In this document: piece after piece, positions 1 through 64,000 of the stretch
Layout of the letters: each line of letters starts with the position of its first letter
How positions within the stretch are numbered: the first letter of the stretch is position 1
The notes under the pieces: generated by a model
What the model was told of the DNA's origin: nothing
Databases searched by the model: none
What the model saw: the letters and a program-made list of their open reading frames with translations, nothing else
Made by a program: the position numbers and the translations under genes
From: an uncultured Bacteroidaceae bacterium
GTDB taxonomy: Bacteria; Bacteroidota; Bacteroidia; Bacteroidales; Bacteroidaceae
Direction of reading: 5' to 3'
Assembly (NCBI GenBank): GCA_944320785.1
Contig: CALUIR010000002.1
Location: 1 to 64,000, forward strand
Length of the DNA stretch: 64,000 bases

Positions 1-119
1 TGACGTGTACCTATCTGCAAGGACAAGGCAGTACCACCCACCAAAAGATAGGGCTTGATGCAGTCTAATTTAGAAACCGCTTCAAAGATTTGTCGGGTGT
101 GTGGTGCTAATCCTTTCAT
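1..119 (-). CDS. AbiEii/AbiGii-type nucleotidyltransferase toxin, N-terminal fragment
   Basis: The first 39 residues are visible; the rest lies beyond the window start. They read MKGLAPHTRQIF at the start and LLVGGTALSLQIGTR at the end. The GGTALxLQxGxR signature is the start of the nucleotidyltransferase core of the AbiEii/AbiGii (type IV toxin or abortive infection) family. Family members transfer nucleotides to RNA targets such as tRNA and stop growth until neutralised. The start codon overlaps the stop of the upstream gene in an ATGA arrangement, so the two are probably translationally coupled. The catalytic acidic residues downstream cannot be seen. Family call from the motif; toxin role inferred. 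Confidence 0.8.
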   Translation of the reverse strand, partial: MKGLAPHTRQIFEAVSKLDCIKPYLLVGGTALSLQIGTR

Positions 120-448
120 GCAAACATCTTATTAAAGTGACGAGTAGCCATAGACTTTATATAAGCATCCGGCTTCTTCGCCTTGAAATAGTACCAAGCA
201 AAGAAGCGGTTCAACGTGTAGAGATATTCCTCTTGTGGAATAAGGCAATCCAGCCATACCTGCTTTATCTTCTTAAAAGGATAAATCAGAAAAAGTTGAT
301 TAATCTCGTCCAAGTCAAGATGCAACAAAGTCTTTTCAATCAACATATCATCGGGAATATCTTTGATTGAATCCTCATTGTACGACCAAAAGCAATGCTC
401 CTGCTTTAGCTTCGCCAACAGCTCTTGTTTGATTGCATCACTTGACAT
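116..448 (-). CDS. Small partner protein of the AbiEii-type gene (putative antitoxin or accessory)
   Basis: A 110-residue soluble protein, mixed charge, rich in Lys, Leu and aromatic residues, with no signal peptide or membrane segment. It has no catalytic motif I recognise. It sits directly upstream of the AbiEii-like gene and ends in an ATGA overlap with it, the usual layout for a two-gene toxin-antitoxin or abortive-infection cassette in Bacteroidetes. It is not a recognisable AbiEi with winged-helix DNA-binding features, so the antitoxin role rests on position only. A -7 box at 471-478 lies about 23 bp upstream of the start. Confidence 0.7.
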   Translation of the reverse strand: MSSDAIKQELLAKLKQEHCFWSYNEDSIKDIPDDMLIEKTLLHLDLDEINQLFLIYPFKKIKQVWLDCLIPQEEYLYTLNRFFAWYYFKAKKPDAYIKSMATRHFNKMFA

Positions 449-470
449 AACACATTCTTTTAGAGTACTA

Positions 471-478
471 CAAAATTA
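471..478 (-). promoter_or_regulatory. -7 promoter box TAATTTTG of the AbiE-like pair
   Basis: Exact match to the Bacteroidetes -7 consensus TAnnTTTG, 23 bp upstream of the start codon at 448. No clear -33 TTTG is seen. The rest of the gap 449-592 holds nothing else I can name. Confidence 0.6.
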
Positions 479-592
479 GTGATTATTCCTGTTGAGAACA
501 AATAAAAGGGTGAGAATGTTGACATACCCTATCAGCCGCAGAGGCGTTAACGTGATTATCAACGGGAGTCCGATACAACCCAAAAGCAAGCT

Positions 593-958
593 TCATGCGG
601 GGCGGGCAAACAAAGCCGCCAACCATTCAGGCGGTTCAATGCCTTTCTCCTTGATGCGCCCCAGGCAATTCTTCCCTTTCCGTGTCAGCACGAAATACAT
701 CTGCCGCTTGTCGGTTTCGCCCAGCTTCCGCAGAAGCAAGCCTTTTTCTTCCACAGAGCGGATGGTCTTTGAAACGTGGGAAGGCGTCATGCCCGTGCAA
801 GACGTGATGTCTCCTGCCGACACGGTGTCATTCCCCACGCTGCAAAGCACCATCGCTTCATTGAGCGTCACCCCGTAAGCAGCTTCCAACTGGCTTTCCA
901 ATTCGGAGAGCGCCTTCACCAGGTCTCTCATCCGGCAGATGCATTGAATCTTTTCCAT
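593..958 (-). CDS. MarR-family transcriptional regulator, cysteine-rich
   Basis: A 121-residue winged-helix protein of MarR type. The DNA-binding helix-turn-helix is around residues 45-75 (ITSCTGMTPSHVSKTIRSVE), followed by the beta wing (LRKLGETDKRQMYFVLT). It has several cysteines (Cys6, Cys8, one near 39, one near 54), which could make it thiol- or persulfide-responsive; that is inference. It starts 3 bp after the multidomain sulfur oxidoreductase gene, so both are one operon. Two palindromes upstream of that operon (3444-3456 and 3495-3507) are the likely operators, giving autoregulation. Confidence 0.9.
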   Translation of the reverse strand: MEKIQCICRMRDLVKALSELESQLEAAYGVTLNEAMVLCSVGNDTVSAGDITSCTGMTPSHVSKTIRSVEEKGLLLRKLGETDKRQMYFVLTRKGKNCLGRIKEKGIEPPEWLAALFARPA

Positions 959-961
959 AAA

Positions 962-3436
962 TCAAATAAACAAATTCACATTCGCTTCGTCCGCACGGCC
1001 CATGTAGGTGGCCACGCCGCCCACGGTCACTCCGTCCAACAATTCTTCGCGCTTCACGCCCATCACGTCCATCGACATCTGGCAGGCAATGAACTCCACC
1101 CCGTTGTCGAGCGCCTGCTGGCGGAGAGACTCCAGCGAATCCACGCCTTTCTGCTTCATCAAGTGGCGCATCATCTTCGCGCCGATGCCGCCCATGTTCA
1201 TCTTGGAAAGCCCCAGCTTCCGGGAGTCCGACGGGAGCATCATCCCGAACATCCTGCCGAAGACATCCTTCTTCACCGCCGGTTTCTGCACTTTCTTGAT
1301 GGCATTCAATCCCCAGAACGTGAAGAAGATGGTCACTTTCCCGCCTGTGGCCGCCGCGCCATTGGCCAATACAAACGTAGCCAAAGCCTTGTCAAGGTCA
1401 TCGCTGAAAAGGATGAACGTCTTGCCCTTCCCGCTGCTTGCCGCCGGTTGTGCCGATGGCAAAAGAACTTCCCCCTTGAGGATGCGCACACGGTACACGC
1501 CATTTTCCTCCGTGCGCGAAAGGAGGCGGTGGCCGGTGGTGCGGCACCACGCTTCCGCATCACGCGGGAACCCGGCATCCGTCGCGCTTACCTCCAGGCA
1601 TTGGCCGGGCTTCAAGGTTTCCATGCCCTTCTTCAATCTCAAAATCGGGCCGGGACATTGCACGCCGCAGGCATTCACCCTCACAATCGCCTGCGCGGGA
1701 TGTTCGTCTGCCGCATCGGCACACGTGCATTGACTTTCCGCGCCGGAAGCGCAAACCTCCGCATCAGGACGGCGCACCGGCGCGACAGCAGCATGGTAAG
1801 TCTTGAGGCCGCCTACCAAGTTACGCACCTCTTTAAAGCCGTTTTCCTTCAAAATGTTGCTTGCCAGATAGCCGCGAAGCCCCACCCCGCAATACAGCCA
1901 TACCGGCTTGTCGCGGGGAATCTCGTCCAGATGCGCCCGCAATTCATCCAACGGCAGATTGACCGCGCCCGGGATGGCGCCCAATTCAAACTCGTCTTTC
2001 GTGCGCACATCCACCAACGTCACCTGGCCCAAGCTGGCGTCTTTGAGTTCGCGCCAGTACAAAGGCGACATCTTCCCGCTCAAAATGTTCCCTGCCACAT
2101 AACCGGCTATCGCCACCGGGTCTTTGGCCGACGAGAAAGGAGGCGCGTATGCATGCTCCAATTGCATCAGGTCATACACCGTGCCGCCCCGCTTGATGGC
2201 AAAAGCCAGTTCGTCTATCCGCTTGTCCACGCCGTCGCAACCCACAATCTGCGCCCCGTACAGCCGTCCGTCATGCGGGGAAAATGTAATCTTGATGGCC
2301 ATTTGCAACGCGCCCGGATAATAGCCTGCATGGGAAGCGGAATGGGTGGTCGAGGAAAGATAGTCGATGCCCATTTGCCTCAACCGCTTGGCAGGCAGTC
2401 CGGCAGAAGCCACCGTGAGGTCGAACACCTTGGCTATTGACGTGCCGATGGCGCCTTCATACTTCACCCGGTTTCCAAACACGATGTTGTCCGCCACGAT
2501 GCGCGCCTGCCGGTTGGCCGGGCCGGCCAGAAAGTTCAGCCACGGTTTCCCGGTGAGGGGGTGCGGGAACTCGATGGCATCGCCCACGGCATACACGGCC
2601 TCGTCCGAAGTCCGAAGGTATTCATCCACATAAATGCCTTTCATCTCGCCCAGTTTCAGCCCGGCCTCAGCAGCCAGACGTGTCTCTGCACGCACGCCGA
2701 TGGAAAGAACCACCATGTCCGCCTGCAGATGGATGCCCGACTTGAAGGCAATGTCCAGCCCCGCATCCGTCCGCTTGAACGATTCCACCGCTTGGCTCAG
2801 GTAAAGCTTCACGCCTTTCTGCACCAGATGCGCATGCACCAACGAAGCCATCGAGTAGTCGATGGGACCCATCACTTGATCGGCCATCTCCACCACCGAT
2901 ACTTCCACGCCGGCATGCACCAAGTTTTCTGCCATTTCCAAGCCAATGAAGCCGCCGCCCACGATGGCCGCGCGCTTCACTTGCTTTTCCTTCAGGTATT
3001 GTTTGATACGGTCGGTGTCGTTCACATTGCGGAGCGTAAAGATACCTTCCGAATCGATGCCCTCCAGCGGGGGGCGCACCGGCGAGGCGCCGGGCGAAAG
3101 CAGCAGCTTGTCGTAGCTTTCCTTATAAGTATTCCCGTCAACGGCCAGCACAGTGACCTCTTTCTTCTTCAAATCAATCGCCGTCACTTCCGACCGCGTG
3201 CGCACATCGATGTTGAAACGCTGGCCGAACGCCTCCGGCGTTTGCACGAAAAGCCGCTCGCGTTCTTCAATGACTCCGCCTATGTAATAAGGCAGGCCGC
3301 AATTGGCATACGAGATGTATTCCCCCTTCTCGAAAAGGATGATTTCCGCTTTCTCTGTGTTACGGCGGATGCGTGCCGCTGCTGTGGCGCCTCCTGCCAC
3401 TCCTCCCACGATGATGATTTTCATATTGCTATCCAT
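962..3436 (-). CDS. Multidomain CoA-disulfide reductase / rhodanese / TusA / DsrE-like protein
   Basis: An 824-residue fusion. Residues 5-450 are an FAD/NAD(P)H pyridine nucleotide-disulfide reductase of the CoA-disulfide or CoA-persulfide reductase type: GGVAGG near the N terminus, a redox cysteine in SYANCGLPYY (Cys46) and the NAD motif GGGFIGLEMAE. Residues 455-550 are a rhodanese with active-site Cys516 (YCGVGLR). Residues 583-655 are TusA-like with CPGP (Cys594). Residues 672-824 are DsrE-like with Cys785. A linker at 562-572 has three more cysteines. The chain of thiols suggests persulfide relay within one polypeptide, in the cytoplasm. It is the first gene of an operon with marR. An in-frame ATG four codons downstream is an alternative start. 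Confidence 0.9.
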   Translation of the reverse strand: MDSNMKIIIVGGVAGGATAAARIRRNTEKAEIILFEKGEYISYANCGLPYYIGGVIEERERLFVQTPEAFGQRFNIDVRTRSEVTAIDLKKKEVTVLAVDGNTYKESYDKLLLSPGASPVRPPLEGIDSEGIFTLRNVNDTDRIKQYLKEKQVKRAAIVGGGFIGLEMAENLVHAGVEVSVVEMADQVMGPIDYSMASLVHAHLVQKGVKLYLSQAVESFKRTDAGLDIAFKSGIHLQADMVVLSIGVRAETRLAAEAGLKLGEMKGIYVDEYLRTSDEAVYAVGDAIEFPHPLTGKPWLNFLAGPANRQARIVADNIVFGNRVKYEGAIGTSIAKVFDLTVASAGLPAKRLRQMGIDYLSSTTHSASHAGYYPGALQMAIKITFSPHDGRLYGAQIVGCDGVDKRIDELAFAIKRGGTVYDLMQLEHAYAPPFSSAKDPVAIAGYVAGNILSGKMSPLYWRELKDASLGQVTLVDVRTKDEFELGAIPGAVNLPLDELRAHLDEIPRDKPVWLYCGVGLRGYLASNILKENGFKEVRNLVGGLKTYHAAVAPVRRPDAEVCASGAESQCTCADAADEHPAQAIVRVNACGVQCPGPILRLKKGMETLKPGQCLEVSATDAGFPRDAEAWCRTTGHRLLSRTEENGVYRVRILKGEVLLPSAQPAASSGKGKTFILFSDDLDKALATFVLANGAAATGGKVTIFFTFWGLNAIKKVQKPAVKKDVFGRMFGMMLPSDSRKLGLSKMNMGGIGAKMMRHLMKQKGVDSLESLRQQALDNGVEFIACQMSMDVMGVKREELLDGVTVGGVATYMGRADEANVNLFI

Positions 3437-3443
3437 TAATTAT

Positions 3444-3456
3444 TTTCCATTGGAAA
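3444..3456. promoter_or_regulatory. Operator 1, palindrome TTTCCATTGGAAA
   Basis: A 13-bp palindrome (TTTCCA-T-TGGAAA) starting 8 bp upstream of the oxidoreductase start codon and just downstream of its -7 box. A protein bound here would block initiation or early elongation. A second copy lies 51 bp away. Assignment to the MarR protein of this operon is inferred from position. Confidence 0.75.
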
Positions 3457-3462
3457 CTTTTG

Positions 3463-3470
3463 CAAACATA
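3463..3470 (-). promoter_or_regulatory. -7 promoter box TATGTTTG of the oxidoreductase-marR operon
   Basis: Exact TAnnTTTG match, 27 bp upstream of the start codon at 3436 and lying between the two operator palindromes. This is the arrangement expected for repression by loop or double occupancy. Confidence 0.65.
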
Positions 3471-3494
3471 AAATATATATTCCGATATAAAAAG

Positions 3495-3507
3495 TTTCCA
3501 ATGGAAA
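3495..3507. promoter_or_regulatory. Operator 2, palindrome TTTCCAATGGAAA
   Basis: The same palindrome as operator 1 except for the central base, which is expected since the two copies are in opposite orientation. Centres are 51 bp apart, about five helical turns, so both sites face the same side of the DNA. Confidence 0.75.
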
Positions 3508-3548
3508 ATACAAAGAATTTTAAGGTTTATTTGCGACATTGCTTGCCT

Positions 3549-3575
3549 GCTTGGCGGATACATGTTCCGCCAAGC
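3549..3575. other. Intergenic stem-loop with perfect 10-bp arms
   Basis: Arms GCTTGGCGGA and TCCGCCAAGC enclose a 7-base loop. No T tract follows on either strand, so it is not a standard intrinsic terminator. It lies between the operator region and the tandem-repeat array, about 375 bp past the rnr stop codon on the minus strand. Role unknown. Confidence 0.6.
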
Positions 3576-3665
3576 CCGCATGGTTCCCCTCATCGAATGC
3601 CGATGAGCGGTTGCGTTCCATCGCAAGCGGCTGCGCACAGGATAAAAAGCCTCCTTGAACTTTCC

Positions 3666-3951
3666 CCATAAAATCGCGGATTTTACAGGAAAAGTGCGTG
3701 CATTTTTCAGCAAAAATTCGGAATTTTACTGCATGAAATTCAAGGAGGTTCCAAAGGACAGACTCCCATCACAGGCATAAGCGCACTTCCCTGCCCCGCC
3801 GTTGGCAAAACAGTTCCCAGAACATTTCAAAAAAGCACTTAGAACTTTTCACGAAACTTCATAGAACAATTTCAAAAACCTTGGAAGGTTTTGCATGAAA
3901 CCTTCCAAAGTTTCGCAAAAACCTTTGGGAGGTTCCGCCGCCCCTGCCTCA
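3666..3951. repeat. Intergenic 22-bp-period degenerate tandem array A
   Basis: Thirteen 22-bp units can be laid end to end up to the rnr stop codon. The clearest are units starting at 3820, 3842 and 3864, each beginning AAC and preceded by AG, with AGAAC at 3818, 3840 and 3862 (exact 22-bp spacing). The unit at 3820 matches the unit at 49822 in 19 of 22 positions. Adjacent units form a stem (TTGGAAGGTTT at 3880-3890 with AAACCTTCCAA at 3897-3907) that, on the minus strand, is followed by a T-rich run and could terminate rnr. Confidence 0.8.
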
Positions 3952-6090
3952 GGCAATGGCGAAGTCCAACTGCTTTTTCTCCAAGTCGGCACGCACCACC
4001 CGCACCGTAATCTCGTCGCCCAAGCTGTAAACCTTGTGCTTGCGGCGGCCGCGCAGGCAGTAGTTCTTCTCGTCAAACTCGTAATAATCGCCCTCCAGGT
4101 CGCGGATAGGCACCAGCCCTTCGCACTTGTTGGCGTTCAGTTCCACGTAAAGCCCCCATTCCGTCACGCCGGAGATGACGCCGTCATACGTCTGCCCCAG
4201 GTGCGAACCCATGAACTCCACCTGCTTGTACTTCACGGACGAACGCTCCGCATTGGCCGCCACCTGCTCCATCTCGGAACAATGGTCGCAAAGGTCCTCA
4301 TACTTCGATTCCGTCACCGAGCGGCCTCCGGCCAGGTAACGGGTGAGGAGGCGATGCACCATCATGTCGGGATAGCGGCGGATGGGCGAAGTGAAGTGCG
4401 TGTAATAATCAAAGGCCAAGCCATAGTGGCCGATGTTATGCACGGAATAACGCGCCTTTTGCATGGCACGTATCGAAACGGTCTCTATCAGGTTGGCTTC
4501 CTTCTTGCCTTTCACGTCGTCCAGCAGGTGGTTGATGGAGCGCGAGATGTCGGTCTTCGAACCATGGGTGCGGAGCTTGTAGCCAAAGCGGGTGATGAAT
4601 TGCGACAAGTTGTCCAGCTTCTCCGGGTCGGGCAAGTCGTGGATGCGGTAAGGGAACACTTTGGGCTTCTTCCCGCCCTGCGGTTTGCCGATTCTTTCGG
4701 CCACGGTGCGGTTGGCCAGCAGCATGAACTCCTCAATCAGCTTGTTGGCATCCTTTGATTCCTTGAAGTAAACGCCCAAAGGTTTGCCGTTCTCATCGAT
4801 GTCGAACCGCACCTCCGTGCGGTCAAAATTGATGGCGCCTGCCGCAAACCTCTTTTCGCGCAACGCCTTGGCCATCTGGTCCAACGCCAACAGTTCTTCG
4901 GCATATTCGCCTTGCCCGGCTTCGAGGATGGCTTGCGCCTCCTCGTAAGTGAAGCGGCGGTTGCTCCTGATCACCGCATGCACGATGCGGGCATCCTGCA
5001 CATGGCCGTCGCCCGTCATCACAAACACCACGGAATAAGCCAGCTTGTCCTCGTCCGGGCGGAGGGAGCAGATGAAGTTGCACAGGCGTTCCGGCAGCAT
5101 CGGCACGGTGCGGTCCACCAGATATACCGACGTGGCGCGTTGTTCCGCCTCTTTGTCAATGACGCCGCCCTCCTTCACATAGTGGGTCACATCGGCAATA
5201 TGCACGCCGACTTCCCATCTCCCGCCATCCAATTTGCGCACGGACAGCGCATCGTCAAAGTCCTTTGCGTCTTTCGGGTCGATGGTGAACGTCGTCACTG
5301 CCCGGAAATCCTCCCGCTTTGCGATTTCTTCCGCCGGAATTTCCGTCGGAATCTTTTCGGCGGCCGCTTCCACGGCCTTGGGATACACATAAGGCAGGCC
5401 GTATTCCGCCAGGATGGCATGCATCTCCGTGGTGTTGTCGCCCGCCTTGCCCAAGATGTCCACCACCTTTCCGATGGGGTTCTTCGCCCTGTCCGGCCAC
5501 TCCATGATTTTCACCACGGCCTTGTCGCCATCTTTCCCCCCGTGCAGGTTCTCTTTCGGGATGAAGATGTCGTTGGCCAAGGTGCGGTTCTCCGTCACGA
5601 GGAAAGCATACGTCTTGCGCACGTCCAGCGTCCCCACGAACGTGTCGTTGGCCCGCTCCAGTATCTCAATGACCTCGCCTTCGGCCATGCGGTTCTTCCG
5701 CTTGGCATAAAAGGCTATCTTCACTTTGTCGTTGTTCATGGCGTGGGCGGAATTGCGTTCGGCGATGAACACCGGCTCGCCTCCATCGTCCGGGAGGAAA
5801 GAGTTCTTCCCATTGCTCTTGCGCTGGAACGTGCCGGTAAGTATCACTTCGTGGCTCACCAGCTTGTATTTCCCGTCTTCCACTTCTTCAATGTAGTCAT
5901 CGGCCGCCAATTCCGACAAGATGTCCATGCACAACATCTTCAGCGGATGCGTGTTCAAGCGGAGTTCCGAAAACAGGTATTTGCGGCTCAATGCCCTTGA
6001 CGCATTCGCATGGAAAAGGTCGATGAGCAACCCGGACAATGCCTTCTTCGTCATGCGTTTCCCGCCTTTCTTTTCTCTCTTCTTTGCCAT
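3949..6090 (-). CDS. rnr: Ribonuclease R (RNB-family 3'-5' exoribonuclease)
   Basis: A 713-residue hydrolytic exoribonuclease that degrades structured RNA and helps mRNA and rRNA turnover in the cytoplasm. The N terminus is Lys/Arg-rich, followed by cold-shock-type OB domains (about 70-220), the RNB catalytic domain (about 260-590) with the acidic active-site cluster in DPKDAKDFDDAL, and a C-terminal S1 domain (GVISGVTEWGLYVELN). A longer reading from a GTG at 6111 is possible, but the ATG at 6090 gives the typical MAKKREKK start. It is divergent from the CDF transporter gene. Its stop codon lies inside the last unit of repeat array A. Confidence 0.95.
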   Translation of the reverse strand: MAKKREKKGGKRMTKKALSGLLIDLFHANASRALSRKYLFSELRLNTHPLKMLCMDILSELAADDYIEEVEDGKYKLVSHEVILTGTFQRKSNGKNSFLPDDGGEPVFIAERNSAHAMNNDKVKIAFYAKRKNRMAEGEVIEILERANDTFVGTLDVRKTYAFLVTENRTLANDIFIPKENLHGGKDGDKAVVKIMEWPDRAKNPIGKVVDILGKAGDNTTEMHAILAEYGLPYVYPKAVEAAAEKIPTEIPAEEIAKREDFRAVTTFTIDPKDAKDFDDALSVRKLDGGRWEVGVHIADVTHYVKEGGVIDKEAEQRATSVYLVDRTVPMLPERLCNFICSLRPDEDKLAYSVVFVMTGDGHVQDARIVHAVIRSNRRFTYEEAQAILEAGQGEYAEELLALDQMAKALREKRFAAGAINFDRTEVRFDIDENGKPLGVYFKESKDANKLIEEFMLLANRTVAERIGKPQGGKKPKVFPYRIHDLPDPEKLDNLSQFITRFGYKLRTHGSKTDISRSINHLLDDVKGKKEANLIETVSIRAMQKARYSVHNIGHYGLAFDYYTHFTSPIRRYPDMMVHRLLTRYLAGGRSVTESKYEDLCDHCSEMEQVAANAERSSVKYKQVEFMGSHLGQTYDGVISGVTEWGLYVELNANKCEGLVPIRDLEGDYYEFDEKNYCLRGRRKHKVYSLGDEITVRVVRADLEKKQLDFAIA

Positions 6091-6204
6091 AAGGATGAAT
6101 TTTACAGGCACAAAGTAAACAAATTAAATAGACTCTCCATGAAACAAAAGCATTAAAAAAACAATTCCTCCCGGTTATTCCATGGGAGAAACCATTTTTA
6201 CCCC

Positions 6205-6212
6205 TATCTTTG
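6205..6212 (+). promoter_or_regulatory. -7 promoter box TATCTTTG of the CDF-epimerase operon
   Basis: Exact TAnnTTTG match 24 bp upstream of the ATG at 6236. It supports that start over an earlier in-frame ATG at 6182, which would lie upstream of the transcript start. Confidence 0.7.
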
Positions 6213-6235
6213 TTCCACAAAAACAATTTCATCCC

Positions 6236-7150
6236 ATGGCAAAAGACACCAAAGACACAAGGGAAAAAGGGATTTACCGGGTGACCGCCGCAGGCAGCAT
6301 TGTCAATGCCTTGCTGCTGGCATTCAAGTTCCTGGCCGGCATTCTGGGGAACAGCGCCGCCATGCTGGCCGATGCCGTGCATTCGTTGTCTGACTTCATC
6401 ACCGACATCGTGGTGCTGCTCTTCGTGCATCTTTCCAACAGACCGGTGGACAAAGACCATGACTTCGGGCACGGCAAGTATGAAACCTTGGCAACGGCCA
6501 TCATCGGCATCGTCCTGCTGGCCGTGGGCATCGGCATCTTGTGGAGCGGCGCAGCAAGCATCTACGGCAGCATCCGGGGAAACGTGCCGGAAACGCCGGG
6601 CGCCATTGCCCTCATTGCCGCCGCCATCTCCATCGTTTCCAAAGAAATCCTGTACCGATACACGGTGAAAAAAGGGAAACAGTTCAACTCGCAAGCCGTG
6701 GTGGCCAACGCATGGCACCACCGGAGCGACGCATTCTCCTCCATCGGCACGCTGATTGGCATCGGCGGCGCCATCCTGTTGGGCGAATCCTGGCGTATCC
6801 TCGACCCCATCGCCGCCGTCATTGTCAGCATCTTCATCATCAAAGCTGCCATCCAACTGTCCGTCCCCTCCATCAACGACCTTTTGGAAAAATCGCTCCC
6901 GGAAAGCGTGGAACAGGAAATCATGAAGCTCAGCACCGCTGTGCCGGGCGTGAGCCAGCCGCATAACCTGCGCACCCGGCGCATCGGGAACTATTACGCC
7001 ATCGAACTGCATGTGCGCATGGACGGAAGCCTGTCCCTGCAAGACGCGCACCGAACCGCCACGGAAATTGAAAACAAACTGAAAGAACATTACGGGGAAA
7101 ACACCCACATCATCATCCATGTGGAGCCCACGAAAGGAGGGGAAGCATGA
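6236..7150 (+). CDS. Cation diffusion facilitator family transporter
   Basis: A 304-residue inner-membrane proton-coupled exporter of divalent metals (Zn, Fe, Mn or Co). Six membrane helices occupy about residues 15-210. The two metal-binding motifs are seen as HSLSDFITD in helix 2 and HHRSD in helix 5, the His/Asp type common in Zn(II) or Fe(II) exporters. A cytoplasmic dimerisation domain with His residues follows (HNLRTRRIG, HTHIIIHVEP-like end). The start codon is fixed by the promoter box at 6205-6212. Its stop overlaps the start of the epimerase gene (ATGA), so the two are coupled. Metal specificity cannot be told from sequence. Confidence 0.93.
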   Translation: MAKDTKDTREKGIYRVTAAGSIVNALLLAFKFLAGILGNSAAMLADAVHSLSDFITDIVVLLFVHLSNRPVDKDHDFGHGKYETLATAIIGIVLLAVGIGILWSGAASIYGSIRGNVPETPGAIALIAAAISIVSKEILYRYTVKKGKQFNSQAVVANAWHHRSDAFSSIGTLIGIGGAILLGESWRILDPIAAVIVSIFIIKAAIQLSVPSINDLLEKSLPESVEQEIMKLSTAVPGVSQPHNLRTRRIGNYYAIELHVRMDGSLSLQDAHRTATEIENKLKEHYGENTHIIIHVEPTKGGEA

Positions 7151-8157
7151 AACAAAAAATCCTTGTGACCGGCGCCAGCGGATTCATCGGCAGCTTCATC
7201 GTGGAAGAAGGCCTTCGCCAAGGCTTTGAAGTGTGGGCAGGCATCCGCCAGACCAGCAGCAAAGCGTATTTGCAGGACGAAAGGCTTCGTTTCCTCTGCC
7301 TGGATTTTGCCGACAAAGGGAAATTGCAAGACGAACTTTCCGCCTTCAGGAAAGAGAATGGCCAATGGGACTACATCGTGCATTGCGCCGGAGCCACCAA
7401 ATGCAAGGACAGAAAAGACTTTGAACGCCACAACACCACCGCCACCCGCCACTTCGTAGAAGCGTTGGAGGCACTGGACATGTTCCCGAAACGGTTCGTG
7501 TTCCTCAGTTCGCTGAGCGTTTACGGCCCTGTGCATGAACGTTCCTATCAAGCCATTTGCGGCACGGACACCCCGATGCCCGACACCGCCTATGGCAAGA
7601 GCAAGCTGGAAGCGGAACGTTTCATCCAAAGCCACGCCACATTGCCATCCGTCATCCTTCGCCCTACCGGCGTGTACGGGCCAAGGGAACGCGACTATTA
7701 CCTGATGGCGAAGTCCATCCGGGAACACGTGGATTTCGCGGCCGGATTCCGAAGGCAGGACCTCACCTTCGTTTACGTGAAAGACCTCGTGCAGGCGGTT
7801 TTCCTGGCCTTGCAGAAAGCGCAGGCAGGGACCAGCTATTTCGTGAGCGACGGGCAGACGTATTCGAGCCGCGCTTTCTCCCGCCTCATCAGGAAAGAAC
7901 TAGGGAATCCTTGGGTGCTGAACATCACCTGCCCCCTGCCGCTCCTCAAGGCCATCTGCCTCGCCTGCGGGAAAATCGCCGCATGGGCCGGCAAAAGCAG
8001 CACCTTGAACAGCGACAAATACCGCATCATGAAACAACGCAACTGGCGTTGCGACATCGGGCCGCTGGCCCGCGACTTAGGCTACAAGCCCCAATACTCT
8101 TTGGAAAAAGGGGTGGAAGAAACCATCCGATGGTACAAAGAAGAAGGATGGCTGTGA
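7147..8157 (+). CDS. NAD-dependent epimerase/dehydratase (extended SDR)
   Basis: A 336-residue cytoplasmic short-chain dehydrogenase/reductase of the extended type. It has the nucleotide-binding glycine motif TGASGFIGS near residues 7-15, the catalytic Ser/Tyr/Lys set (FLSSLSVYGP and YGKSKLEAERF), and RPTGVYGPRE in the substrate domain. It acts on nucleotide sugars or a related carbonyl substrate; the exact reaction is not evident. Translation is coupled to the CDF transporter by an ATGA overlap, a pairing of no obvious logic. Its stop codon is part of a palindrome shared with the converging luxR gene. Confidence 0.9.
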   Translation: MKQKILVTGASGFIGSFIVEEGLRQGFEVWAGIRQTSSKAYLQDERLRFLCLDFADKGKLQDELSAFRKENGQWDYIVHCAGATKCKDRKDFERHNTTATRHFVEALEALDMFPKRFVFLSSLSVYGPVHERSYQAICGTDTPMPDTAYGKSKLEAERFIQSHATLPSVILRPTGVYGPRERDYYLMAKSIREHVDFAAGFRRQDLTFVYVKDLVQAVFLALQKAQAGTSYFVSDGQTYSSRAFSRLIRKELGNPWVLNITCPLPLLKAICLACGKIAAWAGKSSTLNSDKYRIMKQRNWRCDIGPLARDLGYKPQYSLEKGVEETIRWYKEEGWL

Positions 8158-8174
8158 ACGGTTCACAACCGTCC
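8146..8174. other. Palindrome spanning two converging stop codons
   Basis: An inverted repeat (GGATGGCTGTGAAC, then G, then GTTCACAACCGTCC) with two mismatches per arm covers the stop codons of the epimerase and luxR genes, which are only 5 bp apart. It may act as a compact bidirectional terminator or mRNA end-protecting hairpin. No T tract follows. Confidence 0.55.
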
Positions 8175-8777
8175 TTCAATGTCCTGCAACTTCACCAGCT
8201 TGTTGACAATGGCATAAATGGCCAGTCCTGCCGGGCTGTGTATCTGCAACTTCCGGGCAATGTTCCGCCGGTGCGTAATGACGGTATGGATGGACAAAAA
8301 GAGTTTCTCGGCGATTGCCTTGTTGGTCATCCCTTTCACCACGCAAACGATGATCTCACGCTCCCGCTGGCTCAAGGCTTCAGGCTCCACCGGCTGTTCC
8401 ACCTCCAAAGGCACATGCTGCAACGCGTTCAATTTGCCGGACAGGCTTTCTGCCGTCTCATAAATGGAAATCCGCTCATCATAATCTTCCAGCAATGAGG
8501 CATCCACCACCGAACATAACAAGGCCATGTATTTCGTGTGCGCTGCCGGATAGGCTTCTTTGAACGCTGCCAGGTCAAACCATCCGCCGAACGACGGGTT
8601 CACCACCAACAAGTCCGCCCGCTGCATGCGGAAACATTCATTCAGCATCTCCATGGTTCCCACTTCTACCGGGTGGATGTTCCATCCCGGAAGATGCCTC
8701 AACAGGCTGGCAATCCCGCTTCGGACGATAACCGATGTCTCAGCAATGACAATCCGCAACGGTTCACTGCTTTTCAT
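8163..8777 (-). CDS. LuxR-type response regulator transcription factor
   Basis: A 204-residue protein with a degenerate receiver-like N-terminal domain (about 1-125) and a C-terminal LuxR/GerE helix-turn-helix (about 135-195; LSQREREIIVCVVKG and SIHTVITHRRNIARKL). The receiver part begins with IVIAETSVIVRSGIASLL, which resembles receiver domains, but the phospho-acceptor Asp position (LLVVNPSFGG) carries Asn-Pro, so it may not be phosphorylated. It overlaps the hemerythrin gene by 14 bp and is transcribed with it. A likely job is to respond to oxygen or iron state sensed with the hemerythrin protein; that is inference. Confidence 0.88.
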   Translation of the reverse strand: MKSSEPLRIVIAETSVIVRSGIASLLRHLPGWNIHPVEVGTMEMLNECFRMQRADLLVVNPSFGGWFDLAAFKEAYPAAHTKYMALLCSVVDASLLEDYDERISIYETAESLSGKLNALQHVPLEVEQPVEPEALSQREREIIVCVVKGMTNKAIAEKLFLSIHTVITHRRNIARKLQIHSPAGLAIYAIVNKLVKLQDIEGRL

Positions 8778-9480
8778 TGCCCTTCACCTCCCTTTCTAAT
8801 TTGCGCACAACAGGTATGAACATGTAATCCTCTACCTTGCAATGCATCGCCAAATCCGCCTCGCAATTGTATATGTCGAAAAGCACGGCATTCAGCAGAT
8901 TGGTGTCCCGCTTGGCGGGATAATATTTGATGATGATGTTCTTCAATTCCGTCAGCTTGGCTTCTATCTGGTCGTGCCTCCGCGCAAAGATGCTGATTTG
9001 GTATGGCGGCAAATCCGCCTCTTTCCGCAACAAAGCCTCCACATAGGCGAAAACCACCTTGTCCTCATAGTCCATGTGCTTCCGGACTTCAGCGGCATAT
9101 TCATCGAAAAACTTCAGTATCAAGAAAGCCACCTCGTTGGACGACGAACAGTCTATCGCCTCTATCAGCTTGCGGCGGATGGCCGGCAGATTGAAATCCA
9201 AGAAATAAACATGCGCACGCTTCAGGTAACTCATCAAGGAAACGACAGAAACGCCATCACCTTCATCGTCAAGGCTGGAACGGTCTTCCTCCACAAAATT
9301 GACCACAGCCAGAAAGGTGTTGCAATCCACCTCATGCTGCGCACAGACTTCTTTCACCGTCTTGTCGCCAAATCCCAACGGCAAGCCAAAACGGCTTAAG
9401 ACCATCAGCAACGAATAGTTGCTGCAAATCAAATCGCTCATCTTGTCTGTCTCCTTATACGGCCGGTCGTTCATATGCAT
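8764..9480 (-). CDS. Hemerythrin HHE-domain protein
   Basis: A 238-residue cytoplasmic four-helix protein. His/Glu pairs typical of di-iron hemerythrins are seen: a first His in RAHVYFLDFN, HMDYED, RRHDQIEAKL and HCKVEDYMFIP. Such domains bind a di-iron centre and sense or store oxygen or NO, or repair Fe-S clusters (as in RIC/YtfE). The start MHMNDRPYKETDKM was kept because the KETDKM stretch looks like part of the family N terminus. It overlaps the downstream luxR gene and forms a two-gene unit divergent from flavodoxin. Confidence 0.88.
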   Translation of the reverse strand: MHMNDRPYKETDKMSDLICSNYSLLMVLSRFGLPLGFGDKTVKEVCAQHEVDCNTFLAVVNFVEEDRSSLDDEGDGVSVVSLMSYLKRAHVYFLDFNLPAIRRKLIEAIDCSSSNEVAFLILKFFDEYAAEVRKHMDYEDKVVFAYVEALLRKEADLPPYQISIFARRHDQIEAKLTELKNIIIKYYPAKRDTNLLNAVLFDIYNCEADLAMHCKVEDYMFIPVVRKLEREVKGNEKQ

Positions 9481-9687
9481 TTTTTATGCAAAGGAACGCT
9501 TTCGCCCCAACAAGGGCAATCACCATTTATAGGTATTCTGCCAAGGCTGCATCACCATAAATAATTACCCGCCCACAAACAAGCATCACCAAAAATGATG
9601 GCAAGAGGCTGCAAATTAACCACTAATAGGGATTTCACAAACGGAATGGCAACGCTACTTTTGCAACAAATCATAAAACCAACGATT
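9481..9687. promoter_or_regulatory. Divergent regulatory region between hemerythrin and flavodoxin genes
   Basis: About 207 bp. The flavodoxin -7 box TACTTTTG lies at 9656-9663, 25 bp before the ATG at 9688. On the minus strand TTCCTTTG (9488-9495), one base off consensus, lies just before the hemerythrin gene. A block at 9530-9551 (TAGGTATTCTG followed by AAGGCTGCA after two bases) resembles one at 17454-17473 upstream of the porin operon. Confidence 0.6.
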
Positions 9688-10191
9688 ATGAAAAAGATTG
9701 GAATATTCTATGGTTCCACCACCGGGACAACAGAAGCAATAGCGCGTGCTATTGCAAGCAAACTGGATGTAGGCAGCAACGATGTGCATGATGCAGCCAA
9801 ACTGACCGCAGAACTTGCCGGGCAATACGACATGCTCATCTTAGGAAGCTCCACATGGGGCGACGGCGAATTGCAGGATGATTGGCATGATGCCGTCAAA
9901 GTGCTGAAAGGCATGAACCTGGCAGGCAAGTGCATCGCCTTGTTTGGATGCGGCGACTCAGCATCATACAGCGACACGTTCTGCGACGCCATGGGCATCC
10001 TGCATGAGGAACTGCAAGGGACAGGATGCCAATTCTGCGGCGCAGTGGATGCAGACGGCTACACGTTTGACAGTTCCAAAGCAGTGGCCGATGGCCAATT
10101 CGTGGGGCTGGCACTGGATGAGGCCAATGAAAGCGACCTGACAGACGGGCGGATAGACGCATGGATAAAGACCTTGTGCAACCAGAACTGA
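9688..10191 (+). CDS. fldA: Flavodoxin (long-chain type)
   Basis: A 167-residue FMN electron carrier. The FMN phosphate loop is seen at the N terminus as GSTTGTTEAIA, with the isoalloxazine-binding loops SSTWGDGELQDDW and GCGDSASYSDTFCDA. It replaces ferredoxin when iron is short in many bacteria. The ATG at 9688 follows a -7 box by 25 bp; an earlier in-frame ATG at 9595 precedes the promoter and is unlikely. Its stop codon is 1 bp before the DUF2023 gene, so they form an operon that ends at the terminator at 10563-10602. Confidence 0.95.
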   Translation: MKKIGIFYGSTTGTTEAIARAIASKLDVGSNDVHDAAKLTAELAGQYDMLILGSSTWGDGELQDDWHDAVKVLKGMNLAGKCIALFGCGDSASYSDTFCDAMGILHEELQGTGCQFCGAVDADGYTFDSSKAVADGQFVGLALDEANESDLTDGRIDAWIKTLCNQN

Positions 10192-10192
10192 C

Positions 10193-10543
10193 ATGGCACA
10201 CAGACCGACCGTACCGGGAGAAATCCGAATATTCCTGAACCACTTGTATGAGTTCAAGAAAGGCATCCGAAACATGGTATTGCACACCATGAACAAAGAA
10301 TACGAAACGTTTGCCGTCCAAAGGCTGAAAAGCCAGAACATCGGCTACTTGGTGCAACCGGTCGATCGCAGCAAAATCAACCTGTACTTCGGAAAAAAAG
10401 AGTGCCTGAACGTGGTGAAGCTGCTGATGGACCGCCCGTTGAACCTGCTCACGCCAGAGGAGGACTTCATCGTGGGTGCCATGCTCGGATATGACATCTG
10501 CCAGCAATGCAAACGGTTCTGTGGGAAAAAGATGAGTGCTTGA
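10193..10543 (+). CDS. DUF2023 family protein
   Basis: A 116-residue soluble protein matching the family I know as DUF2023 (LNHLYEFKKGIRNMVLHT near the N terminus, LTPEEDFIVGAMLGYDICQQCKRFC near the C terminus). The family is often found next to flavodoxin genes, as here with a 1-bp gap. The C-terminal CQQCKRFC cluster of three cysteines could bind a metal or Fe-S cluster; that is inference. No biochemical role is known to me. It may be a flavodoxin partner or a sensor of the same stress. Confidence 0.85.
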   Translation: MAHRPTVPGEIRIFLNHLYEFKKGIRNMVLHTMNKEYETFAVQRLKSQNIGYLVQPVDRSKINLYFGKKECLNVVKLLMDRPLNLLTPEEDFIVGAMLGYDICQQCKRFCGKKMSA

Positions 10544-10562
10544 TTGGTTTTTAAATGAGTGG

Positions 10563-10602
10563 AACGGGGAAGGAGCCTGCAGGCATCCTTCCCCGTTTTT
10601 TT
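10563..10602 (+). terminator. Intrinsic terminator after flavodoxin-DUF2023
   Basis: Perfect 12-bp stem (AACGGGGAAGGA / TCCTTCCCCGTT) with an 11-base loop and a run of seven T. It ends the plus-strand operon 20 bp past the DUF2023 stop. Confidence 0.9.
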
Positions 10603-10628
10603 CCTCCTTGAAGCGCACCGGCGGAGAT

Positions 10629-12854
10629 TCAGGCATAACTGTGCATGCCGCCCAGCAAGAAGTTGACCCCGAAATACGTGACCAACACCGCCAAGAATGC
10701 AAATATGGCAAACAAATGAAAGGACATGGGACGGCGGAAACAAGGCAAAGAAGAGACATGGAAAGCCGAAGCATAGACCAGCAAGGTAATCAAAGCCCAC
10801 ACTTCTTTCGGATCCCAGCCCCAATAACGCCCCCACGACACATTCGCCCATACCGCTCCAATGAAAATGCCTGCCGCCAACAGGAACACAGCCGGATACA
10901 ACAAGATGCGGCTCACGACCTGCAAGCGGACAACCTGTTCGGAAGCATTGCCCAGGCCATTCAGCACAACAGCCGTCACCCCATTCAACATCATGAAAGC
11001 AAACAAGGCATAGGCCAGCATGATGGCCATGACATGCACACTGAGCAAAGGGGAAGAAAGCACCGGCATCAAAGGCGTGATCTGGGGAGATGACTCTCCC
11101 ATCATGGCCACCAACAGCGCGAAACCGGCCACCATGAAAGCAAATGCCCGCACCATCGCAAAACGCCTCCGCAAAAAGAATGCAAGCAGGCAGGAACACC
11201 AAGCCATGAATTGCATGGTCTCAAAGCCGTTAGACAGAGGAAGGTGTCCGCCCGCATAGCCGCGAAACGCCAACATGGCAGTGAGATAAACAAAAACGAA
11301 CGCCAGCAGCACATCCAACAAACGGGGCAGCCAACGGAAAGGAAACCGCCGCGCCACCATGCGGAAGCAATAGAAAACAAATGCCAGCAACCCCACAGCA
11401 AGGCAAAACATGGCAAGCAGGCGGCCGTTGCTGAAACGGTTATACCATTTCTCGGCCTGAAAACGTGAGGCAGAGGGCAACACGCCGCCGGCAACCTTCT
11501 GCTGGTAAGCCCGCAACTTGCCCACCAATTCCACCACTTCATCGTAACGCTTCTCTGCTACCTTCTCCCCCACATAACCCATCCATTTCCGGACAAAGAC
11601 CCGTTCATCGGACGGCATGTCGTAGGGCAGGCGGTCCGCAAGAGAATACCATGCAAGCTGCCCGTCCTCTCGGTTGCAATAAGGATAAATCGCCCACAAG
11701 CTGCCCGTACCCGCCATGCAGGCAAGGCTGAAGGCTTCATTGGCCGCATCCCATGCACGCCGCACGCCGGCATTGGATGCATCACGCACGGATTTCTTCA
11801 ATTTGTACCCATCCGCCCCGGCAAAATCCACCAAACGTGCATAAACACCTTCAATGCCCAGCAACTCCCTTATCTTCTTTTCACGGACACGGATGACCGG
11901 TTCTTCCTTCCAATCATCGTAAAAGAAGAACCATCCTGTCAGCACTTGCTCGGAAGTGAAACCTTTGTAAGAGGGCTTGCCATACAGCTTGACCGTAAAA
12001 TCGCGAGCCAACGTCTGAAGCGGGCAGATGCGCCCGTTGCAGTAAACGTGCAAATCCCCAAAAGCACCGGCTACCTGCTTCGGAAGGACTTGCGGCAACG
12101 ATTCTGCAGGAAGGCAAGACGGAAGCAGGGAAAATCCGGCAACAAGCGCAACTTTGGCCAACAAAGGATGGTGCAACAACCGGCGGAAAGCACTGTCGCG
12201 CCAAAAGAAAAAGACAAGCATGGAACACAACAAGGAGGCATAGCCCGCATAGGTCACGGCAATGCCCCACGGGTCGCACGAAACGGAAAGCGTCACCCCG
12301 TTGCCGTCATCATCATATCGGGATTGATAGAAACGATAATTCCGGAAAATGAAAACATGGTTCATGGACACCTCGCCTTCCAAACGGTTGCCGTCAGCAT
12401 CTTCCACCACAACGTGGCTGACATAATCCATCGGCGTGGAAGTTCCCGGATAACGAAGCAACCGGAAATCCTTTAAAGAAATCTGGAAAGGAAACGGGCT
12501 GCTCCCTCCGCCAGACAGCAAGAACCGGCAGGCAGGCGGGGCATCGCGGCGCAGATGGACGCTGCCTTGCATGCCCCACACATAAGTAATGAAAGCACCG
12601 GCCAAAACCAGCAGGAACGACAAATGCAACATCGCGACAGGCAGATGCCGGAAAACGCCCCGCCGAAACAAATAGAAAACGGAAAACAAGGCCAGAAAGG
12701 CCCACAAAGCGACAAAAACCGGCGATGAATAAATCCAACGAACCACAAAAGAGGTGCCTTGCAGTTTCTCCAAGACCGTGGCTGCCGCCAGCACTGCAAC
12801 CAACAACCCAGCAAGGCCAAAAGACATGCATTTCAAGAAATTCATCTTGCACAT
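10629..12854 (-). CDS. ResB-CcsA fusion, cytochrome c biogenesis (system II)
   Basis: A 741-residue membrane protein that exports heme and attaches it to CxxCH motifs of periplasmic cytochromes. The N-terminal part has ResB-like membrane helices (about 5-30, 40-62, 70-92) and a periplasmic region. The C-terminal third is CcsA-like, with at least six helices and the heme-handling tryptophan motif WGRYWGWDPKEVW at about residue 675. It is the last gene after porin, imelysin and di-heme oxidoreductase, so a dedicated role in maturing that two-heme protein is likely. A terminator-like hairpin at 12871-12913 sits between it and the oxidoreductase gene and may lower its expression. Confidence 0.9.
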   Translation of the reverse strand: MCKMNFLKCMSFGLAGLLVAVLAAATVLEKLQGTSFVVRWIYSSPVFVALWAFLALFSVFYLFRRGVFRHLPVAMLHLSFLLVLAGAFITYVWGMQGSVHLRRDAPPACRFLLSGGGSSPFPFQISLKDFRLLRYPGTSTPMDYVSHVVVEDADGNRLEGEVSMNHVFIFRNYRFYQSRYDDDGNGVTLSVSCDPWGIAVTYAGYASLLCSMLVFFFWRDSAFRRLLHHPLLAKVALVAGFSLLPSCLPAESLPQVLPKQVAGAFGDLHVYCNGRICPLQTLARDFTVKLYGKPSYKGFTSEQVLTGWFFFYDDWKEEPVIRVREKKIRELLGIEGVYARLVDFAGADGYKLKKSVRDASNAGVRRAWDAANEAFSLACMAGTGSLWAIYPYCNREDGQLAWYSLADRLPYDMPSDERVFVRKWMGYVGEKVAEKRYDEVVELVGKLRAYQQKVAGGVLPSASRFQAEKWYNRFSNGRLLAMFCLAVGLLAFVFYCFRMVARRFPFRWLPRLLDVLLAFVFVYLTAMLAFRGYAGGHLPLSNGFETMQFMAWCSCLLAFFLRRRFAMVRAFAFMVAGFALLVAMMGESSPQITPLMPVLSSPLLSVHVMAIMLAYALFAFMMLNGVTAVVLNGLGNASEQVVRLQVVSRILLYPAVFLLAAGIFIGAVWANVSWGRYWGWDPKEVWALITLLVYASAFHVSSLPCFRRPMSFHLFAIFAFLAVLVTYFGVNFLLGGMHSYA

Positions 12855-12870
12855 AACCCTATCCCATCAC

Positions 12871-12913
12871 AAAAAACGCCGCCCCGGCGCGGCAAACAAC
12901 CCGCCGGGGCGGC
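12871..12913 (-). terminator. Intrinsic terminator or attenuator between di-heme gene and ccsA
   Basis: A 12-bp G+C stem (GCCGCCCCGGCG / CGCCGGGGCGGC) followed on the minus strand by GTTTTTTG. It lies inside the presumed operon, 17 bp before the ccsA start, so it probably gives partial read-through. Confidence 0.8.
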
Positions 12914-12928
12914 AAACAAGCTGCTACC

Positions 12929-14602
12929 TTATATGGAATCAATGAACTTGACCACGGCATCACGGTCTTCCTTCGACAGTTTGCGAAATTCCACAATTTG
13001 CTCGTAAGCATCGCTCTCCACACTTGTCCCATGCCACATGATGGCTTCCAATGTGGTCCGTGCGCGGCAATCGTGCAAACGGTCGGCATATTCAGCACCC
13101 GTGCAACGCTGGTGCATCCCGCGCCCCCACAAGGGCGTGGTGCGGCACCAACCTGTGCGAATGTCATTCTGCATATGCAATTTGTGCTGCACCATATCGG
13201 TGTAAGGCCATATCTTCTGGTTCGGATAACGCGGCAATTGAGCGGCCTTGTCGCCAACGAAAAACCGGGCAGGGTCACGGATTTCATCATTGCCCGTCGT
13301 CCAAGACGGCTTGTGGCAATACGTGCAATTCAACTGTTCAAACAACTCTTTGCCACGAAGCACTTGCGGATCGTCCACATTGCGGGCAGCAGGCACAGCC
13401 AAGCCCCGGTGCCATACCATCAAATCAATGTAGTCCTGGTCGGACACTTCCACATCAAGTTCCTTGGATGTGAGGTAATTATAAATGTTCTGCTCCTCAT
13501 CATATGTGCCATCCGCCTTTTGGATATGCCAGTCTGCATGGCTCCTGTCCGGGTCAACCTGCTCAATATAATCACGGAAACCGGCCTGCACATCCGCATC
13601 CTGCGACGAGTAAAGGGCGTATGTCCCTGCTCCATCCAAATAGTGGAAGCGGCGGTCACTGCGCGTGGCATTCGTAATGTTCCAAAAAGCATTGGCACCG
13701 GCAGCATCCTGCAACGGCCCGCGGCTCAAAGCATACGTGTAGCGATAAGGGTACTTCGTCCCATCGCCGCCCTGCGCCGTGTTTGCATATTGGCCAGTCC
13801 AGTTCCCGTTGGCAAAGATGTTCGGGTTCAAACCGTTTTTCAGGAACCCGTCTTGCTCCTGTTTCGCATATTCGGCTTTCAAGTCCTCATCACTGATGGC
13901 ATCCAGCAAACCGGTCCCGTAAATGCCGATGGTGGACTCCAGACGGACTTCATAATTGCCCACATTGTAGCCTTTGCCGGCAACATAAATGGCCTCCAAA
14001 GGAATGTCCACTTCCGGGTAACGCAACTGATAGGTCTCTCCATCAGGGAACCTGTTGCCCCACTCATCGGTATATTCATGCCACGAAAGCATGATTTTGC
14101 TCTCATCCAACGGATTCTTGAACGGGGCTACCGCATGCGTTTGGGGCATGCCTGCCAGCCAAGGCACATAAGCATTGGTCGCAGGGTCGTAAACGACCAG
14201 CAAATACCCGTTGCCAATTTCGTTGGTATTGAATGAGCCTGCGGGCTGGCTTTGCCCATGGCCGTAACCCGGATGGCAATGTTGGCAGGAGGTCCGGATG
14301 TAAACAGGTCCCAAGCCATGGCGCATGCCTTCAAAATTAGACGTGTAAGGCTTCTCAAAGAATTGTTCCCCACGGTTGAAGGAAGCCGTCATTGTGGCAT
14401 CGGCATCAACAACCGGCGTAGGGTCTTCAAAAGCAGTGGAAGATGTGTTGAACGTGGTTCCCAGTTCACCTCCCGTATAGTACCATTCCGGCAATTCGGC
14501 AGTCCCGCCATTGCCTCCGTTACCTCCGTTGCCTGGTTCGTCGTCGCTGCAAGCCGACAAACCAAGCATTAGAAATGCAATCAGATAAAAATGTTTCTTC
14601 AT
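12929..14602 (-). CDS. Di-heme oxidoreductase (DUF1111-type), lipoprotein
   Basis: A 557-residue periplasmic or surface lipoprotein. The signal peptide MKKHFYLIAFLMLGLSAC ends in a lipobox with Cys18. Two heme c sites are visible: TSCQHCHPG (residues 106-110) and NCTYCHKPSW in the C-terminal third. A Gly/Asn linker follows the lipid anchor. It belongs to the di-heme thiol oxidoreductase / DUF1111 group, related to di-heme peroxidases. The start at 14602 gives a standard signal peptide; a longer reading from 14635 does not. It lies after imelysin and before ccsA, which fits co-maturation. Confidence 0.88.
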   Translation of the reverse strand: MKKHFYLIAFLMLGLSACSDDEPGNGGNGGNGGTAELPEWYYTGGELGTTFNTSSTAFEDPTPVVDADATMTASFNRGEQFFEKPYTSNFEGMRHGLGPVYIRTSCQHCHPGYGHGQSQPAGSFNTNEIGNGYLLVVYDPATNAYVPWLAGMPQTHAVAPFKNPLDESKIMLSWHEYTDEWGNRFPDGETYQLRYPEVDIPLEAIYVAGKGYNVGNYEVRLESTIGIYGTGLLDAISDEDLKAEYAKQEQDGFLKNGLNPNIFANGNWTGQYANTAQGGDGTKYPYRYTYALSRGPLQDAAGANAFWNITNATRSDRRFHYLDGAGTYALYSSQDADVQAGFRDYIEQVDPDRSHADWHIQKADGTYDEEQNIYNYLTSKELDVEVSDQDYIDLMVWHRGLAVPAARNVDDPQVLRGKELFEQLNCTYCHKPSWTTGNDEIRDPARFFVGDKAAQLPRYPNQKIWPYTDMVQHKLHMQNDIRTGWCRTTPLWGRGMHQRCTGAEYADRLHDCRARTTLEAIMWHGTSVESDAYEQIVEFRKLSKEDRDAVVKFIDSI

Positions 14603-14723
14603 ATCCATAAATAACTTGTCCGTTAATAAATCCATGTCACGCTATCCATAATCCAAGGGGACACAACCACCCGCCCCGTGGGACGGATGCCTGCATCCCT
14701 CTGCCCTCTGCATGCACGCCCCA

Positions 14724-15992
14724 TTAATGGTTGGCCTGCAAAAGAGCCTTCACCTCATCAAAGATGTCGTTCATCACATTGCAGGCATCAATGGCATCTT
14801 CATTGACAGAACTGTATTCCGCAGCCCCGCATGTGTAAGCAAATGGTTCGTCCATCAAAGAAATCTTGTCATAAGCATCTTGGATGGCCGCCTTCACACG
14901 ATTGTCAAGGTCTGCGTCCAACGTGGCAATATAGCTGCTCAACGTGTGGACAGGCACTTGTATGGTTCCATCCACTGAAGGAGAACCTTGGTAGGCGTTG
15001 CGGATGCTTACGATGTTGCCAAGGAAATCCCGGATGCTGTTCAGGCTGTAAGGCGATTCGATGTAGTTCGGGTCATATTCCATGCCGCCTGAAGCAAGCC
15101 CTTTCCCCGTAGGATTGCCTATCTTGATATTTCCAACCTCGTTGGCAATGTTTTGGATGCCCGCCGTGATGATGTCGTACATCACGTCAAGGTAGTTCAC
15201 GTATTCGCTGCCAGCCTGCCCTGCGTTTTTGATGCGTTCACCAAAATTGATGCCTTTGTCCATCTCCGTTTCAGTCAGGATGTCCTGTTTCTCGGCCGTC
15301 ACGTTTTCAGTCCCCGCCCAGCAAGCTTCCAGCAGGATGCACTGGTTACGCAAATCAGCAGCCAAGCCTACCAAATAGTTCAGTTCCTCTGTCGTATAGT
15401 TCAAATGATGAGCCACACTGGTGGAATTGGCCGTTGCATTGCCATCGGCCGTAGTGTTCGTCAGTTCGAACAAAAGGTATTCTATCGCATGGAAGCCTTG
15501 CAAAGCATATCCAAGGTAGTTGCCCACATAAACGCCTTCATCGTCCATCTGTGCCATTTGGGCAGGATTGTTCAAAAGAGCGTCCATCCCGATTTGGTCC
15601 AAAGGCCATGAATCAATGTGCGGATCGACATAATAGTCCCCGGCAGGGCCAAACAACCAAGCTTCGCTTTTTTCCCAATAATCGCGGGCGAGTTTCCACG
15701 CCTCACCTGCCGCCTCTACGTCAGCCGTAGCTAATGTGCCATCCGCTTTCTTTTGACGAATATCTATGCACAATGAATGAAGCTCCATCGCTGCATCGGC
15801 CATTCCTTTATAAGTAGGCACCACGGTCATGTCCACATAGTCGGCAATCACATCTTTCAATGCCTGCTCCTGCGGCGTCAATTCACCGCTGCCCCCGGTG
15901 CCGGGATCATTCTCATCGTCGCATGCTGCGACACCCATGCCCATCATGGCCGTCATGGCCACATAGAGCGGAAATCTCAAATACTTGTTCAT
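14724..15992 (-). CDS. Imelysin family (M75-like) lipoprotein
   Basis: A 422-residue lipoprotein with signal peptide ending GMGVAACDDE (lipobox). It carries the imelysin signature GFHAIEYLLF (GxHxxE), the motif shared with EfeO and IrpA proteins of iron uptake. The fold is a duplicated helical bundle at the outer face of the membrane or in the periplasm. Peptidase activity is doubtful for the family; metal binding by the His/Glu motif is more likely. It is 33 bp after the porin gene and is followed by the di-heme oxidoreductase. Together this suggests an iron- or metal-related import system; the substrate is not known. Confidence 0.9.
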   Translation of the reverse strand: MNKYLRFPLYVAMTAMMGMGVAACDDENDPGTGGSGELTPQEQALKDVIADYVDMTVVPTYKGMADAAMELHSLCIDIRQKKADGTLATADVEAAGEAWKLARDYWEKSEAWLFGPAGDYYVDPHIDSWPLDQIGMDALLNNPAQMAQMDDEGVYVGNYLGYALQGFHAIEYLLFELTNTTADGNATANSTSVAHHLNYTTEELNYLVGLAADLRNQCILLEACWAGTENVTAEKQDILTETEMDKGINFGERIKNAGQAGSEYVNYLDVMYDIITAGIQNIANEVGNIKIGNPTGKGLASGGMEYDPNYIESPYSLNSIRDFLGNIVSIRNAYQGSPSVDGTIQVPVHTLSSYIATLDADLDNRVKAAIQDAYDKISLMDEPFAYTCGAAEYSSVNEDAIDACNVMNDIFDEVKALLQANH

Positions 15993-16025
15993 ATCCTATA
16001 CAATTTAATGATGATAAATACCTGC

Positions 16026-17369
16026 TTATAAGTTAAAGAAACCGGCGTAAGCCACCCCCAATGACACCGCAGGCTCATTGTTGAACCTGCTTTTCAGAAT
16101 GCCTAGAGAATATTCCCCCTTCAGTACAATTTCTTTCATGGGATAATAATTCAAGCCAAAAGCTATGCGCTGCCGGCCATATTGTTCATAATCTGTGATG
16201 GCTGCCTCAGTGTCAAACATGGAATCATAATATTCATACCGCCCGAACACATAAAACTTGCGTCCTTTCTGCTGCTGCTTCTCAGCAAAACCAAAGAGGT
16301 CGTACCCCACCTCCATGCCTGCGGCCAAAGCCGCCGTCGCAACAGGAGTTTTCTTGGCAGGGGAATCATTGGAAAAACTGCCATTATAACGAGTGATCAA
16401 TGCTGCGTCCGAAAGATGCCCGTAATCGAAATTCCCTCGCGCCACCCAATTATGGCCATCGTAATGGAAATCAAACGCGCCAATCAATACCGTGCCTTTC
16501 ACGCCCTCATAACTGGCAGCAGTGGCTTTTTTCAGCGTATTGCTGAATGTATTGCCTGCATAGCCGCTAACGGAGAGGCGCAAACCCTTGACTGAAAAAT
16601 TATCTACACGGAAAGCACCCGCCATGGCATTGGCAATCTTAAATTCGTAAGGACTGCCCGCGCCGCCTTTAATCCATTCCTTGTCGCCAAAACGGTCCGA
16701 GTCAAGCCCCGGCAACAGCATGGCTTCATAACGCCAATCCCCGGTCTGCCCCCAAATGCTCAACCCCGTCTCATGCCAAGTGCAAGGCATGATGGTATTC
16801 TCTCCTTCTGGACGATACACGCCAAAAAACTCCGTTGGCAAATGGTGGGCATTCGTGGCGCCAACCGGCACCACCATATGCCCCAACTTAATATTGAACG
16901 CCGAACAAAAAGATTTCTGAATCCAAAACTGCTCCAAAGCCACCTCGCCTCCACGTTCCACTTCACTCTCATATTCTCCCCCTTCATGTTCCTCTATCTC
17001 TACGGCACTTTCCGTACCGCCATGTTCAAACTCAATTTCACTGCCCATCGACCATCCTTTGCCGAAATCATAACCTAGCATGATTACCACATGGGGCAAA
17101 TCAAACCGGCCGTGGCTCTCATCTTTATAATCCTGAGGACTAGCGTACCGCAAATAATTGTCACTATAAAAATTACGGCTGTACACCGCTTCACCATATC
17201 CGCCGATAGTAAAACGCGATTTTACCTTCTCCCTTCTTTCTTTCTTTTCTTTCTGCCTTGCATCACTATCCTCAGACCGGCCATCCCTGTTACCGGCAAA
17301 ACCAGTTATTGCAAAAACCATGAAACACATGCAGAACATTAAACATCTTTTTCCCATTTCCATATTCAT
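16026..17369 (-). CDS. Outer-membrane porin with acidic loop, first gene of imelysin operon
   Basis: A 447-residue outer-membrane beta-barrel with an N-terminal signal peptide (about 1-26) and a charged Lys/Glu stretch (35-50) before the barrel. Alternating strands start at FTIGGYGEAVYSRNF and end in aromatic GVAYAGFFNL. Residues 111-146 are a Glu/His/Gly-rich segment (EFEHGGTESAV, then EIEEHEGGEYESEVERGG) that could be an extracellular metal-binding loop. It resembles phosphate-selective-like porins in length and layout. A -7 box lies at 17382-17389. Substrate unknown; its operon points to metals. Confidence 0.8.
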   Translation of the reverse strand: MNMEMGKRCLMFCMCFMVFAITGFAGNRDGRSEDSDARQKEKKERREKVKSRFTIGGYGEAVYSRNFYSDNYLRYASPQDYKDESHGRFDLPHVVIMLGYDFGKGWSMGSEIEFEHGGTESAVEIEEHEGGEYESEVERGGEVALEQFWIQKSFCSAFNIKLGHMVVPVGATNAHHLPTEFFGVYRPEGENTIMPCTWHETGLSIWGQTGDWRYEAMLLPGLDSDRFGDKEWIKGGAGSPYEFKIANAMAGAFRVDNFSVKGLRLSVSGYAGNTFSNTLKKATAASYEGVKGTVLIGAFDFHYDGHNWVARGNFDYGHLSDAALITRYNGSFSNDSPAKKTPVATAALAAGMEVGYDLFGFAEKQQQKGRKFYVFGRYEYYDSMFDTEAAITDYEQYGRQRIAFGLNYYPMKEIVLKGEYSLGILKSRFNNEPAVSLGVAYAGFFNL

Positions 17370-17381
17370 TTTTTAACGCTG

Positions 17382-17389
17382 CAAAAATA
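17382..17389 (-). promoter_or_regulatory. -7 promoter box TATTTTTG of the porin-imelysin operon
   Basis: Exact TAnnTTTG match 13 bp upstream of the start codon. The leader would be very short. Confidence 0.65.
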
Positions 17390-17472
17390 GAGGCGGGCAA
17401 AAAGAACAACAATACCTATTAATTATGAAAAAACAGGCATGGATACCCTTGATTAGGTATCTGAAAGGCTGC

Positions 17473-17504
17473 AAAAAAGGGTTGCCTCGTCAAAAGCAAC
17501 CCTT
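17473..17504 (-). terminator. Intrinsic terminator of purN-epimerase operon
   Basis: A 9-bp stem (AAGGGTTGC / GCAACCCTT) followed by T6 on the minus strand, 25 bp past the epimerase stop codon. Confidence 0.85.
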
Positions 17505-17528
17505 CTTGGCAATCATTTATATCCAACG

Positions 17529-18548
17529 TCATACTTTCATAATGCCAATTCCCGGTGCAGAAGCCAGCACTATTTTGCCATCCTTCACCTGCATGCCTCG
17601 AAACGGATCATTAGATATCAACAGATTCCCATCCAAATCGGCATAATCAGCCATAGGCGAAAGTTGCGCTGCCGCAGAAACAGCACATGATGTCTCAGTC
17701 ATGCATCCTAACATAACTTTCAGCCCTAAAGCACGAGCCAGATTCACCATCTTCCACGCTTCACGCATGCCAGTGCATTTCATCAATTTAATGTTGATTC
17801 CGCTCACAACCCCTTCCAACCGCCGCACATCAGCCAAACGTTGCACCGACTCATCCGCGAATATTGGCAGAGGACTCCTCTCTGTCAGCCACGCCAAATC
17901 ATCCAAACGATCTTTCGGCAATGGCTGCTCTACCATCATCACGCCCTGTTCTGCCAACCAAGCGATATCATCTAAAGCCTTTTGCCTATCGCGCCACCCT
18001 TGATTCACATCCACAGTCAATGGAAGAGAAGTGACGGCACGTACTGAACGCACCAATGCCCGGTCATCATCGCTCCCCAATTTCACCTTTAACACACGAA
18101 AACGCCCTTCTACTTCCAAAACCTTTTCCTTGACCACCTCAGGGGTACCCATCCCAATCGTATAAGTGGTACAAGGCGCAGAGGCTGCATCCAATCCCCA
18201 TATCTTATGCCATGGAAGCCCCATCAACTTGCCTGTCAAATCGTGCAAAGCAATATCCACGGATGCTTTCGCTGCTGCATTTCCAACCGCAACGTCATCG
18301 ACATAATGCAGAATATCCTCCATGCAGAACGGGTCGCTGAACCGGTTTAAATCAAGCTGTTGAAGAAAAGATACCACGGATTCAATGCTCTCGCCTAAAT
18401 AAGGAGGCATGGAAGCTTCTCCATATCCTGTCACGCCCTCATATTCTATTTCCACCTGAACACCAGGCGTAACACTACGTGAACCGGCCGCTACAGCAAA
18501 CTCATGGGCGAGCTTTAACACATAAGGATAAAACCTCAATTGCATCAT
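17529..18548 (-). CDS. Dipeptide epimerase (enolase superfamily, L-Ala-D/L-Glu type)
   Basis: A 339-residue cytoplasmic enzyme of the muconate-lactonising/enolase superfamily. Catalytic and metal ligands are visible: KVK (RVLKVKLGSDDD), Asp in TVDVNQGW, Glu in VEQPLPKD, Asp in FADESV and the second catalytic Lys in GINIKLMK. Dipeptide epimerases interconvert L-Ala-D-Glu and L-Ala-L-Glu, as in recycling of cell-wall peptides; other dipeptide specificities are possible. It starts 45 bp after purN on the same strand. The C terminus (PGIGIMKV) is usual. Confidence 0.88.
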   Translation of the reverse strand: MMQLRFYPYVLKLAHEFAVAAGSRSVTPGVQVEIEYEGVTGYGEASMPPYLGESIESVVSFLQQLDLNRFSDPFCMEDILHYVDDVAVGNAAAKASVDIALHDLTGKLMGLPWHKIWGLDAASAPCTTYTIGMGTPEVVKEKVLEVEGRFRVLKVKLGSDDDRALVRSVRAVTSLPLTVDVNQGWRDRQKALDDIAWLAEQGVMMVEQPLPKDRLDDLAWLTERSPLPIFADESVQRLADVRRLEGVVSGINIKLMKCTGMREAWKMVNLARALGLKVMLGCMTETSCAVSAAAQLSPMADYADLDGNLLISNDPFRGMQVKDGKIVLASAPGIGIMKV

Positions 18549-18593
18549 ACTTCAAAACAAAAGAAAGCGAATCTTAGGCAGATACAATACCGG

Positions 18594-19169
18594 CTAAAGT
18601 TGTTGCAGCAAATCCTCGACAACCGCAGGGTAATATTTGTATTCCAAAGCATGCACTTTGGCGGCAACCAGCTGGGGCGTGTCCGAAGGCTCTACCGGGC
18701 ACGAAGCCTGGAAAATTATGTCACCGCTGTCGTATTCCCCGTTCACATAATGGATTGTGATGCCGCTTTCTTTCTCGCCGGCCCTGACAACAGCTTCATG
18801 CACCCTTTCGCCATACATTCCCTTTCCTCCATATTTCGGCAACAAGGAAGGATGGATGTTCACAATGCGGTTGGGGTAAGCCGCAAGGAGGCTGTCCGGG
18901 ACACGGAGCAAAAAACCGGCCAACAAAATGAAATCAACGCTATGTCCCTTCAAACAAGCCAGCACGTTGCCGCATGAGCCTGTGAAATCAGCTTTCGGGA
19001 ACACGACGGACGGCACATTGTATTTACGCACCCGTTCCAATACAAAGGCATCCTGCCTGTTTGACACAATCAAAACAACCTGATAAGAACTTTTCCCTTG
19101 GAAATGACGGATAATGTTCTCTGCATTCGTCCCGGAACCGGACGCGAATATCGCTATTTTTGCGTTCAT
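18594..19169 (-). CDS. purN: Phosphoribosylglycinamide formyltransferase
   Basis: A 191-residue folate-dependent enzyme of purine biosynthesis that formylates GAR to FGAR. N-terminal FASGSGTNAENII binds the phosphoribosyl group; NIHPSLLPKYGG holds the catalytic Asn and His, and YDSGDIIFQ the catalytic Asp. Length fits the family. It is divergent from acpP, with about 150 bp between, and is followed by the epimerase gene. Confidence 0.96.
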   Translation of the reverse strand: MNAKIAIFASGSGTNAENIIRHFQGKSSYQVVLIVSNRQDAFVLERVRKYNVPSVVFPKADFTGSCGNVLACLKGHSVDFILLAGFLLRVPDSLLAAYPNRIVNIHPSLLPKYGGKGMYGERVHEAVVRAGEKESGITIHYVNGEYDSGDIIFQASCPVEPSDTPQLVAAKVHALEYKYYPAVVEDLLQQL

Positions 19170-19319
19170 AAGAAGTCCAATGCTTGCACATAATGCAACG
19201 TAATGTGCAAAAAAATGAATTTAATTGCCTAAATATTTGCTCGGAAGAAGAAATATTCATTCCTTTGCGCTGCAAATTTAAACAAATAATCCAATTTTAT
19301 TAATTAAAAACTTAAAGTT

Positions 19320-19556
19320 ATGTCTGAAATTGCATCAAGAGTAAAAGCTATTATTGTTGATAAATTAGGTGTTGAAGAATCAGAAGTTACAAACGAAGCA
19401 AGCTTCACCAATGACCTTGGAGCAGACTCACTTGACACTGTGGAACTGATCATGGAATTTGAAAAGGAATTCGGCATCTCCATTCCCGATGATCAGGCGG
19501 AAAAAATCACTACTGTAGGTGATGCCATATCTTATATTGAAGCTAACGCGAAGTAA
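19320..19556 (+). CDS. acpP: Acyl carrier protein
   Basis: A 78-residue acidic protein. The phosphopantetheine attachment Ser is in [15 protein letters not shown]. It carries growing acyl chains for fatty-acid synthesis. Codon use and base composition are more A+T rich than the fabF gene 19 bp downstream, as is usual for very highly expressed small genes. The upstream gap (19170-19319) is A+T rich and drives both directions; I could not place a perfect -7 box there. Confidence 0.98.
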
Positions 19557-19575
19557 GTAACCCCCAATTTCAAAT

Positions 19576-20838
19576 ATGGAATTAAAGAGAGTTGTAGTAA
19601 CAGGCTTGGGTGCCATTACGCCAATCGGCAATGATGTCCCTGCGTTTTGGGACAATGCCATCAATGGAGTAAGCGGAGCCGGGCCTATTACTCGTTTTGA
19701 CGCCTCGCTTTTCAAGACACAATTCGCCTGCGAAGTAAAAGGATTTGATGCCAGCAAATACATCGACCGCAAGGAAGCCCGCAAGATGGACTTGTACACG
19801 CAGTATGCGGTGGCTGTGGCGAAGCAGGCGGTGGAAGATGCGCGCTTGGACGTGGAAAACGAGGACAGGAACCGGATTGGCGTGATTTTCGGGGCCGGAA
19901 TCGGCGGCATCCGCACATTCGAAGAAGAAGTGGGGTATTATGCCGCCAACAAGGCAAACGGCCCGAAGTTCAACCCGTTCTTCATCCCGAAGATGATTTC
20001 CGACATCGCGGCGGGGCAGATATCCATCATGTACGGGTTCCACGGGCCGAACTTCGCCACGTGTTCCGCGTGTGCCACTTCGACCAACGCCATTGCGGAC
20101 GCATTCAACTACATCCGCTTGGGGAAGGCGAACGTCATCGTCACCGGGGGGTCTGAGGCGGCGATTGCAGCGGCAGGCGTGGGCGGTTTCAACGCCATGC
20201 ATGCCTTGTCAACGCGCAATGACGACCCGCAGAGGGCTTCCCGCCCGTTCAGCGCGAGCCGTGACGGCTTCGTCATGGGCGAGGGCGGCGGTTGCCTCAT
20301 CTTGGAGGAACTGGAGCATGCGAAGGCGCGCGGGGCAAGAATCTACGCGGAAGTGGCTGGAGTGGGCTTGTCGGCCGACGCTTACCACTTGACGGCTTCC
20401 CATCCTGATGGGTTGGGCGCGAAGCTGGTGATGGAGAATGCGCTGGAGGATGCCGGAATGCGCCCGGAGGACATCGATTACATCAACGTGCACGGCACAT
20501 CGACCCCGGTGGGCGACATTTCGGAGGCCAAGGCCATCAAGGATGTGTTCGGGGAGCATGCGTACCGGCTGAACATCAGTTCCACGAAGTCCATGACCGG
20601 GCACCTGCTGGGAGCCGCAGGCGCGGTGGAGTCCATCGCCAGCATCCTGGCCATCCGGGACGGCATCGTGCCGCCGACCATCAACCACGAGGAGGGCGAC
20701 AACGACGAGGGCATCGACTACGGGCTGAACTTCACGTTCAACGAAGCGCAGAAGCGGGAGGTGAAAGCTGCCCTGTCCAACACGTTCGGGTTCGGAGGGC
20801 ACAATGCCTGTGTCATTTACAAGAAATACGCTGATTGA
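19576..20838 (+). CDS. fabF: Beta-ketoacyl-ACP synthase II
   Basis: A 420-residue condensing enzyme of fatty-acid elongation. The catalytic Cys is in CSACATSTNAIADAF, and the two His are in NVHGTSTPVGD and FGFGGHNACV; the Lys is in SSTKSMTGHLLGAAG. It works with the ACP encoded 19 bp upstream and is followed by rnc, the standard acpP-fabF-rnc cluster. From about 19,800 the gene becomes markedly richer in G+C than its first 200 bp. Confidence 0.97.
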   Translation: MELKRVVVTGLGAITPIGNDVPAFWDNAINGVSGAGPITRFDASLFKTQFACEVKGFDASKYIDRKEARKMDLYTQYAVAVAKQAVEDARLDVENEDRNRIGVIFGAGIGGIRTFEEEVGYYAANKANGPKFNPFFIPKMISDIAAGQISIMYGFHGPNFATCSACATSTNAIADAFNYIRLGKANVIVTGGSEAAIAAAGVGGFNAMHALSTRNDDPQRASRPFSASRDGFVMGEGGGCLILEELEHAKARGARIYAEVAGVGLSADAYHLTASHPDGLGAKLVMENALEDAGMRPEDIDYINVHGTSTPVGDISEAKAIKDVFGEHAYRLNISSTKSMTGHLLGAAGAVESIASILAIRDGIVPPTINHEEGDNDEGIDYGLNFTFNEAQKREVKAALSNTFGFGGHNACVIYKKYAD

Positions 20839-20839
20839 C

Positions 20840-21619
20840 GTGCAGCATGCCATTGATTGGATAAGGCTCTTTTTCCGCAAGGACAAAGGGTCTTATTTTT
20901 GTTTCCGCAGGATGCTGGGCTTCGTGCCGGGGGACATCGGCGTGTACCGCCAGGCGTTGATGCACAAGTCGTCCGCCATCGAGGAGGGGAAGGGGCGGCT
21001 GTCCAGCAACGAGCGGCTGGAGTTCCTGGGCGACGCGGTGCTGGACGCGGTGGTGGCCGACATCCTTTTCCGGCGGTTCGAGCGGGAGCGGGAGGGTTTC
21101 CTGACCCGCCTGCGGGCGAAAATCGTGCAGCGCGAGACGCTGAACAAAATCGCCCTGAAAATCGGGCTGGACCGGCTCGTGAAGGCGTCGGCCCGCAACG
21201 CGACGCACAACAGCTACATGTACGGCAACGCTTTCGAGGCGCTGATAGGGGCCATCTACATCGACCGGGGGTACGAGGCCTGCAAGTCGTTCATGGAGAA
21301 GAAAGTCATCGCCCCCTACATCGACCTGGAGGAACTGGCGCGGCGGGAGGTGGACTTCAAGTCGAAGCTCATCGAATGGGGGCAGAAGAACCGCTATGCC
21401 GTCTCCTTCGAACTGATAGAGGAGTGCATGGACGCGAGGAACAACCCGGTGTTCCGGACGGAGGTGCGGGTGGAAAGCCTGCCGGGCGGCACCGGCGCCG
21501 GCTTCTCCAAGAAGGAGTCGCAGCAGAACGCCGCCCGCGACGCCTGGCGGAGGATAAAGGGCGACCCGGCCTTCAAGGCCGCCGTGAAAGCCGCGAAGCA
21601 AGGCCGGCAGGCCGGCTGA
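20840..21619 (+). CDS. rnc: Ribonuclease III
   Basis: A 259-residue double-strand-specific endoribonuclease that processes rRNA and mRNA. The signature ERLEFLGDAVLDAVVADILF is followed by the second acidic site (GNAFEALIGAIYIDRGY). The C-terminal dsRNA-binding domain spans about 190-250 (GTGAGFSKKESQQNAA). I chose the GTG at 20840, 1 bp after the fabF stop, because it gives an N terminus (HAIDWIRLFFRKDKGSYFC) like that of other Bacteroidales enzymes. An ATG at 20804 would overlap fabF by 35 bp. The 3' end is followed at once by G+C-rich repeats. Confidence 0.94.
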   Translation: MQHAIDWIRLFFRKDKGSYFCFRRMLGFVPGDIGVYRQALMHKSSAIEEGKGRLSSNERLEFLGDAVLDAVVADILFRRFEREREGFLTRLRAKIVQRETLNKIALKIGLDRLVKASARNATHNSYMYGNAFEALIGAIYIDRGYEACKSFMEKKVIAPYIDLEELARREVDFKSKLIEWGQKNRYAVSFELIEECMDARNNPVFRTEVRVESLPGGTGAGFSKKESQQNAARDAWRRIKGDPAFKAAVKAAKQGRQAG

Positions 21620-21654
21620 CCCCCGCCAGGAGGGCTTCCAGGGCGCATCCCTTG

Positions 21655-21786
21655 CCCGGCGGGAACGGGATACGCGTCCCGTCGGAAATAGATACGCATC
21701 CATTTTGAAAAAGACACGTATCCATTTTCAACGACACCGGGATGCCGCCGGGACACGCGTCCCGTCCTGCGGCCGCCGCGCAAAAG
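21655..21786. repeat. Intergenic 22-bp-period tandem array B
   Basis: Six units in 22-bp register between rnc and the GH3 gene. GATACGC-like cores recur at 21669, 21691 and 21713 (exact 22-bp steps), and TCCATTTT at 21699 and 21721. Units contain imperfect palindromes such as ACGGGATACGCGTCCCGT. The sequence is unrelated to arrays A, D, E and F, but the period is the same. Confidence 0.75.
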
Positions 21787-21834
21787 GAGGGCAAAAAATC
21801 CGCCCTGCGGGGAACAGGATACGGGAAATAGGCT

Positions 21835-21842
21835 TACTTTTG
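21835..21842 (+). promoter_or_regulatory. -7 promoter box TACTTTTG of the GH3 operon
   Basis: Exact TAnnTTTG match, 29 bp upstream of the ATG at 21872. Confidence 0.7.
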
Positions 21843-21871
21843 CAGGCGGATACCGTAAAACGAAGAACGAC

Positions 21872-23380
21872 ATGAATCCTACGAAGCTCATCAGCAACGT
21901 GTTCTCCGCCCGGCTGAAGGAAATCGGCCGCTACGCCGCCGGGGCGGAGGAAATGCAAACCCGCGTGCTGCGGCGCCTGCTGCGCGACGCCGCCGGCACG
22001 GAATGGGGCGAAAGGCACGGCTACCGGGGCATCCGGGGCTACGACGCCTTCCGCGAGCAAGTGCCGGTGCAAACCTACGACGACATCAAGCCCTACGTGG
22101 AACGGATGCGCGCCGGGGAGACGAACCTCCTCTGGCCGTCGCGCATCCGGTGGTTCGCCAAGTCGTCGGGGACGACCAACGACAAGAGCAAGTTCATCCC
22201 CGTCAGCCGCGAGGCGCTCCGCGACATCCACTACCGGGGCGGCACGGACTGCGTGGCCCTCTACCTCCGCAACAACCCGCAGAGCCGCTTCTTCTCCGGC
22301 AAGGGGCTTATCCTCGGCGGAAGCCACAGCCCCAACTTCAACCAAGCCCGCACCCTCGTCGGCGACCTCTCCGCCATCCTCATCGAGAACATCCACCCGC
22401 TCGTCAACCTCATCCGCGTCCCCAAAAAGGAAGTCGCGCTCATGGACGACTGGCAGGCCAAGATAGAGCAAATCGCGCGGCAGACGCTCCGCGCCAACGT
22501 CACCAACCTCTCCGGCGTCCCCTCCTGGATGCTCGTCGTCATCAAGCGCATCCTTGAAATAAGCGGCAAGGCGCACCTCGAAGACGTATGGCCCAACCTC
22601 GAAGTGTTCTTCCACGGCGGCGTCAGCTTCACCCCCTACCGCGAGCAGTACCGCCAGCTCATCGCCTCCCCCCGGATGCACTACATGGAGACGTACAACG
22701 CCTCAGAAGGCTTCTTCGGCATACAAAACGACCCCGCCGACCCCGCCCTCCTGCTCATGGCGGACTATGGCGTGTTCTACGAATTCCTCCCCCTCGAAGA
22801 AGTGGGCAAACCGAACCCCTGCCCCGTGCCTCTCGAAGACGTGGAAACGGGAAAGAACTACGCCATGCTCATCAGCACCTCCTGCGGCCTGTGGCGCTAC
22901 ATGATAGGCGACACCGTGCGGTTCACCTCCCGCCGCCCCTACAAGTTCGTCATCACCGGGCGCACCAAGCACTTCATCAACGCATTCGGCGAGGAACTCA
23001 TCGTGGACAACGCCGAAAAAGGACTCGAAAAAGCCTGCAAGGCCACCGGCGCCCAAGTCCTGGAATACACGGCCGCCCCCGTCTTCATGGACAGCAACGC
23101 CAAATGCCGCCACCAATGGCTCATCGAGTTCGCCCAAATGCCCGATAGCGTGGCGCACTTCGCCCAAGTGCTGGACGATGCCCTCAAGGAAATCAATTCC
23201 GACTACGAAGCCAAGCGCACCAAGGACATCGCCCTGCAGCCCCTCGAAGTCATCCCCGCCCGCCCCGGCCTGTTCCACGACTGGCTCAAGCAAAAAGGCA
23301 AGCTCGGCGGCCAGCACAAAGTGCCGCGCCTGAGCAACAACCGCGACTACATCGAAGAAATGCTGCAACTGAACCGATAG
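21872..23380 (+). CDS. GH3 family acyl-acid amido synthetase-like protein
   Basis: A 502-residue member of the GH3 (auxin-responsive) family of the ANL adenylating superfamily. The adenylation motif is seen as AKSSGTTNDKSKFIPVS (about residues 93-110), with METYNASEGFFGIQ in the middle and RYMIGDTVRFTSRRPYKFVITGRTKHFINAFGEEL near residues 340-380. Plant members conjugate amino acids to acyl acids; the bacterial substrate is unknown. Very G+C rich. The beta-barrel gene starts 3 bp after its stop, so they are one operon. Confidence 0.9.
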   Translation: MNPTKLISNVFSARLKEIGRYAAGAEEMQTRVLRRLLRDAAGTEWGERHGYRGIRGYDAFREQVPVQTYDDIKPYVERMRAGETNLLWPSRIRWFAKSSGTTNDKSKFIPVSREALRDIHYRGGTDCVALYLRNNPQSRFFSGKGLILGGSHSPNFNQARTLVGDLSAILIENIHPLVNLIRVPKKEVALMDDWQAKIEQIARQTLRANVTNLSGVPSWMLVVIKRILEISGKAHLEDVWPNLEVFFHGGVSFTPYREQYRQLIASPRMHYMETYNASEGFFGIQNDPADPALLLMADYGVFYEFLPLEEVGKPNPCPVPLEDVETGKNYAMLISTSCGLWRYMIGDTVRFTSRRPYKFVITGRTKHFINAFGEELIVDNAEKGLEKACKATGAQVLEYTAAPVFMDSNAKCRHQWLIEFAQMPDSVAHFAQVLDDALKEINSDYEAKRTKDIALQPLEVIPARPGLFHDWLKQKGKLGGQHKVPRLSNNRDYIEEMLQLNR

Positions 23381-23383
23381 AAC

Positions 23384-25644
23384 ATGAAAGTCCGTTTTTT
23401 TTACTGACCGCCGCGACGGCATGCGCCACAGCCCTCCCGGCACAAACCCTCACCGGGAAAGTGGCCAACCCGCAACAAGAACCCATTGACGGCGCCACCG
23501 TCGTGCTGCAACAGCCCGACAGCACCTTTGCCAACGCAGCCATCACCGACAGCGCCGGCACGTTCCGCTTCAGTGAACGCCCTGCCTGCTACCGCCTCGT
23601 AGTGCAACATCTGCTCTACCACACTGCCATGCTTGAAAGCAACAAGCCCGACGCAGGAACCATCACCCTCACCCCCAAAGACTATGCCTTGCAAGAGGTG
23701 GTGGTGGAAGGCGGACGCCCGTTGGTGGAACTGAAAGGCAACCGTTTGTCCTACGACATCCCGCAACTCACCGCCAACCGCCTTGTGGCCAACGCCTACG
23801 AAGCCCTGCTCCAACTGCCCGGCGTGATGGAGCAGGACGGCCTCCCCACCCTTGCCGGAGCCGGGAGCGTGAGCCTCATCCTCAACGGCCAGCCCTCGTC
23901 GATGACCACCGAACAGGTCGTCAACCTCCTGAAAAGCATCCCCGCCTCCCGTGTGGAACGGGCGGAAGTGATGTACAGCGCACCGCCGCAATTCCATGTG
24001 CGCGGCGCCGCCATCAACATCGTGCTGAAAGGATACAACCCGGGCGAAAACCGACTGCAAGGCGAAGTGAACGGCCACTACACGCAGAACTGCGAAGCCG
24101 GAGGAGGCGGAGGCACCACCTTGGCGTGGCTATCCAAGCGGTGGGAAGCCGACATGACGTATGCCGCCCTCAGCCGCTACTCCCGCCAGTCCTCGGCCTT
24201 CAACGCCCTGCACACCCTGGACGGGCAGACGCACCCCATCCGCTTCAGCGACGATGGCGAAAGGCGCGGCCTCGCCCACGACATCCGCGCAGCAGCCGCC
24301 TACAAGCCCGACAGCGCCAGCCGCGTCAGCCTCAGCTACACGGCACGACTCATCCCGCACGCCCGGAACGCCATCGCCACGCAAGGCAGCATCGGCTCCT
24401 CGCGCAACAACGAGCAGAGCCAAACGCAGATGCACAACGCCGCTGCCGCCTACACCTCAAGCTTCGGGCTGGATATCGGAGCCGACTACACGTATTACGC
24501 CAATGAAAGCACGCAGGATTTCACAGGAAACAGCAGCTTCCGCAGCGAATCGCGCCAGCGCATCGACCGCTGGAAGGTGCATGCCGGGCAACGCCACGCC
24601 CTCCCAAAGGAATGGAACGTGAACTACGGGGCATCGTTCACCTACGCCCGCAACCACAACACCCAACGCTACGACCTGCCCGAAATGGCCGGGCAGAACA
24701 CTGAAAACCGCATCCGGGAATACACCTATAATATATATGCCGGGTTCGACAAGGCTTTCAACCCGCAGTGGAGCCTCAGCGCGTCGGCCACGGTGGAACG
24801 TTACCGGATGGAGGAGTACAGGAAATGGGCGGTTTACCCCGCCTTCAACCTCAACTGGCTTCCGGCAGCCGGCCACCGCCTCATGCTTTCCTTCAGTTCT
24901 GACAAGACCTACCCCGGCTACTGGACGCTGAGCGGAAGCGTGAACCACATGAACAGCTACCAGACCGCCGTGGGCAACACCACCCTCCGCCCCTACTCCA
25001 GCTACAACACCGTGCTGGCCTATGTGCTGAAAGGCAAATACATCCTGCAAGCGGGCTACTGCTACCAGCCTGACTACTTCGCGCAAACGATTTACATGGA
25101 TTCGGAGGAGCTAAGGGCTGTTTACAATTTCCAGAACTGGGACTACGTGCAGTCGCTGACCTTCACCGCCGTCGCGCCGTTCCGCGTCGGCTCATGGTGG
25201 GACAGCCAACTGACGCTCCACGCCCAATGGAAGCACGACAAAGCCAGCCGTTACTATGACGCGCCGTTCGACCACAAACGCTGGGCGGGCATCGGGCAAT
25301 GGGCCAACACGTTCATCCTAAGCCGCCAGCCGGACATCCGCCTGGAGCTGTCCGCCTTCGGCCAGGCCGGCGGCATCCAAGGGAGCTTCAACATCGCCCC
25401 CCTTGCCAGCGTGGATGCCACGCTGCGCTACACCTTTGCCGGTGGCAAGGCCATGCTGCAACTGGAAGGCAGCGACCTGGCCGGCACCATGGGCTTCGGC
25501 CTGAAAGTGCGCAACGGCACGCAGCACCTCGACATGGACATGAGCAACTACGTGCGCGCCCTCACCCTGTCGTTCAGCTACCGCTTCGGCGGCTACAAGG
25601 AGAAGCGGGAGGAGAAAGTGGACACATCGCGCTTCGGGTTCTGA
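23384..25644 (+). CDS. Outer-membrane beta-barrel protein (TonB-receptor-like), poly(T) frameshift in signal peptide
   Basis: About 753 residues if read through. After a signal peptide come a carboxypeptidase-regulatory-like domain (LTGKVANPQQEPIDGATVVLQ begins it), a degenerate plug (LQEVVVEGGRPLVELKGNRL to about residue 200) and a long barrel, as in the OMP_b-brl_3 group. The ATG at 23384 reads MKVRFFY then stops; the rest is open in the -1 frame from the start of the window region at about 23395. A run of eight T (23395-23402) is the junction: nine T would give MKVRFF joined to LLTAATACATALPAQ, a good signal peptide. Without it the only start is a GTG at 23461 lacking a signal peptide. Phase variation, ribosomal slippage or an assembly error are all possible. 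Confidence 0.8.
23395..23402 (+). repeat. T8 homopolymer at the frameshift site
   Basis: Eight T in codons 4-7 of the beta-barrel gene. In the ATG frame it forms T TTT TTT followed by TAC TGA, a classic -1 slippery heptamer and also a slipped-strand mutation site. Changing the run by one T restores the frame. Confidence 0.8.
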
Positions 25645-25650
25645 CCGTCC

Positions 25651-26196
25651 CTACTGCCCGTAGGAGATGCGCTTGCTCTCGCACTCCATCACCAAGTAAG
25701 GGCGCGTCTCCTGCGGCTGGAAACCGTTTGAGAGGATCATCGTGTTGCCCTCCACCGTCCCCGACAACGCGGGCAGGAGCAGCGCGGCATCCGTGCGGTG
25801 TTTCTGGTCCGTCCCATAGGCCACGGATGCCTCGCCCGTGCATTCCACCTCGCGCAAGCCTTCGGCCACCGTGCGCAACGTGCTGCTTGTGAACGCCACG
25901 TCCAACGTGACGAAGTTCTTCACGTCGTCAATCACCACCGTGTCATGCGCGATGTGGAGGTCGCGGAGGTAGAGGGAGTCGTCCTGTATCCACGTGGTGA
26001 ACCCTGATGAGCGGTCCTGGAGCAATATCGTGTCCCGCGTCTCCGGGAAAATGATGCGGAACATCACGTTCCCGCTCATGAACACCTCGCGGCCGTCCTT
26101 CCACGAAGTGTCTTCCACCTCCGAGCAACCGGCAAACGCCATCGCAGCGAAAACCCAGCCCAACAAGCCAAGCCGAGGCATCTTATCCTTCTTCAT
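25651..26196 (-). CDS. Lipoprotein of unknown function
   Basis: A 181-residue lipoprotein with a Lys-rich N terminus, hydrophobic segment and lipobox (WVFAAMAFAGCSE, Cys about 24). The mature part is predicted mostly beta (FRIIFPETRDTILL, DDSLYLRDLHIAHDTVVI), with no catalytic motif I know. It may belong to a small Bacteroidetes DUF family of lipoproteins. The start at 26196 is supported by a -7 box at 26226-26233; a longer reading to 26340 would run through the repeat array. It converges on the beta-barrel gene with a 6-bp gap. Confidence 0.8.
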   Translation of the reverse strand: MKKDKMPRLGLLGWVFAAMAFAGCSEVEDTSWKDGREVFMSGNVMFRIIFPETRDTILLQDRSSGFTTWIQDDSLYLRDLHIAHDTVVIDDVKNFVTLDVAFTSSTLRTVAEGLREVECTGEASVAYGTDQKHRTDAALLLPALSGTVEGNTMILSNGFQPQETRPYLVMECESKRISYGQ

Positions 26197-26225
26197 ATCC
26201 TTCTTTTTTCTATCAGTTGACGCGG

Positions 26226-26233
26226 CAAAGGTA
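26226..26233 (-). promoter_or_regulatory. -7 promoter box TACCTTTG of the lipoprotein gene
   Basis: Exact TAnnTTTG match, 30 bp upstream of the start codon at 26196. Confidence 0.65.
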
Positions 26234-26248
26234 GCGATTTTCCCACAA

Positions 26249-26556
26249 CCGCAAAGCAAGGCCCGCCGATTCAGCCCGCTGCCTTTTCCAATCTGCCCGC
26301 ATGGGAAACCCGGCTTGCCCGTGCAGGAAACCCCATTCATACGGATAACTTCTTCATCCTTAAGCTAAGGATATGTATCCTCAGGTTAAGGATATATATC
26401 TTTAGGCTAAGGATGCACATCTTTAACCTAAAGATAAAGAAGTTGCACGGCTAAACCGGGTTTGCCAGCCGCATAAAGCAGACTTTCTACCCGCATGAGA
26501 TGAAAAAATTCGCCGCATTCTTCCGCTTTCTTCCCCGCAATCCGGATAAATTCCTA
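26249..26556. repeat. Intergenic 21-22-bp-period tandem array C
   Basis: Fills the divergent gap between two -7 boxes. TAAGGAT-like cores recur at 26366, 26387, 26408 and 26429 (TAAAGAT in the last), exactly 21 bp apart, and CCGCA recurs at 26469, 26491, 26513 and 26535, exactly 22 bp apart. Units with CCCG (26271-26336) continue the pattern upstream. The unit sequence changes gradually along the array while the period holds. Many units are imperfect palindromes (AAGGATATGTATCCT). Confidence 0.8.
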
Positions 26557-26562
26557 CCTTTG
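26555..26562 (+). promoter_or_regulatory. -7 promoter box TACCTTTG of the TPM-lemA operon
   Basis: Exact TAnnTTTG match, 21 bp upstream of the ATG at 26584 and directly at the end of array C. Confidence 0.7.
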
Positions 26563-26583
26563 TGCATTCTTTAACGCAACCGC

Positions 26584-27474
26584 ATGATGAAGAAACTTAT
26601 TCTGCTGCTACCGGCCCTCATGGCTGCCATCGCCGTGCTGGCAGGCGCCTGGCGGGTGGAGGACATCCCCATGGCGCATTTGCAGGACGGGCGGCGCTAC
26701 GTGTCCAACCCGGACGGCATCCTTTCGCCCGCCGCCGTGGCCGGGATGGACAGCGCATTGCACCGCCTGGAGCAACAGACCGGAATACAGGTGCTGGCCG
26801 TAGCCGTAGAACACATCGAAGGCGGCGATTGTTTCGAGTTTGCCTATCAACTAGGCGAGCGCAACGGCGTGGGCGAAAAAGGGCGCGACAACGGGTTGGT
26901 CATCCTTCTCGTCACTGGCGAACGCTGCGTGCAGTTCGCCACCGGCTACGGGCTGGAAGCTTCGCTGCCGGATGCCCTCTGCAAGCGGATACAAGAACGG
27001 CACATGCTGCCCGCCTTTGCCCGCAATGATTGGGACCAAGGCATGGCAGGCGGCATACAGGCCGTGTGCAGCCATTTGGAAAACGCCATGAAACCCGGCA
27101 AAAAGACAGACGGAACGCAAGGATGGCCGCTGCTGCTCACCGCCTTCCTCATCATCGCCGCAATTGCCATCCTGTCCAAATACGGCAAACGCCGCTGCCC
27201 GGCCTGCGGGAAACGCAAGCTGCGGCCGATGAACCGCCGCACCGTTTCCCGCCAAGGCGGGATGAAAACGGAGGAAATCACTTACCTCTGCACCCATTGC
27301 GGCCACACGTTCACCATCCGCCGACAATCGCACGATGAGAACTTCCGGGGCGGAGGCCCCTTCATCGGGGGCGGGTTCTTCGGCGGGAGCATCGGAGGAG
27401 GAGGCTTCAGTGGCGGCGGAGGCAGTTTCGGCGGAGGCAGCTTCGGCGGCGGCGGCGCGGGAAGCCGCTTCTGA
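26584..27474 (+). CDS. TPM domain (YgcG-like) membrane protein
   Basis: A 296-residue protein with signal peptide (about 1-22), a TPM domain (about 38-165; VSNPDGILSPAAVAGMDSAL, FATGYGLEASLPDALC), a membrane helix (about 182-198; PLLLTAFLIIAAIAILS), a zinc ribbon (CPACGKRK and CTHCGHTF) and a Gly/Ser/Phe-rich tail that ends GGGGAGSRF. TPM/YgcG proteins are found next to LemA, as here (34-bp gap). The role is not settled; links to photosystem II repair come from plant homologues only. Confidence 0.9.
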   Translation: MMKKLILLLPALMAAIAVLAGAWRVEDIPMAHLQDGRRYVSNPDGILSPAAVAGMDSALHRLEQQTGIQVLAVAVEHIEGGDCFEFAYQLGERNGVGEKGRDNGLVILLVTGERCVQFATGYGLEASLPDALCKRIQERHMLPAFARNDWDQGMAGGIQAVCSHLENAMKPGKKTDGTQGWPLLLTAFLIIAAIAILSKYGKRRCPACGKRKLRPMNRRTVSRQGGMKTEEITYLCTHCGHTFTIRRQSHDENFRGGGPFIGGGFFGGSIGGGGFSGGGGSFGGGSFGGGGAGSRF

Positions 27475-27508
27475 ACATCATTCAAACAACATTCAAATAC
27501 CATACATC

Positions 27509-28090
27509 ATGAAAAAATCAACCATCATCATCATCGCCGCCATCGTGCTGATTGCCATCGCCAGCGTGTCGGCATACAACGGGCTCGTGAGCAAGGAAGA
27601 AGGCGTGAAGAACGCATGGAGCAACGTGGAGAACCAGTACCAACGCCGCTCCGACCTCATCCCCAATCTGGTGAACACCGTGAAAGGCTACGCCTCGCAC
27701 GAGCAGGAAACCTTCCAGTCCGTGACGGAAGCCCGGAGCAAAGCCACGCAGATGTCCGTCGCCATGGATGACCTCACACCCGAAAAGCTGCAGGCCTACC
27801 AAGAAGCCCAAGGCGAAGTGGGGCGTGCGCTCGGGCGGCTGCTCGCCATCTCCGAGAACTACCCGGAACTGAAGGCCAACGAGAACTTCAAGGAACTGCA
27901 AGCCCAACTGGAAGGCACGGAAAACCGCATCGCCGTGGAACGCCGCAAGTTCAACGAGACCGTGCGGCAATACAACACCTCCATCCGCAAGTTCCCGCTC
28001 AACCTCTTTGCCGCCATATTCGGGTTCGGGCAATCCGCCTATTTCGAAGCCGATGAAAGCAGCCGGGAAGTGCCGGAAGTCACATTCTAA
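27509..28090 (+). CDS. lemA: LemA family protein
   Basis: A 193-residue protein with an N-terminal membrane anchor ([20 protein letters not shown]), then a helical LemA domain: [36 protein letters not shown] and [16 protein letters not shown] are family hallmarks. The N terminus is likely periplasmic-out with a long coiled domain. It pairs with the TPM protein upstream. An in-frame reading from 27335 overlaps that gene and is not used. Function in the envelope is unknown. Confidence 0.95.
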
Positions 28091-28119
28091 TCCAATCCCA
28101 TACAAACAAATCATCACTT

Positions 28120-29595
28120 ATGAGAAACAAACTAACCATCTACAATACCCGAAGCAGGAAAAAGGAACTGTTCATCCCCCTGCATGCCCCCCACGTGGGA
28201 ATGTACGTCTGCGGCCCCACCGTTTACGGAGATGCCCATTTAGGCCACGCACGGCCTGCCATCACGTTCGACCTCCTGTTCCGCTACCTCACCCACTTGG
28301 GCTACAAAGTACGCTACGTGCGCAACATCACCGATGTGGGCCACTTGGAACACGATGCCGATGAAGGAGAAGACAAGATTGCCAAGAAAGCCCGGCTCGA
28401 ACAATTGGAGCCGATGGAAGTGGTGCAACACTACCTCATCCGCTACCATCAGGCCATGGACGCGCTCAACGTGCTGCCGCCCAGCATCGAACCCCATGCC
28501 TCCGGCCACATCATCGAGCAAATCGAATTAGTCAAAGAAATATTGGACAACGGCTATGCCTACGTGAGCAACGGTTCCGTGTACTTCGACGTGCCGAAAT
28601 ACAACAAGGACCATCATTACGGCATCCTCTCCGGCCGGAACCTTGATGAAACCATCAACACCACCCGCGCCCTTGACGGGCAAGAAGAGAAACACAACCC
28701 CGTGGACTTCGCCCTGTGGAAGCACGCGCAGCCGGAACACATCATGCACTGGCCGTCACCTTGGGGAGAAGGGTTCCCAGGATGGCACTGCGAATGCACC
28801 GCCATGGGCCGGAAATACTTGGGCGCACGCTTCGACATCCACGGCGGGGGAATGGACCTTCTCTTCCCGCACCACGAATGCGAAATCGCTCAAGCCGTAG
28901 CCGCGCAAGGCGATGAAATGGTACACTACTGGATGCACAACAACATGATTACCATCAACGGGCAAAAGATGGGGAAATCCTACCACAACTTCATCAACCT
29001 CGATGAGTTCTTCAACGGCACACATCCCCTGTTGGAACAGGCATACGACCCAATGACCATCCGCTTCTTCATCCTGCAAGCACACTACCGCAGCACCGTG
29101 GACTTCAGCAACGAAGCCCTGCAAGCTGCCGAAAAAGGGCTGCAACGCATGACGGAAGCCGTGGACAACCTGGAAAGAATCATCCCGTCGGCCGCCTCCT
29201 CCGTGGACGTGAAAAGCTTGCGGGAAAAATGCTACGAAGCCATGGACGACGACCTGAACTCGCCCATCGTCATCTCGCACCTGTTCGACGGCGCAAGAAT
29301 GATCAACAACATCGCCGCCGGGAACGCCACCATCAGCCAAGAGGACCTTGATGAACTGAAAGGAACTTACCGCCTGTTCCTCTACGACATCTTGGGGCTG
29401 AAGAAAAACACCGGTTCCGACGAACACCGCGAAACAGCTTACCACAAAGCCGTGGACCTGCTGCTCGAACTGCGGATGAAAGCCAAGAACGAAAAAGACT
29501 GGGCCACATCCGACAAGATACGCAATGCATTAGTGGAAGCAGGGTTTGAAATCAAAGACACCAAAGACGGTGTTACCTGGAGGCTGAACCAATAA
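28120..29595 (+). CDS. cysS: Cysteinyl-tRNA synthetase
   Basis: A 491-residue class I aminoacyl-tRNA synthetase. The HIGH-like motif is in [17 protein letters not shown] (about 28-44) and the KMSKS motif appears as [11 protein letters not shown] (about 285). Zinc ligands are Cys in YVCGPT and CECTAM with the HHECE segment. It charges tRNA-Cys. It starts 29 bp after lemA, and a hairpin follows at 29611-29643. Confidence 0.97.
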
Positions 29596-29610
29596 CCACC
29601 CAATATTAAC

Positions 29611-29643
29611 AAGGGAAAAGCGCGCCTGCCGCGCCTTTCCCTT
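29611..29643 (+). terminator. Hairpin after cysS
   Basis: Arms AAGGGAAAAGCGCG and CGCGCCTTTCCCTT with a 5-base loop. No T run follows, so it is a weak or factor-dependent terminator, or a processing hairpin before the thioesterase gene. Confidence 0.6.
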
Positions 29644-29660
29644 CCTGACTCTCAAGCTGT

Positions 29661-30071
29661 ATGGACATCAAGGAATTTTTCTGCAACGACCGCTTTGCCA
29701 CGGAAGCCGGAGTGAGACTGATTGAAGCACGCCCCGGATACAGCAAAGCAGAAATGGCACTTACACCAAACCACATGAACGCCGGAGGCACCACGCAAGG
29801 CGGCGCCATCTTCACATTGGCCGATTTGGCCCTTGCCGCAGCAGCCAACTCATGCGGGAAACTGGCTCTTTCGCTCGATGCAAGCATCCACTTCTTCCAT
29901 CCCAGCAAACCGGGCGACACCCTCACGGCAGAAGCCAAAGAGAAATACATCCACAAACGAACGGGATATTACCAAGTGGAAGTAAGGAACCAAGACGGGG
30001 AACTGATTGCCTGTTTCGACACAACCGTCTATCGGAAAGACACAAGCCTACCGTTCAGCACGGACTATTGA
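29661..30071 (+). CDS. PaaI-type hotdog-fold thioesterase
   Basis: A 136-residue acyl-CoA thioesterase. The signature HMNAGGTTQGGAIFTLADLA (about 38-57) contains the usual Gly-rich turn and Asp of the hotdog active site. Members hydrolyse phenylacetyl-CoA or other aryl- and acyl-CoA thioesters; the substrate here is unknown. Its last 24 bp overlap the converging DUF3108 gene. Confidence 0.92.
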   Translation: MDIKEFFCNDRFATEAGVRLIEARPGYSKAEMALTPNHMNAGGTTQGGAIFTLADLALAAAANSCGKLALSLDASIHFFHPSKPGDTLTAEAKEKYIHKRTGYYQVEVRNQDGELIACFDTTVYRKDTSLPFSTDY

Positions 30072-30884
30072 CGTTTGAGGATTCCGAAGCCCGTAACTCG
30101 ACTTCAGGAAAGCTTTTGCCGAACCTAAGTTCAGGTACAAATCCAAGCGGACGGGCAGATGGTTCTTGTCGTCCGTCACATAAAACGTAATCACCTCCTC
30201 CTCTTTCAGTTTTCCCCGCTTGTTGGCCTTCATCTCCACCAACGAGAAAACAAGGCAACGGTAAGTCGTATCGTTGTTGGCCTCAAATTCTTCCCGGCCA
30301 CGGTAAATCAGGATTTGTTCCTCCACCTTCTTCCCCGTCGCCATCGGGAACAAGATACGGTCACCTTCCTTATAATCCTTCGGGTCGAAAGAACGCGCCG
30401 TCGCCAAGATGCTCAGCATGTCATACACGCAAACATCGCTCGTGTCCGAAGCCAGCACCACACGGCCGTCCTTGTAAGCCCGCTTCTGATCCACGATGCA
30501 AACTCCGCCTTTGTAAGAGAAATACGCCTCATCCACCGTGTATCGCTTCCCTTCCTCCGCGCCTTTGCGGAAATACATAGGTTCCAATTGCTCCGTGAAC
30601 ACGCTGTAAAGGGTATCCCTCATCCGGAAAATGCGATCCACCCAACGCTGTGTCACAGCCAGCAGGCTGATGCTATATGCCGGCTTTGACTGAAACTCAA
30701 CGGCTGCCGTGTTCATCCGCGCCGTCCCGGCCTTCGCCCATACGAACTTCCAATTGTAATATAAGTCATACGTCAGGCTCTCTCCGGAATTGAATGCCTC
30801 GTTCCGGGCTTTGCATTGCCCGTATCCGGCTGCCAATGCAAACCAACACAGGCAAAGGCTCAAAAGAAATACCTTGCATCTCAT
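30048..30884 (-). CDS. DUF3108 family secreted protein
   Basis: A 278-residue protein with a signal peptide (MRCKVFLLSLCLCWFALAAG) and the DUF3108 pattern: GESLTYDLYYNWKFVWAKAGTA near the mature N terminus, DTLYSVFTEQLEPMYFRKGAEEG, and YVTDDKNHLPVRLDLYLNLG near the end. The family is periplasmic or surface and of unknown function, thought to bind lipids or envelope polymers by fold similarity. Its start overlaps the stop of the upstream Big_5 lipoprotein gene (ATGA), so they are coupled. Confidence 0.9.
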   Translation of the reverse strand: MRCKVFLLSLCLCWFALAAGYGQCKARNEAFNSGESLTYDLYYNWKFVWAKAGTARMNTAAVEFQSKPAYSISLLAVTQRWVDRIFRMRDTLYSVFTEQLEPMYFRKGAEEGKRYTVDEAYFSYKGGVCIVDQKRAYKDGRVVLASDTSDVCVYDMLSILATARSFDPKDYKEGDRILFPMATGKKVEEQILIYRGREEFEANNDTTYRCLVFSLVEMKANKRGKLKEEEVITFYVTDDKNHLPVRLDLYLNLGSAKAFLKSSYGLRNPQTSIVRAER

Positions 30885-32740
30885 CGAAGATCACGATTAT
30901 AGTTCTTTTTCTTCCGTTCTTCCGGCTTCTGTTTCTTGATCTCATCCGGCTTCTGCCTGTCGGCGGGAACTTGGAACAAATTCCAATCCTGCGTGACTTC
31001 AAAGTAAGCCTTCAGTTCCATCGGTGCCGGATAGTAACAAACCAATTCACCTTGCCGCCGTTCCGCATACAGTCCCGTGTCCCAAACACCGTTCCGGTTC
31101 GAGTCGATGAACAAGCGGGCATAATAAGTCCCCGGGGTCAAGTAATAAAAATCCACCCCTCCATTTGCCCCGACTTCCGCACGGCGAACCACCTTGTCCT
31201 GTGAATCCAAAAGCTCCACAATGGCCGAAGCCGTGTCAGGCATGCCGGTAATATTCCAATACAAAGTAGCATAATCAGACAAAGCTTTCACCTTCATTGT
31301 CTTTTCTATCTTGTCAGTGGACAATCCATAAATGCTTCGGAATGCCGCAGAGTCAACAGACAATTTAAACTCTCCTCCCGGCTCCCAAAAGGCACGCAAG
31401 CGGTAATTCCTCAGCCGGAGGCTGTCCTTCTCAAAGACAAAAGGAACATCCGTCCATAACGTATCCACCTTCTGCTGCAAATGAATGGCCGTGCTGTCAA
31501 ACCCTGCCAAAGGTTGTTCAAACTCAAATCCGACATTGCTGTACACGTCAAATGAAGCAGCGGCAGAAACATTGGCTTTCAGGAAAACAGTCGGCGCAGG
31601 TTCATCATCATCCTTCCTGCGCTTCTTCTTAGGAAGGACAACCTGCCGGGAAGCCAGATTCAACGTATCCGTGACAGGCGACAACTGCCCCAATGTATCT
31701 GTATAGAGATAATGCACCGCCATGCTCAACGTGTCCTGCTTGCAAAGCAAAATATCTTTCAACCAATATGTCAACGTGTCGTTGCGCAGGCTATGTTCCA
31801 GCAGGAAAGCGTCCGCCGCATCAAAATTAAGCCCTTCTATCCGGGGAAGGGAATCCACCGGCGCAGAAAAGTAGAAAGAAAACTTCTGGGGGACCGCCCG
31901 CTCGTTCTTTACCATATACAAGGTCGTGGCATCTTCCTTGAACGCCCTGAGCAATAGGTTGTCCGGCAAAAAATGCGTATAAGCCCGTTCCATGATCGTA
32001 TCGATGGTGATTGTGTCCTGCCAAACGGTATCCTGGCGCATCCGGCGTTCATACCGGGGAACCACCAATGAATCCGTAAAAGCAATCATCTCGCTCTTTT
32101 GGTCGAACAGGAAATTCTGGTTGGCATCTTGCAAAGCATAAATCCGATAAGTGCCTGGAGCTATCCCGCGAATGACGAAACGCCCCCGGCTGTCTGTCCG
32201 CCCCACCCTTTCAAATGCTTTCTTCACGAAAGCTGTATCTTCCAGATTGCTGTGAAGCCCTACCAATATGCCTTTCACCGGCTCCAGGTTGGAAGCATCC
32301 AGCACCGTGCCTGACACCTCCATCGTGTCAATCGCATTGCCGGTGGAAAACGTGAAAGTGTAGTTGTTCAAAGGGTTCCCCTCGTTGTTGTCCACGATGG
32401 CATCGGCAAAATCAATCGTATAAGTCATATCGGGTTGCAACGTATCTTCCAGATTTACTTCAACCCGTTTCCCGTTCACCTTTATTTCCGGCATCTGGAT
32501 TTGCGGCGGCGACACCACAATCTTCTCGGAAGCGTTTTCCAACTGTATGAACTCGTCAAATTCTATGGAGATTTCTGTCCGCTTGTTGTTCAAAGAACCG
32601 GGTGCCGGCGTGCTTTTCACAAATTTCGGGGGCAATTCATCGTAGGGGCCTCCGTCCGGGTTGCCGATATTGGCACACGAGAACGCAAACGTTGCCGTCA
32701 AAAAGCCAACCGCTCCTGCTCCCCACCATTTTGATTTCAT
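30881..32740 (-). CDS. Big_5 (Ig-like) domain lipoprotein
   Basis: A 619-residue lipoprotein. The N terminus has a signal peptide and lipobox (TATFAFSCANIG, Cys22-like), then PDGGPYDELPPKFVKSTPAPGSLN, the classic start of a Big_5 Ig-like domain (about 30-140), and a carboxypeptidase-regulatory-like domain (VSGTVLDASNLEPVKG). The rest is mostly beta. Such proteins are common in Bacteroidetes surfaces; a precise role is not known. I chose the ATG at 32740 because a -7 box (32760-32767) leaves no room for the ATG at 32755. Confidence 0.87.
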   Translation of the reverse strand: MKSKWWGAGAVGFLTATFAFSCANIGNPDGGPYDELPPKFVKSTPAPGSLNNKRTEISIEFDEFIQLENASEKIVVSPPQIQMPEIKVNGKRVEVNLEDTLQPDMTYTIDFADAIVDNNEGNPLNNYTFTFSTGNAIDTMEVSGTVLDASNLEPVKGILVGLHSNLEDTAFVKKAFERVGRTDSRGRFVIRGIAPGTYRIYALQDANQNFLFDQKSEMIAFTDSLVVPRYERRMRQDTVWQDTITIDTIMERAYTHFLPDNLLLRAFKEDATTLYMVKNERAVPQKFSFYFSAPVDSLPRIEGLNFDAADAFLLEHSLRNDTLTYWLKDILLCKQDTLSMAVHYLYTDTLGQLSPVTDTLNLASRQVVLPKKKRRKDDDEPAPTVFLKANVSAAASFDVYSNVGFEFEQPLAGFDSTAIHLQQKVDTLWTDVPFVFEKDSLRLRNYRLRAFWEPGGEFKLSVDSAAFRSIYGLSTDKIEKTMKVKALSDYATLYWNITGMPDTASAIVELLDSQDKVVRRAEVGANGGVDFYYLTPGTYYARLFIDSNRNGVWDTGLYAERRQGELVCYYPAPMELKAYFEVTQDWNLFQVPADRQKPDEIKKQKPEERKKKNYNRDLR

Positions 32741-32759
32741 TATTCCACGTCTCATGTTG

Positions 32760-32767
32760 CAAATGTA
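32760..32767 (-). promoter_or_regulatory. -7 promoter box TACATTTG of the Big_5-DUF3108 operon
   Basis: Exact TAnnTTTG match 20 bp upstream of the start codon at 32740, just outside the DUF2851 stop codon. Confidence 0.65.
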
Positions 32768-32814
32768 CTCCTTTCTGGCAACCCGGCAAGAAAGAGGCGC
32801 TCTTTTTAAATTCG

Positions 32815-34080
32815 TTATACTCTTTTCAAATATTCGTAACCGATGCGGCAATGGAGGCATTTCTTCAAATCACAGTATTCTTTTTTCAACTGTATCAATG
32901 CTTGCGAGTCTGCCGCATTTTCCGCTTTCAAACCTACCTGCGCCCACATCCGGGTGATGTAGTTGTCCTCCGGTTTCAGTTCTTCCAGAAAAGCGGCGGC
33001 CCGTTCGCACATCCGTTCATCTCCTTTGAAATGGCCATACGCGTACAAGAACGTCACCACCGTGTTGATGATTAACAAGTTCAGGGAAAACTCGCTCAAT
33101 GACTTTGTCCGCCATGGAGATGCATTATAGAAATGGTAATGTGTCTCCCAATATTCAGAGACACGGGAACGGAGGACATCTTTTACCTGCTTTACTGTTT
33201 CCGCCTCTGTGACGCGCGACAACAGCCACCTCTCCTGGTAATACAGGAAAGCCAGCTGGGCAATACGGACATGAGGGAAATTCCCCGGGCGCGAACGAAG
33301 GAACTTCCAACGGGAAGCATCCATCACCCGCAAATCAAATTTATGCTTCAGGAAATCAAACTCTTTTTGCAGGCGGCGGTAATAACCATCGTCTATGTCT
33401 TCTTCCAGCAAACCGGCCTGCCCGAAGAAGAAAGCCTCTATCTGCAACAGGCTGTCCCGGTGCTTGTCAACCGCACGGAACGGCACCTGTTCCGCCCATG
33501 CCTCAAAAGCATCGCCATTCAACCCGAAGCCAAAATTCCGGGCCAGCGTGACAAAGAATGCATCTTCCCAATTGCCGTTGCACGCTGCCAAGCGTTTCTT
33601 CACCTGCTCCATCTTCTGCCCGAGCCGCTCCGTCTGCAAAGCCGACATCCAGGAATGAAGCATCAACCGGGGCAAAAGGCGCACAACGGCTTTGCAGCGG
33701 GGATAGCGGTCGCTTTGGGACAATTCATCGAAATGATGGCGTATCCGTTCCGGGCAAGCCAACTGCAATTGAGGGATAGGCTCTCCCGCAGAACGGGACA
33801 CCTCCGCATCCACCACCTCTGCCACATGGAGGATGACCGAATCGTATGCTTTGTCCTTGTCATGCCCATGCCGGTACCAATCGGACGCACGGGTATGCAC
33901 TTCCACATTTCCCACCCACAAAGTCCCGCCAATCTTCACTTTCGCATTGAAGAAGTCCGGCCCGGCATGGGTGTTGTACAGGCCGGGGTCTATCACTTCC
34001 ACCGCCTGCCCTGCCGTGGTCCGCAATTCCTGCAAAGGGAACAGCTTGTGCCGCCACACGTATTGTATCAATTGCTCCAT
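32815..34080 (-). CDS. DUF2851 family protein
   Basis: A 421-residue cytoplasmic protein matching DUF2851: EQLIQYVWRHKLFPLQELRT at the start, GLYNTHAGPDFFNAKVKIGG, WVGNVEVHTRASDWYRHGH and VILHVAEVVD. The motif set GPDF and EVH resembles a PD-(D/E)xK nuclease core (Asp, Glu-x-His), so nuclease activity is possible but is inference. A C-terminal segment (CDLKKCLHCRIGYEYL) has a Cys pair. It has its own promoter at 34098-34105. Confidence 0.88.
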   Translation of the reverse strand: MEQLIQYVWRHKLFPLQELRTTAGQAVEVIDPGLYNTHAGPDFFNAKVKIGGTLWVGNVEVHTRASDWYRHGHDKDKAYDSVILHVAEVVDAEVSRSAGEPIPQLQLACPERIRHHFDELSQSDRYPRCKAVVRLLPRLMLHSWMSALQTERLGQKMEQVKKRLAACNGNWEDAFFVTLARNFGFGLNGDAFEAWAEQVPFRAVDKHRDSLLQIEAFFFGQAGLLEEDIDDGYYRRLQKEFDFLKHKFDLRVMDASRWKFLRSRPGNFPHVRIAQLAFLYYQERWLLSRVTEAETVKQVKDVLRSRVSEYWETHYHFYNASPWRTKSLSEFSLNLLIINTVVTFLYAYGHFKGDERMCERAAAFLEELKPEDNYITRMWAQVGLKAENAADSQALIQLKKEYCDLKKCLHCRIGYEYLKRV

Positions 34081-34097
34081 TTCAATTTATTAAAGTC

Positions 34098-34105
34098 CAA
34101 AGATA
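34098..34105 (-). promoter_or_regulatory. -7 promoter box TATCTTTG of the DUF2851 gene
   Basis: Exact TAnnTTTG match 18 bp upstream of the start at 34080. It is 22 bp from the divergent box at 34128-34135, so the two promoters nearly abut. Confidence 0.65.
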
Positions 34106-34127
34106 AACACTTCTTCCCGTTTTTCCG

Positions 34128-34135
34128 TAATTTTG
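34128..34135 (+). promoter_or_regulatory. -7 promoter box TAATTTTG of the outer-membrane gene
   Basis: Exact TAnnTTTG match 22 bp upstream of the ATG at 34158. Confidence 0.65.
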
Positions 34136-34157
34136 CGCCAATTATATCACATCATGT

Positions 34158-35399
34158 ATGAAAACATGCCCGACGTTACAAATGCTTTTGCTGGCAATCC
34201 TCTTTTCCATGGGATGCTTGCCCATCAACGCGCAAATGGATTCCCTCCTTTTCCGGGAAGATGCCCGCATCCTTCCTGAAGGGAAAGGCGAACTGAAGCT
34301 GAACATAGACAACCTCAACTTCGTGCGCGACAACGAATACAAGAGCAAACAAGCCAAAGGCTACACCCTGCCCGGGTTCTGGCTGCAGCCTACGTTGAGC
34401 TTCCAGCCCCTGAAAAACCTGAAGGTGGAAGCCGGGGTGTACATGATGCGCTACTGGGGCGCCAACAAATACCCGAATTTGAACTACAGCGACATTGCCG
34501 TGTGGAAAGGCGACCAGACGCAAAAGGGGTTCCATTGCCTGCCGGTGTTCCGCGTGCAGATGGCATTGTCGCCCAACTTCCACATCATCTTGGGGACGCT
34601 TTACGGGAAGAACAACCACCGCCTCGCCGAGCCTTTGTACAACCCGGAAATGGGGCTTACCGCCGACCCTGAAGCCGGCGTGCAGATATTGTGGGAAACC
34701 CGCCCGCTGGACTTCGACATGTGGGTGAATTGGGAAAGCTTCATCTTCCGCGACGACCTCCACCAGGAAGCCTTCACTTTCGGGCTGTCCACGCGCTTCA
34801 AAGCCAACCGGCCCACGGACAAGACGCATGTCTATTTCCCGCTCCAAGCCGTGTTCCAGCACCGGGGCGGCGAAATCAACCCCGACGCGAAGCCGCGCGA
34901 CGTGAAGACATGGCTGAACGCTGCCGCAGGCATCGGGATAGACTTCCGCCTGCGGAACCGCCTTTTCACCAAGCTGAACCTGGAAGCCACGGCCTGCTAC
35001 TTCGGCCAACAAGCCGGCAGCCTGCTTCCTTTCGACAAAGGCTACGGCATCTATGCCAAGGCCGCCGCCGACGTATGGCGTTTCCGCATCCATGCCGGGT
35101 ACTGGCATTGCAAGGACTTCGCCACCGTGTTGGGCAACCCGCTGTTCGGCGCCCTGTCAACCTACGAGGAAGGGTTCCTGTATGATGGCTCCTCCATGGC
35201 CGTCGCCAAGCTGGAGTATTCCCAACCTTTGGGCAAAGGTTTCGCGTGGGGCATCCATGCCGATGTGTACAATACCCTGAAAACAGACGCTTATTCCCCC
35301 GCCGAAGGATGGCACGAAGAAGGCAACGCGCTGAACTTTGCCGCCGGACTCTATCTGCGCATCCACCCCAGCTTCCTGCTGAAGCGGTTCCAATGGTAA
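34158..35399 (+). CDS. Putative outer-membrane beta-barrel protein
   Basis: A 413-residue protein with a signal peptide ending GCLPINAQ and a beta-barrel-like remainder rich in aromatic and alternating hydrophobic residues (LQPTLSFQPLKNLKVEAGVY, GLSTRFKANRP), ending ...LKRFQW with a terminal aromatic. I do not recognise a named family. It could be a channel or an uncharacterised surface barrel. It is monocistronic: array D begins about 44 bp after its stop. Confidence 0.75.
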   Translation: MKTCPTLQMLLLAILFSMGCLPINAQMDSLLFREDARILPEGKGELKLNIDNLNFVRDNEYKSKQAKGYTLPGFWLQPTLSFQPLKNLKVEAGVYMMRYWGANKYPNLNYSDIAVWKGDQTQKGFHCLPVFRVQMALSPNFHIILGTLYGKNNHRLAEPLYNPEMGLTADPEAGVQILWETRPLDFDMWVNWESFIFRDDLHQEAFTFGLSTRFKANRPTDKTHVYFPLQAVFQHRGGEINPDAKPRDVKTWLNAAAGIGIDFRLRNRLFTKLNLEATACYFGQQAGSLLPFDKGYGIYAKAAADVWRFRIHAGYWHCKDFATVLGNPLFGALSTYEEGFLYDGSSMAVAKLEYSQPLGKGFAWGIHADVYNTLKTDAYSPAEGWHEEGNALNFAAGLYLRIHPSFLLKRFQW

Positions 35400-35442
35400 G
35401 GGAAAGGTTGACGCAAGCTCGACACAAGCCTGCGGGAACCTC

Positions 35443-35684
35443 CCAACGTTTGCGCGGAATCCTGAAGCCTCGCCAACGGGTTGACCCGCCAACTCAAAAA
35501 GGACATCGGGAACATTCCCAAAAATACGATGAACTTTTAAAAAACTCCTTAGGACAATTCAAAAAAACCCATAGAACTTCTGCAAAAAGTCCTGTGAACT
35601 GTCCAGCAAACTTTACCCAATAAAACCGCGAATTTTACGTGAAAAATTCCGATTTTTACCCGTAAAACGAGCGTGCTTATTGCA
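35443..35684. repeat. Intergenic 21-22-bp-period tandem array D
   Basis: Eleven units in 22-bp register between two converging genes. GAAC/GGAC cores occur at 35510, 35531, 35552, 35574 and 35596 (steps 21, 21, 22, 22). Positions 35605-35662 match 40101-40158 of array E in 54 of 58 bases, all four differences being transitions. It belongs to the same family as arrays A, E and F. Confidence 0.85.
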
Positions 35685-35751
35685 TAAAAGGAAACGAACC
35701 GCCGCAATCACCAGCCTGCTTCCCGCTCGCAAACGGACATCCACGATGCCG

Positions 35752-37347
35752 TCATTTCCTCTTGCCTGCCCATGATTCCGCTATCATTTTCCTGACCTTC
35801 TGCCAATTGGGCATCCGCTTCAGTTCTTTCCGTATCGGCGCATCGTACAACAGGGACAGCAAAAAGAGGAAGATGCAAGCGTATGCCGCCCAGCCATACA
35901 TCTGCTTGACGCTGATTTCCGTCATTTGCGTCAGGAATGTTTCCATATAATGAGGCATGGAGGCTTGCATCCCATTGGAGGCCACATGGTCAATGGCAGC
36001 CCCATAACGCGCGATGTTGTCGGGCAGATAATAAGCCAACCCCCTTGTATAGATGGCAGCCCCGATGACACCGCCCATGACCATGTGCAACATGTTGAAA
36101 ACAGACAACGCCTGGAAGAAATGCTGGAAACTCATGATTTCCTCCAAGCAAGTCATGAACGTGGCGCTAAGCACGGCATAAGCAAAACTTCGGCAAAACA
36201 CCGGCAGATAGAATTGGGAAATGTGGATGTCCGTTGAAAGCAGGAAATAGCTCCCCAACAGGTAACAGACAATCCCGCCCAACCCGGCAATAACCAACCG
36301 CAGATAGTTGAAACGCTTCACGTGCATCCACCAATAGGCAAACAGGCATCCGGCCAATACTCCGGCCAATGCCGGCCCATCCAGTTGCACGGTGGTCATC
36401 ACGCCGTAATGCATCACTTCCCCCAAATAAGCTTCCTCCAACACATGCTCGGCAGCAAGGAACATCTCGACCAAGGTAATCAGAACAAGCACAGGAAACA
36501 AATGGCGGTATGTCCACATCTTCGGCTCAAGAAACGGGTGGCGAATGGAAAACATGCGTCCGATGCAAAGGAGGAACGTGGCCAAGATGGCCACACTCAA
36601 TTGCCGGATAACCGGGCTGTTCCACCAATCGTGCCAATCGCCGTAATTGAACCAATAGGCAACCTCCAGCAAAAGCGCCGCCCAAAGCATGCCGCCCAGC
36701 CAGTCGATGCCGAACAGAGGAAACTTCTTGAACATGCGGAAATGCCGGGTGCATGCCGTCAGGACCAACAAATCAACCATCATGAGGCCGCTGATGAACA
36801 GGTGCATGTAATCCCAATGGTAATGATACATCAGGCAGGTGGCGAGCAAATCAGACAGCTGCATGCTCCCTAAGATGACAATATGCAGCATGGGGAAGAA
36901 CACGGTGAAATCGCGTGCAGGCGTCATCCAAAGCTGGATGTTCGACATGCATTCAAACGTGCCTTGTATCTTGCAAATGCCCTCGATGAAGCACACCAGC
37001 CACAATAAAGGCAAAAACGTGATGTGCGGCGCAAGCAGGTTGCACAACAGGACACCCGTAGCAGCTGCACACAACAGCGTCTTGTTCGTGAAACGGAACT
37101 TCATGCGGAACAGCAAAGGGAAATAGATAGCCATGCCTGCCAGGTTCGCATAAAGGCACATCAAGAGGTCCTCGCGCATCAGGGCCGTCTCGCCCATCAT
37201 CTGGTTCAAGGTGCCGAGATAAAGCCCGCCGGAGAACTGGAAGGTAAAAGCGATAAGAACATATATACAAGGCCGCATCCGTTCAGGGACAAAACGCCGG
37301 AACATCGGCATGGAGAAAGAAGGTGTGGTTTGCACTGCTTCACTCAT
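35752..37347 (-). CDS. MFS efflux permease (EmrB/DHA2-like)
   Basis: A 531-residue inner-membrane protein with about 12-14 hydrophobic segments, a short basic N terminus and cytoplasmic C terminus (RKELKRMPNWQKVRKMIAES). Its length fits the 14-helix drug:H+ antiporters, though motif A is poorly conserved, as in many Bacteroidetes members. It is the last gene of a TolC-EmrA-EmrB operon and starts 1 bp after the membrane-fusion gene. Together they would export a drug or toxic compound across both membranes. Substrate unknown. Confidence 0.82.
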   Translation of the reverse strand: MSEAVQTTPSFSMPMFRRFVPERMRPCIYVLIAFTFQFSGGLYLGTLNQMMGETALMREDLLMCLYANLAGMAIYFPLLFRMKFRFTNKTLLCAAATGVLLCNLLAPHITFLPLLWLVCFIEGICKIQGTFECMSNIQLWMTPARDFTVFFPMLHIVILGSMQLSDLLATCLMYHYHWDYMHLFISGLMMVDLLVLTACTRHFRMFKKFPLFGIDWLGGMLWAALLLEVAYWFNYGDWHDWWNSPVIRQLSVAILATFLLCIGRMFSIRHPFLEPKMWTYRHLFPVLVLITLVEMFLAAEHVLEEAYLGEVMHYGVMTTVQLDGPALAGVLAGCLFAYWWMHVKRFNYLRLVIAGLGGIVCYLLGSYFLLSTDIHISQFYLPVFCRSFAYAVLSATFMTCLEEIMSFQHFFQALSVFNMLHMVMGGVIGAAIYTRGLAYYLPDNIARYGAAIDHVASNGMQASMPHYMETFLTQMTEISVKQMYGWAAYACIFLFLLSLLYDAPIRKELKRMPNWQKVRKMIAESWAGKRK

Positions 37348-37348
37348 A

Positions 37349-38383
37349 TCAATACTCCACTTTGCATTCCACATTGAACCCGGCTCTCAGGCGTCTGACT
37401 TCTTCTGCGCTGTTTCCCTGCAAACGGATGCGGACGGGAACCCTTTGTTCCACTTTCACGAAATTGCCTGTGGCATTGTCTTGCGGGATGAGGGAAAAAG
37501 CCGCTCCCGTGGCATCGGATATGGACTCTACTACGCCTTTATACGTTATGCCCGGCACGGCATCCGCCGTAAAGGTGACTTCTGCGCCCTCTTTGATCCG
37601 GGGAAGCTGCGTTTCCCGGTAATTGGCAATGACCCAAAGGTCGCCGTTATCTACAATGTCCACCATCGTCTGGCCCGGCTGCACCAACTGGCCTTCATGG
37701 ATGCCTTTACGCCCTGTCACTCCGTCACAAGTGGCGATGACGACCGTATAAGACAAATTCAGCCGGGCCAAATCCACGGCAGCTTGCGCCAAACGGATGG
37801 CCGCTTCGTTTTGCCCCAACCGATGGGTCTGTTCGTCTTTCGCCAAAGAAGTGGAACGCTTCATGCGAAGGACCTGCTCGTATCGGGCATCGGCAGCTTC
37901 GTAAGCAGTTTGGATGTGGTCATATTGCTGGCGGGTGACAGCATCTTCTTCCAACAATTTCTCGTAACGTTGCAGTTCACGTTTGGCATTGGCCCGCTGC
38001 ACACGGGCTTCTTCAATGCTGGCATCGTTGACACTCAGATTGTTTTGCGTAGTGGCTATCCCTGCGTTCGTGGCTCGCTGTCCTGCCATCGCGTTGGCCA
38101 AGTCTGCCTCTGCTTGTGCCAAACGCAGCCTGAACTCCGCATCTTCAATCACCAGCAACGTGTCGCCTTTGCGGACAGGACGGTATTCCTCGAAATAAAT
38201 TTTCTTGATGAAACCCTGCACCCGTGTGTTGACGGGAGTGATGTGTTGCCTCACTTGGGCGTTGTCCGTATATTCCACATTGCCCAAATGGATGAAGCGT
38301 GAGCAGGCGTATGCCATGCCGATGACCAGCAATAAAATGACAATTGTATTGTAAATCAATTTTTTAATCTTTCGTGTAACCAT
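37349..38383 (-). CDS. HlyD/EmrA-type membrane fusion protein
   Basis: A 344-residue periplasmic adaptor with one N-terminal membrane helix (LIYNTIVILLLVIGMAYAC), a biotinyl-lipoyl-like half motif (NTRVQGFIKKIYFEEYRPVRKGDTLLVI), a long coiled-coil hairpin (about 85-190) and the return half (VIATCDGVTGRKGIHEGQLVQPGQTMVDI). It bridges the MFS pump and the TolC channel encoded on either side: 1-bp gap downstream, 22-bp gap upstream. Confidence 0.93.
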   Translation of the reverse strand: MVTRKIKKLIYNTIVILLLVIGMAYACSRFIHLGNVEYTDNAQVRQHITPVNTRVQGFIKKIYFEEYRPVRKGDTLLVIEDAEFRLRLAQAEADLANAMAGQRATNAGIATTQNNLSVNDASIEEARVQRANAKRELQRYEKLLEEDAVTRQQYDHIQTAYEAADARYEQVLRMKRSTSLAKDEQTHRLGQNEAAIRLAQAAVDLARLNLSYTVVIATCDGVTGRKGIHEGQLVQPGQTMVDIVDNGDLWVIANYRETQLPRIKEGAEVTFTADAVPGITYKGVVESISDATGAAFSLIPQDNATGNFVKVEQRVPVRIRLQGNSAEEVRRLRAGFNVECKVEY

Positions 38384-38405
38384 GATGACATGCCGTTTTA
38401 TGAAT

Positions 38406-39719
38406 TTATAAAGTATGGGTGATGTATTTCATTTTATAATAATTGTACAAGATATTGACACGGGCATTCACCAATCCCAGGTCAGCACTGAGTTTCATGT
38501 TGCTGGCATCCAACATATCTGTAAGCAATGCCATGCCGTTCTTGTAACGGTTGTCGGTGACGCTGTAATTCTCATCCGCCAGCTTGACGCTGTTCTCTTG
38601 CGTACGCAAATCGGTAAAAGCCGTCAGGAAATTCACATATCCCGCTTGCACGGCATTTTCTACCTGTTCTTGTGCCAATTGGCAGCGTTCTTGCGCCTGA
38701 CGGACATTCAAGCGGGCTTGTTCCAGCTTCTTGTTGTTCTTGAAAAGCGAGGAAAGATTGTATTTTATGCCCACACCGATGTACCAATAATTGAAATTAT
38801 TGTCCAACACAGGCACTTCGATGGTGATGGGGCCATCCAAATGCTCGGCGGCAACAAGGGAAATGTGCGGAAGGCGCCCGGAACGTTCCTGCCTTACCTT
38901 TTGCTTGTTCATTTGGACGGTTGCCTGCATTTGCTTCAAAAGGATGTTGTGGGCCTCCGCCATGTCCTGCCATTCCTTTTCCGTGAGCGTCAAAATCTGC
39001 CGCTCCAGCAAGGAAGCATCGGGAATTATCTCCGTATCTTCTGGCAAATGCAGGGTTGTTGCCAATTGGTGGTTGGCAATCTTGCGCGCGTCCCTTACCC
39101 GCGACAACTGCAGGTTGAGTTGCTCCTTTTGCAGTTCATAACGCGTGATGTCGTTCTTCAGCACGGTTCCCTGTTCCCTGCGGGCTTTCATGTTGGCGAT
39201 GACTTCTTCGGTCAATCCCATGTTCTTTTCCAATACGCGGATTTGATTGTCCAGCCTGTAAAGGTCCAAGTAATGCCCTGCAAGCAGGAAACGTGTCTCC
39301 TGCACATTCTTCTGCAAGTCAAGCTCCGCCAGCACTTTCCCCAATTCTGCCTGCCGGATGCCGCTGTTGATGGCACCTCCCGCATAGATGACTTGCTGTG
39401 CTTCTAACGCGAAGTTGTTTCCGAAATGCGGCATGTCTATTGCCATTGCATGGCTGAAATCCCTGTCCCATAGCCTGCCATTGCCCCAGTAACTGGCGGA
39501 AAGGGAGATGTTCACGTCCGGGTATCTCTGCGCCTTGGCTGCCTTCAGCGCTTCATGCGCTGCTTCTGTCCCCGTCCTGTAAGTTTGGATGCTTTGGCTC
39601 TTTTCGTCCGCAAGGCGGAACAATTCCTCCATGCCTATCTGCAGAATCTGGGCACATAAACTCTGGCTGCATAGGGCTGTGGCGCACAACAGCCCTATGA
39701 GCCTTTCTCTTTTGCTCAT
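38406..39719 (-). CDS. TolC-family outer-membrane efflux protein
   Basis: A 437-residue trimeric outer-membrane channel component with a signal peptide (about 1-23, ending CAQ), two repeated helical-barrel halves with long coiled coils (RLDNQIRVLEKNMGL, LEQARLNVRQAQERCQLAQE) and barrel strands between them. It heads the efflux operon with the EmrA- and EmrB-like genes. No exact -7 box is seen; TATTTTCG near 39880 on the minus strand is close to consensus. Confidence 0.93.
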   Translation of the reverse strand: MSKRERLIGLLCATALCSQSLCAQILQIGMEELFRLADEKSQSIQTYRTGTEAAHEALKAAKAQRYPDVNISLSASYWGNGRLWDRDFSHAMAIDMPHFGNNFALEAQQVIYAGGAINSGIRQAELGKVLAELDLQKNVQETRFLLAGHYLDLYRLDNQIRVLEKNMGLTEEVIANMKARREQGTVLKNDITRYELQKEQLNLQLSRVRDARKIANHQLATTLHLPEDTEIIPDASLLERQILTLTEKEWQDMAEAHNILLKQMQATVQMNKQKVRQERSGRLPHISLVAAEHLDGPITIEVPVLDNNFNYWYIGVGIKYNLSSLFKNNKKLEQARLNVRQAQERCQLAQEQVENAVQAGYVNFLTAFTDLRTQENSVKLADENYSVTDNRYKNGMALLTDMLDASNMKLSADLGLVNARVNILYNYYKMKYITHTL

Positions 39720-40026
39720 AAGTAATGGATTATTTTATCGTTATCAAATGGATATAGTTGCGGGAAAGAAAAGGCTAAATCAGTGCCGCCGCACCCCATG
39801 CATGGAAATCATGGATTTTATTCTTGTAATGTATCGTATATGCTTTCATGCCCGCCTTCTGTATGCGCTGTTTCCGGGTGCGAAAATAGGGAAAAAAGGA
39901 ATAAAACGTAATCGGATGCAGAAGCATTTTTCAACTCTTTTAACTATCCGGCTTGTCAATTTGCCCGCACTGCAAACATGCCTCTCCATGTCAAATCTTC
40001 AACCATCATAACCAAGGATGCTCTCA
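39720..40026. other. Intergenic region upstream of the efflux operon, no gene seen
   Basis: About 300 bp of mixed composition before repeat array E begins. An apparent short reading frame on the plus strand (39589-40011) overlaps tolC antisense and has no protein-like features. It probably holds the tolC promoter and regulator sites. Confidence 0.5.
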
Positions 40027-40190
40027 AAAGTTTCCGAAACGCCTTCCTGTGTTTAAGGCAAAACGTCCCAAGGTTCCAGCGAAATCATTGAAACTGACGG
40101 AGCAAGCTTTACCCAATGAAACCGCGAATTTTACGTGAAAAATTCCGATTTTTGCCTGCAAAACAAGCGCATTTTCTTAAAAAAACAAGC
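40027..40190. repeat. Intergenic 21-22-bp-period tandem array E
   Basis: About seven units between divergent tolC and dapB. CG/GC centres followed by A/T runs recur: CGAATTTT at 40125, CGATTTTT at 40146, CGCATTTT at 40168 (steps 21 and 22). Positions 40101-40158 are the 58-bp block shared with array D. Arrays D and E thus flank the three-gene efflux operon in the same orientation. Confidence 0.85.
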
Positions 40191-40218
40191 AAAGGAGAAG
40201 AAGTGAGTACATTTTTCG

Positions 40219-40226
40219 TACTTTTG
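40219..40226 (+). promoter_or_regulatory. -7 promoter box TACTTTTG of the dapB operon
   Basis: Exact TAnnTTTG match 31 bp upstream of the ATG at 40258. Confidence 0.7.
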
Positions 40227-40257
40227 CTCCCAATCCATAGGAAAATATACACCCGAT

Positions 40258-40977
40258 ATGAAGATAGCATTGATAGGATATGGGAAAATGGGAAAGGAAA
40301 TCGAGAAAGCCGCCCTTTCCCGCCAGCATGAGATTGTTTGCATCATCGACCTCCACAACCCGGAAGCCTTCGAATCCGAAGCATTCCGCTCGGCAGACGT
40401 GGCCATCGAGTTCACCTCCCCCGCATCGGCCTACGGCAATTGCCTGAAAGCTTTCGCGGCAGGCGTGAAAGTCGTGTCCGGCAGCACAGGCTGGATGGAC
40501 GAACATGCCGGAGAAATGCAACGGCGTTGCACGCAAGAAGGCAAGACACTCTTCTGGGCATCCAACTTCAGCCTAGGCGTGGCCATCTTCTCCGCGCTGA
40601 ACAAATACCTGGCACGCATCATGAACCAATTCCCCAATTATGACGTGAGCATGACCGAAACCCACCACATTCATAAGCTGGACGCGCCCAGCGGGACGGC
40701 CATCACCTTGGCGGAAGGTATCATCGAAAACCTGGACCGCAAAGAAAAATGGGTGAAAGAACATGCCGAAGCTGCCAACGAACTCCCCATCCACTCCATA
40801 CGCGAAGGGGAAGTGCCCGGCATCCACTCCATACGCTATGACTCGGAAGCCGACAGCATCACCATCACGCACGATGCGAAAAACCGCAAGGGATTCGCCT
40901 TAGGCGCCGTGCTGGCCGCCGAATACACCCATCTGCACCAAGGCTTCTTAGGCATGGGCGACCTGTTCAAATTCTAA
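40258..40977 (+). CDS. dapB: 4-hydroxy-tetrahydrodipicolinate reductase
   Basis: A 239-residue NAD(P)H-dependent enzyme of lysine and diaminopimelate biosynthesis. The dinucleotide-binding start is ALIGYGKMGKEI; the catalytic motif is ETHHIHKLDAPSGTA (about 138-152), with the usual His pair and Lys. Slightly short, as in Bacteroidetes. It heads an operon with two signal peptidases and a WbqC protein. Confidence 0.96.
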   Translation: MKIALIGYGKMGKEIEKAALSRQHEIVCIIDLHNPEAFESEAFRSADVAIEFTSPASAYGNCLKAFAAGVKVVSGSTGWMDEHAGEMQRRCTQEGKTLFWASNFSLGVAIFSALNKYLARIMNQFPNYDVSMTETHHIHKLDAPSGTAITLAEGIIENLDRKEKWVKEHAEAANELPIHSIREGEVPGIHSIRYDSEADSITITHDAKNRKGFALGAVLAAEYTHLHQGFLGMGDLFKF

Positions 40978-40994
40978 ATGCAAAAGAAACAATC

Positions 40995-42452
40995 ATGAAA
41001 AACCTGAAAGAAACCATACGGAAAGCCCCGCGCAAACAGTGGATCAAGCTGGCCGTCGTCATGGCATTGTACCTCTTGTTCCTCATCTGGGTAAGAAGTT
41101 GGTTAGGCGTCATCGTCATCCCGTTCATTTTCGATGCCTATATCACCAAGCTCATCCCCTGGACTTTCTGGAAACGTTCCGAAAACAAAATGGTGAGAAG
41201 CGTGATGAGCTGGGTCGATGCCATCGTATTCGCATTGGTGGCCGTTTATTTCGTCAACATCTACTTCTTCCAGAACTACCAGATTCCCTCCTCCTCTTTG
41301 GAAAAGTCATTGTTGGTGGGAGATTTCCTCTTTGTCAGCAAAATGAGCTATGGCCCCAGAGTGCCTAACACGCCTCTGTCCATGCCTTTGACCCAACACA
41401 CCTTGCCCATCGTCAACACCAAATCCTACATCGAATGGCCGCAATGGGACTATAAACGCGTGAAAGGGTTCGGGCATGTCAAATTGAACGACATCGTGGT
41501 GTTCAACTTCCCGGCAGGCGACACCGTGGCCACCGCGCCCGCCTACCAAGCCATCGACTTCTATTCCCTCTGCTACGGGATAGGGCGCAACCTCTACCCC
41601 AACCCCGTCAACATGGACAGCTTGGACAGGAAACAACAAAAGATGGTGTATGACCTTTATTACAATGCCGGGAAAAAACAGATACTGGACAACCCCAATA
41701 TTTACGGCAAAGTAGTGACCCGCCCTGTGGACAGAAGGGAAAACTACGTGAAACGTTGCGTGGGCATGCCTGGAGACACGCTGCAGATAAAGGACGGAGT
41801 CATCTACATAGACGGGAAAGCCCAAAAGCAACCGGAAAACGTGCAGTTCAACTATATCGTGCGAACCATCGGAAAACCCATCCCTCACTCCCTGTTCCGC
41901 CAATTGGGCATCAGCAATGAAGACACGCAGCAGCACAATGAAAACTACACGGCGTACCTCTTGCCGCTGACACAGACTGCACGGAATGCCTTGCTGGCAC
42001 GCAAAGACCTCATTGCAAGCATCGAAATGGAACCGGAATACGAGAACGGAGGCCTCTACCCGCAAAACCTTTACACGAAATGGGACCGCAACAACTACGG
42101 CCCCATCTGGATTCCCCGCAAAGGAGCTTCCATACAATTGACAGAAGACAACCTGCCCATCTACGAACGCCCCATCCGCATATATGAAGGCAACGACCTC
42201 ATGGTGAAAGACGATGGCATCTACATCAACGGCGTAAAGACTGACACCTATACATTCCAAATGGATTACTATTGGATGATGGGCGACAACCGGCACAATT
42301 CAGCCGACTCCCGCTATTGGGGCTTCGTGCCAGAAGACCATGTGGTAGGGAAACCCATCGTCATCTGGCTGTCGCTCGACAAAGACAGGGAATGGTTTGA
42401 CGGGAAAATCCGTTGGAACCGCATCTTCAAAATGGTGGACGGCATCAAGTAA
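40995..42452 (+). CDS. lepB: Signal peptidase I (active paralogue)
   Basis: A 485-residue inner-membrane serine protease that cleaves secretory signal peptides. Membrane segments lie at about 18-52 and 70-93. The catalytic Ser is Ser101 in QIPSSSLEKSL (box B) and the catalytic Lys is Lys253 in YVKRCVGMPGD (box D). Box E is MGDNRHNSADSR. It is longer than the E. coli enzyme because of Bacteroidetes inserts in the periplasmic domain. It lies 17 bp after dapB and 14 bp before a second, altered paralogue. Confidence 0.95.
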   Translation: MKNLKETIRKAPRKQWIKLAVVMALYLLFLIWVRSWLGVIVIPFIFDAYITKLIPWTFWKRSENKMVRSVMSWVDAIVFALVAVYFVNIYFFQNYQIPSSSLEKSLLVGDFLFVSKMSYGPRVPNTPLSMPLTQHTLPIVNTKSYIEWPQWDYKRVKGFGHVKLNDIVVFNFPAGDTVATAPAYQAIDFYSLCYGIGRNLYPNPVNMDSLDRKQQKMVYDLYYNAGKKQILDNPNIYGKVVTRPVDRRENYVKRCVGMPGDTLQIKDGVIYIDGKAQKQPENVQFNYIVRTIGKPIPHSLFRQLGISNEDTQQHNENYTAYLLPLTQTARNALLARKDLIASIEMEPEYENGGLYPQNLYTKWDRNNYGPIWIPRKGASIQLTEDNLPIYERPIRIYEGNDLMVKDDGIYINGVKTDTYTFQMDYYWMMGDNRHNSADSRYWGFVPEDHVVGKPIVIWLSLDKDREWFDGKIRWNRIFKMVDGIK

Positions 42453-42466
42453 CGCCAGCCGTGCCT

Positions 42467-43408
42467 ATGGGACGAAAGCTGTTTTTCTGGATAAAAGCTG
42501 TCCTCATCGCATTCATCGCAATGCTCTTGGTCAGGACATTCGCTTTCACCTCCTGCACCATCCCGTTCTCCGGCATGGAAAACTCGCTCTACCGGGGCGA
42601 CTGTGTCATTGTCAACAAATGGAGCTACGGGCTGCGCACTCCCCTGATGGCTTGGTTTTCCTACCATCGATGGGGCAAATGCCACGTTCGGAAAGGAGAC
42701 ATTGCCGTGTTCAACAACCCATGCCCCGCCAATCCACAATTGCCCGCCGACAAACGAGAGGTATTCATCAGCCGTTGCATGGGCTTGCCTGGCGACACGC
42801 TCATGCTGGCATTCCCCCAATTAGACATGACGCCGAGCCTCATCCTCAGCCCTGACTACAAATCGCTCTATGCCTACCACAAAGACAATGAAGATGCCCT
42901 GTTGCAAGCCATGCGCCAATTGCACATTGAAAATAATGAACTGGTGGGCTTCGCCGACAGCGCTTTCATCAGAAGTTTCAGCCATTATGAAATATACCTG
43001 CTGAGGCAAAAAATGGGGCAAGCCGTCCGTTTCCATTCCTTGCAACATACGGACAAAGAAAACATACATCCTTTCGTGGTTCCCCGAAAAGGCATGAAAA
43101 TAGGCATTTACCCTTGGAACATCCGCCTGATACACGATGCCATCAACTGCCATGAGCATGAAAAGGCAGAAATAAAGGGAGATACCTTGTTCATCAACGG
43201 GCATCCTGCCACCTCTTATTCATTCTCTGATAATTACTATTGGATGGTTTCCAACAATGCCATCAACAGAAACGATTCCCGCCAGTTTGGATTCGTGCCT
43301 GAAAGCCACCTCATTGGGAAAGCTGTCTTCGTGTGGTTCTCCAAAGACCCGGATGCAGGTTGGTTCGATGGTTACCGTTGGAACCGTTTCCTTCATCTCG
43401 TGAAATAA
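42467..43408 (+). CDS. Signal-peptidase-I-like paralogue lacking the catalytic dyad
   Basis: A 313-residue S26-family protein with an N-terminal membrane anchor (about 5-27). The box B segment reads TIPFSGMENSL: the position of the nucleophile Ser (before Met in IPSxSM) is Gly36, with a Ser one residue earlier. Box D reads ISRCMGLPGD, so the general-base Lys is replaced by Ser102. The box E-like segment is MVSNNAINRNDSR. The fold looks kept but the dyad does not, so it may be an inactive regulator or partner of the active paralogue just upstream. Alternatively it uses Ser35 with another base. Confidence 0.85.
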   Translation: MGRKLFFWIKAVLIAFIAMLLVRTFAFTSCTIPFSGMENSLYRGDCVIVNKWSYGLRTPLMAWFSYHRWGKCHVRKGDIAVFNNPCPANPQLPADKREVFISRCMGLPGDTLMLAFPQLDMTPSLILSPDYKSLYAYHKDNEDALLQAMRQLHIENNELVGFADSAFIRSFSHYEIYLLRQKMGQAVRFHSLQHTDKENIHPFVVPRKGMKIGIYPWNIRLIHDAINCHEHEKAEIKGDTLFINGHPATSYSFSDNYYWMVSNNAINRNDSRQFGFVPESHLIGKAVFVWFSKDPDAGWFDGYRWNRFLHLVK

Positions 43409-44058
43409 TGGAAAAGTCAGCATACCTCAGTTCCGCCTACCTTGCGCCGGTGCAATATTACGCCAAACTGTATGAATACCCGCACGTCTATGTGGAACAA
43501 TATGACCATTACCTGAAACAAACTTACCGCAACCGTTGCATCATCGCCACGGCAGAAGGCACGCAGGCACTATCCATTCCCACAGAAAAGCCTTCCACGC
43601 CCAAATGTTTCATGAAGGACATCCGCATCTCCGACCACGGGCGATGGCGGCATCTGCATTGGACTGCATTGGAATCGGCCTACAAGTCAAGCCCCTATTT
43701 CGATTATTACCAAGACGACCTGCGCCCGTTCTACGAAAAGAAGTACACATTCCTCTTTGACTTCAACGAAGCGCTTTGCCACACCATTTGCCAATTAATA
43801 GACTTGCATGCCGACATCCGGCGGAGCAACGACTACAAACAAGTGTTCGATAGCGGCGAATCCGACTTCCGGGAAAGTATCCATCCCAAGAAAAACTTCC
43901 GCGATGATGCGCAATTCGCCATCCGGCCTTACTACCAAGTATTCGAGAAGAAACACGGCTTCATCCCCAACCTCAGCATTGCCGACCTGCTGTTCAACAT
44001 GGGGCCGGAAAGCCTGCTCATCTTGAGGGATAGCGTGAAAAACAACAGTCAATCGTAA
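43408..44058 (+). CDS. WbqC family protein
   Basis: A 216-residue cytoplasmic protein of the WbqC group: SSAYLAPVQYYAKLYEYPHVYVEQYDHYLKQTYRNR at the start is typical. WbqC proteins occur near glycan and aminotransfer genes; the reaction is not established. Its start overlaps the lepB-like stop by one base (TAATG). The last 10 bp overlap the converging M16 protease gene. Confidence 0.88.
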   Translation: MEKSAYLSSAYLAPVQYYAKLYEYPHVYVEQYDHYLKQTYRNRCIIATAEGTQALSIPTEKPSTPKCFMKDIRISDHGRWRHLHWTALESAYKSSPYFDYYQDDLRPFYEKKYTFLFDFNEALCHTICQLIDLHADIRRSNDYKQVFDSGESDFRESIHPKKNFRDDAQFAIRPYYQVFEKKHGFIPNLSIADLLFNMGPESLLILRDSVKNNSQS

Positions 44059-45284
44059 ACCAAAACGGAAAGGTTGTCGTCGGCAAACAATTCGTTCGCC
44101 ACCTCAAGCAAGCCGGAAGCATCCAACCGCCCTATCCGCTCAAACAAAACTTGCCGAGAATCAAAACGGCCGTAATGCAGGAAAGCCTTACCCATATCCA
44201 ATGCCTCGTTCTCGAAATTGTCTGAAGCCACTCCTATCTGCCCTATCAACTGCTTCTTGGCCGCCGACAATTGCAGAGTGGTCAACTTCCGCTCCCTCAA
44301 TTTCTTCAATTCCGAACGGACAAGCGACATGCACCGCTCCGCATGTTCATGTTCCGTGCCAAAATAAATGCAGAACACTCCCGCGTCTGTGTACGACATC
44401 AGGCACGACTCAACATTATACACCAATCCCCGGCGTTCGCGCAAGGCAACGTTCAAACGGCTGTTCATTCCCGGCCCGCCCAAGATGTTGTTCAGCAGAA
44501 ACAATCCCGTGCGTCTCTCATCATGGGCATGGTAGGCACGGCAACCCATCATGACATGCGATTGGTGCGTGTCTCTCGCCACGCGACGGCGCAAAGGAAC
44601 ATACGCCAAAGGGCATTCACGCTTCAGTACCACTCGCCCGGAAGGAATGCCTGCCAAATAACGCTCAGCACAACGCACGATACGATCCAAAGAAATATCT
44701 CCTTTCAAGAAAAACACCATGTTCGCCGGGCAATAATAGCGGCGCACAAAACGAAGCACATCTTCCGTGCGGAACTCTTTCAATCGCTCCTGCCGGCCTA
44801 AAATGTTTCTCCCCAAAGGATGCCCTTGAAACAACATGCCCTCAAACTCATCATAAATCAGTTCTGAAGGAGAATCCTCATAGGAACGGATTTCATCCAA
44901 TACCACCTCCACCTCCCGGTCAATCTCCCGCTGAGGAAAAACAGAATGGAACACGATATCAGCCAAAAGTTCGAAAGCACGCTGGAAATGTTCTTTCAGG
45001 AAAGCCGAATACACCACTGTCTCCTCCTTGTTAGTGAAAGCGTTCAAATCGCCGCCCACGTTCTCCATACGGTTCAGGATATGCCACGCCTTGCGCTTCT
45101 CCGTCCCTTTGAATATCAAATGCTCCACAAAATGTGCCATTCCCTCCTCGCCATCGTCCTCATCCCGCGTGCCAGCATCGATGGCAAAGCCGCAATAGAC
45201 CACTGGCGACAAAGATGGCATACGGATAATCCTCAGGCCATTTCCCAATGTATATGTCTGGCATTCGCTCATATTCCTTGTCAT
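44049..45284 (-). CDS. M16 family metallopeptidase
   Basis: A 411-residue zinc protease of the pitrilysin type, single-domain pair size. The zinc-binding HxxEH is in MAHFVEHLIFKGT (about residue 50), with the distal Glu in VVLDEIRSYEDSP. It has no obvious signal peptide, so it is probably cytoplasmic. The start is uncertain: ATG at 45284 or at 45272; the -7 box at 45296-45303 leaves a leader of about 5 or 17 nt, which favours the second. Confidence 0.92.
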   Translation of the reverse strand: MTRNMSECQTYTLGNGLRIIRMPSLSPVVYCGFAIDAGTRDEDDGEEGMAHFVEHLIFKGTEKRKAWHILNRMENVGGDLNAFTNKEETVVYSAFLKEHFQRAFELLADIVFHSVFPQREIDREVEVVLDEIRSYEDSPSELIYDEFEGMLFQGHPLGRNILGRQERLKEFRTEDVLRFVRRYYCPANMVFFLKGDISLDRIVRCAERYLAGIPSGRVVLKRECPLAYVPLRRRVARDTHQSHVMMGCRAYHAHDERRTGLFLLNNILGGPGMNSRLNVALRERRGLVYNVESCLMSYTDAGVFCIYFGTEHEHAERCMSLVRSELKKLRERKLTTLQLSAAKKQLIGQIGVASDNFENEALDMGKAFLHYGRFDSRQVLFERIGRLDASGLLEVANELFADDNLSVLVYD

Positions 45285-45295
45285 TTATTGGCGGG

Positions 45296-45303
45296 CAAAG
45301 TTA
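45296..45303 (-). promoter_or_regulatory. -7 promoter box TAACTTTG of the M16 peptidase gene
   Basis: Exact TAnnTTTG match 12 bp upstream of the first ATG (45284) and 24 bp upstream of the second (45272). Confidence 0.65.
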
Positions 45304-45456
45304 CAACAAAGCACCGGAAAACTTCCGCCTGGCCGAAAATTTTCACACGGGTGACAGGAAGTTTCTATGCGGGCAATCAGAAAAATAACCCTGCCCCCAT
45401 GTTGCATCTTTATGCCAAAATGCAGATATTTGCACCACCTAATACAAACTTTCGGT

Positions 45457-45990
45457 ATGGAAAAAATTGGAATTTTCTGTTCCGCCTCCGATTCCATCGA
45501 CAGAATCTATTTCGAAAAAACCGCAGAATTAGGCGAATGGATGGGAAAAGAAGGCAAAACATTAGTGTACGGCGGCTCAAACATGGGGCTGATGGAATGC
45601 ATCGCGCAGGCCGTGAAGCAAAATGGAGGAACCATCATCGGCGTGGTTCCTACCAAATTAGAAGAAGCAGGACGGGCAAGCAACCTTTTGGATAAAACCA
45701 TCCGTACCATCGGATTAAGCGACCGAAAAGACACAATGGTAGCCCTCTCCGACATCCTCGTTGCCCTGCCCGGCGGCATTGGCACAATGGATGAGATATT
45801 CCATACCTTGGCCGAAGCGTCCCTCGGATATCATGCCAAGAAAGTCATCCTCTACAATATCAACGGGTTCTACGACCATTTGCGGGAAATGCTGGAAATA
45901 TTCCGCCAAAGACATTTCATAAAGAGTCCCTTGGAACATCGCCTTCTCGCGACCCGTGACTTTGAAGAACTGAAACACTTATTGCAATAA
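45457..45990 (+). CDS. LOG-family Rossmann-fold nucleotide phosphoribohydrolase
   Basis: A 177-residue protein of the LOG / TIGR00730 family. The PGGxGTxxE motif appears as PGGIGTMDEIF (about 104-114), with VYGGSNMGLM near residue 40. LOG enzymes release free bases from nucleoside 5'-monophosphates; in bacteria the physiological substrate is often AMP or unknown. The ATG at 45457 was chosen because homologues begin MEKIGIFC-like. It is 24 bp before a PfkB kinase gene. Confidence 0.92.
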   Translation: MEKIGIFCSASDSIDRIYFEKTAELGEWMGKEGKTLVYGGSNMGLMECIAQAVKQNGGTIIGVVPTKLEEAGRASNLLDKTIRTIGLSDRKDTMVALSDILVALPGGIGTMDEIFHTLAEASLGYHAKKVILYNINGFYDHLREMLEIFRQRHFIKSPLEHRLLATRDFEELKHLLQ

Positions 45991-46014
45991 ATAAAAATAA
46001 AGGAAAAGAACATC

Positions 46015-46968
46015 ATGCGGAAAGTCATCGGCATCGGAGAAACCATCTTAGACATCCTGTTCAAAAACGGGCAACCCACAGCAGCCGTACCCGGAGGCTC
46101 TGTATTCAACGGAATGATATCCTTAGGAAGACTTGGCATCAACGTGAGCTTCATCAGCGAAGTAGGCAACGACAAAGTCGGCGACATCATCCTTGACTTC
46201 ATGAAGGAGAACGGGGTCAGCACCCAATACGTCAGCCGTTTCCCCGACGGGAAATCCCCTGTTTCGCTCGCCTTCCTCAACGAAAGAAACGATGCCGAAT
46301 ACGTCTTCTACAAGGACGCGCCAAACCAACGCCTTGATACCGGATACCCGGAGGTCTGCAAAGATGACATCGTGGCATTCGGCTCCTATTTCTCGCTTAA
46401 TCCCGTCCTGCGCGACAAAGTCAGCGAATTCCTCTCCTACGCCAGCCAGCAAGGAGCCATCCTTTACTATGACCCCAACTTCCGAAGCGCACACAAAAAC
46501 GAAGCGTTGAAACTGGCACCCACTATCATTGAAAACTTGGAATACGCCGACATCGTGCGAGGAGCCGACCAAGACTTCATGAACATGTACAACGGGATGG
46601 ACAGCATCGACCAAATATACCGCAACAAAATCGGATTCTACTGCCCCGTCTTTCTCTGCACCTCCGGCGAAGGACCCATCAGCCTCCGCACCGGGAAACT
46701 GTCAAAAGAATACAAAGTGCCACGCTTGGAAACCGTCAGCACGGTAGGCGCAGGCGACAGCTTCAACGCCGGCATCATCTACGGCCTCTTGGAACAAGGC
46801 ATCCGCCGCGACCAACTCAACCAAATGGACGAAACGGAATGGGACAAAATCATCGGCCACGGCATCAACTTCTCCTCCAACGTCTGCATGAGCCTGAACA
46901 ACTACATATCCAAAGACTTCGCGGCCACCTACGGAAAAAACGGCTGCCAGCCATCATTTGCATATTAA
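46015..46968 (+). CDS. PfkB-family carbohydrate kinase
   Basis: A 317-residue sugar kinase of the ribokinase/PfkB type. N-terminal VIGIGETILDILF and PGGSVFNGMISLGRLG, and the C-terminal ATP/catalytic motif STVGAGDSFNAGI (Asp base in GAGD). The substrate could be fructose or another sugar; it is not evident. It forms a pair with the LOG gene; both act on phosphoribosyl or sugar compounds. Confidence 0.92.
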   Translation: MRKVIGIGETILDILFKNGQPTAAVPGGSVFNGMISLGRLGINVSFISEVGNDKVGDIILDFMKENGVSTQYVSRFPDGKSPVSLAFLNERNDAEYVFYKDAPNQRLDTGYPEVCKDDIVAFGSYFSLNPVLRDKVSEFLSYASQQGAILYYDPNFRSAHKNEALKLAPTIIENLEYADIVRGADQDFMNMYNGMDSIDQIYRNKIGFYCPVFLCTSGEGPISLRTGKLSKEYKVPRLETVSTVGAGDSFNAGIIYGLLEQGIRRDQLNQMDETEWDKIIGHGINFSSNVCMSLNNYISKDFAATYGKNGCQPSFAY

Positions 46969-47016
46969 AAAGGAAAGAAATAAGCCTGTCATACAACGTA
47001 TTCCATTTTTTATTCA

Positions 47017-47024
47017 TACTTTTG
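47017..47024 (+). promoter_or_regulatory. -7 promoter box TACTTTTG of the DEAD-box helicase gene
   Basis: Exact TAnnTTTG match 27 bp upstream of the TTG start at 47051. It lies downstream of the only in-frame upstream ATG (46958), so that ATG is not used by this promoter. Confidence 0.75.
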
Positions 47025-47050
47025 CAGCCAAATTCAAATATTGCAATAAA

Positions 47051-48877
47051 TTGAAAACGTTTAAAGAGCTTGGCATTTCAGAGGAAATACTGAAAGCAAT
47101 CGAAGAAATGGGCTACGAAAGCCCCATGCCCGTACAAGAAGAAGTCATCCCCTATCTGTTAGAAAAAAGTGACAGTGATGTTGTCGCATTGGCTCAAACC
47201 GGAACGGGAAAGACAGCCGCATTCGGCCTTCCGCTCATCCAAACCACCGATGTAAGCCAACGTGTTCCGCAAGCACTCATACTCTGCCCTACGCGGGAAC
47301 TGTGCCTGCAAATCGCCGGCGACCTGAACGACTATTCAAAATATGTCGAGGGATTGAAAGTGCTTCCCGTTTACGGAGGCTCATCCATAGAAAGCCAAAT
47401 CAAAAGCTTGAAAAAAGGAGTGCATATCATCGTAGCCACACCCGGACGGCTGCTTGACCTCATGGAACGCAAGACCGTCAAGCTGGAGACTGTCCACAAA
47501 GTGGTCATGGACGAAGCAGATGAGATGCTGAATATGGGATTCAGCGAAAGCATCAACGCCATCCTGGCCGAAGTGCCCGAAGACCGCACCACCCTGATGT
47601 TCTCGGCCACCATGTCGCCGGAAATATCACGCATCGCCAAAAAATACCTGCGCGACGCGAAAGAAATCACCATCGGCGTGAAAAACGAAGGCACCAAAAA
47701 CGTCAAACACGTCTATTACATGGTACATGCCAAGGACAAATACTTGGCACTGAAACGCATCGTTGACTATTACCCGCAAATCTATGCCATCATCTTCTGC
47801 CGCACGCGGAAAGAGACGCAGGAAATAGCCGACAAACTGATCCAAGACGGATACAATGCCGATTCCCTGCATGGGGAATTGTCGCAAGCACAGCGCGACC
47901 TCGTCATGCAGAAGTTCCGCCAACGCCATCTGCAACTGTTGGTGGCCACTGACGTGGCCGCACGCGGGCTTGACGTGAACGACCTGACACACGTCATCAA
48001 TTATGGATTGCCTGATGACACGGAAAGCTACACGCACCGAAGCGGACGAACCGGAAGAGCCGGGAAAACAGGCACATCCATCACCATCATGAACCTGCGG
48101 GAAAAAGGGAAGATGAAAGCCATAGAACGCATCATTGGAAAGAAATTTGAAGCAGGGGAGATGCCAACCGGAAAACAAATCTGCGAAAAACAATTACTGA
48201 AGGTCATCGATGACATTGAAAAAGTAAAGGTCAATGAAGAAGAAATAGCCGACTTCCTGCCCGACACGTTCCGCAAATTGGAATGGCTCACCAAAGAAGA
48301 CCTCATCAAACGCATGGTTTCATTGGAGTTCAACCGCTTCTTGGAATATTACCGCAATGCCAAAGAAATCGAGATGCCTTCGTCCGGGAAAGAACGGGAA
48401 AAAGAAAGGAAAGAAAGCCGCAGAGGAGGAAGCAGGGAAAAAGGCTCGCGCAAAGCCGAGGCCGGATATACCCGCTTGTTCCTGAACCTTGGGAAGAAAG
48501 ACGGTTTCTTCGCAGCGCAAATCATGGAACTCATCAACCGCAAGATGAAAGGCGAACATCCGGAAATAGGCCGCATCGACCTGATGCAGAACTTCTCGTT
48601 CTTCGAAGTTCCTGAAAGGGAAGCAAGAAGCGTGGTGAAAGCACTGAACAACAGCAACCTCAACGGCCGGAGAATCGTAGTGGAAGTAGCGGATGAAAAC
48701 GAAGGGAAAAGCGACAAAGCCGGAAAGAAACGCAAGCCGGAAAGCAGCAAAAAAACCTCACGTCCCCGTGAAGAACGGAAAAGCGTTCCTAAAGCCATTT
48801 CCATGAAAAAGGACGATTGGAAGCAATTCTTCATCCACGATGATGACGACCCTAAAGGCCGGAAACGGAAAAAATAA
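47051..48877 (+). CDS. DEAD-box RNA helicase with DbpA-like RNA-binding domain
   Basis: A 608-residue ATP-dependent RNA helicase. All core motifs are present: Q motif (SPMPVQEEVI), AQTGTGKTAAF, PTRELCLQI, VMDEADEML, SAT, and HRSGRTGRAGKTG. After a basic linker (KEREKERKESRRGG) comes a DbpA-type RRM (about 470-560; YTRLFLNLGKKDGFFAAQI) and a Lys-rich tail. It likely remodels rRNA or cold-stress RNA. The start is a TTG at 47051: homologues begin MKTF-ELG, and the promoter box at 47017 excludes the ATG at 46958, which would overlap the pfkB gene. Confidence 0.93.
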   Translation: MKTFKELGISEEILKAIEEMGYESPMPVQEEVIPYLLEKSDSDVVALAQTGTGKTAAFGLPLIQTTDVSQRVPQALILCPTRELCLQIAGDLNDYSKYVEGLKVLPVYGGSSIESQIKSLKKGVHIIVATPGRLLDLMERKTVKLETVHKVVMDEADEMLNMGFSESINAILAEVPEDRTTLMFSATMSPEISRIAKKYLRDAKEITIGVKNEGTKNVKHVYYMVHAKDKYLALKRIVDYYPQIYAIIFCRTRKETQEIADKLIQDGYNADSLHGELSQAQRDLVMQKFRQRHLQLLVATDVAARGLDVNDLTHVINYGLPDDTESYTHRSGRTGRAGKTGTSITIMNLREKGKMKAIERIIGKKFEAGEMPTGKQICEKQLLKVIDDIEKVKVNEEEIADFLPDTFRKLEWLTKEDLIKRMVSLEFNRFLEYYRNAKEIEMPSSGKEREKERKESRRGGSREKGSRKAEAGYTRLFLNLGKKDGFFAAQIMELINRKMKGEHPEIGRIDLMQNFSFFEVPEREARSVVKALNNSNLNGRRIVVEVADENEGKSDKAGKKRKPESSKKTSRPREERKSVPKAISMKKDDWKQFFIHDDDDPKGRKRKK

Positions 48878-48887
48878 GGAACATGCA

Positions 48888-48925
48888 AGAACGGCACTGC
48901 CTCGGAGGCAGTGCCGTTCTTTTTT
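48888..48925 (+). terminator. Intrinsic terminator between converging helicase and radical SAM genes
   Basis: Perfect 14-bp stem (AGAACGGCACTGCC / GGCAGTGCCGTTCT), 5-base loop and a T run on the plus strand. The minus strand has the hairpin but only a short T stretch. Confidence 0.92.
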
Positions 48926-48943
48926 ATGTGCAGCCCATCTTGG

Positions 48944-49720
48944 TCAATAAGAAGCCATAGCAGGGATGCCTTCTGCCTCCAACAAGCACACAATGCGGTC
49001 CAACTCTTCCCTAGAAGCCTTGCAAAGGCCGTGTCCGGGCGTTTCCCGGTCAATGGTATAGACCATCACTTCGCGTGGAGATATCTCCTTCACAGCCTTT
49101 ATCCAAGGCAACAAATATGTATCTGAAGTGTTGTCCACCTCCTTGCCTTCAAAAACACCTTTCATGAACATTGTCTGGATAATCAAACGCCCGCGAAAGG
49201 CTTTCAAGTGACGAATAATTTCCTCCACATCATAACGCCCGGCCGGCCGATCCACCCGGCAGATATAATCAGGGTCCACCGTATCCAGCTTCAGGATGTT
49301 GTTGTCCACCTTGCACAATGCTTGGAACACTCCTTCCCGTCCGATGAACGTGGAATTGCTCAGCACGCTGATTTTCGCCGCAGGGAAATAACGGTCACGA
49401 AGCGCAATGGTGTCGTCTATGATGGCGGAGAACTGCGGATGGCAAGTAGGTTCCCCGTTGCCTGCAAAGGTCAACACGTCAGGAACAATGCCGTCCTGCC
49501 GCATGGACTTCAGTTTTTCTTCCAGCTTCACGCGCACTTCCTCACGGGAAGGAAGCGGCAAGCGGGGGCGGCGTTCGGCATTGAACCCGCACTCGCAATA
49601 AATGCAATCAAAGGAACATACTTTCCCGTCGGCGGGAAGAAGGTTGATTCCCAAAGAAATCCCCAAACGGCGGCTGTGTACCGGCCCGAAAACGGGCGAA
49701 GGATAAATGATGGTTGACAT
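48944..49720 (-). CDS. Radical SAM protein (TYW1/COG0731-like)
   Basis: A 258-residue radical SAM enzyme. The 4Fe-4S motif CxxxCxxC is in VCSFDCIYCECG (about 33-44), followed by an SAM-binding TFAGNGEPT region. The layout HSRRLGISLGINLLP at the N terminus is common in the COG0731-like group. The substrate is unknown; one member of this broad group modifies tRNA. The start at 49720 gives the usual N terminus; a reading to 49831 would run into array F. Confidence 0.88.
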   Translation of the reverse strand: MSTIIYPSPVFGPVHSRRLGISLGINLLPADGKVCSFDCIYCECGFNAERRPRLPLPSREEVRVKLEEKLKSMRQDGIVPDVLTFAGNGEPTCHPQFSAIIDDTIALRDRYFPAAKISVLSNSTFIGREGVFQALCKVDNNILKLDTVDPDYICRVDRPAGRYDVEEIIRHLKAFRGRLIIQTMFMKGVFEGKEVDNTSDTYLLPWIKAVKEISPREVMVYTIDRETPGHGLCKASREELDRIVCLLEAEGIPAMASY

Positions 49721-49777
49721 GCGGTCCTCCTGTTTTTTAATGCCAGCAATCAGCTGTTGCAGGCACAAATGTAGGAA

Positions 49778-49909
49778 CAAATCACGAAACACTTTACAGA
49801 ACTTCCGCAAATTGTTCACAGAACATTTCAAAAAAGTTCATAGTACTTTTTCTAAAACATTCCAATGTTTTTTGAAAACCTTTGGAAGGCATTCATGCAG
49901 GCACCACAA
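49778..49909. repeat. Intergenic 22-bp-period tandem array F
   Basis: Six units running to 3 bp short of the beta-barrel gene stop. AGAAC or AGTAC cores at 49798, 49820 and 49842 are exactly 22 bp apart. It is the closest relative of array A (19 of 22 identical between the units at 49822 and 3820). In both cases the array follows a minus-strand stop codon directly. Confidence 0.82.
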
Positions 49910-49911
49910 TA

Positions 49912-51912
49912 TCAAAATTTCACCCGCAGCTGGCAATCGATGCCAGAACGGGTGGAGTAGGGGACTTCCACGGAAGGATGCCGGTAATGGGTGCGGTAGA
50001 TTTTAACAACGGCTGTGAAATGCCTGTTGAAATCATAACGGGCATACAGGGAGGAGCGCACACCTTTTCCATGGAAAGAAGGAAAAGAAAAAGCGTATAA
50101 CATGCCTCGTTCATAAATAGTTAACCGTGAAGCATAATCATCCGTATCGAATACGAAATAATGAACAGACAATTCCAACGGCACTTGTTGAAAACGATAA
50201 GCCAACTGTTGCGAAAACATATAACCGTAACTGGCGGGTTCGCCCTCCATGCGCACGGCAACAAAATCCAAAATCGTGCGGAAAGACAAGGAACGGGGCA
50301 AGGCGTATCCCAACTGATAACGGGCTTTATGCTTCACGCTTGGACGCACCTCACCGGGATGCAACGTAGAATTTTTGTCCTTCATTTCATATTGGTAACG
50401 CCAGAACATGGACAAGTCACGTTTCGGTGAATAAGTGGCTTGAAACAAACCATCGAATCCTGAAGAAGGCTTGTCCACACCATAACGCAACCAAGGAAAA
50501 TAGAAAAAATCCGCATACGCGAAGAATTTCCAATAACGAAACGGGGCAGCCTCAAAACTCATGTAATAGCCGCTCTCATTGCGTACGTCAGCACCTTCGG
50601 ACAAGGAGCGTGCAAACCATGAATAATACCGCTTCCCGTAATAACGGTGTGAAAACACCCATTGGTAACCTGAAGAAGGCTTGATGCGCAGCACATGCAG
50701 GGAAGCAATCCCCTTGTCTTGGCTGACTGCCACCTCGCCGGTGAAAAACATCTTCTTCCAACGGTATTTGTAATCCATGCCGAAAGCATAAAAATCTTCC
50801 CGGCGCGGATAAAACGCCGTATAAGGCTTCCAATCAGGAAAGAACAATTTGTTGAAACGGTTATAAACAGTTGTAACACCCAATTGAAAATCACCTAAAA
50901 TATACTTGATATTCGCTCCAACTACTTGAGAAACAAATTGATTTTTCTTTTCTGCATCTGAAGCCGTGCGGTGCAGCCCGTCTTTCCTCACGGAAGTTAT
51001 CAACCCGTTATCCACCGATGCATCTTGTTTCTTATACGAATAAAAACATGTCAGCAAGAATTTCTTCAAACGGTAAGAAGCGGCAACTCCCTGCAAATAA
51101 TTGTATTCATCCGTCGATGAATGCTTTCGGATGCCATTGTTGCGGTATCCGATAGAAGCAGCAGTGGAAGTCTTTCCCAAACCGAAATCCATGTTCATCA
51201 CCAAGCCTAATCCGAAACTCAAACGGTATTTCCCCAAAGCCAGCCCTTTCAGGTTCCTAAAATCCTTCAAAAAGAAATAATACGAATAATAATCATACCC
51301 CTTCCTGTTATGAGCCTTGAAAAACGGTTCACCCGCATCATTCTCAGCAGTCAAGCCCCAATACAGCTTATCCTTGTAATGAAAACCATAACGGACTGAA
51401 TGGTAAAGAGGGCGACCCACATAAGTGTCAAAATCCATGTCCGATTTCAAAGGGATATTCATCCGGGCAACCAGCTCGTTTTTGCCGTATTTGAACATTT
51501 CTTTCCAAGAAACACCGGGTTCTTTTCCCGGTTCACCCAAATAAACGAATGGCAGCAAATACTGGATTGTCTGGCGGTCCATTTCCTCTACAAGCTGCAA
51601 TTCATAAATCGTTTTCATGCCGCCCGTCACATACAAATAATACAAAAGATTTTCTATCTGCAAATCAGACAAAAAAGGCAACTGCTCCAATTGCTCCCTC
51701 GTTGCCGTATTGATATTCAGTGGATTCTCCCGCAATTCGGACAAAGATTCCATCGTGTTTTCCATAGATGACTGTTCTTCCTCATCATCTATGCCCATTT
51801 GCTCCAACACATCCTCTGCATCCAATGGCGAATAATTCTGGGAATGCAAGTTGACGGCAAACGAAAAGACGCACACACCACACAAACACACACTTTTCAA
51901 CAGCTTGTTCAT
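49912..51912 (-). CDS. Helix-hairpin-helix outer-membrane beta-barrel protein
   Basis: A 666-residue secreted protein. After a signal peptide (ending LHSQ) and an acidic stretch comes a ComEA-like helix-hairpin-helix pair (NPLNINTATREQLEQLPFLS, about 62-125), then a long beta-barrel-like region ending in aromatic IDCQLRVKF. Homologues in Bacteroidales are annotated only by the HhH part. DNA binding is not shown; the HhH may be a periplasmic plug or partner-binding module. The downstream-of-PorV-like position (6-bp gap) makes it the second gene of an operon. Confidence 0.85.
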   Translation of the reverse strand: MNKLLKSVCLCGVCVFSFAVNLHSQNYSPLDAEDVLEQMGIDDEEEQSSMENTMESLSELRENPLNINTATREQLEQLPFLSDLQIENLLYYLYVTGGMKTIYELQLVEEMDRQTIQYLLPFVYLGEPGKEPGVSWKEMFKYGKNELVARMNIPLKSDMDFDTYVGRPLYHSVRYGFHYKDKLYWGLTAENDAGEPFFKAHNRKGYDYYSYYFFLKDFRNLKGLALGKYRLSFGLGLVMNMDFGLGKTSTAASIGYRNNGIRKHSSTDEYNYLQGVAASYRLKKFLLTCFYSYKKQDASVDNGLITSVRKDGLHRTASDAEKKNQFVSQVVGANIKYILGDFQLGVTTVYNRFNKLFFPDWKPYTAFYPRREDFYAFGMDYKYRWKKMFFTGEVAVSQDKGIASLHVLRIKPSSGYQWVFSHRYYGKRYYSWFARSLSEGADVRNESGYYMSFEAAPFRYWKFFAYADFFYFPWLRYGVDKPSSGFDGLFQATYSPKRDLSMFWRYQYEMKDKNSTLHPGEVRPSVKHKARYQLGYALPRSLSFRTILDFVAVRMEGEPASYGYMFSQQLAYRFQQVPLELSVHYFVFDTDDYASRLTIYERGMLYAFSFPSFHGKGVRSSLYARYDFNRHFTAVVKIYRTHYRHPSVEVPYSTRSGIDCQLRVKF

Positions 51913-51918
51913 ATCCTC

Positions 51919-52737
51919 CTAAAAACTGAACGACACATCGCAGGAAGAACGGAATCCCAAAACAGGATGACGGCTAAAGGCTAAATCCAAGGAAAAGAAA
52001 GAAAGCTGCAAACCTACGCCAAAGGACGGAGTAAAAGGCTTCCCATACATGCCTGCACGCAAACTCAACTGGCGGATAGGCAAATATTCCATCCCTAACT
52101 TGCAAACTACGGGATAAGCAAAATCTTTTTCAACCTCGGCACATATCAAAAAGGCAGGCAATATCTCATACGAAGCACCCAAAGAAAGGATTACAGGCAT
52201 CTCTACTTTTTCCGAATCTGATTTCATTTTTACCAAAAACGGATTGACAGCCAATACAGAAAGCGTAAGCTTGTCCACAGGACGGGCCAACACGCCAATA
52301 TCTGCCGTAAACAAAGATTTGTTAGGTTCCGTATCAGAATAATGTATATTCAAATAATTCACGCGGACACCCAAAGCAAGGAAAGAGGAAAGTTTGCGAT
52401 ACAGATTGACAGAAAACAGATTCTCGTTATATGCCTTGAATCCATAACGGGAAATATATGCACCCACATTCAAATAGGAATTAGGAAAATTGAACGAACC
52501 TGCGTAAGTGGACAATTCCTTTATTCCATATCGGTTGAGATAATGAAGGGAAACTTGGCGCAACTCACAAAAAGCATACCCGGAAGGATTGGCAAAAGCC
52601 GGCAATACAGACACGCAATCACCCATTGCAGCAGTTCTTGCATTAATAAACTGGTACACATCCAAAGCTTTGCAAGGAATATTCATGCAGAAGAACAATC
52701 CTAAGAAAAGCAATGCAATTTTCCTGAACCTATACAT
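51919..52737 (-). CDS. Outer-membrane PorV/FadL-like beta-barrel protein
   Basis: A 272-residue protein with a signal peptide (LLFLGLFFCMNIPCKA) and a short barrel. VYQFINARTAAMGDCVSVLP and FANPSGYAFCELRQVSLHY resemble the N-terminal hallmark of PorV/PorQ-type and FadL-like barrels. The C terminus ends in Phe (DVSFSF), the outer-membrane insertion signal. The start at 52737 was chosen because upstream residues are not signal-like. It precedes the HhH barrel gene; a link to type IX secretion is possible but not shown. Confidence 0.75.
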   Translation of the reverse strand: MYRFRKIALLFLGLFFCMNIPCKALDVYQFINARTAAMGDCVSVLPAFANPSGYAFCELRQVSLHYLNRYGIKELSTYAGSFNFPNSYLNVGAYISRYGFKAYNENLFSVNLYRKLSSFLALGVRVNYLNIHYSDTEPNKSLFTADIGVLARPVDKLTLSVLAVNPFLVKMKSDSEKVEMPVILSLGASYEILPAFLICAEVEKDFAYPVVCKLGMEYLPIRQLSLRAGMYGKPFTPSFGVGLQLSFFSLDLAFSRHPVLGFRSSCDVSFSF

Positions 52738-52830
52738 TTCAAATTCTTTAAATGCAAAAGCGAAAATAGTTAAAATAGCATAGCAAACAAAACTTTTACA
52801 AAATAATGGCTTAATAAAAACATTATCACT

Positions 52831-52838
52831 TATTTTTG
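52831..52838 (+). promoter_or_regulatory. -7 promoter box TATTTTTG of the DUF4294 gene
   Basis: Exact TAnnTTTG match only 5 bp upstream of the ATG at 52844, so transcription probably starts at or within a base or two of the start codon. Confidence 0.65.
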
Positions 52839-52843
52839 TTCCC

Positions 52844-53446
52844 ATGAAAAGACAGATAACTGCCATATTAATGATTTCCATGACAAGCCTTTATGCCATT
52901 CAAGCAAAGGCACAAAAAATAGAAAATGCAGGAAAGCACATTGTCCCAGTCTGTGTGTACAAAGGCGACACTATCCCTGCACTGCAAATCAGGAACATTT
53001 ATGTTTATCCAGAATGGAAATTCAAAAACAACAAAGAAAGAATCCGATACAACCGCTTGGTGCGTGACGTGAAAAAAACATTGCCTATTGCAAAACTCGT
53101 CAAGCAAACCATCATAGAGACCTACGAACTTCTACAGACATTGCCCAACGAACAAGAAAAAGAAAAACATCTGAAAGCCGTGGAAAAAGGACTCAAAAAT
53201 CAATACATGCCCATGATGAGAAAAATGACCTTTTCCCAAGGAAAATTGCTTATAAAACTGATAGACAGGGAATGCGATGAATCCACATACGGCATCATCA
53301 AAGCATTCATGGGGCCTTTCAAAGCAGGATTCTACCAAGCTTTCGCAGCCATGTTCGGTGCCAGCCTGAAAAAAGAATACGACCCGGAAGGCGTGGACAA
53401 AATGACAGAAAGAATCATCATCTTGGTAGAAAACGGCCAATTATAA
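52844..53446 (+). CDS. DUF4294 family secreted protein
   Basis: A 200-residue protein with signal peptide (about 1-21, ending KAQ) and the DUF4294 pattern: GDTIPALQIRNIYVYPEWKF, then RYNRLVRDVKKTLPIAKLVK and GKLLIKLIDRECDESTYGIIKAF. Periplasmic, helical, function unknown. The family is found widely in Bacteroidetes. It is probably leaderless (see promoter). It converges with the SpoU methylase gene. Confidence 0.9.
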   Translation: MKRQITAILMISMTSLYAIQAKAQKIENAGKHIVPVCVYKGDTIPALQIRNIYVYPEWKFKNNKERIRYNRLVRDVKKTLPIAKLVKQTIIETYELLQTLPNEQEKEKHLKAVEKGLKNQYMPMMRKMTFSQGKLLIKLIDRECDESTYGIIKAFMGPFKAGFYQAFAAMFGASLKKEYDPEGVDKMTERIIILVENGQL

Positions 53447-53473
53447 ATTGAAATGCAGTGAATAATTTGTACG

Positions 53474-54007
53474 TTAATGAAGCTGCTTGAAAAAATCCCA
53501 AATGACAATGCCCCCTGCAACAGAAACATTTAAAGAATGTTTTGTCCCATATTGAGGTATTTCAACGGATCCATCGCAAAGGTCTATCACTTCTTGCTGA
53601 ACACCTTTCACTTCATTCCCTAATACAACTGCATAACGTTGCCTTTTATCCAATGACAATGTATCCAGCATCGTGCTTCCTTCCACCTGTTCTACGGAAA
53701 AAATCGTATAACCTTCACTTTTCAGTTCCTTCACTGCATCCGCCGCTGAAGAAAAATACTTCCAAGCAACCGTATATTCAGCACCTAATGCCGTCTTATG
53801 AATTTCTGGATGAGGAGGAACAGCAGATATCCCGCAAAGATAAATGAAAGAAACACGGAAAGCATCAGAAGTGCGGAATATGGAACCTACATTATACAAA
53901 CTACGCACATTATCAAGAACAACTACCAAAGGCAATTTATCAGCTCTCTTAAATTCCTCTACACTTATCCGTTCAAGTTCAGTTATTTTCAATTTTCTCA
54001 TGCCCAT
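53474..54007 (-). CDS. SpoU/TrmH-family RNA methyltransferase
   Basis: A 177-residue SPOUT enzyme that 2'-O-methylates RNA. Motifs are LDNVRSLYNVGSIFRTSDAF (motif 1), VLGNEVKGV (motif 2) and EIPQYGTKHSLNVSVAGGI (motif 3). It lacks the N-terminal substrate-binding extension of TrmB/RlmB, so it may act alone on tRNA or rRNA. The -7 box at 54023-54030 leaves a leader of about 9 nt. Confidence 0.93.
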   Translation of the reverse strand: MGMRKLKITELERISVEEFKRADKLPLVVVLDNVRSLYNVGSIFRTSDAFRVSFIYLCGISAVPPHPEIHKTALGAEYTVAWKYFSSAADAVKELKSEGYTIFSVEQVEGSTMLDTLSLDKRQRYAVVLGNEVKGVQQEVIDLCDGSVEIPQYGTKHSLNVSVAGGIVIWDFFKQLH

Positions 54008-54022
54008 CTGACTATGTCAGCA

Positions 54023-54030
54023 CAAAGATA
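54023..54030 (-). promoter_or_regulatory. -7 promoter box TATCTTTG of the SpoU gene
   Basis: Exact TAnnTTTG match 16 bp upstream of the start codon at 54007. Confidence 0.65.
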
Positions 54031-54235
54031 GGAACTTATTCAACAAATTCAGTGGATAAAACTATGAAAACTGTCGAAAACCAATAAAAGAAAAATGCAA
54101 AAACAAATTTGCATATATGCAAAAACCACCTATTGGGCAAAAATGCCAATTAGCAAAATCAATAAGAAAGAATTTAAAATCAAAGCACAAACATCTTTTT
54201 CACGGCATCATAAGGAATATCTGAAGAAAAGTTTC

Positions 54236-54243
54236 TAACTTTG
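54236..54243 (+). promoter_or_regulatory. -7 promoter box TAACTTTG of nadA
   Basis: Exact TAnnTTTG match, about 206 bp upstream of the ATG at 54450, so a long leader would be made. Other starts nearer to the gene are not excluded. Confidence 0.5.
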
Positions 54244-54449
54244 CAATATATGCACAATTGTTGAAAACAATACAGAATGCATTAAGAATCAATTCATAAA
54301 ACTATTCTTGCATGTAAATAAAGCAAGCATAACCCGCAATCAAAACATCAATAACCTCATATGCAAGAAAAAAACAAATATGTTTCAAACAATATGAACC
54401 AACTAATATCATCATCACTAATATTTCTTTTCAACTAAAAATATATATT

Positions 54450-55445
54450 ATGAATGCAAAACAAAAATGGATAGAAAAAGGATATGCGGATGAAACTATT
54501 GATTCGTCATTGGACATAAAGGAAGAAATAAAGCAACTGAAAAAAGAAAAAAACGCATTGGTATTAGCTCACTATTACCAAAGAGAGGAAATACAAGATA
54601 TTGCTGACTATGTAGGCGACAGCCTTGCTTTGGCGCAATGGGCTGCGAAGTCAACTGCTGACATGTTGGTAATGTGCGGCGTGCATTTCATGGGTGAAAC
54701 GGCAAAGATTCTTTGCCCTGGGAAAAAAGTGCTGGTGCCTGATTTGAATGCCGGTTGTTCATTGGCTGAGAGTTGCCCAACAGATGAATTTTCAAAGTTT
54801 GTCAAAGCTCATCCTGAATATACGGTCATTTCTTACGTAAACACGACTGCTGATGTAAAAGCTTTGACGGATGTCGTTGTTACTTCAGGCAATGCGAAGG
54901 AAATCGTAGAAAGCTTTCCGAAAGATGAAAAGATTATTTTTGGGCCTGATAGGAATTTGGGGAGTTATATCAATAAGGTCACAGGAAGGAATATGTTATT
55001 GTGGAATGGTGCTTGCCATGTGCATGAACAATTTTCCCCAGACAAGCTTCAAGCCTTGAAAAAGGCATATCCGGATGCTTTGGTATTGGCGCATCCGGAA
55101 TGCAAAAAAGAAATATTGGAGCAGGCAGATGTGATAGGTTCTACGGCTGCTTTGCTGAAAAATGCCAAGCAATCCGATAAAACTTCTTTCATCGTAGTTA
55201 CGGAAGCAGGCATCTTGCATGAGATGCGCAGGCAATGCCCGGAAAAAACCTTTATACCGCTTCCTCCAGAAGGAAACGGGCATGCATGCAATGAATGTAA
55301 CTTCATGCGCTTGAACACGCTGGAAAAGCTTTATAATTGCCTTAAATACGAATATCCCGTGGTTGAGGTAGATGCGCAGACAGCTTCTAAGGCTGTCAGG
55401 CCTATTCATCGCATGCTTGAAATATCAGAAAAACTGGGATTGTGA
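54450..55445 (+). CDS. nadA: Quinolinate synthase
   Basis: A 331-residue enzyme of NAD biosynthesis that forms quinolinate from iminoaspartate and dihydroxyacetone phosphate with a 4Fe-4S cluster. Cluster cysteines are in VMCGVHFMGETAKI, WNGACHVHEQF and CNECNFMRLN. Codon use is A+T rich compared with most of the window. It ends at a strong terminator shared with the converging PorZ-like gene. Confidence 0.96.
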   Translation: MNAKQKWIEKGYADETIDSSLDIKEEIKQLKKEKNALVLAHYYQREEIQDIADYVGDSLALAQWAAKSTADMLVMCGVHFMGETAKILCPGKKVLVPDLNAGCSLAESCPTDEFSKFVKAHPEYTVISYVNTTADVKALTDVVVTSGNAKEIVESFPKDEKIIFGPDRNLGSYINKVTGRNMLLWNGACHVHEQFSPDKLQALKKAYPDALVLAHPECKKEILEQADVIGSTAALLKNAKQSDKTSFIVVTEAGILHEMRRQCPEKTFIPLPPEGNGHACNECNFMRLNTLEKLYNCLKYEYPVVEVDAQTASKAVRPIHRMLEISEKLGL

Positions 55446-55454
55446 CAGATGTGG

Positions 55455-55486
55455 AATGGCTTCACAAGACAGTGAAGCCATTTTTT
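55455..55486 (+). terminator. Intrinsic terminator of nadA
   Basis: 11-bp stem (AATGGCTTCAC / GTGAAGCCATT), 6-base loop and T6. Its T run touches the stop codon of the converging PorZ-like gene. Confidence 0.9.
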
Positions 55487-57783
55487 CAATTGACAATGGC
55501 TATTTTTGTAGCGACTCCTTCTTTGCCTGATTCGTCCGTTGCTAGGACAAGATAGATTCCAGAAGGTACCCTGTTTCCGTTTGCATTCCGTCCGTCCCAT
55601 GTGAATTGGCCTCCTGTTGAGGTGCCTGAATAAATCAGTTTTCCGCTTATATCTACTATTTTCACGTTGCTGTTCCGCATAAGCCCGGTAATGGCTATTG
55701 TCCCATTGTAATAGGAGGGGACAGGATTAGGGTAAGCTTGCACAATGTCATCATTGAATTGTGTAACTCCAGATGTTGCATCGCTTCTGTATGCGACAAG
55801 TCCTTTATCTGTTCCTATGTACACTTCTCCGCTGTTCGGATTGATGGCAATGGAAAGTATATTGTTTGAGATCAACGGACTGTTTTCTGTCGTAAAATGA
55901 TGGATGGTTTCCATTCCATCTTCACTGATAAGATAAATTCCGTTTGTTTCTGTTCCAATCCATTTTCGGTTGGCGCCATCAATGCAGATGTCTTTCACTA
56001 TTTCATGTTCCAACAGATAGTCTCCCAAATTGCTTCCGTCATTCCGGGGAACAATGATTTTGGTGCAACTGTTGCTTTCGAATATGTTAGTAGGGTTGTT
56101 TATGACGAGCGGGCCTGAACTTGTCCCAATCCATATTGCACCGTCCAAGTCTTCTACGGCACAATAGATGTAGTCAGGGTCTATGACTTCTCCGTTTTGC
56201 GTGACAAAAGTCTGCCAAAACGCAGTTTCGTCATCATTGGTGTTTTCCAATGTGTTGTTCGTGTTCAAACAAAAAATTCCTGTTTCCACTCTTGCGGAAA
56301 CAATCCATGCCCATCCCCGTTGGTCAAAGATAAGGTTCCGCAATGTTTCTTTGTCAAGAAATTCTTCGTGTGACAGTTGGGTCCATGTATTGTCTGGTTT
56401 CAATATTTTGATGGAGGCATTTGTTGCTCTTGAGTTTAATATCCATAAATTTCCATCCTTGTCGTATTTTAATCCGGCTATTCGGGTATATACGTACTTG
56501 TTTGTGATTGGTGCAACTCCTTCTAAAGGGCTATTGTCTATGTTGTATAGTTTGACAAACTGTTTGTCATTGAATTCGTATACGCCTTCTCCTGCTGCAC
56601 TGGCAAATATGTGATTAGGATTTGATGGGTCTTGTGCAATATAGTTAATGTCTTTATAAGCGAACCCTGTTTTGCTTGCTACATTTTCATCGAAATATTC
56701 CCATTCCCCGCTGTCAGTCAATTGCATAATGGTTCCGGGATTATTGTATCTGTCAAACCATATTCCTCCTCCTGCGATTAATAATTTGTCTGTATAGATG
56801 AGGTAAGAATCCAAATTCCGCCTTGGGCTGTTGGGGATGATGGATGAAATAACTTTTTCTAATTGCCCATTGTCGTTCAATTTGTATCCATTCAAGCCCG
56901 AAGCGCCGTTGCTGCTCCAATACATGTTGTTTTCGCATGTCATGTAATTGATGGTGTTGTCCGAGAAGTATCTGACATTCATTTGGTCAATGCTGTTTTC
57001 ATAAACGACAAGTTTGAAGCTGTCGCCAATCATCAATTTGTTTTCATTTGTGCTGCAATACAAGTAATTTCCTTTGTAGAAGTTTTCAAATTGCCGGGTA
57101 TCGTTGTTATAAAGGTAAATGGCATCACTCCCGATACCTATAAGGTGGTTATCAAAATAGATGATATGGCTGAATGTCATTTCATTGAAGAAATGCCAGT
57201 TGTTTTGGTCTAAAAGGTTGTCGGTCATATTTCCTTCATATATACCATTGTCTGTGGCTGCATAAATTGTATTTCCTGCAATGGTGCAATGCCTGACCGG
57301 GAATCCGAAATTATAGGTGTTGGTTATTTCCTTTTTATTTGCATTTACAACGACTATTCCGAAATTGGTGGACAGGTAAGCATATTCATTGTGTACATAG
57401 ATGTTGTTGAGTGTTTTGTCTTCCTGCATGGTTTTGTTCATGAAATCTGTGATGTTGAACGTTTCTTCGTCATTGATCAACAGGTCTATATTTGAATTTT
57501 CATACACCAATAGAAGTGTATGACAGTTTTTTATGTATGCCATGTCTGCAATAGCCACATCACTCAGGTAATTGGTTTTGTCGTAAGTTTGCACACTGGT
57601 GTCGTCAATGTTGTAGGAATAAAGCGAACCATCGCTCAATACATATACAAGATCGTTAGCCGGGACTGTTTTTGTGGCATTATGGTATGACATGTACACT
57701 CTCCATTCTCCGATGGATTGTGATTTCAAAGCAGAAAAGTTACAAAAACAAAAGGCTAAAAGGATGTATATGCATTTTTTCAT
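55486..57783 (-). CDS. porZ: PorZ-like beta-propeller protein with type IX secretion C-terminal domain
   Basis: A 765-residue secreted protein. After the signal peptide (ending ALKSQ) comes [14 protein letters not shown] and a repeat-rich region of propeller blades (for example [29 protein letters not shown]). The last 85 residues are a type IX secretion C-terminal domain: [18 protein letters not shown], then [17 protein letters not shown] and [21 protein letters not shown]. Layout and length match PorZ, a surface protein of the T9SS attachment complex in Porphyromonas. The start codon overlaps the rdgB stop (ATGA). Lower G+C than most neighbours. Confidence 0.82.
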
Positions 57784-58364
57784 CTTGGTTGGATTGAATT
57801 TAAGAATTCACACAGTTTTTTTATGGCAATGGATCTATGGCTGATTTTGTTTTTTACTTCTTCGCCCAATTCAGCAAATGTATGTTCGTATCCTTCCGGC
57901 ATGAATATGGGATCGTAACCGAATCCGGCATTTCCTTGTTTGTCCTTTGTGATTGTCCCGTTGATTATGCCTTCGAATAAATATGTTTTGCCGTCCATGA
58001 TTAAGGCGATGACAGTCCTGAATCGGGCTTTCCTGTTGCTTTGGTTTTTCAATTGCTGAAGTACTTTCAGCATATTTGCTTCGGGATTCTTTTCGGCTCC
58101 TGCATACCTTGCCGAATAAACGCCCGGTTCATTATTTAAGGCTTCTATTTCAAGTCCTGTATCGTCTGCAAAGCAATTCAGGTGATAATGCTTATGGATA
58201 TAATCTGCTTTTAAAAGTGCATTTCCTTCCAATGTATCAGCGGTTTCCGGAATTTCTTCGTGGCAATGGACATCGTCTAAACTGATAATGTCCACTTTTC
58301 CTTTCAGAATGCTTGATACTTCCTGCAATTTATGCGGATTATTTGTGGCAAAAACAAGTTTCAT
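57780..58364 (-). CDS. rdgB: Non-canonical purine NTP pyrophosphatase (RdgB/HAM1)
   Basis: A 194-residue enzyme that removes ITP, dITP and XTP from nucleotide pools. N-terminal [17 protein letters not shown] and [26 protein letters not shown], plus [19 protein letters not shown] and [10 protein letters not shown], are the family hallmarks. It lies 56 bp after yitT and overlaps the PorZ-like gene downstream. Confidence 0.96.
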
Positions 58365-58420
58365 GCAATAAGAACGGAACAGGTTGGATTTTAATTGTAT
58401 TCAGTTATTTTGAAATGAAT

Positions 58421-59317
58421 TTATTTAACTTTTATTTTGTCAAAGCCTTCCCCATACACGCCCACCACATTGCTTTGAGAGATGAATGCGTTGGGATCGA
58501 TGTCTTTTATAAGGCGGAACAAAGATATGTTTTGCGAACGTTTGGCAATTACAATAATAACTTTCACGGGATGTTTGCTGTACCATCCTGTCCCGTCCAC
58601 CACTGTCACGCCTCGATGGAGGCGTTTCATGATGGCATCGGCCAGTTCATCGTATTTGTGTGAAAAGATAAGGAACTGCACGGATTGGCGGGCGCTGTTG
58701 ACTACATAATCCATCACCAAGCTCATGATAATCAATGTGACAAACCCGAATACGACTCTTCTCCAGTCATGAAAGACGAAATAGCAGGACGAGATGATGC
58801 ACATGTCACAGTACATCATCATGCGTCCGAAGGTTATGTCACGGTATTTGTTGACAATGGCAGCGATGATGTCCGTTCCTCCCGTGCTTCCATTATGTAG
58901 AAAAACGAAAGCAATGCCGAAACCGCACATTACAGAACCAAGGATGCAACCCATGAAGTCTTGCCCTTCACCAATCACTTTGATGAGTTGTCCGTTGTCG
59001 TCTTTCATGATTTGTTGGAACAGCCATAGGAGGAACGTCAGCATGAAAACGGCATAAATCGTTTTGATGCAGAATTTGAACCCAAGTATCTTCAAAGCGA
59101 AAGCCAGGAATATGGCATTGATGATGAAATAAGACACTTGGATTTCCAATCCTGTGGCGTAATAAATGATGGCAGACACGCCGGTGATGCCTCCCGTTGT
59201 GATTTGGTAGGGCAGAAGGAAGCACACCCATCCGAGGGCATAGCTCATCAGCCCCAATGTGATGAGGAGATAGTCTTTCGACTCACGCCATATTTTCAAG
59301 GTTGTCCGATTTATCAT
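58421..59317 (-). CDS. YitT family membrane protein with DUF2179 domain
   Basis: A 298-residue inner-membrane protein with about five or six helices (15-215) including the motif LPYQITTGGITGVSAIIYY and NGSTGGTDIIAAIVNK, and a C-terminal cytoplasmic DUF2179 domain (about 215-298; GVTVVDGTGWYSKHPVKVIIVIAKRSQ). Function is not established; transport is suspected. It starts 7 bp after leuS. Confidence 0.92.
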   Translation of the reverse strand: MINRTTLKIWRESKDYLLITLGLMSYALGWVCFLLPYQITTGGITGVSAIIYYATGLEIQVSYFIINAIFLAFALKILGFKFCIKTIYAVFMLTFLLWLFQQIMKDDNGQLIKVIGEGQDFMGCILGSVMCGFGIAFVFLHNGSTGGTDIIAAIVNKYRDITFGRMMMYCDMCIISSCYFVFHDWRRVVFGFVTLIIMSLVMDYVVNSARQSVQFLIFSHKYDELADAIMKRLHRGVTVVDGTGWYSKHPVKVIIVIAKRSQNISLFRLIKDIDPNAFISQSNVVGVYGEGFDKIKVK

Positions 59318-59324
59318 ATATAGT

Positions 59325-62159
59325 TCACAATACGATATTTACTATTTTTTTAGGAACGATAATCACTTTCTTGGGTGTCCGTCCTTCGATGTATTTCTGT
59401 GAATCTTCGTGGCTCATCACGGTTTGTTCGATGGTGGCATTGTCGGCATCCGCAGGGAAATCGAGCGTGAACCGTGCTTTCCCGTTGAACGAAACCGTGT
59501 ATTTCACCACGTCCTCTTTCAGGTATTCTTCGTTGCATGCAGGCCATTGCGCGTTGCAGATGCTTCCTTTGCAGCCCATTGCTTCCCATAATTCTTCGCA
59601 GATGTGGGGGGCAAAAGGTGCCAGCACGATGATGAGTTTTTCCAGAATCTCTTTCTTGTGGCATTTCATGGCCGACAGTTCGTTCACGCAAATCATGAAT
59701 GCGCTGACGGAAGTGTTGTAGGAGAATGCTTCGATGTCGGCAGTCACTTTCTTTATCAGTTTGTGCAGGGATTTGAGTTCTTCTTTGTTGGCTGCTTCAT
59801 CCGTCACGTTGAATTGCCCGTTGCGGCCATAGAAAAGCGTCCACAGTTTCTTGATGAAGCGGTGTACCCCGTCGATGCCATTGGTGTCCCATGGCTTGGA
59901 TTGCTCGATGGGTCCGAGGAACATTTCATACATGCGCAGCGTGTCTGCGCCGTATTTCTCCACAATCATGTCCGGGTTGACCACATTGTACATGGATTTG
60001 CTCATTTTCTCTACTGCCCATCCGCACACGTATTTGCCGTCTTCAAGGATAAATTCGGCATGATTGTATTCCGGCCGCCAGTTTTTGAAGGCTTCAATGT
60101 CCAGCTGGTCATTGGATACAATGTTGACATCCACGTGGATGGGTGTCACGTCATATTGGTCTTTCAGGCCGAGTGAAACAAAGGTGTTAGTGTCTTTGAT
60201 GCGATATACGAAGTTGCTTCTTCCCTGTATCATGCCTTGGTTGATGAGTTTCTGGAAAGGTTCTTCTTTGACGCTTGCGCCTATGTCGAAAAGGAACTTG
60301 TTCCAGAAGCGGGAATAGATCAAGTGTCCCGTGGCATGTTCCGTTCCGCCCACGTAAAGATCCACGTTTTGCCAATAATGGTCTGCTTCCTTGGACACTA
60401 ATGCATGGTCGTTGTGTGGGTCCATGTAGCGGAGGTAATAAGCACTTGAGCCTGCGAATCCCGGCATGGTGTTCAGTTCGATAGGGAAGACGGTTTGATG
60501 GTCAATCCGTGAGTTTTCCACGATTTTCTTGTCCACCGTGTCCCATGCCCATTTGGTGGCGTTGCCCAATGGCGGTTCGCCTGTTTCAGTGGGCAGGAAC
60601 TTGTCTACTTCAGGAAGTTCTATAGGCAGGCATTCTTCGTCAATCATGTAAGGCATCCCGTCTTTGTAATACACGGGGAATGGTTCTCCCCAATAGCGTT
60701 GGCGGGAGAAGATGGCATCCCTCAGGCGGAAGTTCACTTTCACTTTTCCCAACCCTTTTTCCTGTATGTATTGTTTCGTCTTGGCGATGGCTTCTTTCAC
60801 CGTCAGCCCGTTCAGGTTCAGCCCGCCTTCTGTTTCAAACTCTTTTTTGGGAGAGTTCACCATGATGCCTTCTTTGGCATCGAAACTTTCCTGGCTCACG
60901 TCGCAACCTTCGATGAGCGGGCGTATTTCCAGCCCGAAATGTTTTGCGAAAGCATAGTCGCGGCTGTCGTGTGCCGGCACGGCCATGATGGCTCCTGTGC
61001 CGTAGCCTGCCAGCACGTAATCGCTAATCCATACGGGGATTTCCTCATTGGTCAGCGGGTTGATGGCGTAACTTCCTGAGAACACGCCGCTCACGCTGCG
61101 GTCGGCAATGCGTTCGCGTTCCGTTCTTTTCTTGGTGCGTTCCAAGTAGGCTTCCACTTCTTCTTTCTGTTGCGGCGTGGTCAGTTGCGGCACTAATTCG
61201 CTTTCGGGCGCCAGCACCATGAAGGTCACGCCGAATATCGTGTCGGCACGGGTGGTGAAGATGGTGAAGATCGCATCCGAACCTTTCACCTTGAATTGCA
61301 TTTCCGCGCCTTCGGAACGGCCTATCCAGTTGCGTTGCGTTTCTTTAAGCGATTCGGTCCAATCGATGGTGTCAAGGCCGTCGAGCAAGCGTTGTGCGTA
61401 GGCAGAGACGCGAAGGCACCATTGGCGCATCATTTTCTGCACGACGGGATATCCGCCACGTTCCGACACGCCGTCCACAACTTCGTCGTTGGCCAACACG
61501 GTGCCTAATTGCGGGCACCAGTTCACCATCGTGTTCCCAAGGTAAGCAATGCGGTAGTTCATCAGCGCCTTTTGCTGCTCTGTTTCCGTCATTCGGTTCC
61601 ATTCCTCGGCTGTGAAGTCCATTTCTTCGCTGCATGCGGCGTTCACGCCCTTGGTGCCGTTTTGGCGGAAAGCGTTGATGAGTTCTTCAATAGGCCGCGC
61701 TTTTTGCAGCGCGTTGTCGTAATAGCTGTTGAACATCTTCTGGAAGGCCCATTGCGTCCATTTGTAGTAATGGGGGTCGCAAGTGCGTATTTCGCGGCTC
61801 CAGTCGAAAGAGAAGCCAATCTTGTCCAGTTGTTCGCGGTAACGCTGTATGTTGTTTTGGGTGGTGATGGCGGGGTGTTGCCCGGTTTGTATGGCGTATT
61901 GCTCGGCAGGCAGGCCGTAAGCGTCATATCCCATGGGGTTCAACACGTTGAATCCTTGCAGGCGTTTGTAGCGGGCATAGATGTCGGAAGCGATGTATCC
62001 CAAGGGATGCCCCACGTGCAGTCCCGCTCCCGAAGGGTAGGGGAACATGTTCAGCACGTAGTATTTCCGCTTCGACGGGTCTTCTTTCACTTGGTAGATT
62101 TTTTCGTCTGTCCACTTTTGATGCCACTTCTTTTCTATTTCCCTGAAATTATATTCCAT
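59325..62159 (-). CDS. leuS: Leucyl-tRNA synthetase
   Basis: A 944-residue class I synthetase. HIGH motif: [20 protein letters not shown] (about 40-60); editing domain in the middle (about 245-470), with the threonine-rich [24 protein letters not shown] motif: [15 protein letters not shown]-terminal anticodon-binding region. The ATG at 62159 fits homologues ([16 protein letters not shown]); a longer frame to 62207 overlaps the promoter. It heads the operon leuS-yitT-rdgB-porZ. Confidence 0.97.
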
Positions 62160-62204
62160 AGTTTTCTTGTTATTGCCTTGTTGGTTAGATGATTTATTTG
62201 GGTG

Positions 62205-62212
62205 CAAAGATA
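62205..62212 (-). promoter_or_regulatory. -7 promoter box TATCTTTG of the leuS operon
   Basis: Exact TAnnTTTG match 46 bp upstream of the ATG at 62159. Confidence 0.7.
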
Positions 62213-62263
62213 GCGAAAGGTGGCAACAATGCGTGCAAGCGTGCTTGAGTTTTTTTGTGTCCT

Positions 62264-62373
62264 TCCCGGCGGTTGGCAGAGTTTACCCGCATAAACTCTG
62301 AGTTTATCAGCATAAACTGCGAGTTTATCACAGCAAACTGTGGGTTTTATAAGCAAAAGCGGCTTAAAAGCCT
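62264..62373. repeat. Intergenic ~22-bp-period tandem array G
   Basis: Five units between the leuS promoter and the following gene. GCATAAACT or GCAAACT cores occur at 62289, 62310, 62333 and GCAAAAG at 62353 (steps 21, 23, 20). Cores pair with GAGTTTAT within each unit, so every unit can form a short palindrome. The last unit merges with the terminator at 62356-62402. Confidence 0.75.
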
Positions 62374-62402
62374 CCATGAATAAGAAGCCTTTAAGCCGCT
62401 TT
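62356..62402 (-). terminator. Intrinsic terminator of the two-gene secreted-protein operon
   Basis: Long stem (AAAGCGGCTTAAA with TTTAAGCCGCTTT plus GCCT pairing) followed on the minus strand by T-rich TTTTGCTTAT. It lies 19 bp past the stop codon at 62421. Confidence 0.8.
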
Positions 62403-62420
62403 GTTGCTTCGTTTTCCGGG

Positions 62421-63335
62421 TCACCAGAAGAACACGTATTCTGTTTGCCGTTCAAAATAAGCTGTGGCGATGTCTTTGATGGCTTCCATTTGCGCGGACT
62501 GGATGCGCTCTTTTGAGCGGATTTCCTCTTTTTCCATTTCCAGCATGTCGCTGTATTGCTTGTCCGTTGCCCTTTTTATGTCGGCAAGCAAGTCTTTGGC
62601 TTGCGCGGCGCAGTTGCTTTGTGCGTCAATCATGGAAGCGAGTTCTGCCGCTGCCGCATAGTCTTGCTTGGCGTATGCGGCTTGTGCCGATAGCAGGATT
62701 TGATTGCAATATTGCGTCTGGCATTGCTTGAAGATGGCCGACATTGCCTTTGAAACATCGGCATATCCTGCCAATGATTCCGGGTAGCTGGAGAGCAGGG
62801 CCAACGCTTCATCATACCGTTGTTGCGAGGCCAAGGTATTGGCTTTTGCAATCAAAGCTGCTGTGTTGGCATTGTAATAGTCCGTTATTTTTTGTTTGGC
62901 GGATGCGACGAACCTTGCATACTCTGCGGCGGATGCGTTGATTTTGTTGATGGCCGAGCGTTTGGCATCACTGTCGGAATATCCTTCGCCCTTGGAGGAA
63001 ACCTGGATGGTGGCAAATACGGTGTTGGTCATCATGTTCCTTATCGTGAGGGTGATGGCAAGCTCCACTGAATAGATTTGCCGCATCCCTCCATGGATGG
63101 TGTTGGAATTGCTGACGTTGGTTTCCGGCACCATGATGATGGCACCGCATTCCGTACCTGCCACTCCTTGCGAGGAAAGAATTTGCAGCAACTTGTTTTT
63201 GAGGATTGACTTTGTGTTGCTATCGAGCGTGCAATCGTTTGTCATGGCCACGGAGATGTAAACATCGCCCGTTTGCGCCCGGTTAGAACAAATGCATCCC
63301 ACCGACAGCAGCAAGAGGATGAACAGTTTTTTCAT
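62421..63335 (-). CDS. Secreted hypothetical protein with helical C-terminal half
   Basis: A 304-residue protein with a signal peptide (about 1-20, ending NRAQ). The first half is mixed alpha/beta (DVYISVAMTNDCTLDSNTK, IYSVELAITLTIRNMM) and the second is Ala-rich helical with TPR-like pairs (ALIAKANTLASQQRYDEALA, AAYAKQDYAAAAELASMI). I do not recognise a named family with certainty. It is 9 bp after the partial gene upstream, so they are one operon and perhaps a surface lipid- or peptidoglycan-associated pair. Confidence 0.75.
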   Translation of the reverse strand: MKKLFILLLLSVGCICSNRAQTGDVYISVAMTNDCTLDSNTKSILKNKLLQILSSQGVAGTECGAIIMVPETNVSNSNTIHGGMRQIYSVELAITLTIRNMMTNTVFATIQVSSKGEGYSDSDAKRSAINKINASAAEYARFVASAKQKITDYYNANTAALIAKANTLASQQRYDEALALLSSYPESLAGYADVSKAMSAIFKQCQTQYCNQILLSAQAAYAKQDYAAAAELASMIDAQSNCAAQAKDLLADIKRATDKQYSDMLEMEKEEIRSKERIQSAQMEAIKDIATAYFERQTEYVFFW

Positions 63336-63344
63336 GGCAAGTTG

Positions 63345-64000
63345 CTATTTGAATGTGATGACAAGTGTGTTGTTGGCAGTGCTTCGGGTGATTTGCAGCC
63401 CGTTGCTCCTTGCGAACTTCAGGAACTCCAGCCCGAATCGGTTGATGTTGTAATTGTTCCCGTTGCTGTCTTTCAATGGGATGCGCACATCGTCGAATAT
63501 CATCCTTTTGTCGGTGGTTCCCTGTATGTGGTAATTGTTCTTGTAGGCGTGTTCGCTCATCCAGAGTTCTATTTGGTCAGACAGGGTCAAGCCTTCGTTG
63601 CCGATTTCCGTTGACATGGAGAGGGACGATGTTTGCTCAAAGCTGAAGTCCACGCTGATGGAACGCCCGTTGTTCACAATGTCTGTGAATTTGGTTTGGA
63701 TGATGTCAAGAAATTCATCGGCCACTTTCTCCACGGCTTTCGCGCCGAGTTTCCCGATGTCATCCGTGTAGAACTTGCCGCTTTCGCCTACTTTGTTCGC
63801 AAGCGAGCCGCCGGTTGAGATGTCATACGCCGTGAGGATGGTCTTCACGCTGTTGCCGGAAGAGGAAAGGAGGATGTCCATTTCCGCTTCCACATAAATG
63901 TCTGCGCCCGATTGTTGGATAATCATGGCTTTCAAGTCCGTTTGGCTTTCTTGCGACAAGCCTTCCGTTCGCGAAAAGGATTTGAGCTTTGCGGCAAAGT
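63345..64000 (-). CDS. DUF6175-like secreted protein, C-terminal part
   Basis: At least 217 residues; the start lies beyond the window. The frame is open from the edge (FAAKLKSFSRTEGLSQESQT), so the TTG at 63959 is internal. SGADIYVEAEMDILLS, VKTILTAYDISTGGSLANKVG and MIFDDVRIPLKDSNGNNYNI resemble a Bacteroides family I know as DUF6175, periplasmic and of unknown function. The match is from memory and is moderate. It precedes the secreted gene at 62421-63335 by 9 bp. Confidence 0.7.
   Translation of the reverse strand, partial: FAAKLKSFSRTEGLSQESQTDLKAMIIQQSGADIYVEAEMDILLSSSGNSVKTILTAYDISTGGSLANKVGESGKFYTDDIGKLGAKAVEKVADEFLDIIQTKFTDIVNNGRSISVDFSFEQTSSLSMSTEIGNEGLTLSDQIELWMSEHAYKNNYHIQGTTDKRMIFDDVRIPLKDSNGNNYNINRFGLEFLKFARSNGLQITRSTANNTLVITFK

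Follow-up and report, generated by a model that had tools for sequence, protein, structure and literature searches.

What are the short tandem units that occupy many of the gaps between genes in this genome, and what keeps their spacing constant? The question arises from a window of 64,000 bp, bases 1–64000 of contig C2 of a 2.57 Mb genome (hereafter G000). In it the original prediction, made from the letters alone, described at least seven gaps built from units lying 21–22 bp apart (range 20–23) and suggested as their cause either local duplication or a chromosomal protein bound in phase along the helix. A conserved protein encoded in the window has its nearest relatives in Bacteroidaceae such as Mediterranea, Phocaeicola and Bacteroides. 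In order to answer the question we read 1.61 of the 2.57 Mb of G000, together with 0.87 of the approximately 2.7 Mb of a second genome of the same genus (G001). Genes were called with a purpose-written hexamer scorer and start positions are therefore approximate; at one gene considered below (C10) the start overlaps the gene's own array.

Each of the seven stretches was scored for base self-matches at lags 20–23 and compared to a null model of 300 dinucleotide shuffles. All seven exceed the null model: 3666–3951 (z 7.9), 21655–21786 (z 12.6), 26249–26556 (z 17.6), 35443–35684 (z 3.8, p 0.003), 49778–49909 (z 6.2), 62264–62373 (z 16.1) and, most weakly, 40027–40190 (z 2.3, p 0.033), the sequence of which is a near copy of units at 35612. 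At control lags of 26–29 and 30–33 the same stretches reach z 1.3 at most. When entire gaps are scored, of the 24 gaps in the window that reach 80 bp five attain z of 4 or more, namely those of 3666, 21655, 26249 and 62264 and the gap holding a further array at 12846–12928; the gaps containing 35443, 40027 and 49778 fall below z 4 on this measure.

The period is a property of the genome and not of the window alone. In 853 kb of G000 the base-match autocorrelation of intergenic DNA peaks at lags 20–23, 42–45, 63–66 and 87–90, and in coding DNA, over lags 12–45, it shows essentially the codon period alone; across the full 1.61 Mb the intergenic peaks are seen again, lag 21 scoring z 24.2 and lag 22 z 18.6. 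Among 299 G000 gaps of at least 80 bp, 54 exceed their shuffles by four standard deviations at lags 20–23 and 26 do so at the double lag of 42–45, compared to 1, 1, 2 and 0 at the unrelated lags 14–17, 25–28, 30–33 and 36–39. Arrays occupy 107 of the 554 gaps in the 1.61 Mb that measure 80 bp or more; G001 has the same periodicity, with arrays in 58 of 287 gaps, and pooling 72 loci from elsewhere in the order gives z 7.4 at lag 21 and z 9.5 at lag 22. Counts at z of at least 4 shift slightly between random shuffles (one locus, L282, scored 3.9 and 4.3). The intergenic excess at lags 21 and 22 on which the original prediction depended is thus present, and the periodicity of its seven gaps is real; the looseness that it allowed is not, for each family of units described below is fixed at 21, 22 or 23 bp, and two full turns of 10.5 bp fit the 21-bp families only. 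Intergenic DNA of both G000 and G001 also carries a broad extra excess of self-matches at lags 8–12, perhaps a palindromic half-period.

The array parts located within the window are given here, one per line. Several share a family with the array upstream of a gene for an HU-HIG protein, in what we term the leader of that gene; leaders are named by contig.

3670..3739, strand not applicable: family 5 array of units of the type AAAAT N5 ATTTTAC, ~21 bp; TRF at 3670–3733, BLAST match to the C31 leader at 3653–3739 (E 8e-5)
3819..3878: family 4 units AGAAC...AAGTTC, 22 bp (the AGAAC series of the original prediction); TRF
3873..3938: family 3 units AAACCTTNNAAGGTTT, 22 bp, terminating in AAAACCTTTGGGAGG; TRF, compound layout
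12846..12928: further array of 20-bp units, absent from the original seven; z 6.7
21668..21723: family 6 array, three units GGATACGYATCC, 22 bp; shares its family with the six-unit C13 HU-HIG leader
26350..26442: family 1 element, consisting of cap TTCTTC, four 21-bp palindromic units (starts 26356, 26377, 26398 and 26419) and cap AAAGAAG; shares its family with the C20 HU-HIG leader
35515..35600: degenerate units resembling family 4, assigned by eye; z 3.8, p 0.003 for 35443–35684
35612..35656: family 5 units; aligned by BLAST with the HU-HIG leader of C31 (E 2.9e-4)
40115..40160: family 5 units, a near copy of 35618–35660 by eye; lag test weak (p 0.033), and the C31 leader gives no BLAST match here at E 1e-3
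49795..49890: units of family 4 and then of family 3, 22 bp; z 6.2, compound alignment
62281..62338: family 7 array, three units GTTTATCNNNATAAAC, 21 bp; z 16.1

The original prediction held that four arrays share a sequence family and that three keep only the period. Shared families are indeed present; the window holds at least six, several of them mixed within one gap. The mixed form made of families 5, 4 and 3 in 3666–3951 recurs in many gaps of both genomes. A feature that had been missed is that the units are palindromes: 88 of the 107 arrays in the G000 sample contain palindromic units at p<0.05. Unit length is fixed within each family, and unit number is often fixed too.

Family 1 is the clearest instance. 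Counting arrays of at least two units in the 1.61 Mb, ATCYYYARSYTRRRGATRYRY is repeated four times at exactly 21 bp in 34 of 39 arrays; every one of the 109 steps is exactly 21 bp and all 39 arrays are intergenic. In the window, at 26356, the unit is ATCYYYARSYTRRRGAT followed by a 4-bp joint. This joint alternates purine and pyrimidine (R-Y-R-Y) in 109 of 109 cases, a pattern that lay outside the search criteria of the script. Across copies, and with the centre excluded, the core differs by 8,437 transitions and just 99 transversions. This ratio must be read with the search in mind: as a unit could break the R/Y pattern at no more than two positions, transversions were restricted in the 17-bp core, though not in the joint. 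The flanks of the same elements differ by 15,654 transitions and 17,124 transversions, 78 ordinary orthologous gaps by 1,210 and 918, and one orthologous pair of cores from G000 and G001 by 22 transitions and no transversion. Some 50 bp of flank is shared among copies (information content 0.77 and 0.74 bit, compared to 0.13 at random; 16 copies, G000). In loci fetched from two other genera, four units are found in 8 of 11 arrays (G031) and in 5 of 8 (G022), again counting arrays of at least two units; in both genomes the caps are some six bases long (TTCTNT/ANAGAA), and no sharing of flanks is visible past ~6–12 bp. Counting three two-unit matches to an array, the 137 such matches put family 1 at up to an estimated 46 copies in the genome.

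Family 2 comprises ACGATTASTAATCGT, repeated three times at exactly 23 bp in 23 of 29 arrays of the 1.61 Mb; all 56 steps are exact, 28 of the 29 arrays are intergenic and a spacer of 8 bp separates the units. The claim that units adjoin with no genuine spacer is thus only partly right, given the 4-bp joint of family 1 and this spacer of family 2. Unit sequences in both families are under strong constraint. Families 3, 4 and 5 of the G000 sample likewise lie in gaps: family 3 in 15 of 15 arrays (17 of 17 steps are 22 bp), family 4 in all five arrays of at least two units, and family 5, as found by BLAST with the C31 leader, in 25 of 25 hits spread over 18 distinct gaps. Family 6 occupies five gaps, its home leader included, and the family 7 pattern is represented by a single array in the 1.61 Mb, with a similar array at G001 C30:52578.

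Some further observations concern the arrays themselves. In G001 the spacer between family 2 units is itself a palindrome, ACACGTGT, in most of the pairs listed (e.g., C13:110933-110970), so that the whole forms one long palindrome. The two strongest arrays of G000 lie at C1 154604-155159 (ACCCAYGCATGGGT, six units) and C9 10429-10780 (GTAC-N5-GTAC, eight units at 23 bp); neither adjoins a detected HU-HIG gene. Along the sampled contigs the minimum distance between members of the same family is 6,005 bp for family 1 (p 0.011) and 11,275 bp for family 2 (p 0.002), and the evenness of family 1 spacing is not unusual (coefficient of variation, p 0.72); these post hoc figures are a weak hint that copies avoid their own kind along the chromosome.

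The genes beside the arrays share no evident function. We analysed 70 of 72 neighbours of family 1 and 56 of 58 of family 2, the rest being very short or duplicate and genes cut by the ends of pieces being excluded; no Pfam family occurs in more than four of either set, the commonest types being AraC-type HTH (4 of 56, family 2) and TonB-plug (4 of 70, family 1), and a common neighbour function was accordingly rejected.

The lead came from comparing family 1 neighbours across G000, G001, G031 and G022: in both G000 (C20) and G031 an HU-HIG gene is present with a family 1 array upstream. HU-HIG proteins (Pfam PF18291) are HU-like DNA-binding proteins, and these genomes carry several paralogs. 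The proteins of C20, C13, C11, C10, C5 and locus L196 of G031 score 43.9–81.1 bits against a cut-off of 26.2, and that of G001 C7 matches as a fragment only (29.6 bits). The C20 protein also exceeds the cut-offs of PF00216 and of NCBIfam TIGR01201, for which the other HU-HIG proteins are weaker or below, and a search of the PDB returned one weak match, to HU (5eka, E 4.7e-4). PF18291 matches at E<=0.001 are found in all of 61 genomes, in 60 of them above the cut-off; G000 has 11, and the leaders of seven (C5, C10, C11, C13, C20, C31 and C39) were read.

In order to ask how regularly such genes carry arrays, an HMM built from four G000 HU-HIG proteins was run at a threshold of E<1e-4 against the sampled sequence of G000, G001, G031 and G022. 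All eight genes that pass have an array in the upstream gap (z 9.3 to 41.8), with a different palindrome for each paralog; two weaker matches at G000 C7 (E 2e-4 and 5e-4), which lack an upstream gap, were excluded from the counts, and among loci L061–L140 the HMM found no HU-HIG relatives. In G000 and G001, considering upstream gaps of at least 80 bp and arrays at z of at least 4, an array precedes 7 of 7 HU-HIG genes compared to 163 of the 937 remaining genes (p 5.5e-6); raising the threshold to z 9 gives 6 of 7 and 102 of 937. C20 is the discovery case among the seven, and the remaining six are six of six. With three leaders added later the lag test gives 9 of 10: C39 has four 22-bp units GTGCAA-N6-TTGCAC (z 26.5) and G001 C34 is also positive, but C31 (G000:C31:15288), with degenerate family 5 units and z 1.9, fails, and its assignment depends on the family match alone.

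The leaders connect these genes to the dispersed arrays. That of C20 (G000:C20:7478) is a family 1 array and that of C13 (G000:C13:733) a six-unit family 6 array, and in the 1.61 Mb of G000 four leader families recur at dispersed positions: family 1 (39 arrays), family 2 (29), family 5 (18 gaps) and family 6 (5 gaps). Five of the seven window stretches share a family with three HU-HIG leaders, 3670 and 35612 (and, by likeness only, 40115) with C31, 21668 with C13 and 26356 with C20; the seven G000 leaders read yielded no partner protein for families 3, 4 and 7. Dispersal is not general, because the families in the leaders of C10, C5 and G001 C7 are found nowhere else in the sampled gaps of their own genomes.

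Across leader arrays from all sources, 22 of 27 are palindromic at p<0.05 and five are not significantly so. The motif TANNTTTG, which we take to be the Bacteroidetes-type -7 promoter motif, lies within 60 bp before the array in 9 of the 27, compared to an expectation of 2.4% per 75-bp stretch. The statement that arrays are not simply promoters or terminators applies well to the dispersed copies and less well at HU-HIG genes, where arrays stand upstream of the start and some lie just behind a promoter motif.

HU-HIG relatives in named records were sought with tblastn in a plasmid collection, which returned Bacteroides finegoldii, Phocaeicola massiliensis, Parabacteroides distasonis, Bacteroides sp., Segatella hominis and Treponema saccharophilum. 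We took 24 of the 26 matches listed (H20 and H23 duplicate H26 and H24; we also omitted the phage hit H15 and an additional place in one of the records); in unannotated records start codons were estimated, and upstream stretches were cut at 400 or 600 bp. At lags 20–25 an array is present in 16 of the 24 HU/HU-HIG leaders, compared to 1 of 24 at lags 26–31 and 4 of 24 at lags 14–19; other gaps of the same loci, whose lengths do not match those of the leader stretches, have arrays in 8 of 41 cases (p 2e-4). For 13 of these 16 leaders, 60–100 bp separate the end of the array from the start codon.

Eight of the 24 named-record genes have no leader array, and in four of these eight an N-acetylmuramoyl-L-alanine amidase gene lies just downstream. 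At L280, L282, L284, L285 and L287 an HU-HIG gene stands near an amidase or carboxypeptidase gene and the leader array is absent at z of at least 4 (L282 at 3.9, 4.3 on rerun); two of these loci carry a protein annotated as 'smalltalk'. A further amidase-linked gene, at L281, does have an array, which is not palindromic. Genes linked to amidases or carboxypeptidases may be a separate functional class. Outside Bacteroidota, plasmid pTS1 of T. saccharophilum (L288) has an HU-family gene with a 21-bp array (z 10.3) 276 bp before the start. An HU-HIG protein query also matched one phage record.

Arrays and proteins were also compared between species. For 162 of 550 tested G000 gaps a counterpart exists in the G001 sample. 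Eight such gaps carry family 1 in G000: G001 keeps it in one, has a different core in three and has none in four, and the three replacement cores, read by eye, are three-unit, 21-bp and palindromic, with outer flanks partly shared. Family 2 occupies five of the orthologous gaps; in three of these G001 retains three units, 23 bp apart, with an A/T centre instead of C/G. The exact family 2 units of each genome show the same contrast, 81 of 86 having a C/G centre in G000 and 20 of 20 an A/T centre in G001; thus a near-universal property of the copies has changed while their places are partly kept. We wrote down beforehand that A/T-centred 23-bp units should be found at the gene for the G001 ortholog (83% identical) of the protein paired with family 2. 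The leader of that gene (G001 C34) contains ACGATTAATAATCGT, AAGATTAATAATCGT and ACGATTATTAATCGT, spaced by exactly 23 bp (z 11.5), as predicted.

C13 shares 81% identity with its G001 counterpart, and their leader units differ, GGATACGYATCC and CCCTATAGGG; the presumed DNA-contacting arm, with a boundary that we set from the general topology of HU, is identical at 10 of 21 positions compared to 123 of 144 elsewhere (p 2.6e-4). The C20 protein and its G031 counterpart, which both have family 1 leaders, show no such contrast between the arm (17 of 27) and the rest (117 of 180). In the 61 genomes family 2 arrays occur in two, and the same two carry the family-2-type HU-HIG protein (best elsewhere, 38% identity). 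Family 1 tracks its partner poorly in the same set: G008, G043 and G044 have proteins 56–60% identical and no exact family 1 match and, conversely, G022 (13 matches) and G001 (4 matches) have only relatives of 42–43% identity.

Because each HU-HIG gene has its own version of the array, the arrays are probably private docking sites of these proteins. We consider it probable, judging from sequence comparison, that they serve as HU-HIG binding platforms which are autoregulatory at the home gene and which, for some paralogs, also exist as dispersed copies. Of the two explanations first offered, binding by a chromosomal protein is supported, with the HU-HIG proteins of the HU/IHF superfamily, most of which bear an array in their own leader, as candidates whose binding is predicted; local duplication alone does not fit families 1 and 2, because unit number is fixed, neighbouring units differ and spacing is exact. 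On the platform reading each paralog would recognise its own palindromic unit of 21–24 bp, usually repeated three to six times, with an HU-HIG dimer on each palindrome and several dimers side by side. The array at the home gene would block the paralog's own transcription, a role suggested by its position upstream of the gene's start codon, and the dispersed copies would form short protein–DNA complexes of fixed size within gaps, organising DNA or setting expression.

Several other explanations deserve consideration. Dispersed arrays could be the cores of non-autonomous, MITE-like mobile elements, moved by HU-HIG proteins or by an unknown transposase, with any host function secondary. Being intergenic, present in tens of copies, subject to turnover in the eight orthologous gaps (1 kept, 3 with another core, 4 absent in G001) and sharing ~50 bp of flank among the 16 family 1 copies, the arrays do resemble such elements; however, no transposase appears among the 25 Pfam families listed for each neighbour set (of 125 and 75), the sharing of flanks past ~6–12 bp is not visible in G031 and G022, and the units are strongly constrained. 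We regard this as unlikely to be the whole account, although spread as a mobile element and HU-HIG binding can both hold, and copies may have spread in this way. Minisatellites, formed by replication slippage or local duplication in the absence of any bound protein, would likewise be tandem and intergenic, and some arrays do have 5–8 near-identical units; the fixed number and exact spacing of families 1 and 2, the recurrence of four family 1 units in G031 and G022, and the near-absence of transversions from the family 1 core compared to its flanks make this explanation hardly credible, even if local duplication may produce the longer arrays of 5–8 units. Nor do the arrays look like CRISPR: units abut or have joints of 4–8 bp and diverge, with no unique spacers between identical repeats. 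A phage origin was also rejected, as window segments 26300–26470 and 3640–3950 found no DNA match among phages and no family 1 was found in viral_contigs (the corresponding plasmid DNA search was limited to the neighbouring RNase R gene as query).

Palindromic units, and leader arrays that would be transcribed from a promoter in front of them, might also be expected of rows of RNA hairpins acting in transcripts, a reading that we judge very unlikely. Rfam has no match (0) in the window, and the arms of family 1 vary independently: at positions 4/14 the combinations CA, CG, TA and TG occur 19, 20, 14 and 16 times. In gene direction, positions 4/14 have TG 19 and CA 15 times, and positions 5/13 have CA 16 and TG 5 times; this test is insufficient by itself, because family 1 elements lie in both orientations. 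Repeated in the orientation of the elements as set by their flanks (4 of 34 elements have a margin of 2 bits or less), it gives CA 80 and TG 60, with arm correlations (phi) from -0.29 to 0.15. With independent arms and no covariation, the hairpin reading is rejected for family 1, the family examined, and the independence points to double-stranded DNA being read. REP and BIME sequences are dispersed extragenic palindromes associated with the Y1 transposase RAYT. The arrays resemble them in being intergenic palindromes in tens of copies and differ in their tandem units, strand-independent arms and other period; PF01797 has no match in G000 and G001 (both ~84–85% complete) or in G031, and one partial match in G022. 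We rejected this explanation, the likelihood of which is negligible.

The closest known system is BrickBuilt, a MITE of Porphyromonas gingivalis comprising tandem 23-nt units without spacers in 19 intergenic copies (Klein et al. 2015, PMC4596501). Its unit number varies, its ends are IS5-like and it is reported in P. gingivalis and P. gulae; BrickBuilt_14, the shortest copy (84 nt), is the one of the 19 that is listed beside a PF00216 (HU) gene (PMC4596501, Table 1). The paper reads the element as a MITE and is not known to propose a partner protein (PMC4596501). Compared by description, the two have in common the order Bacteroidales and tandem intergenic units; unit length here is 23 bp in family 2 and 21, 22 or 24 bp in others. 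They differ in that here there are many families, a fixed unit number in two of them, and HU-HIG leaders. BrickBuilt is described with a leader and tail bearing IS5-like terminal inverted repeats; family 1 has short TTCTNT/ANAGAA caps.

Known regulators offer a second comparison. ArgR operators are paired 18-bp ARG boxes ~21 bp apart and Lrp-type operators have multiple sites; both are bound by oligomers and autoregulated. Tandem palindromes about two turns apart, with oligomer binding and autoregulation, are what we propose here; the fold is a different one, however, and those systems have few units and one specificity per genome instead of a paralog family with private sites. The HU/IHF superfamily does include sequence-selective members, IHF and phage TF1, and HU-HIG proteins are HU-related by PF18291, but we know of no tandem palindromic platforms or paralog-private arrays in that superfamily. 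In the literature searched (titles and abstracts of open-licence papers) no paper tying HU-family genes to such arrays was found. DNA-binding proteins with tandem operators are known already, as is HU-HIG as a named Pfam domain; their link to arrays appears to be new.

In family 1 the conservation of the purine/pyrimidine pattern suggests a reading of DNA deformability, as would be expected of an HU fold. A wider picture may be drawn, more tentatively and with somewhat less than even confidence: a chromatin-like system in Bacteroidales with many specificities, in which paralogs would own private palindromes, form complexes of fixed size (in family 1, four dimers over 80 bp that would read chiefly the R/Y and flexible-step pattern, given that nearly all substitutions are transitions) and rewrite their specificity genome-wide as arm and copies change together.

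Bacterial HU proteins serve as the textbook case of DNA binding with almost no sequence specificity. If HU-HIG paralogs of gut Bacteroidales do have private, probably autoregulated and in some cases dispersed platforms, then a set of uncharacterised genes would acquire targets, an oddity of intergenic DNA across the sampled order would be explained, and the paired proteins and arrays would provide natural protein–site pairs in which to study the evolution of DNA specificity.
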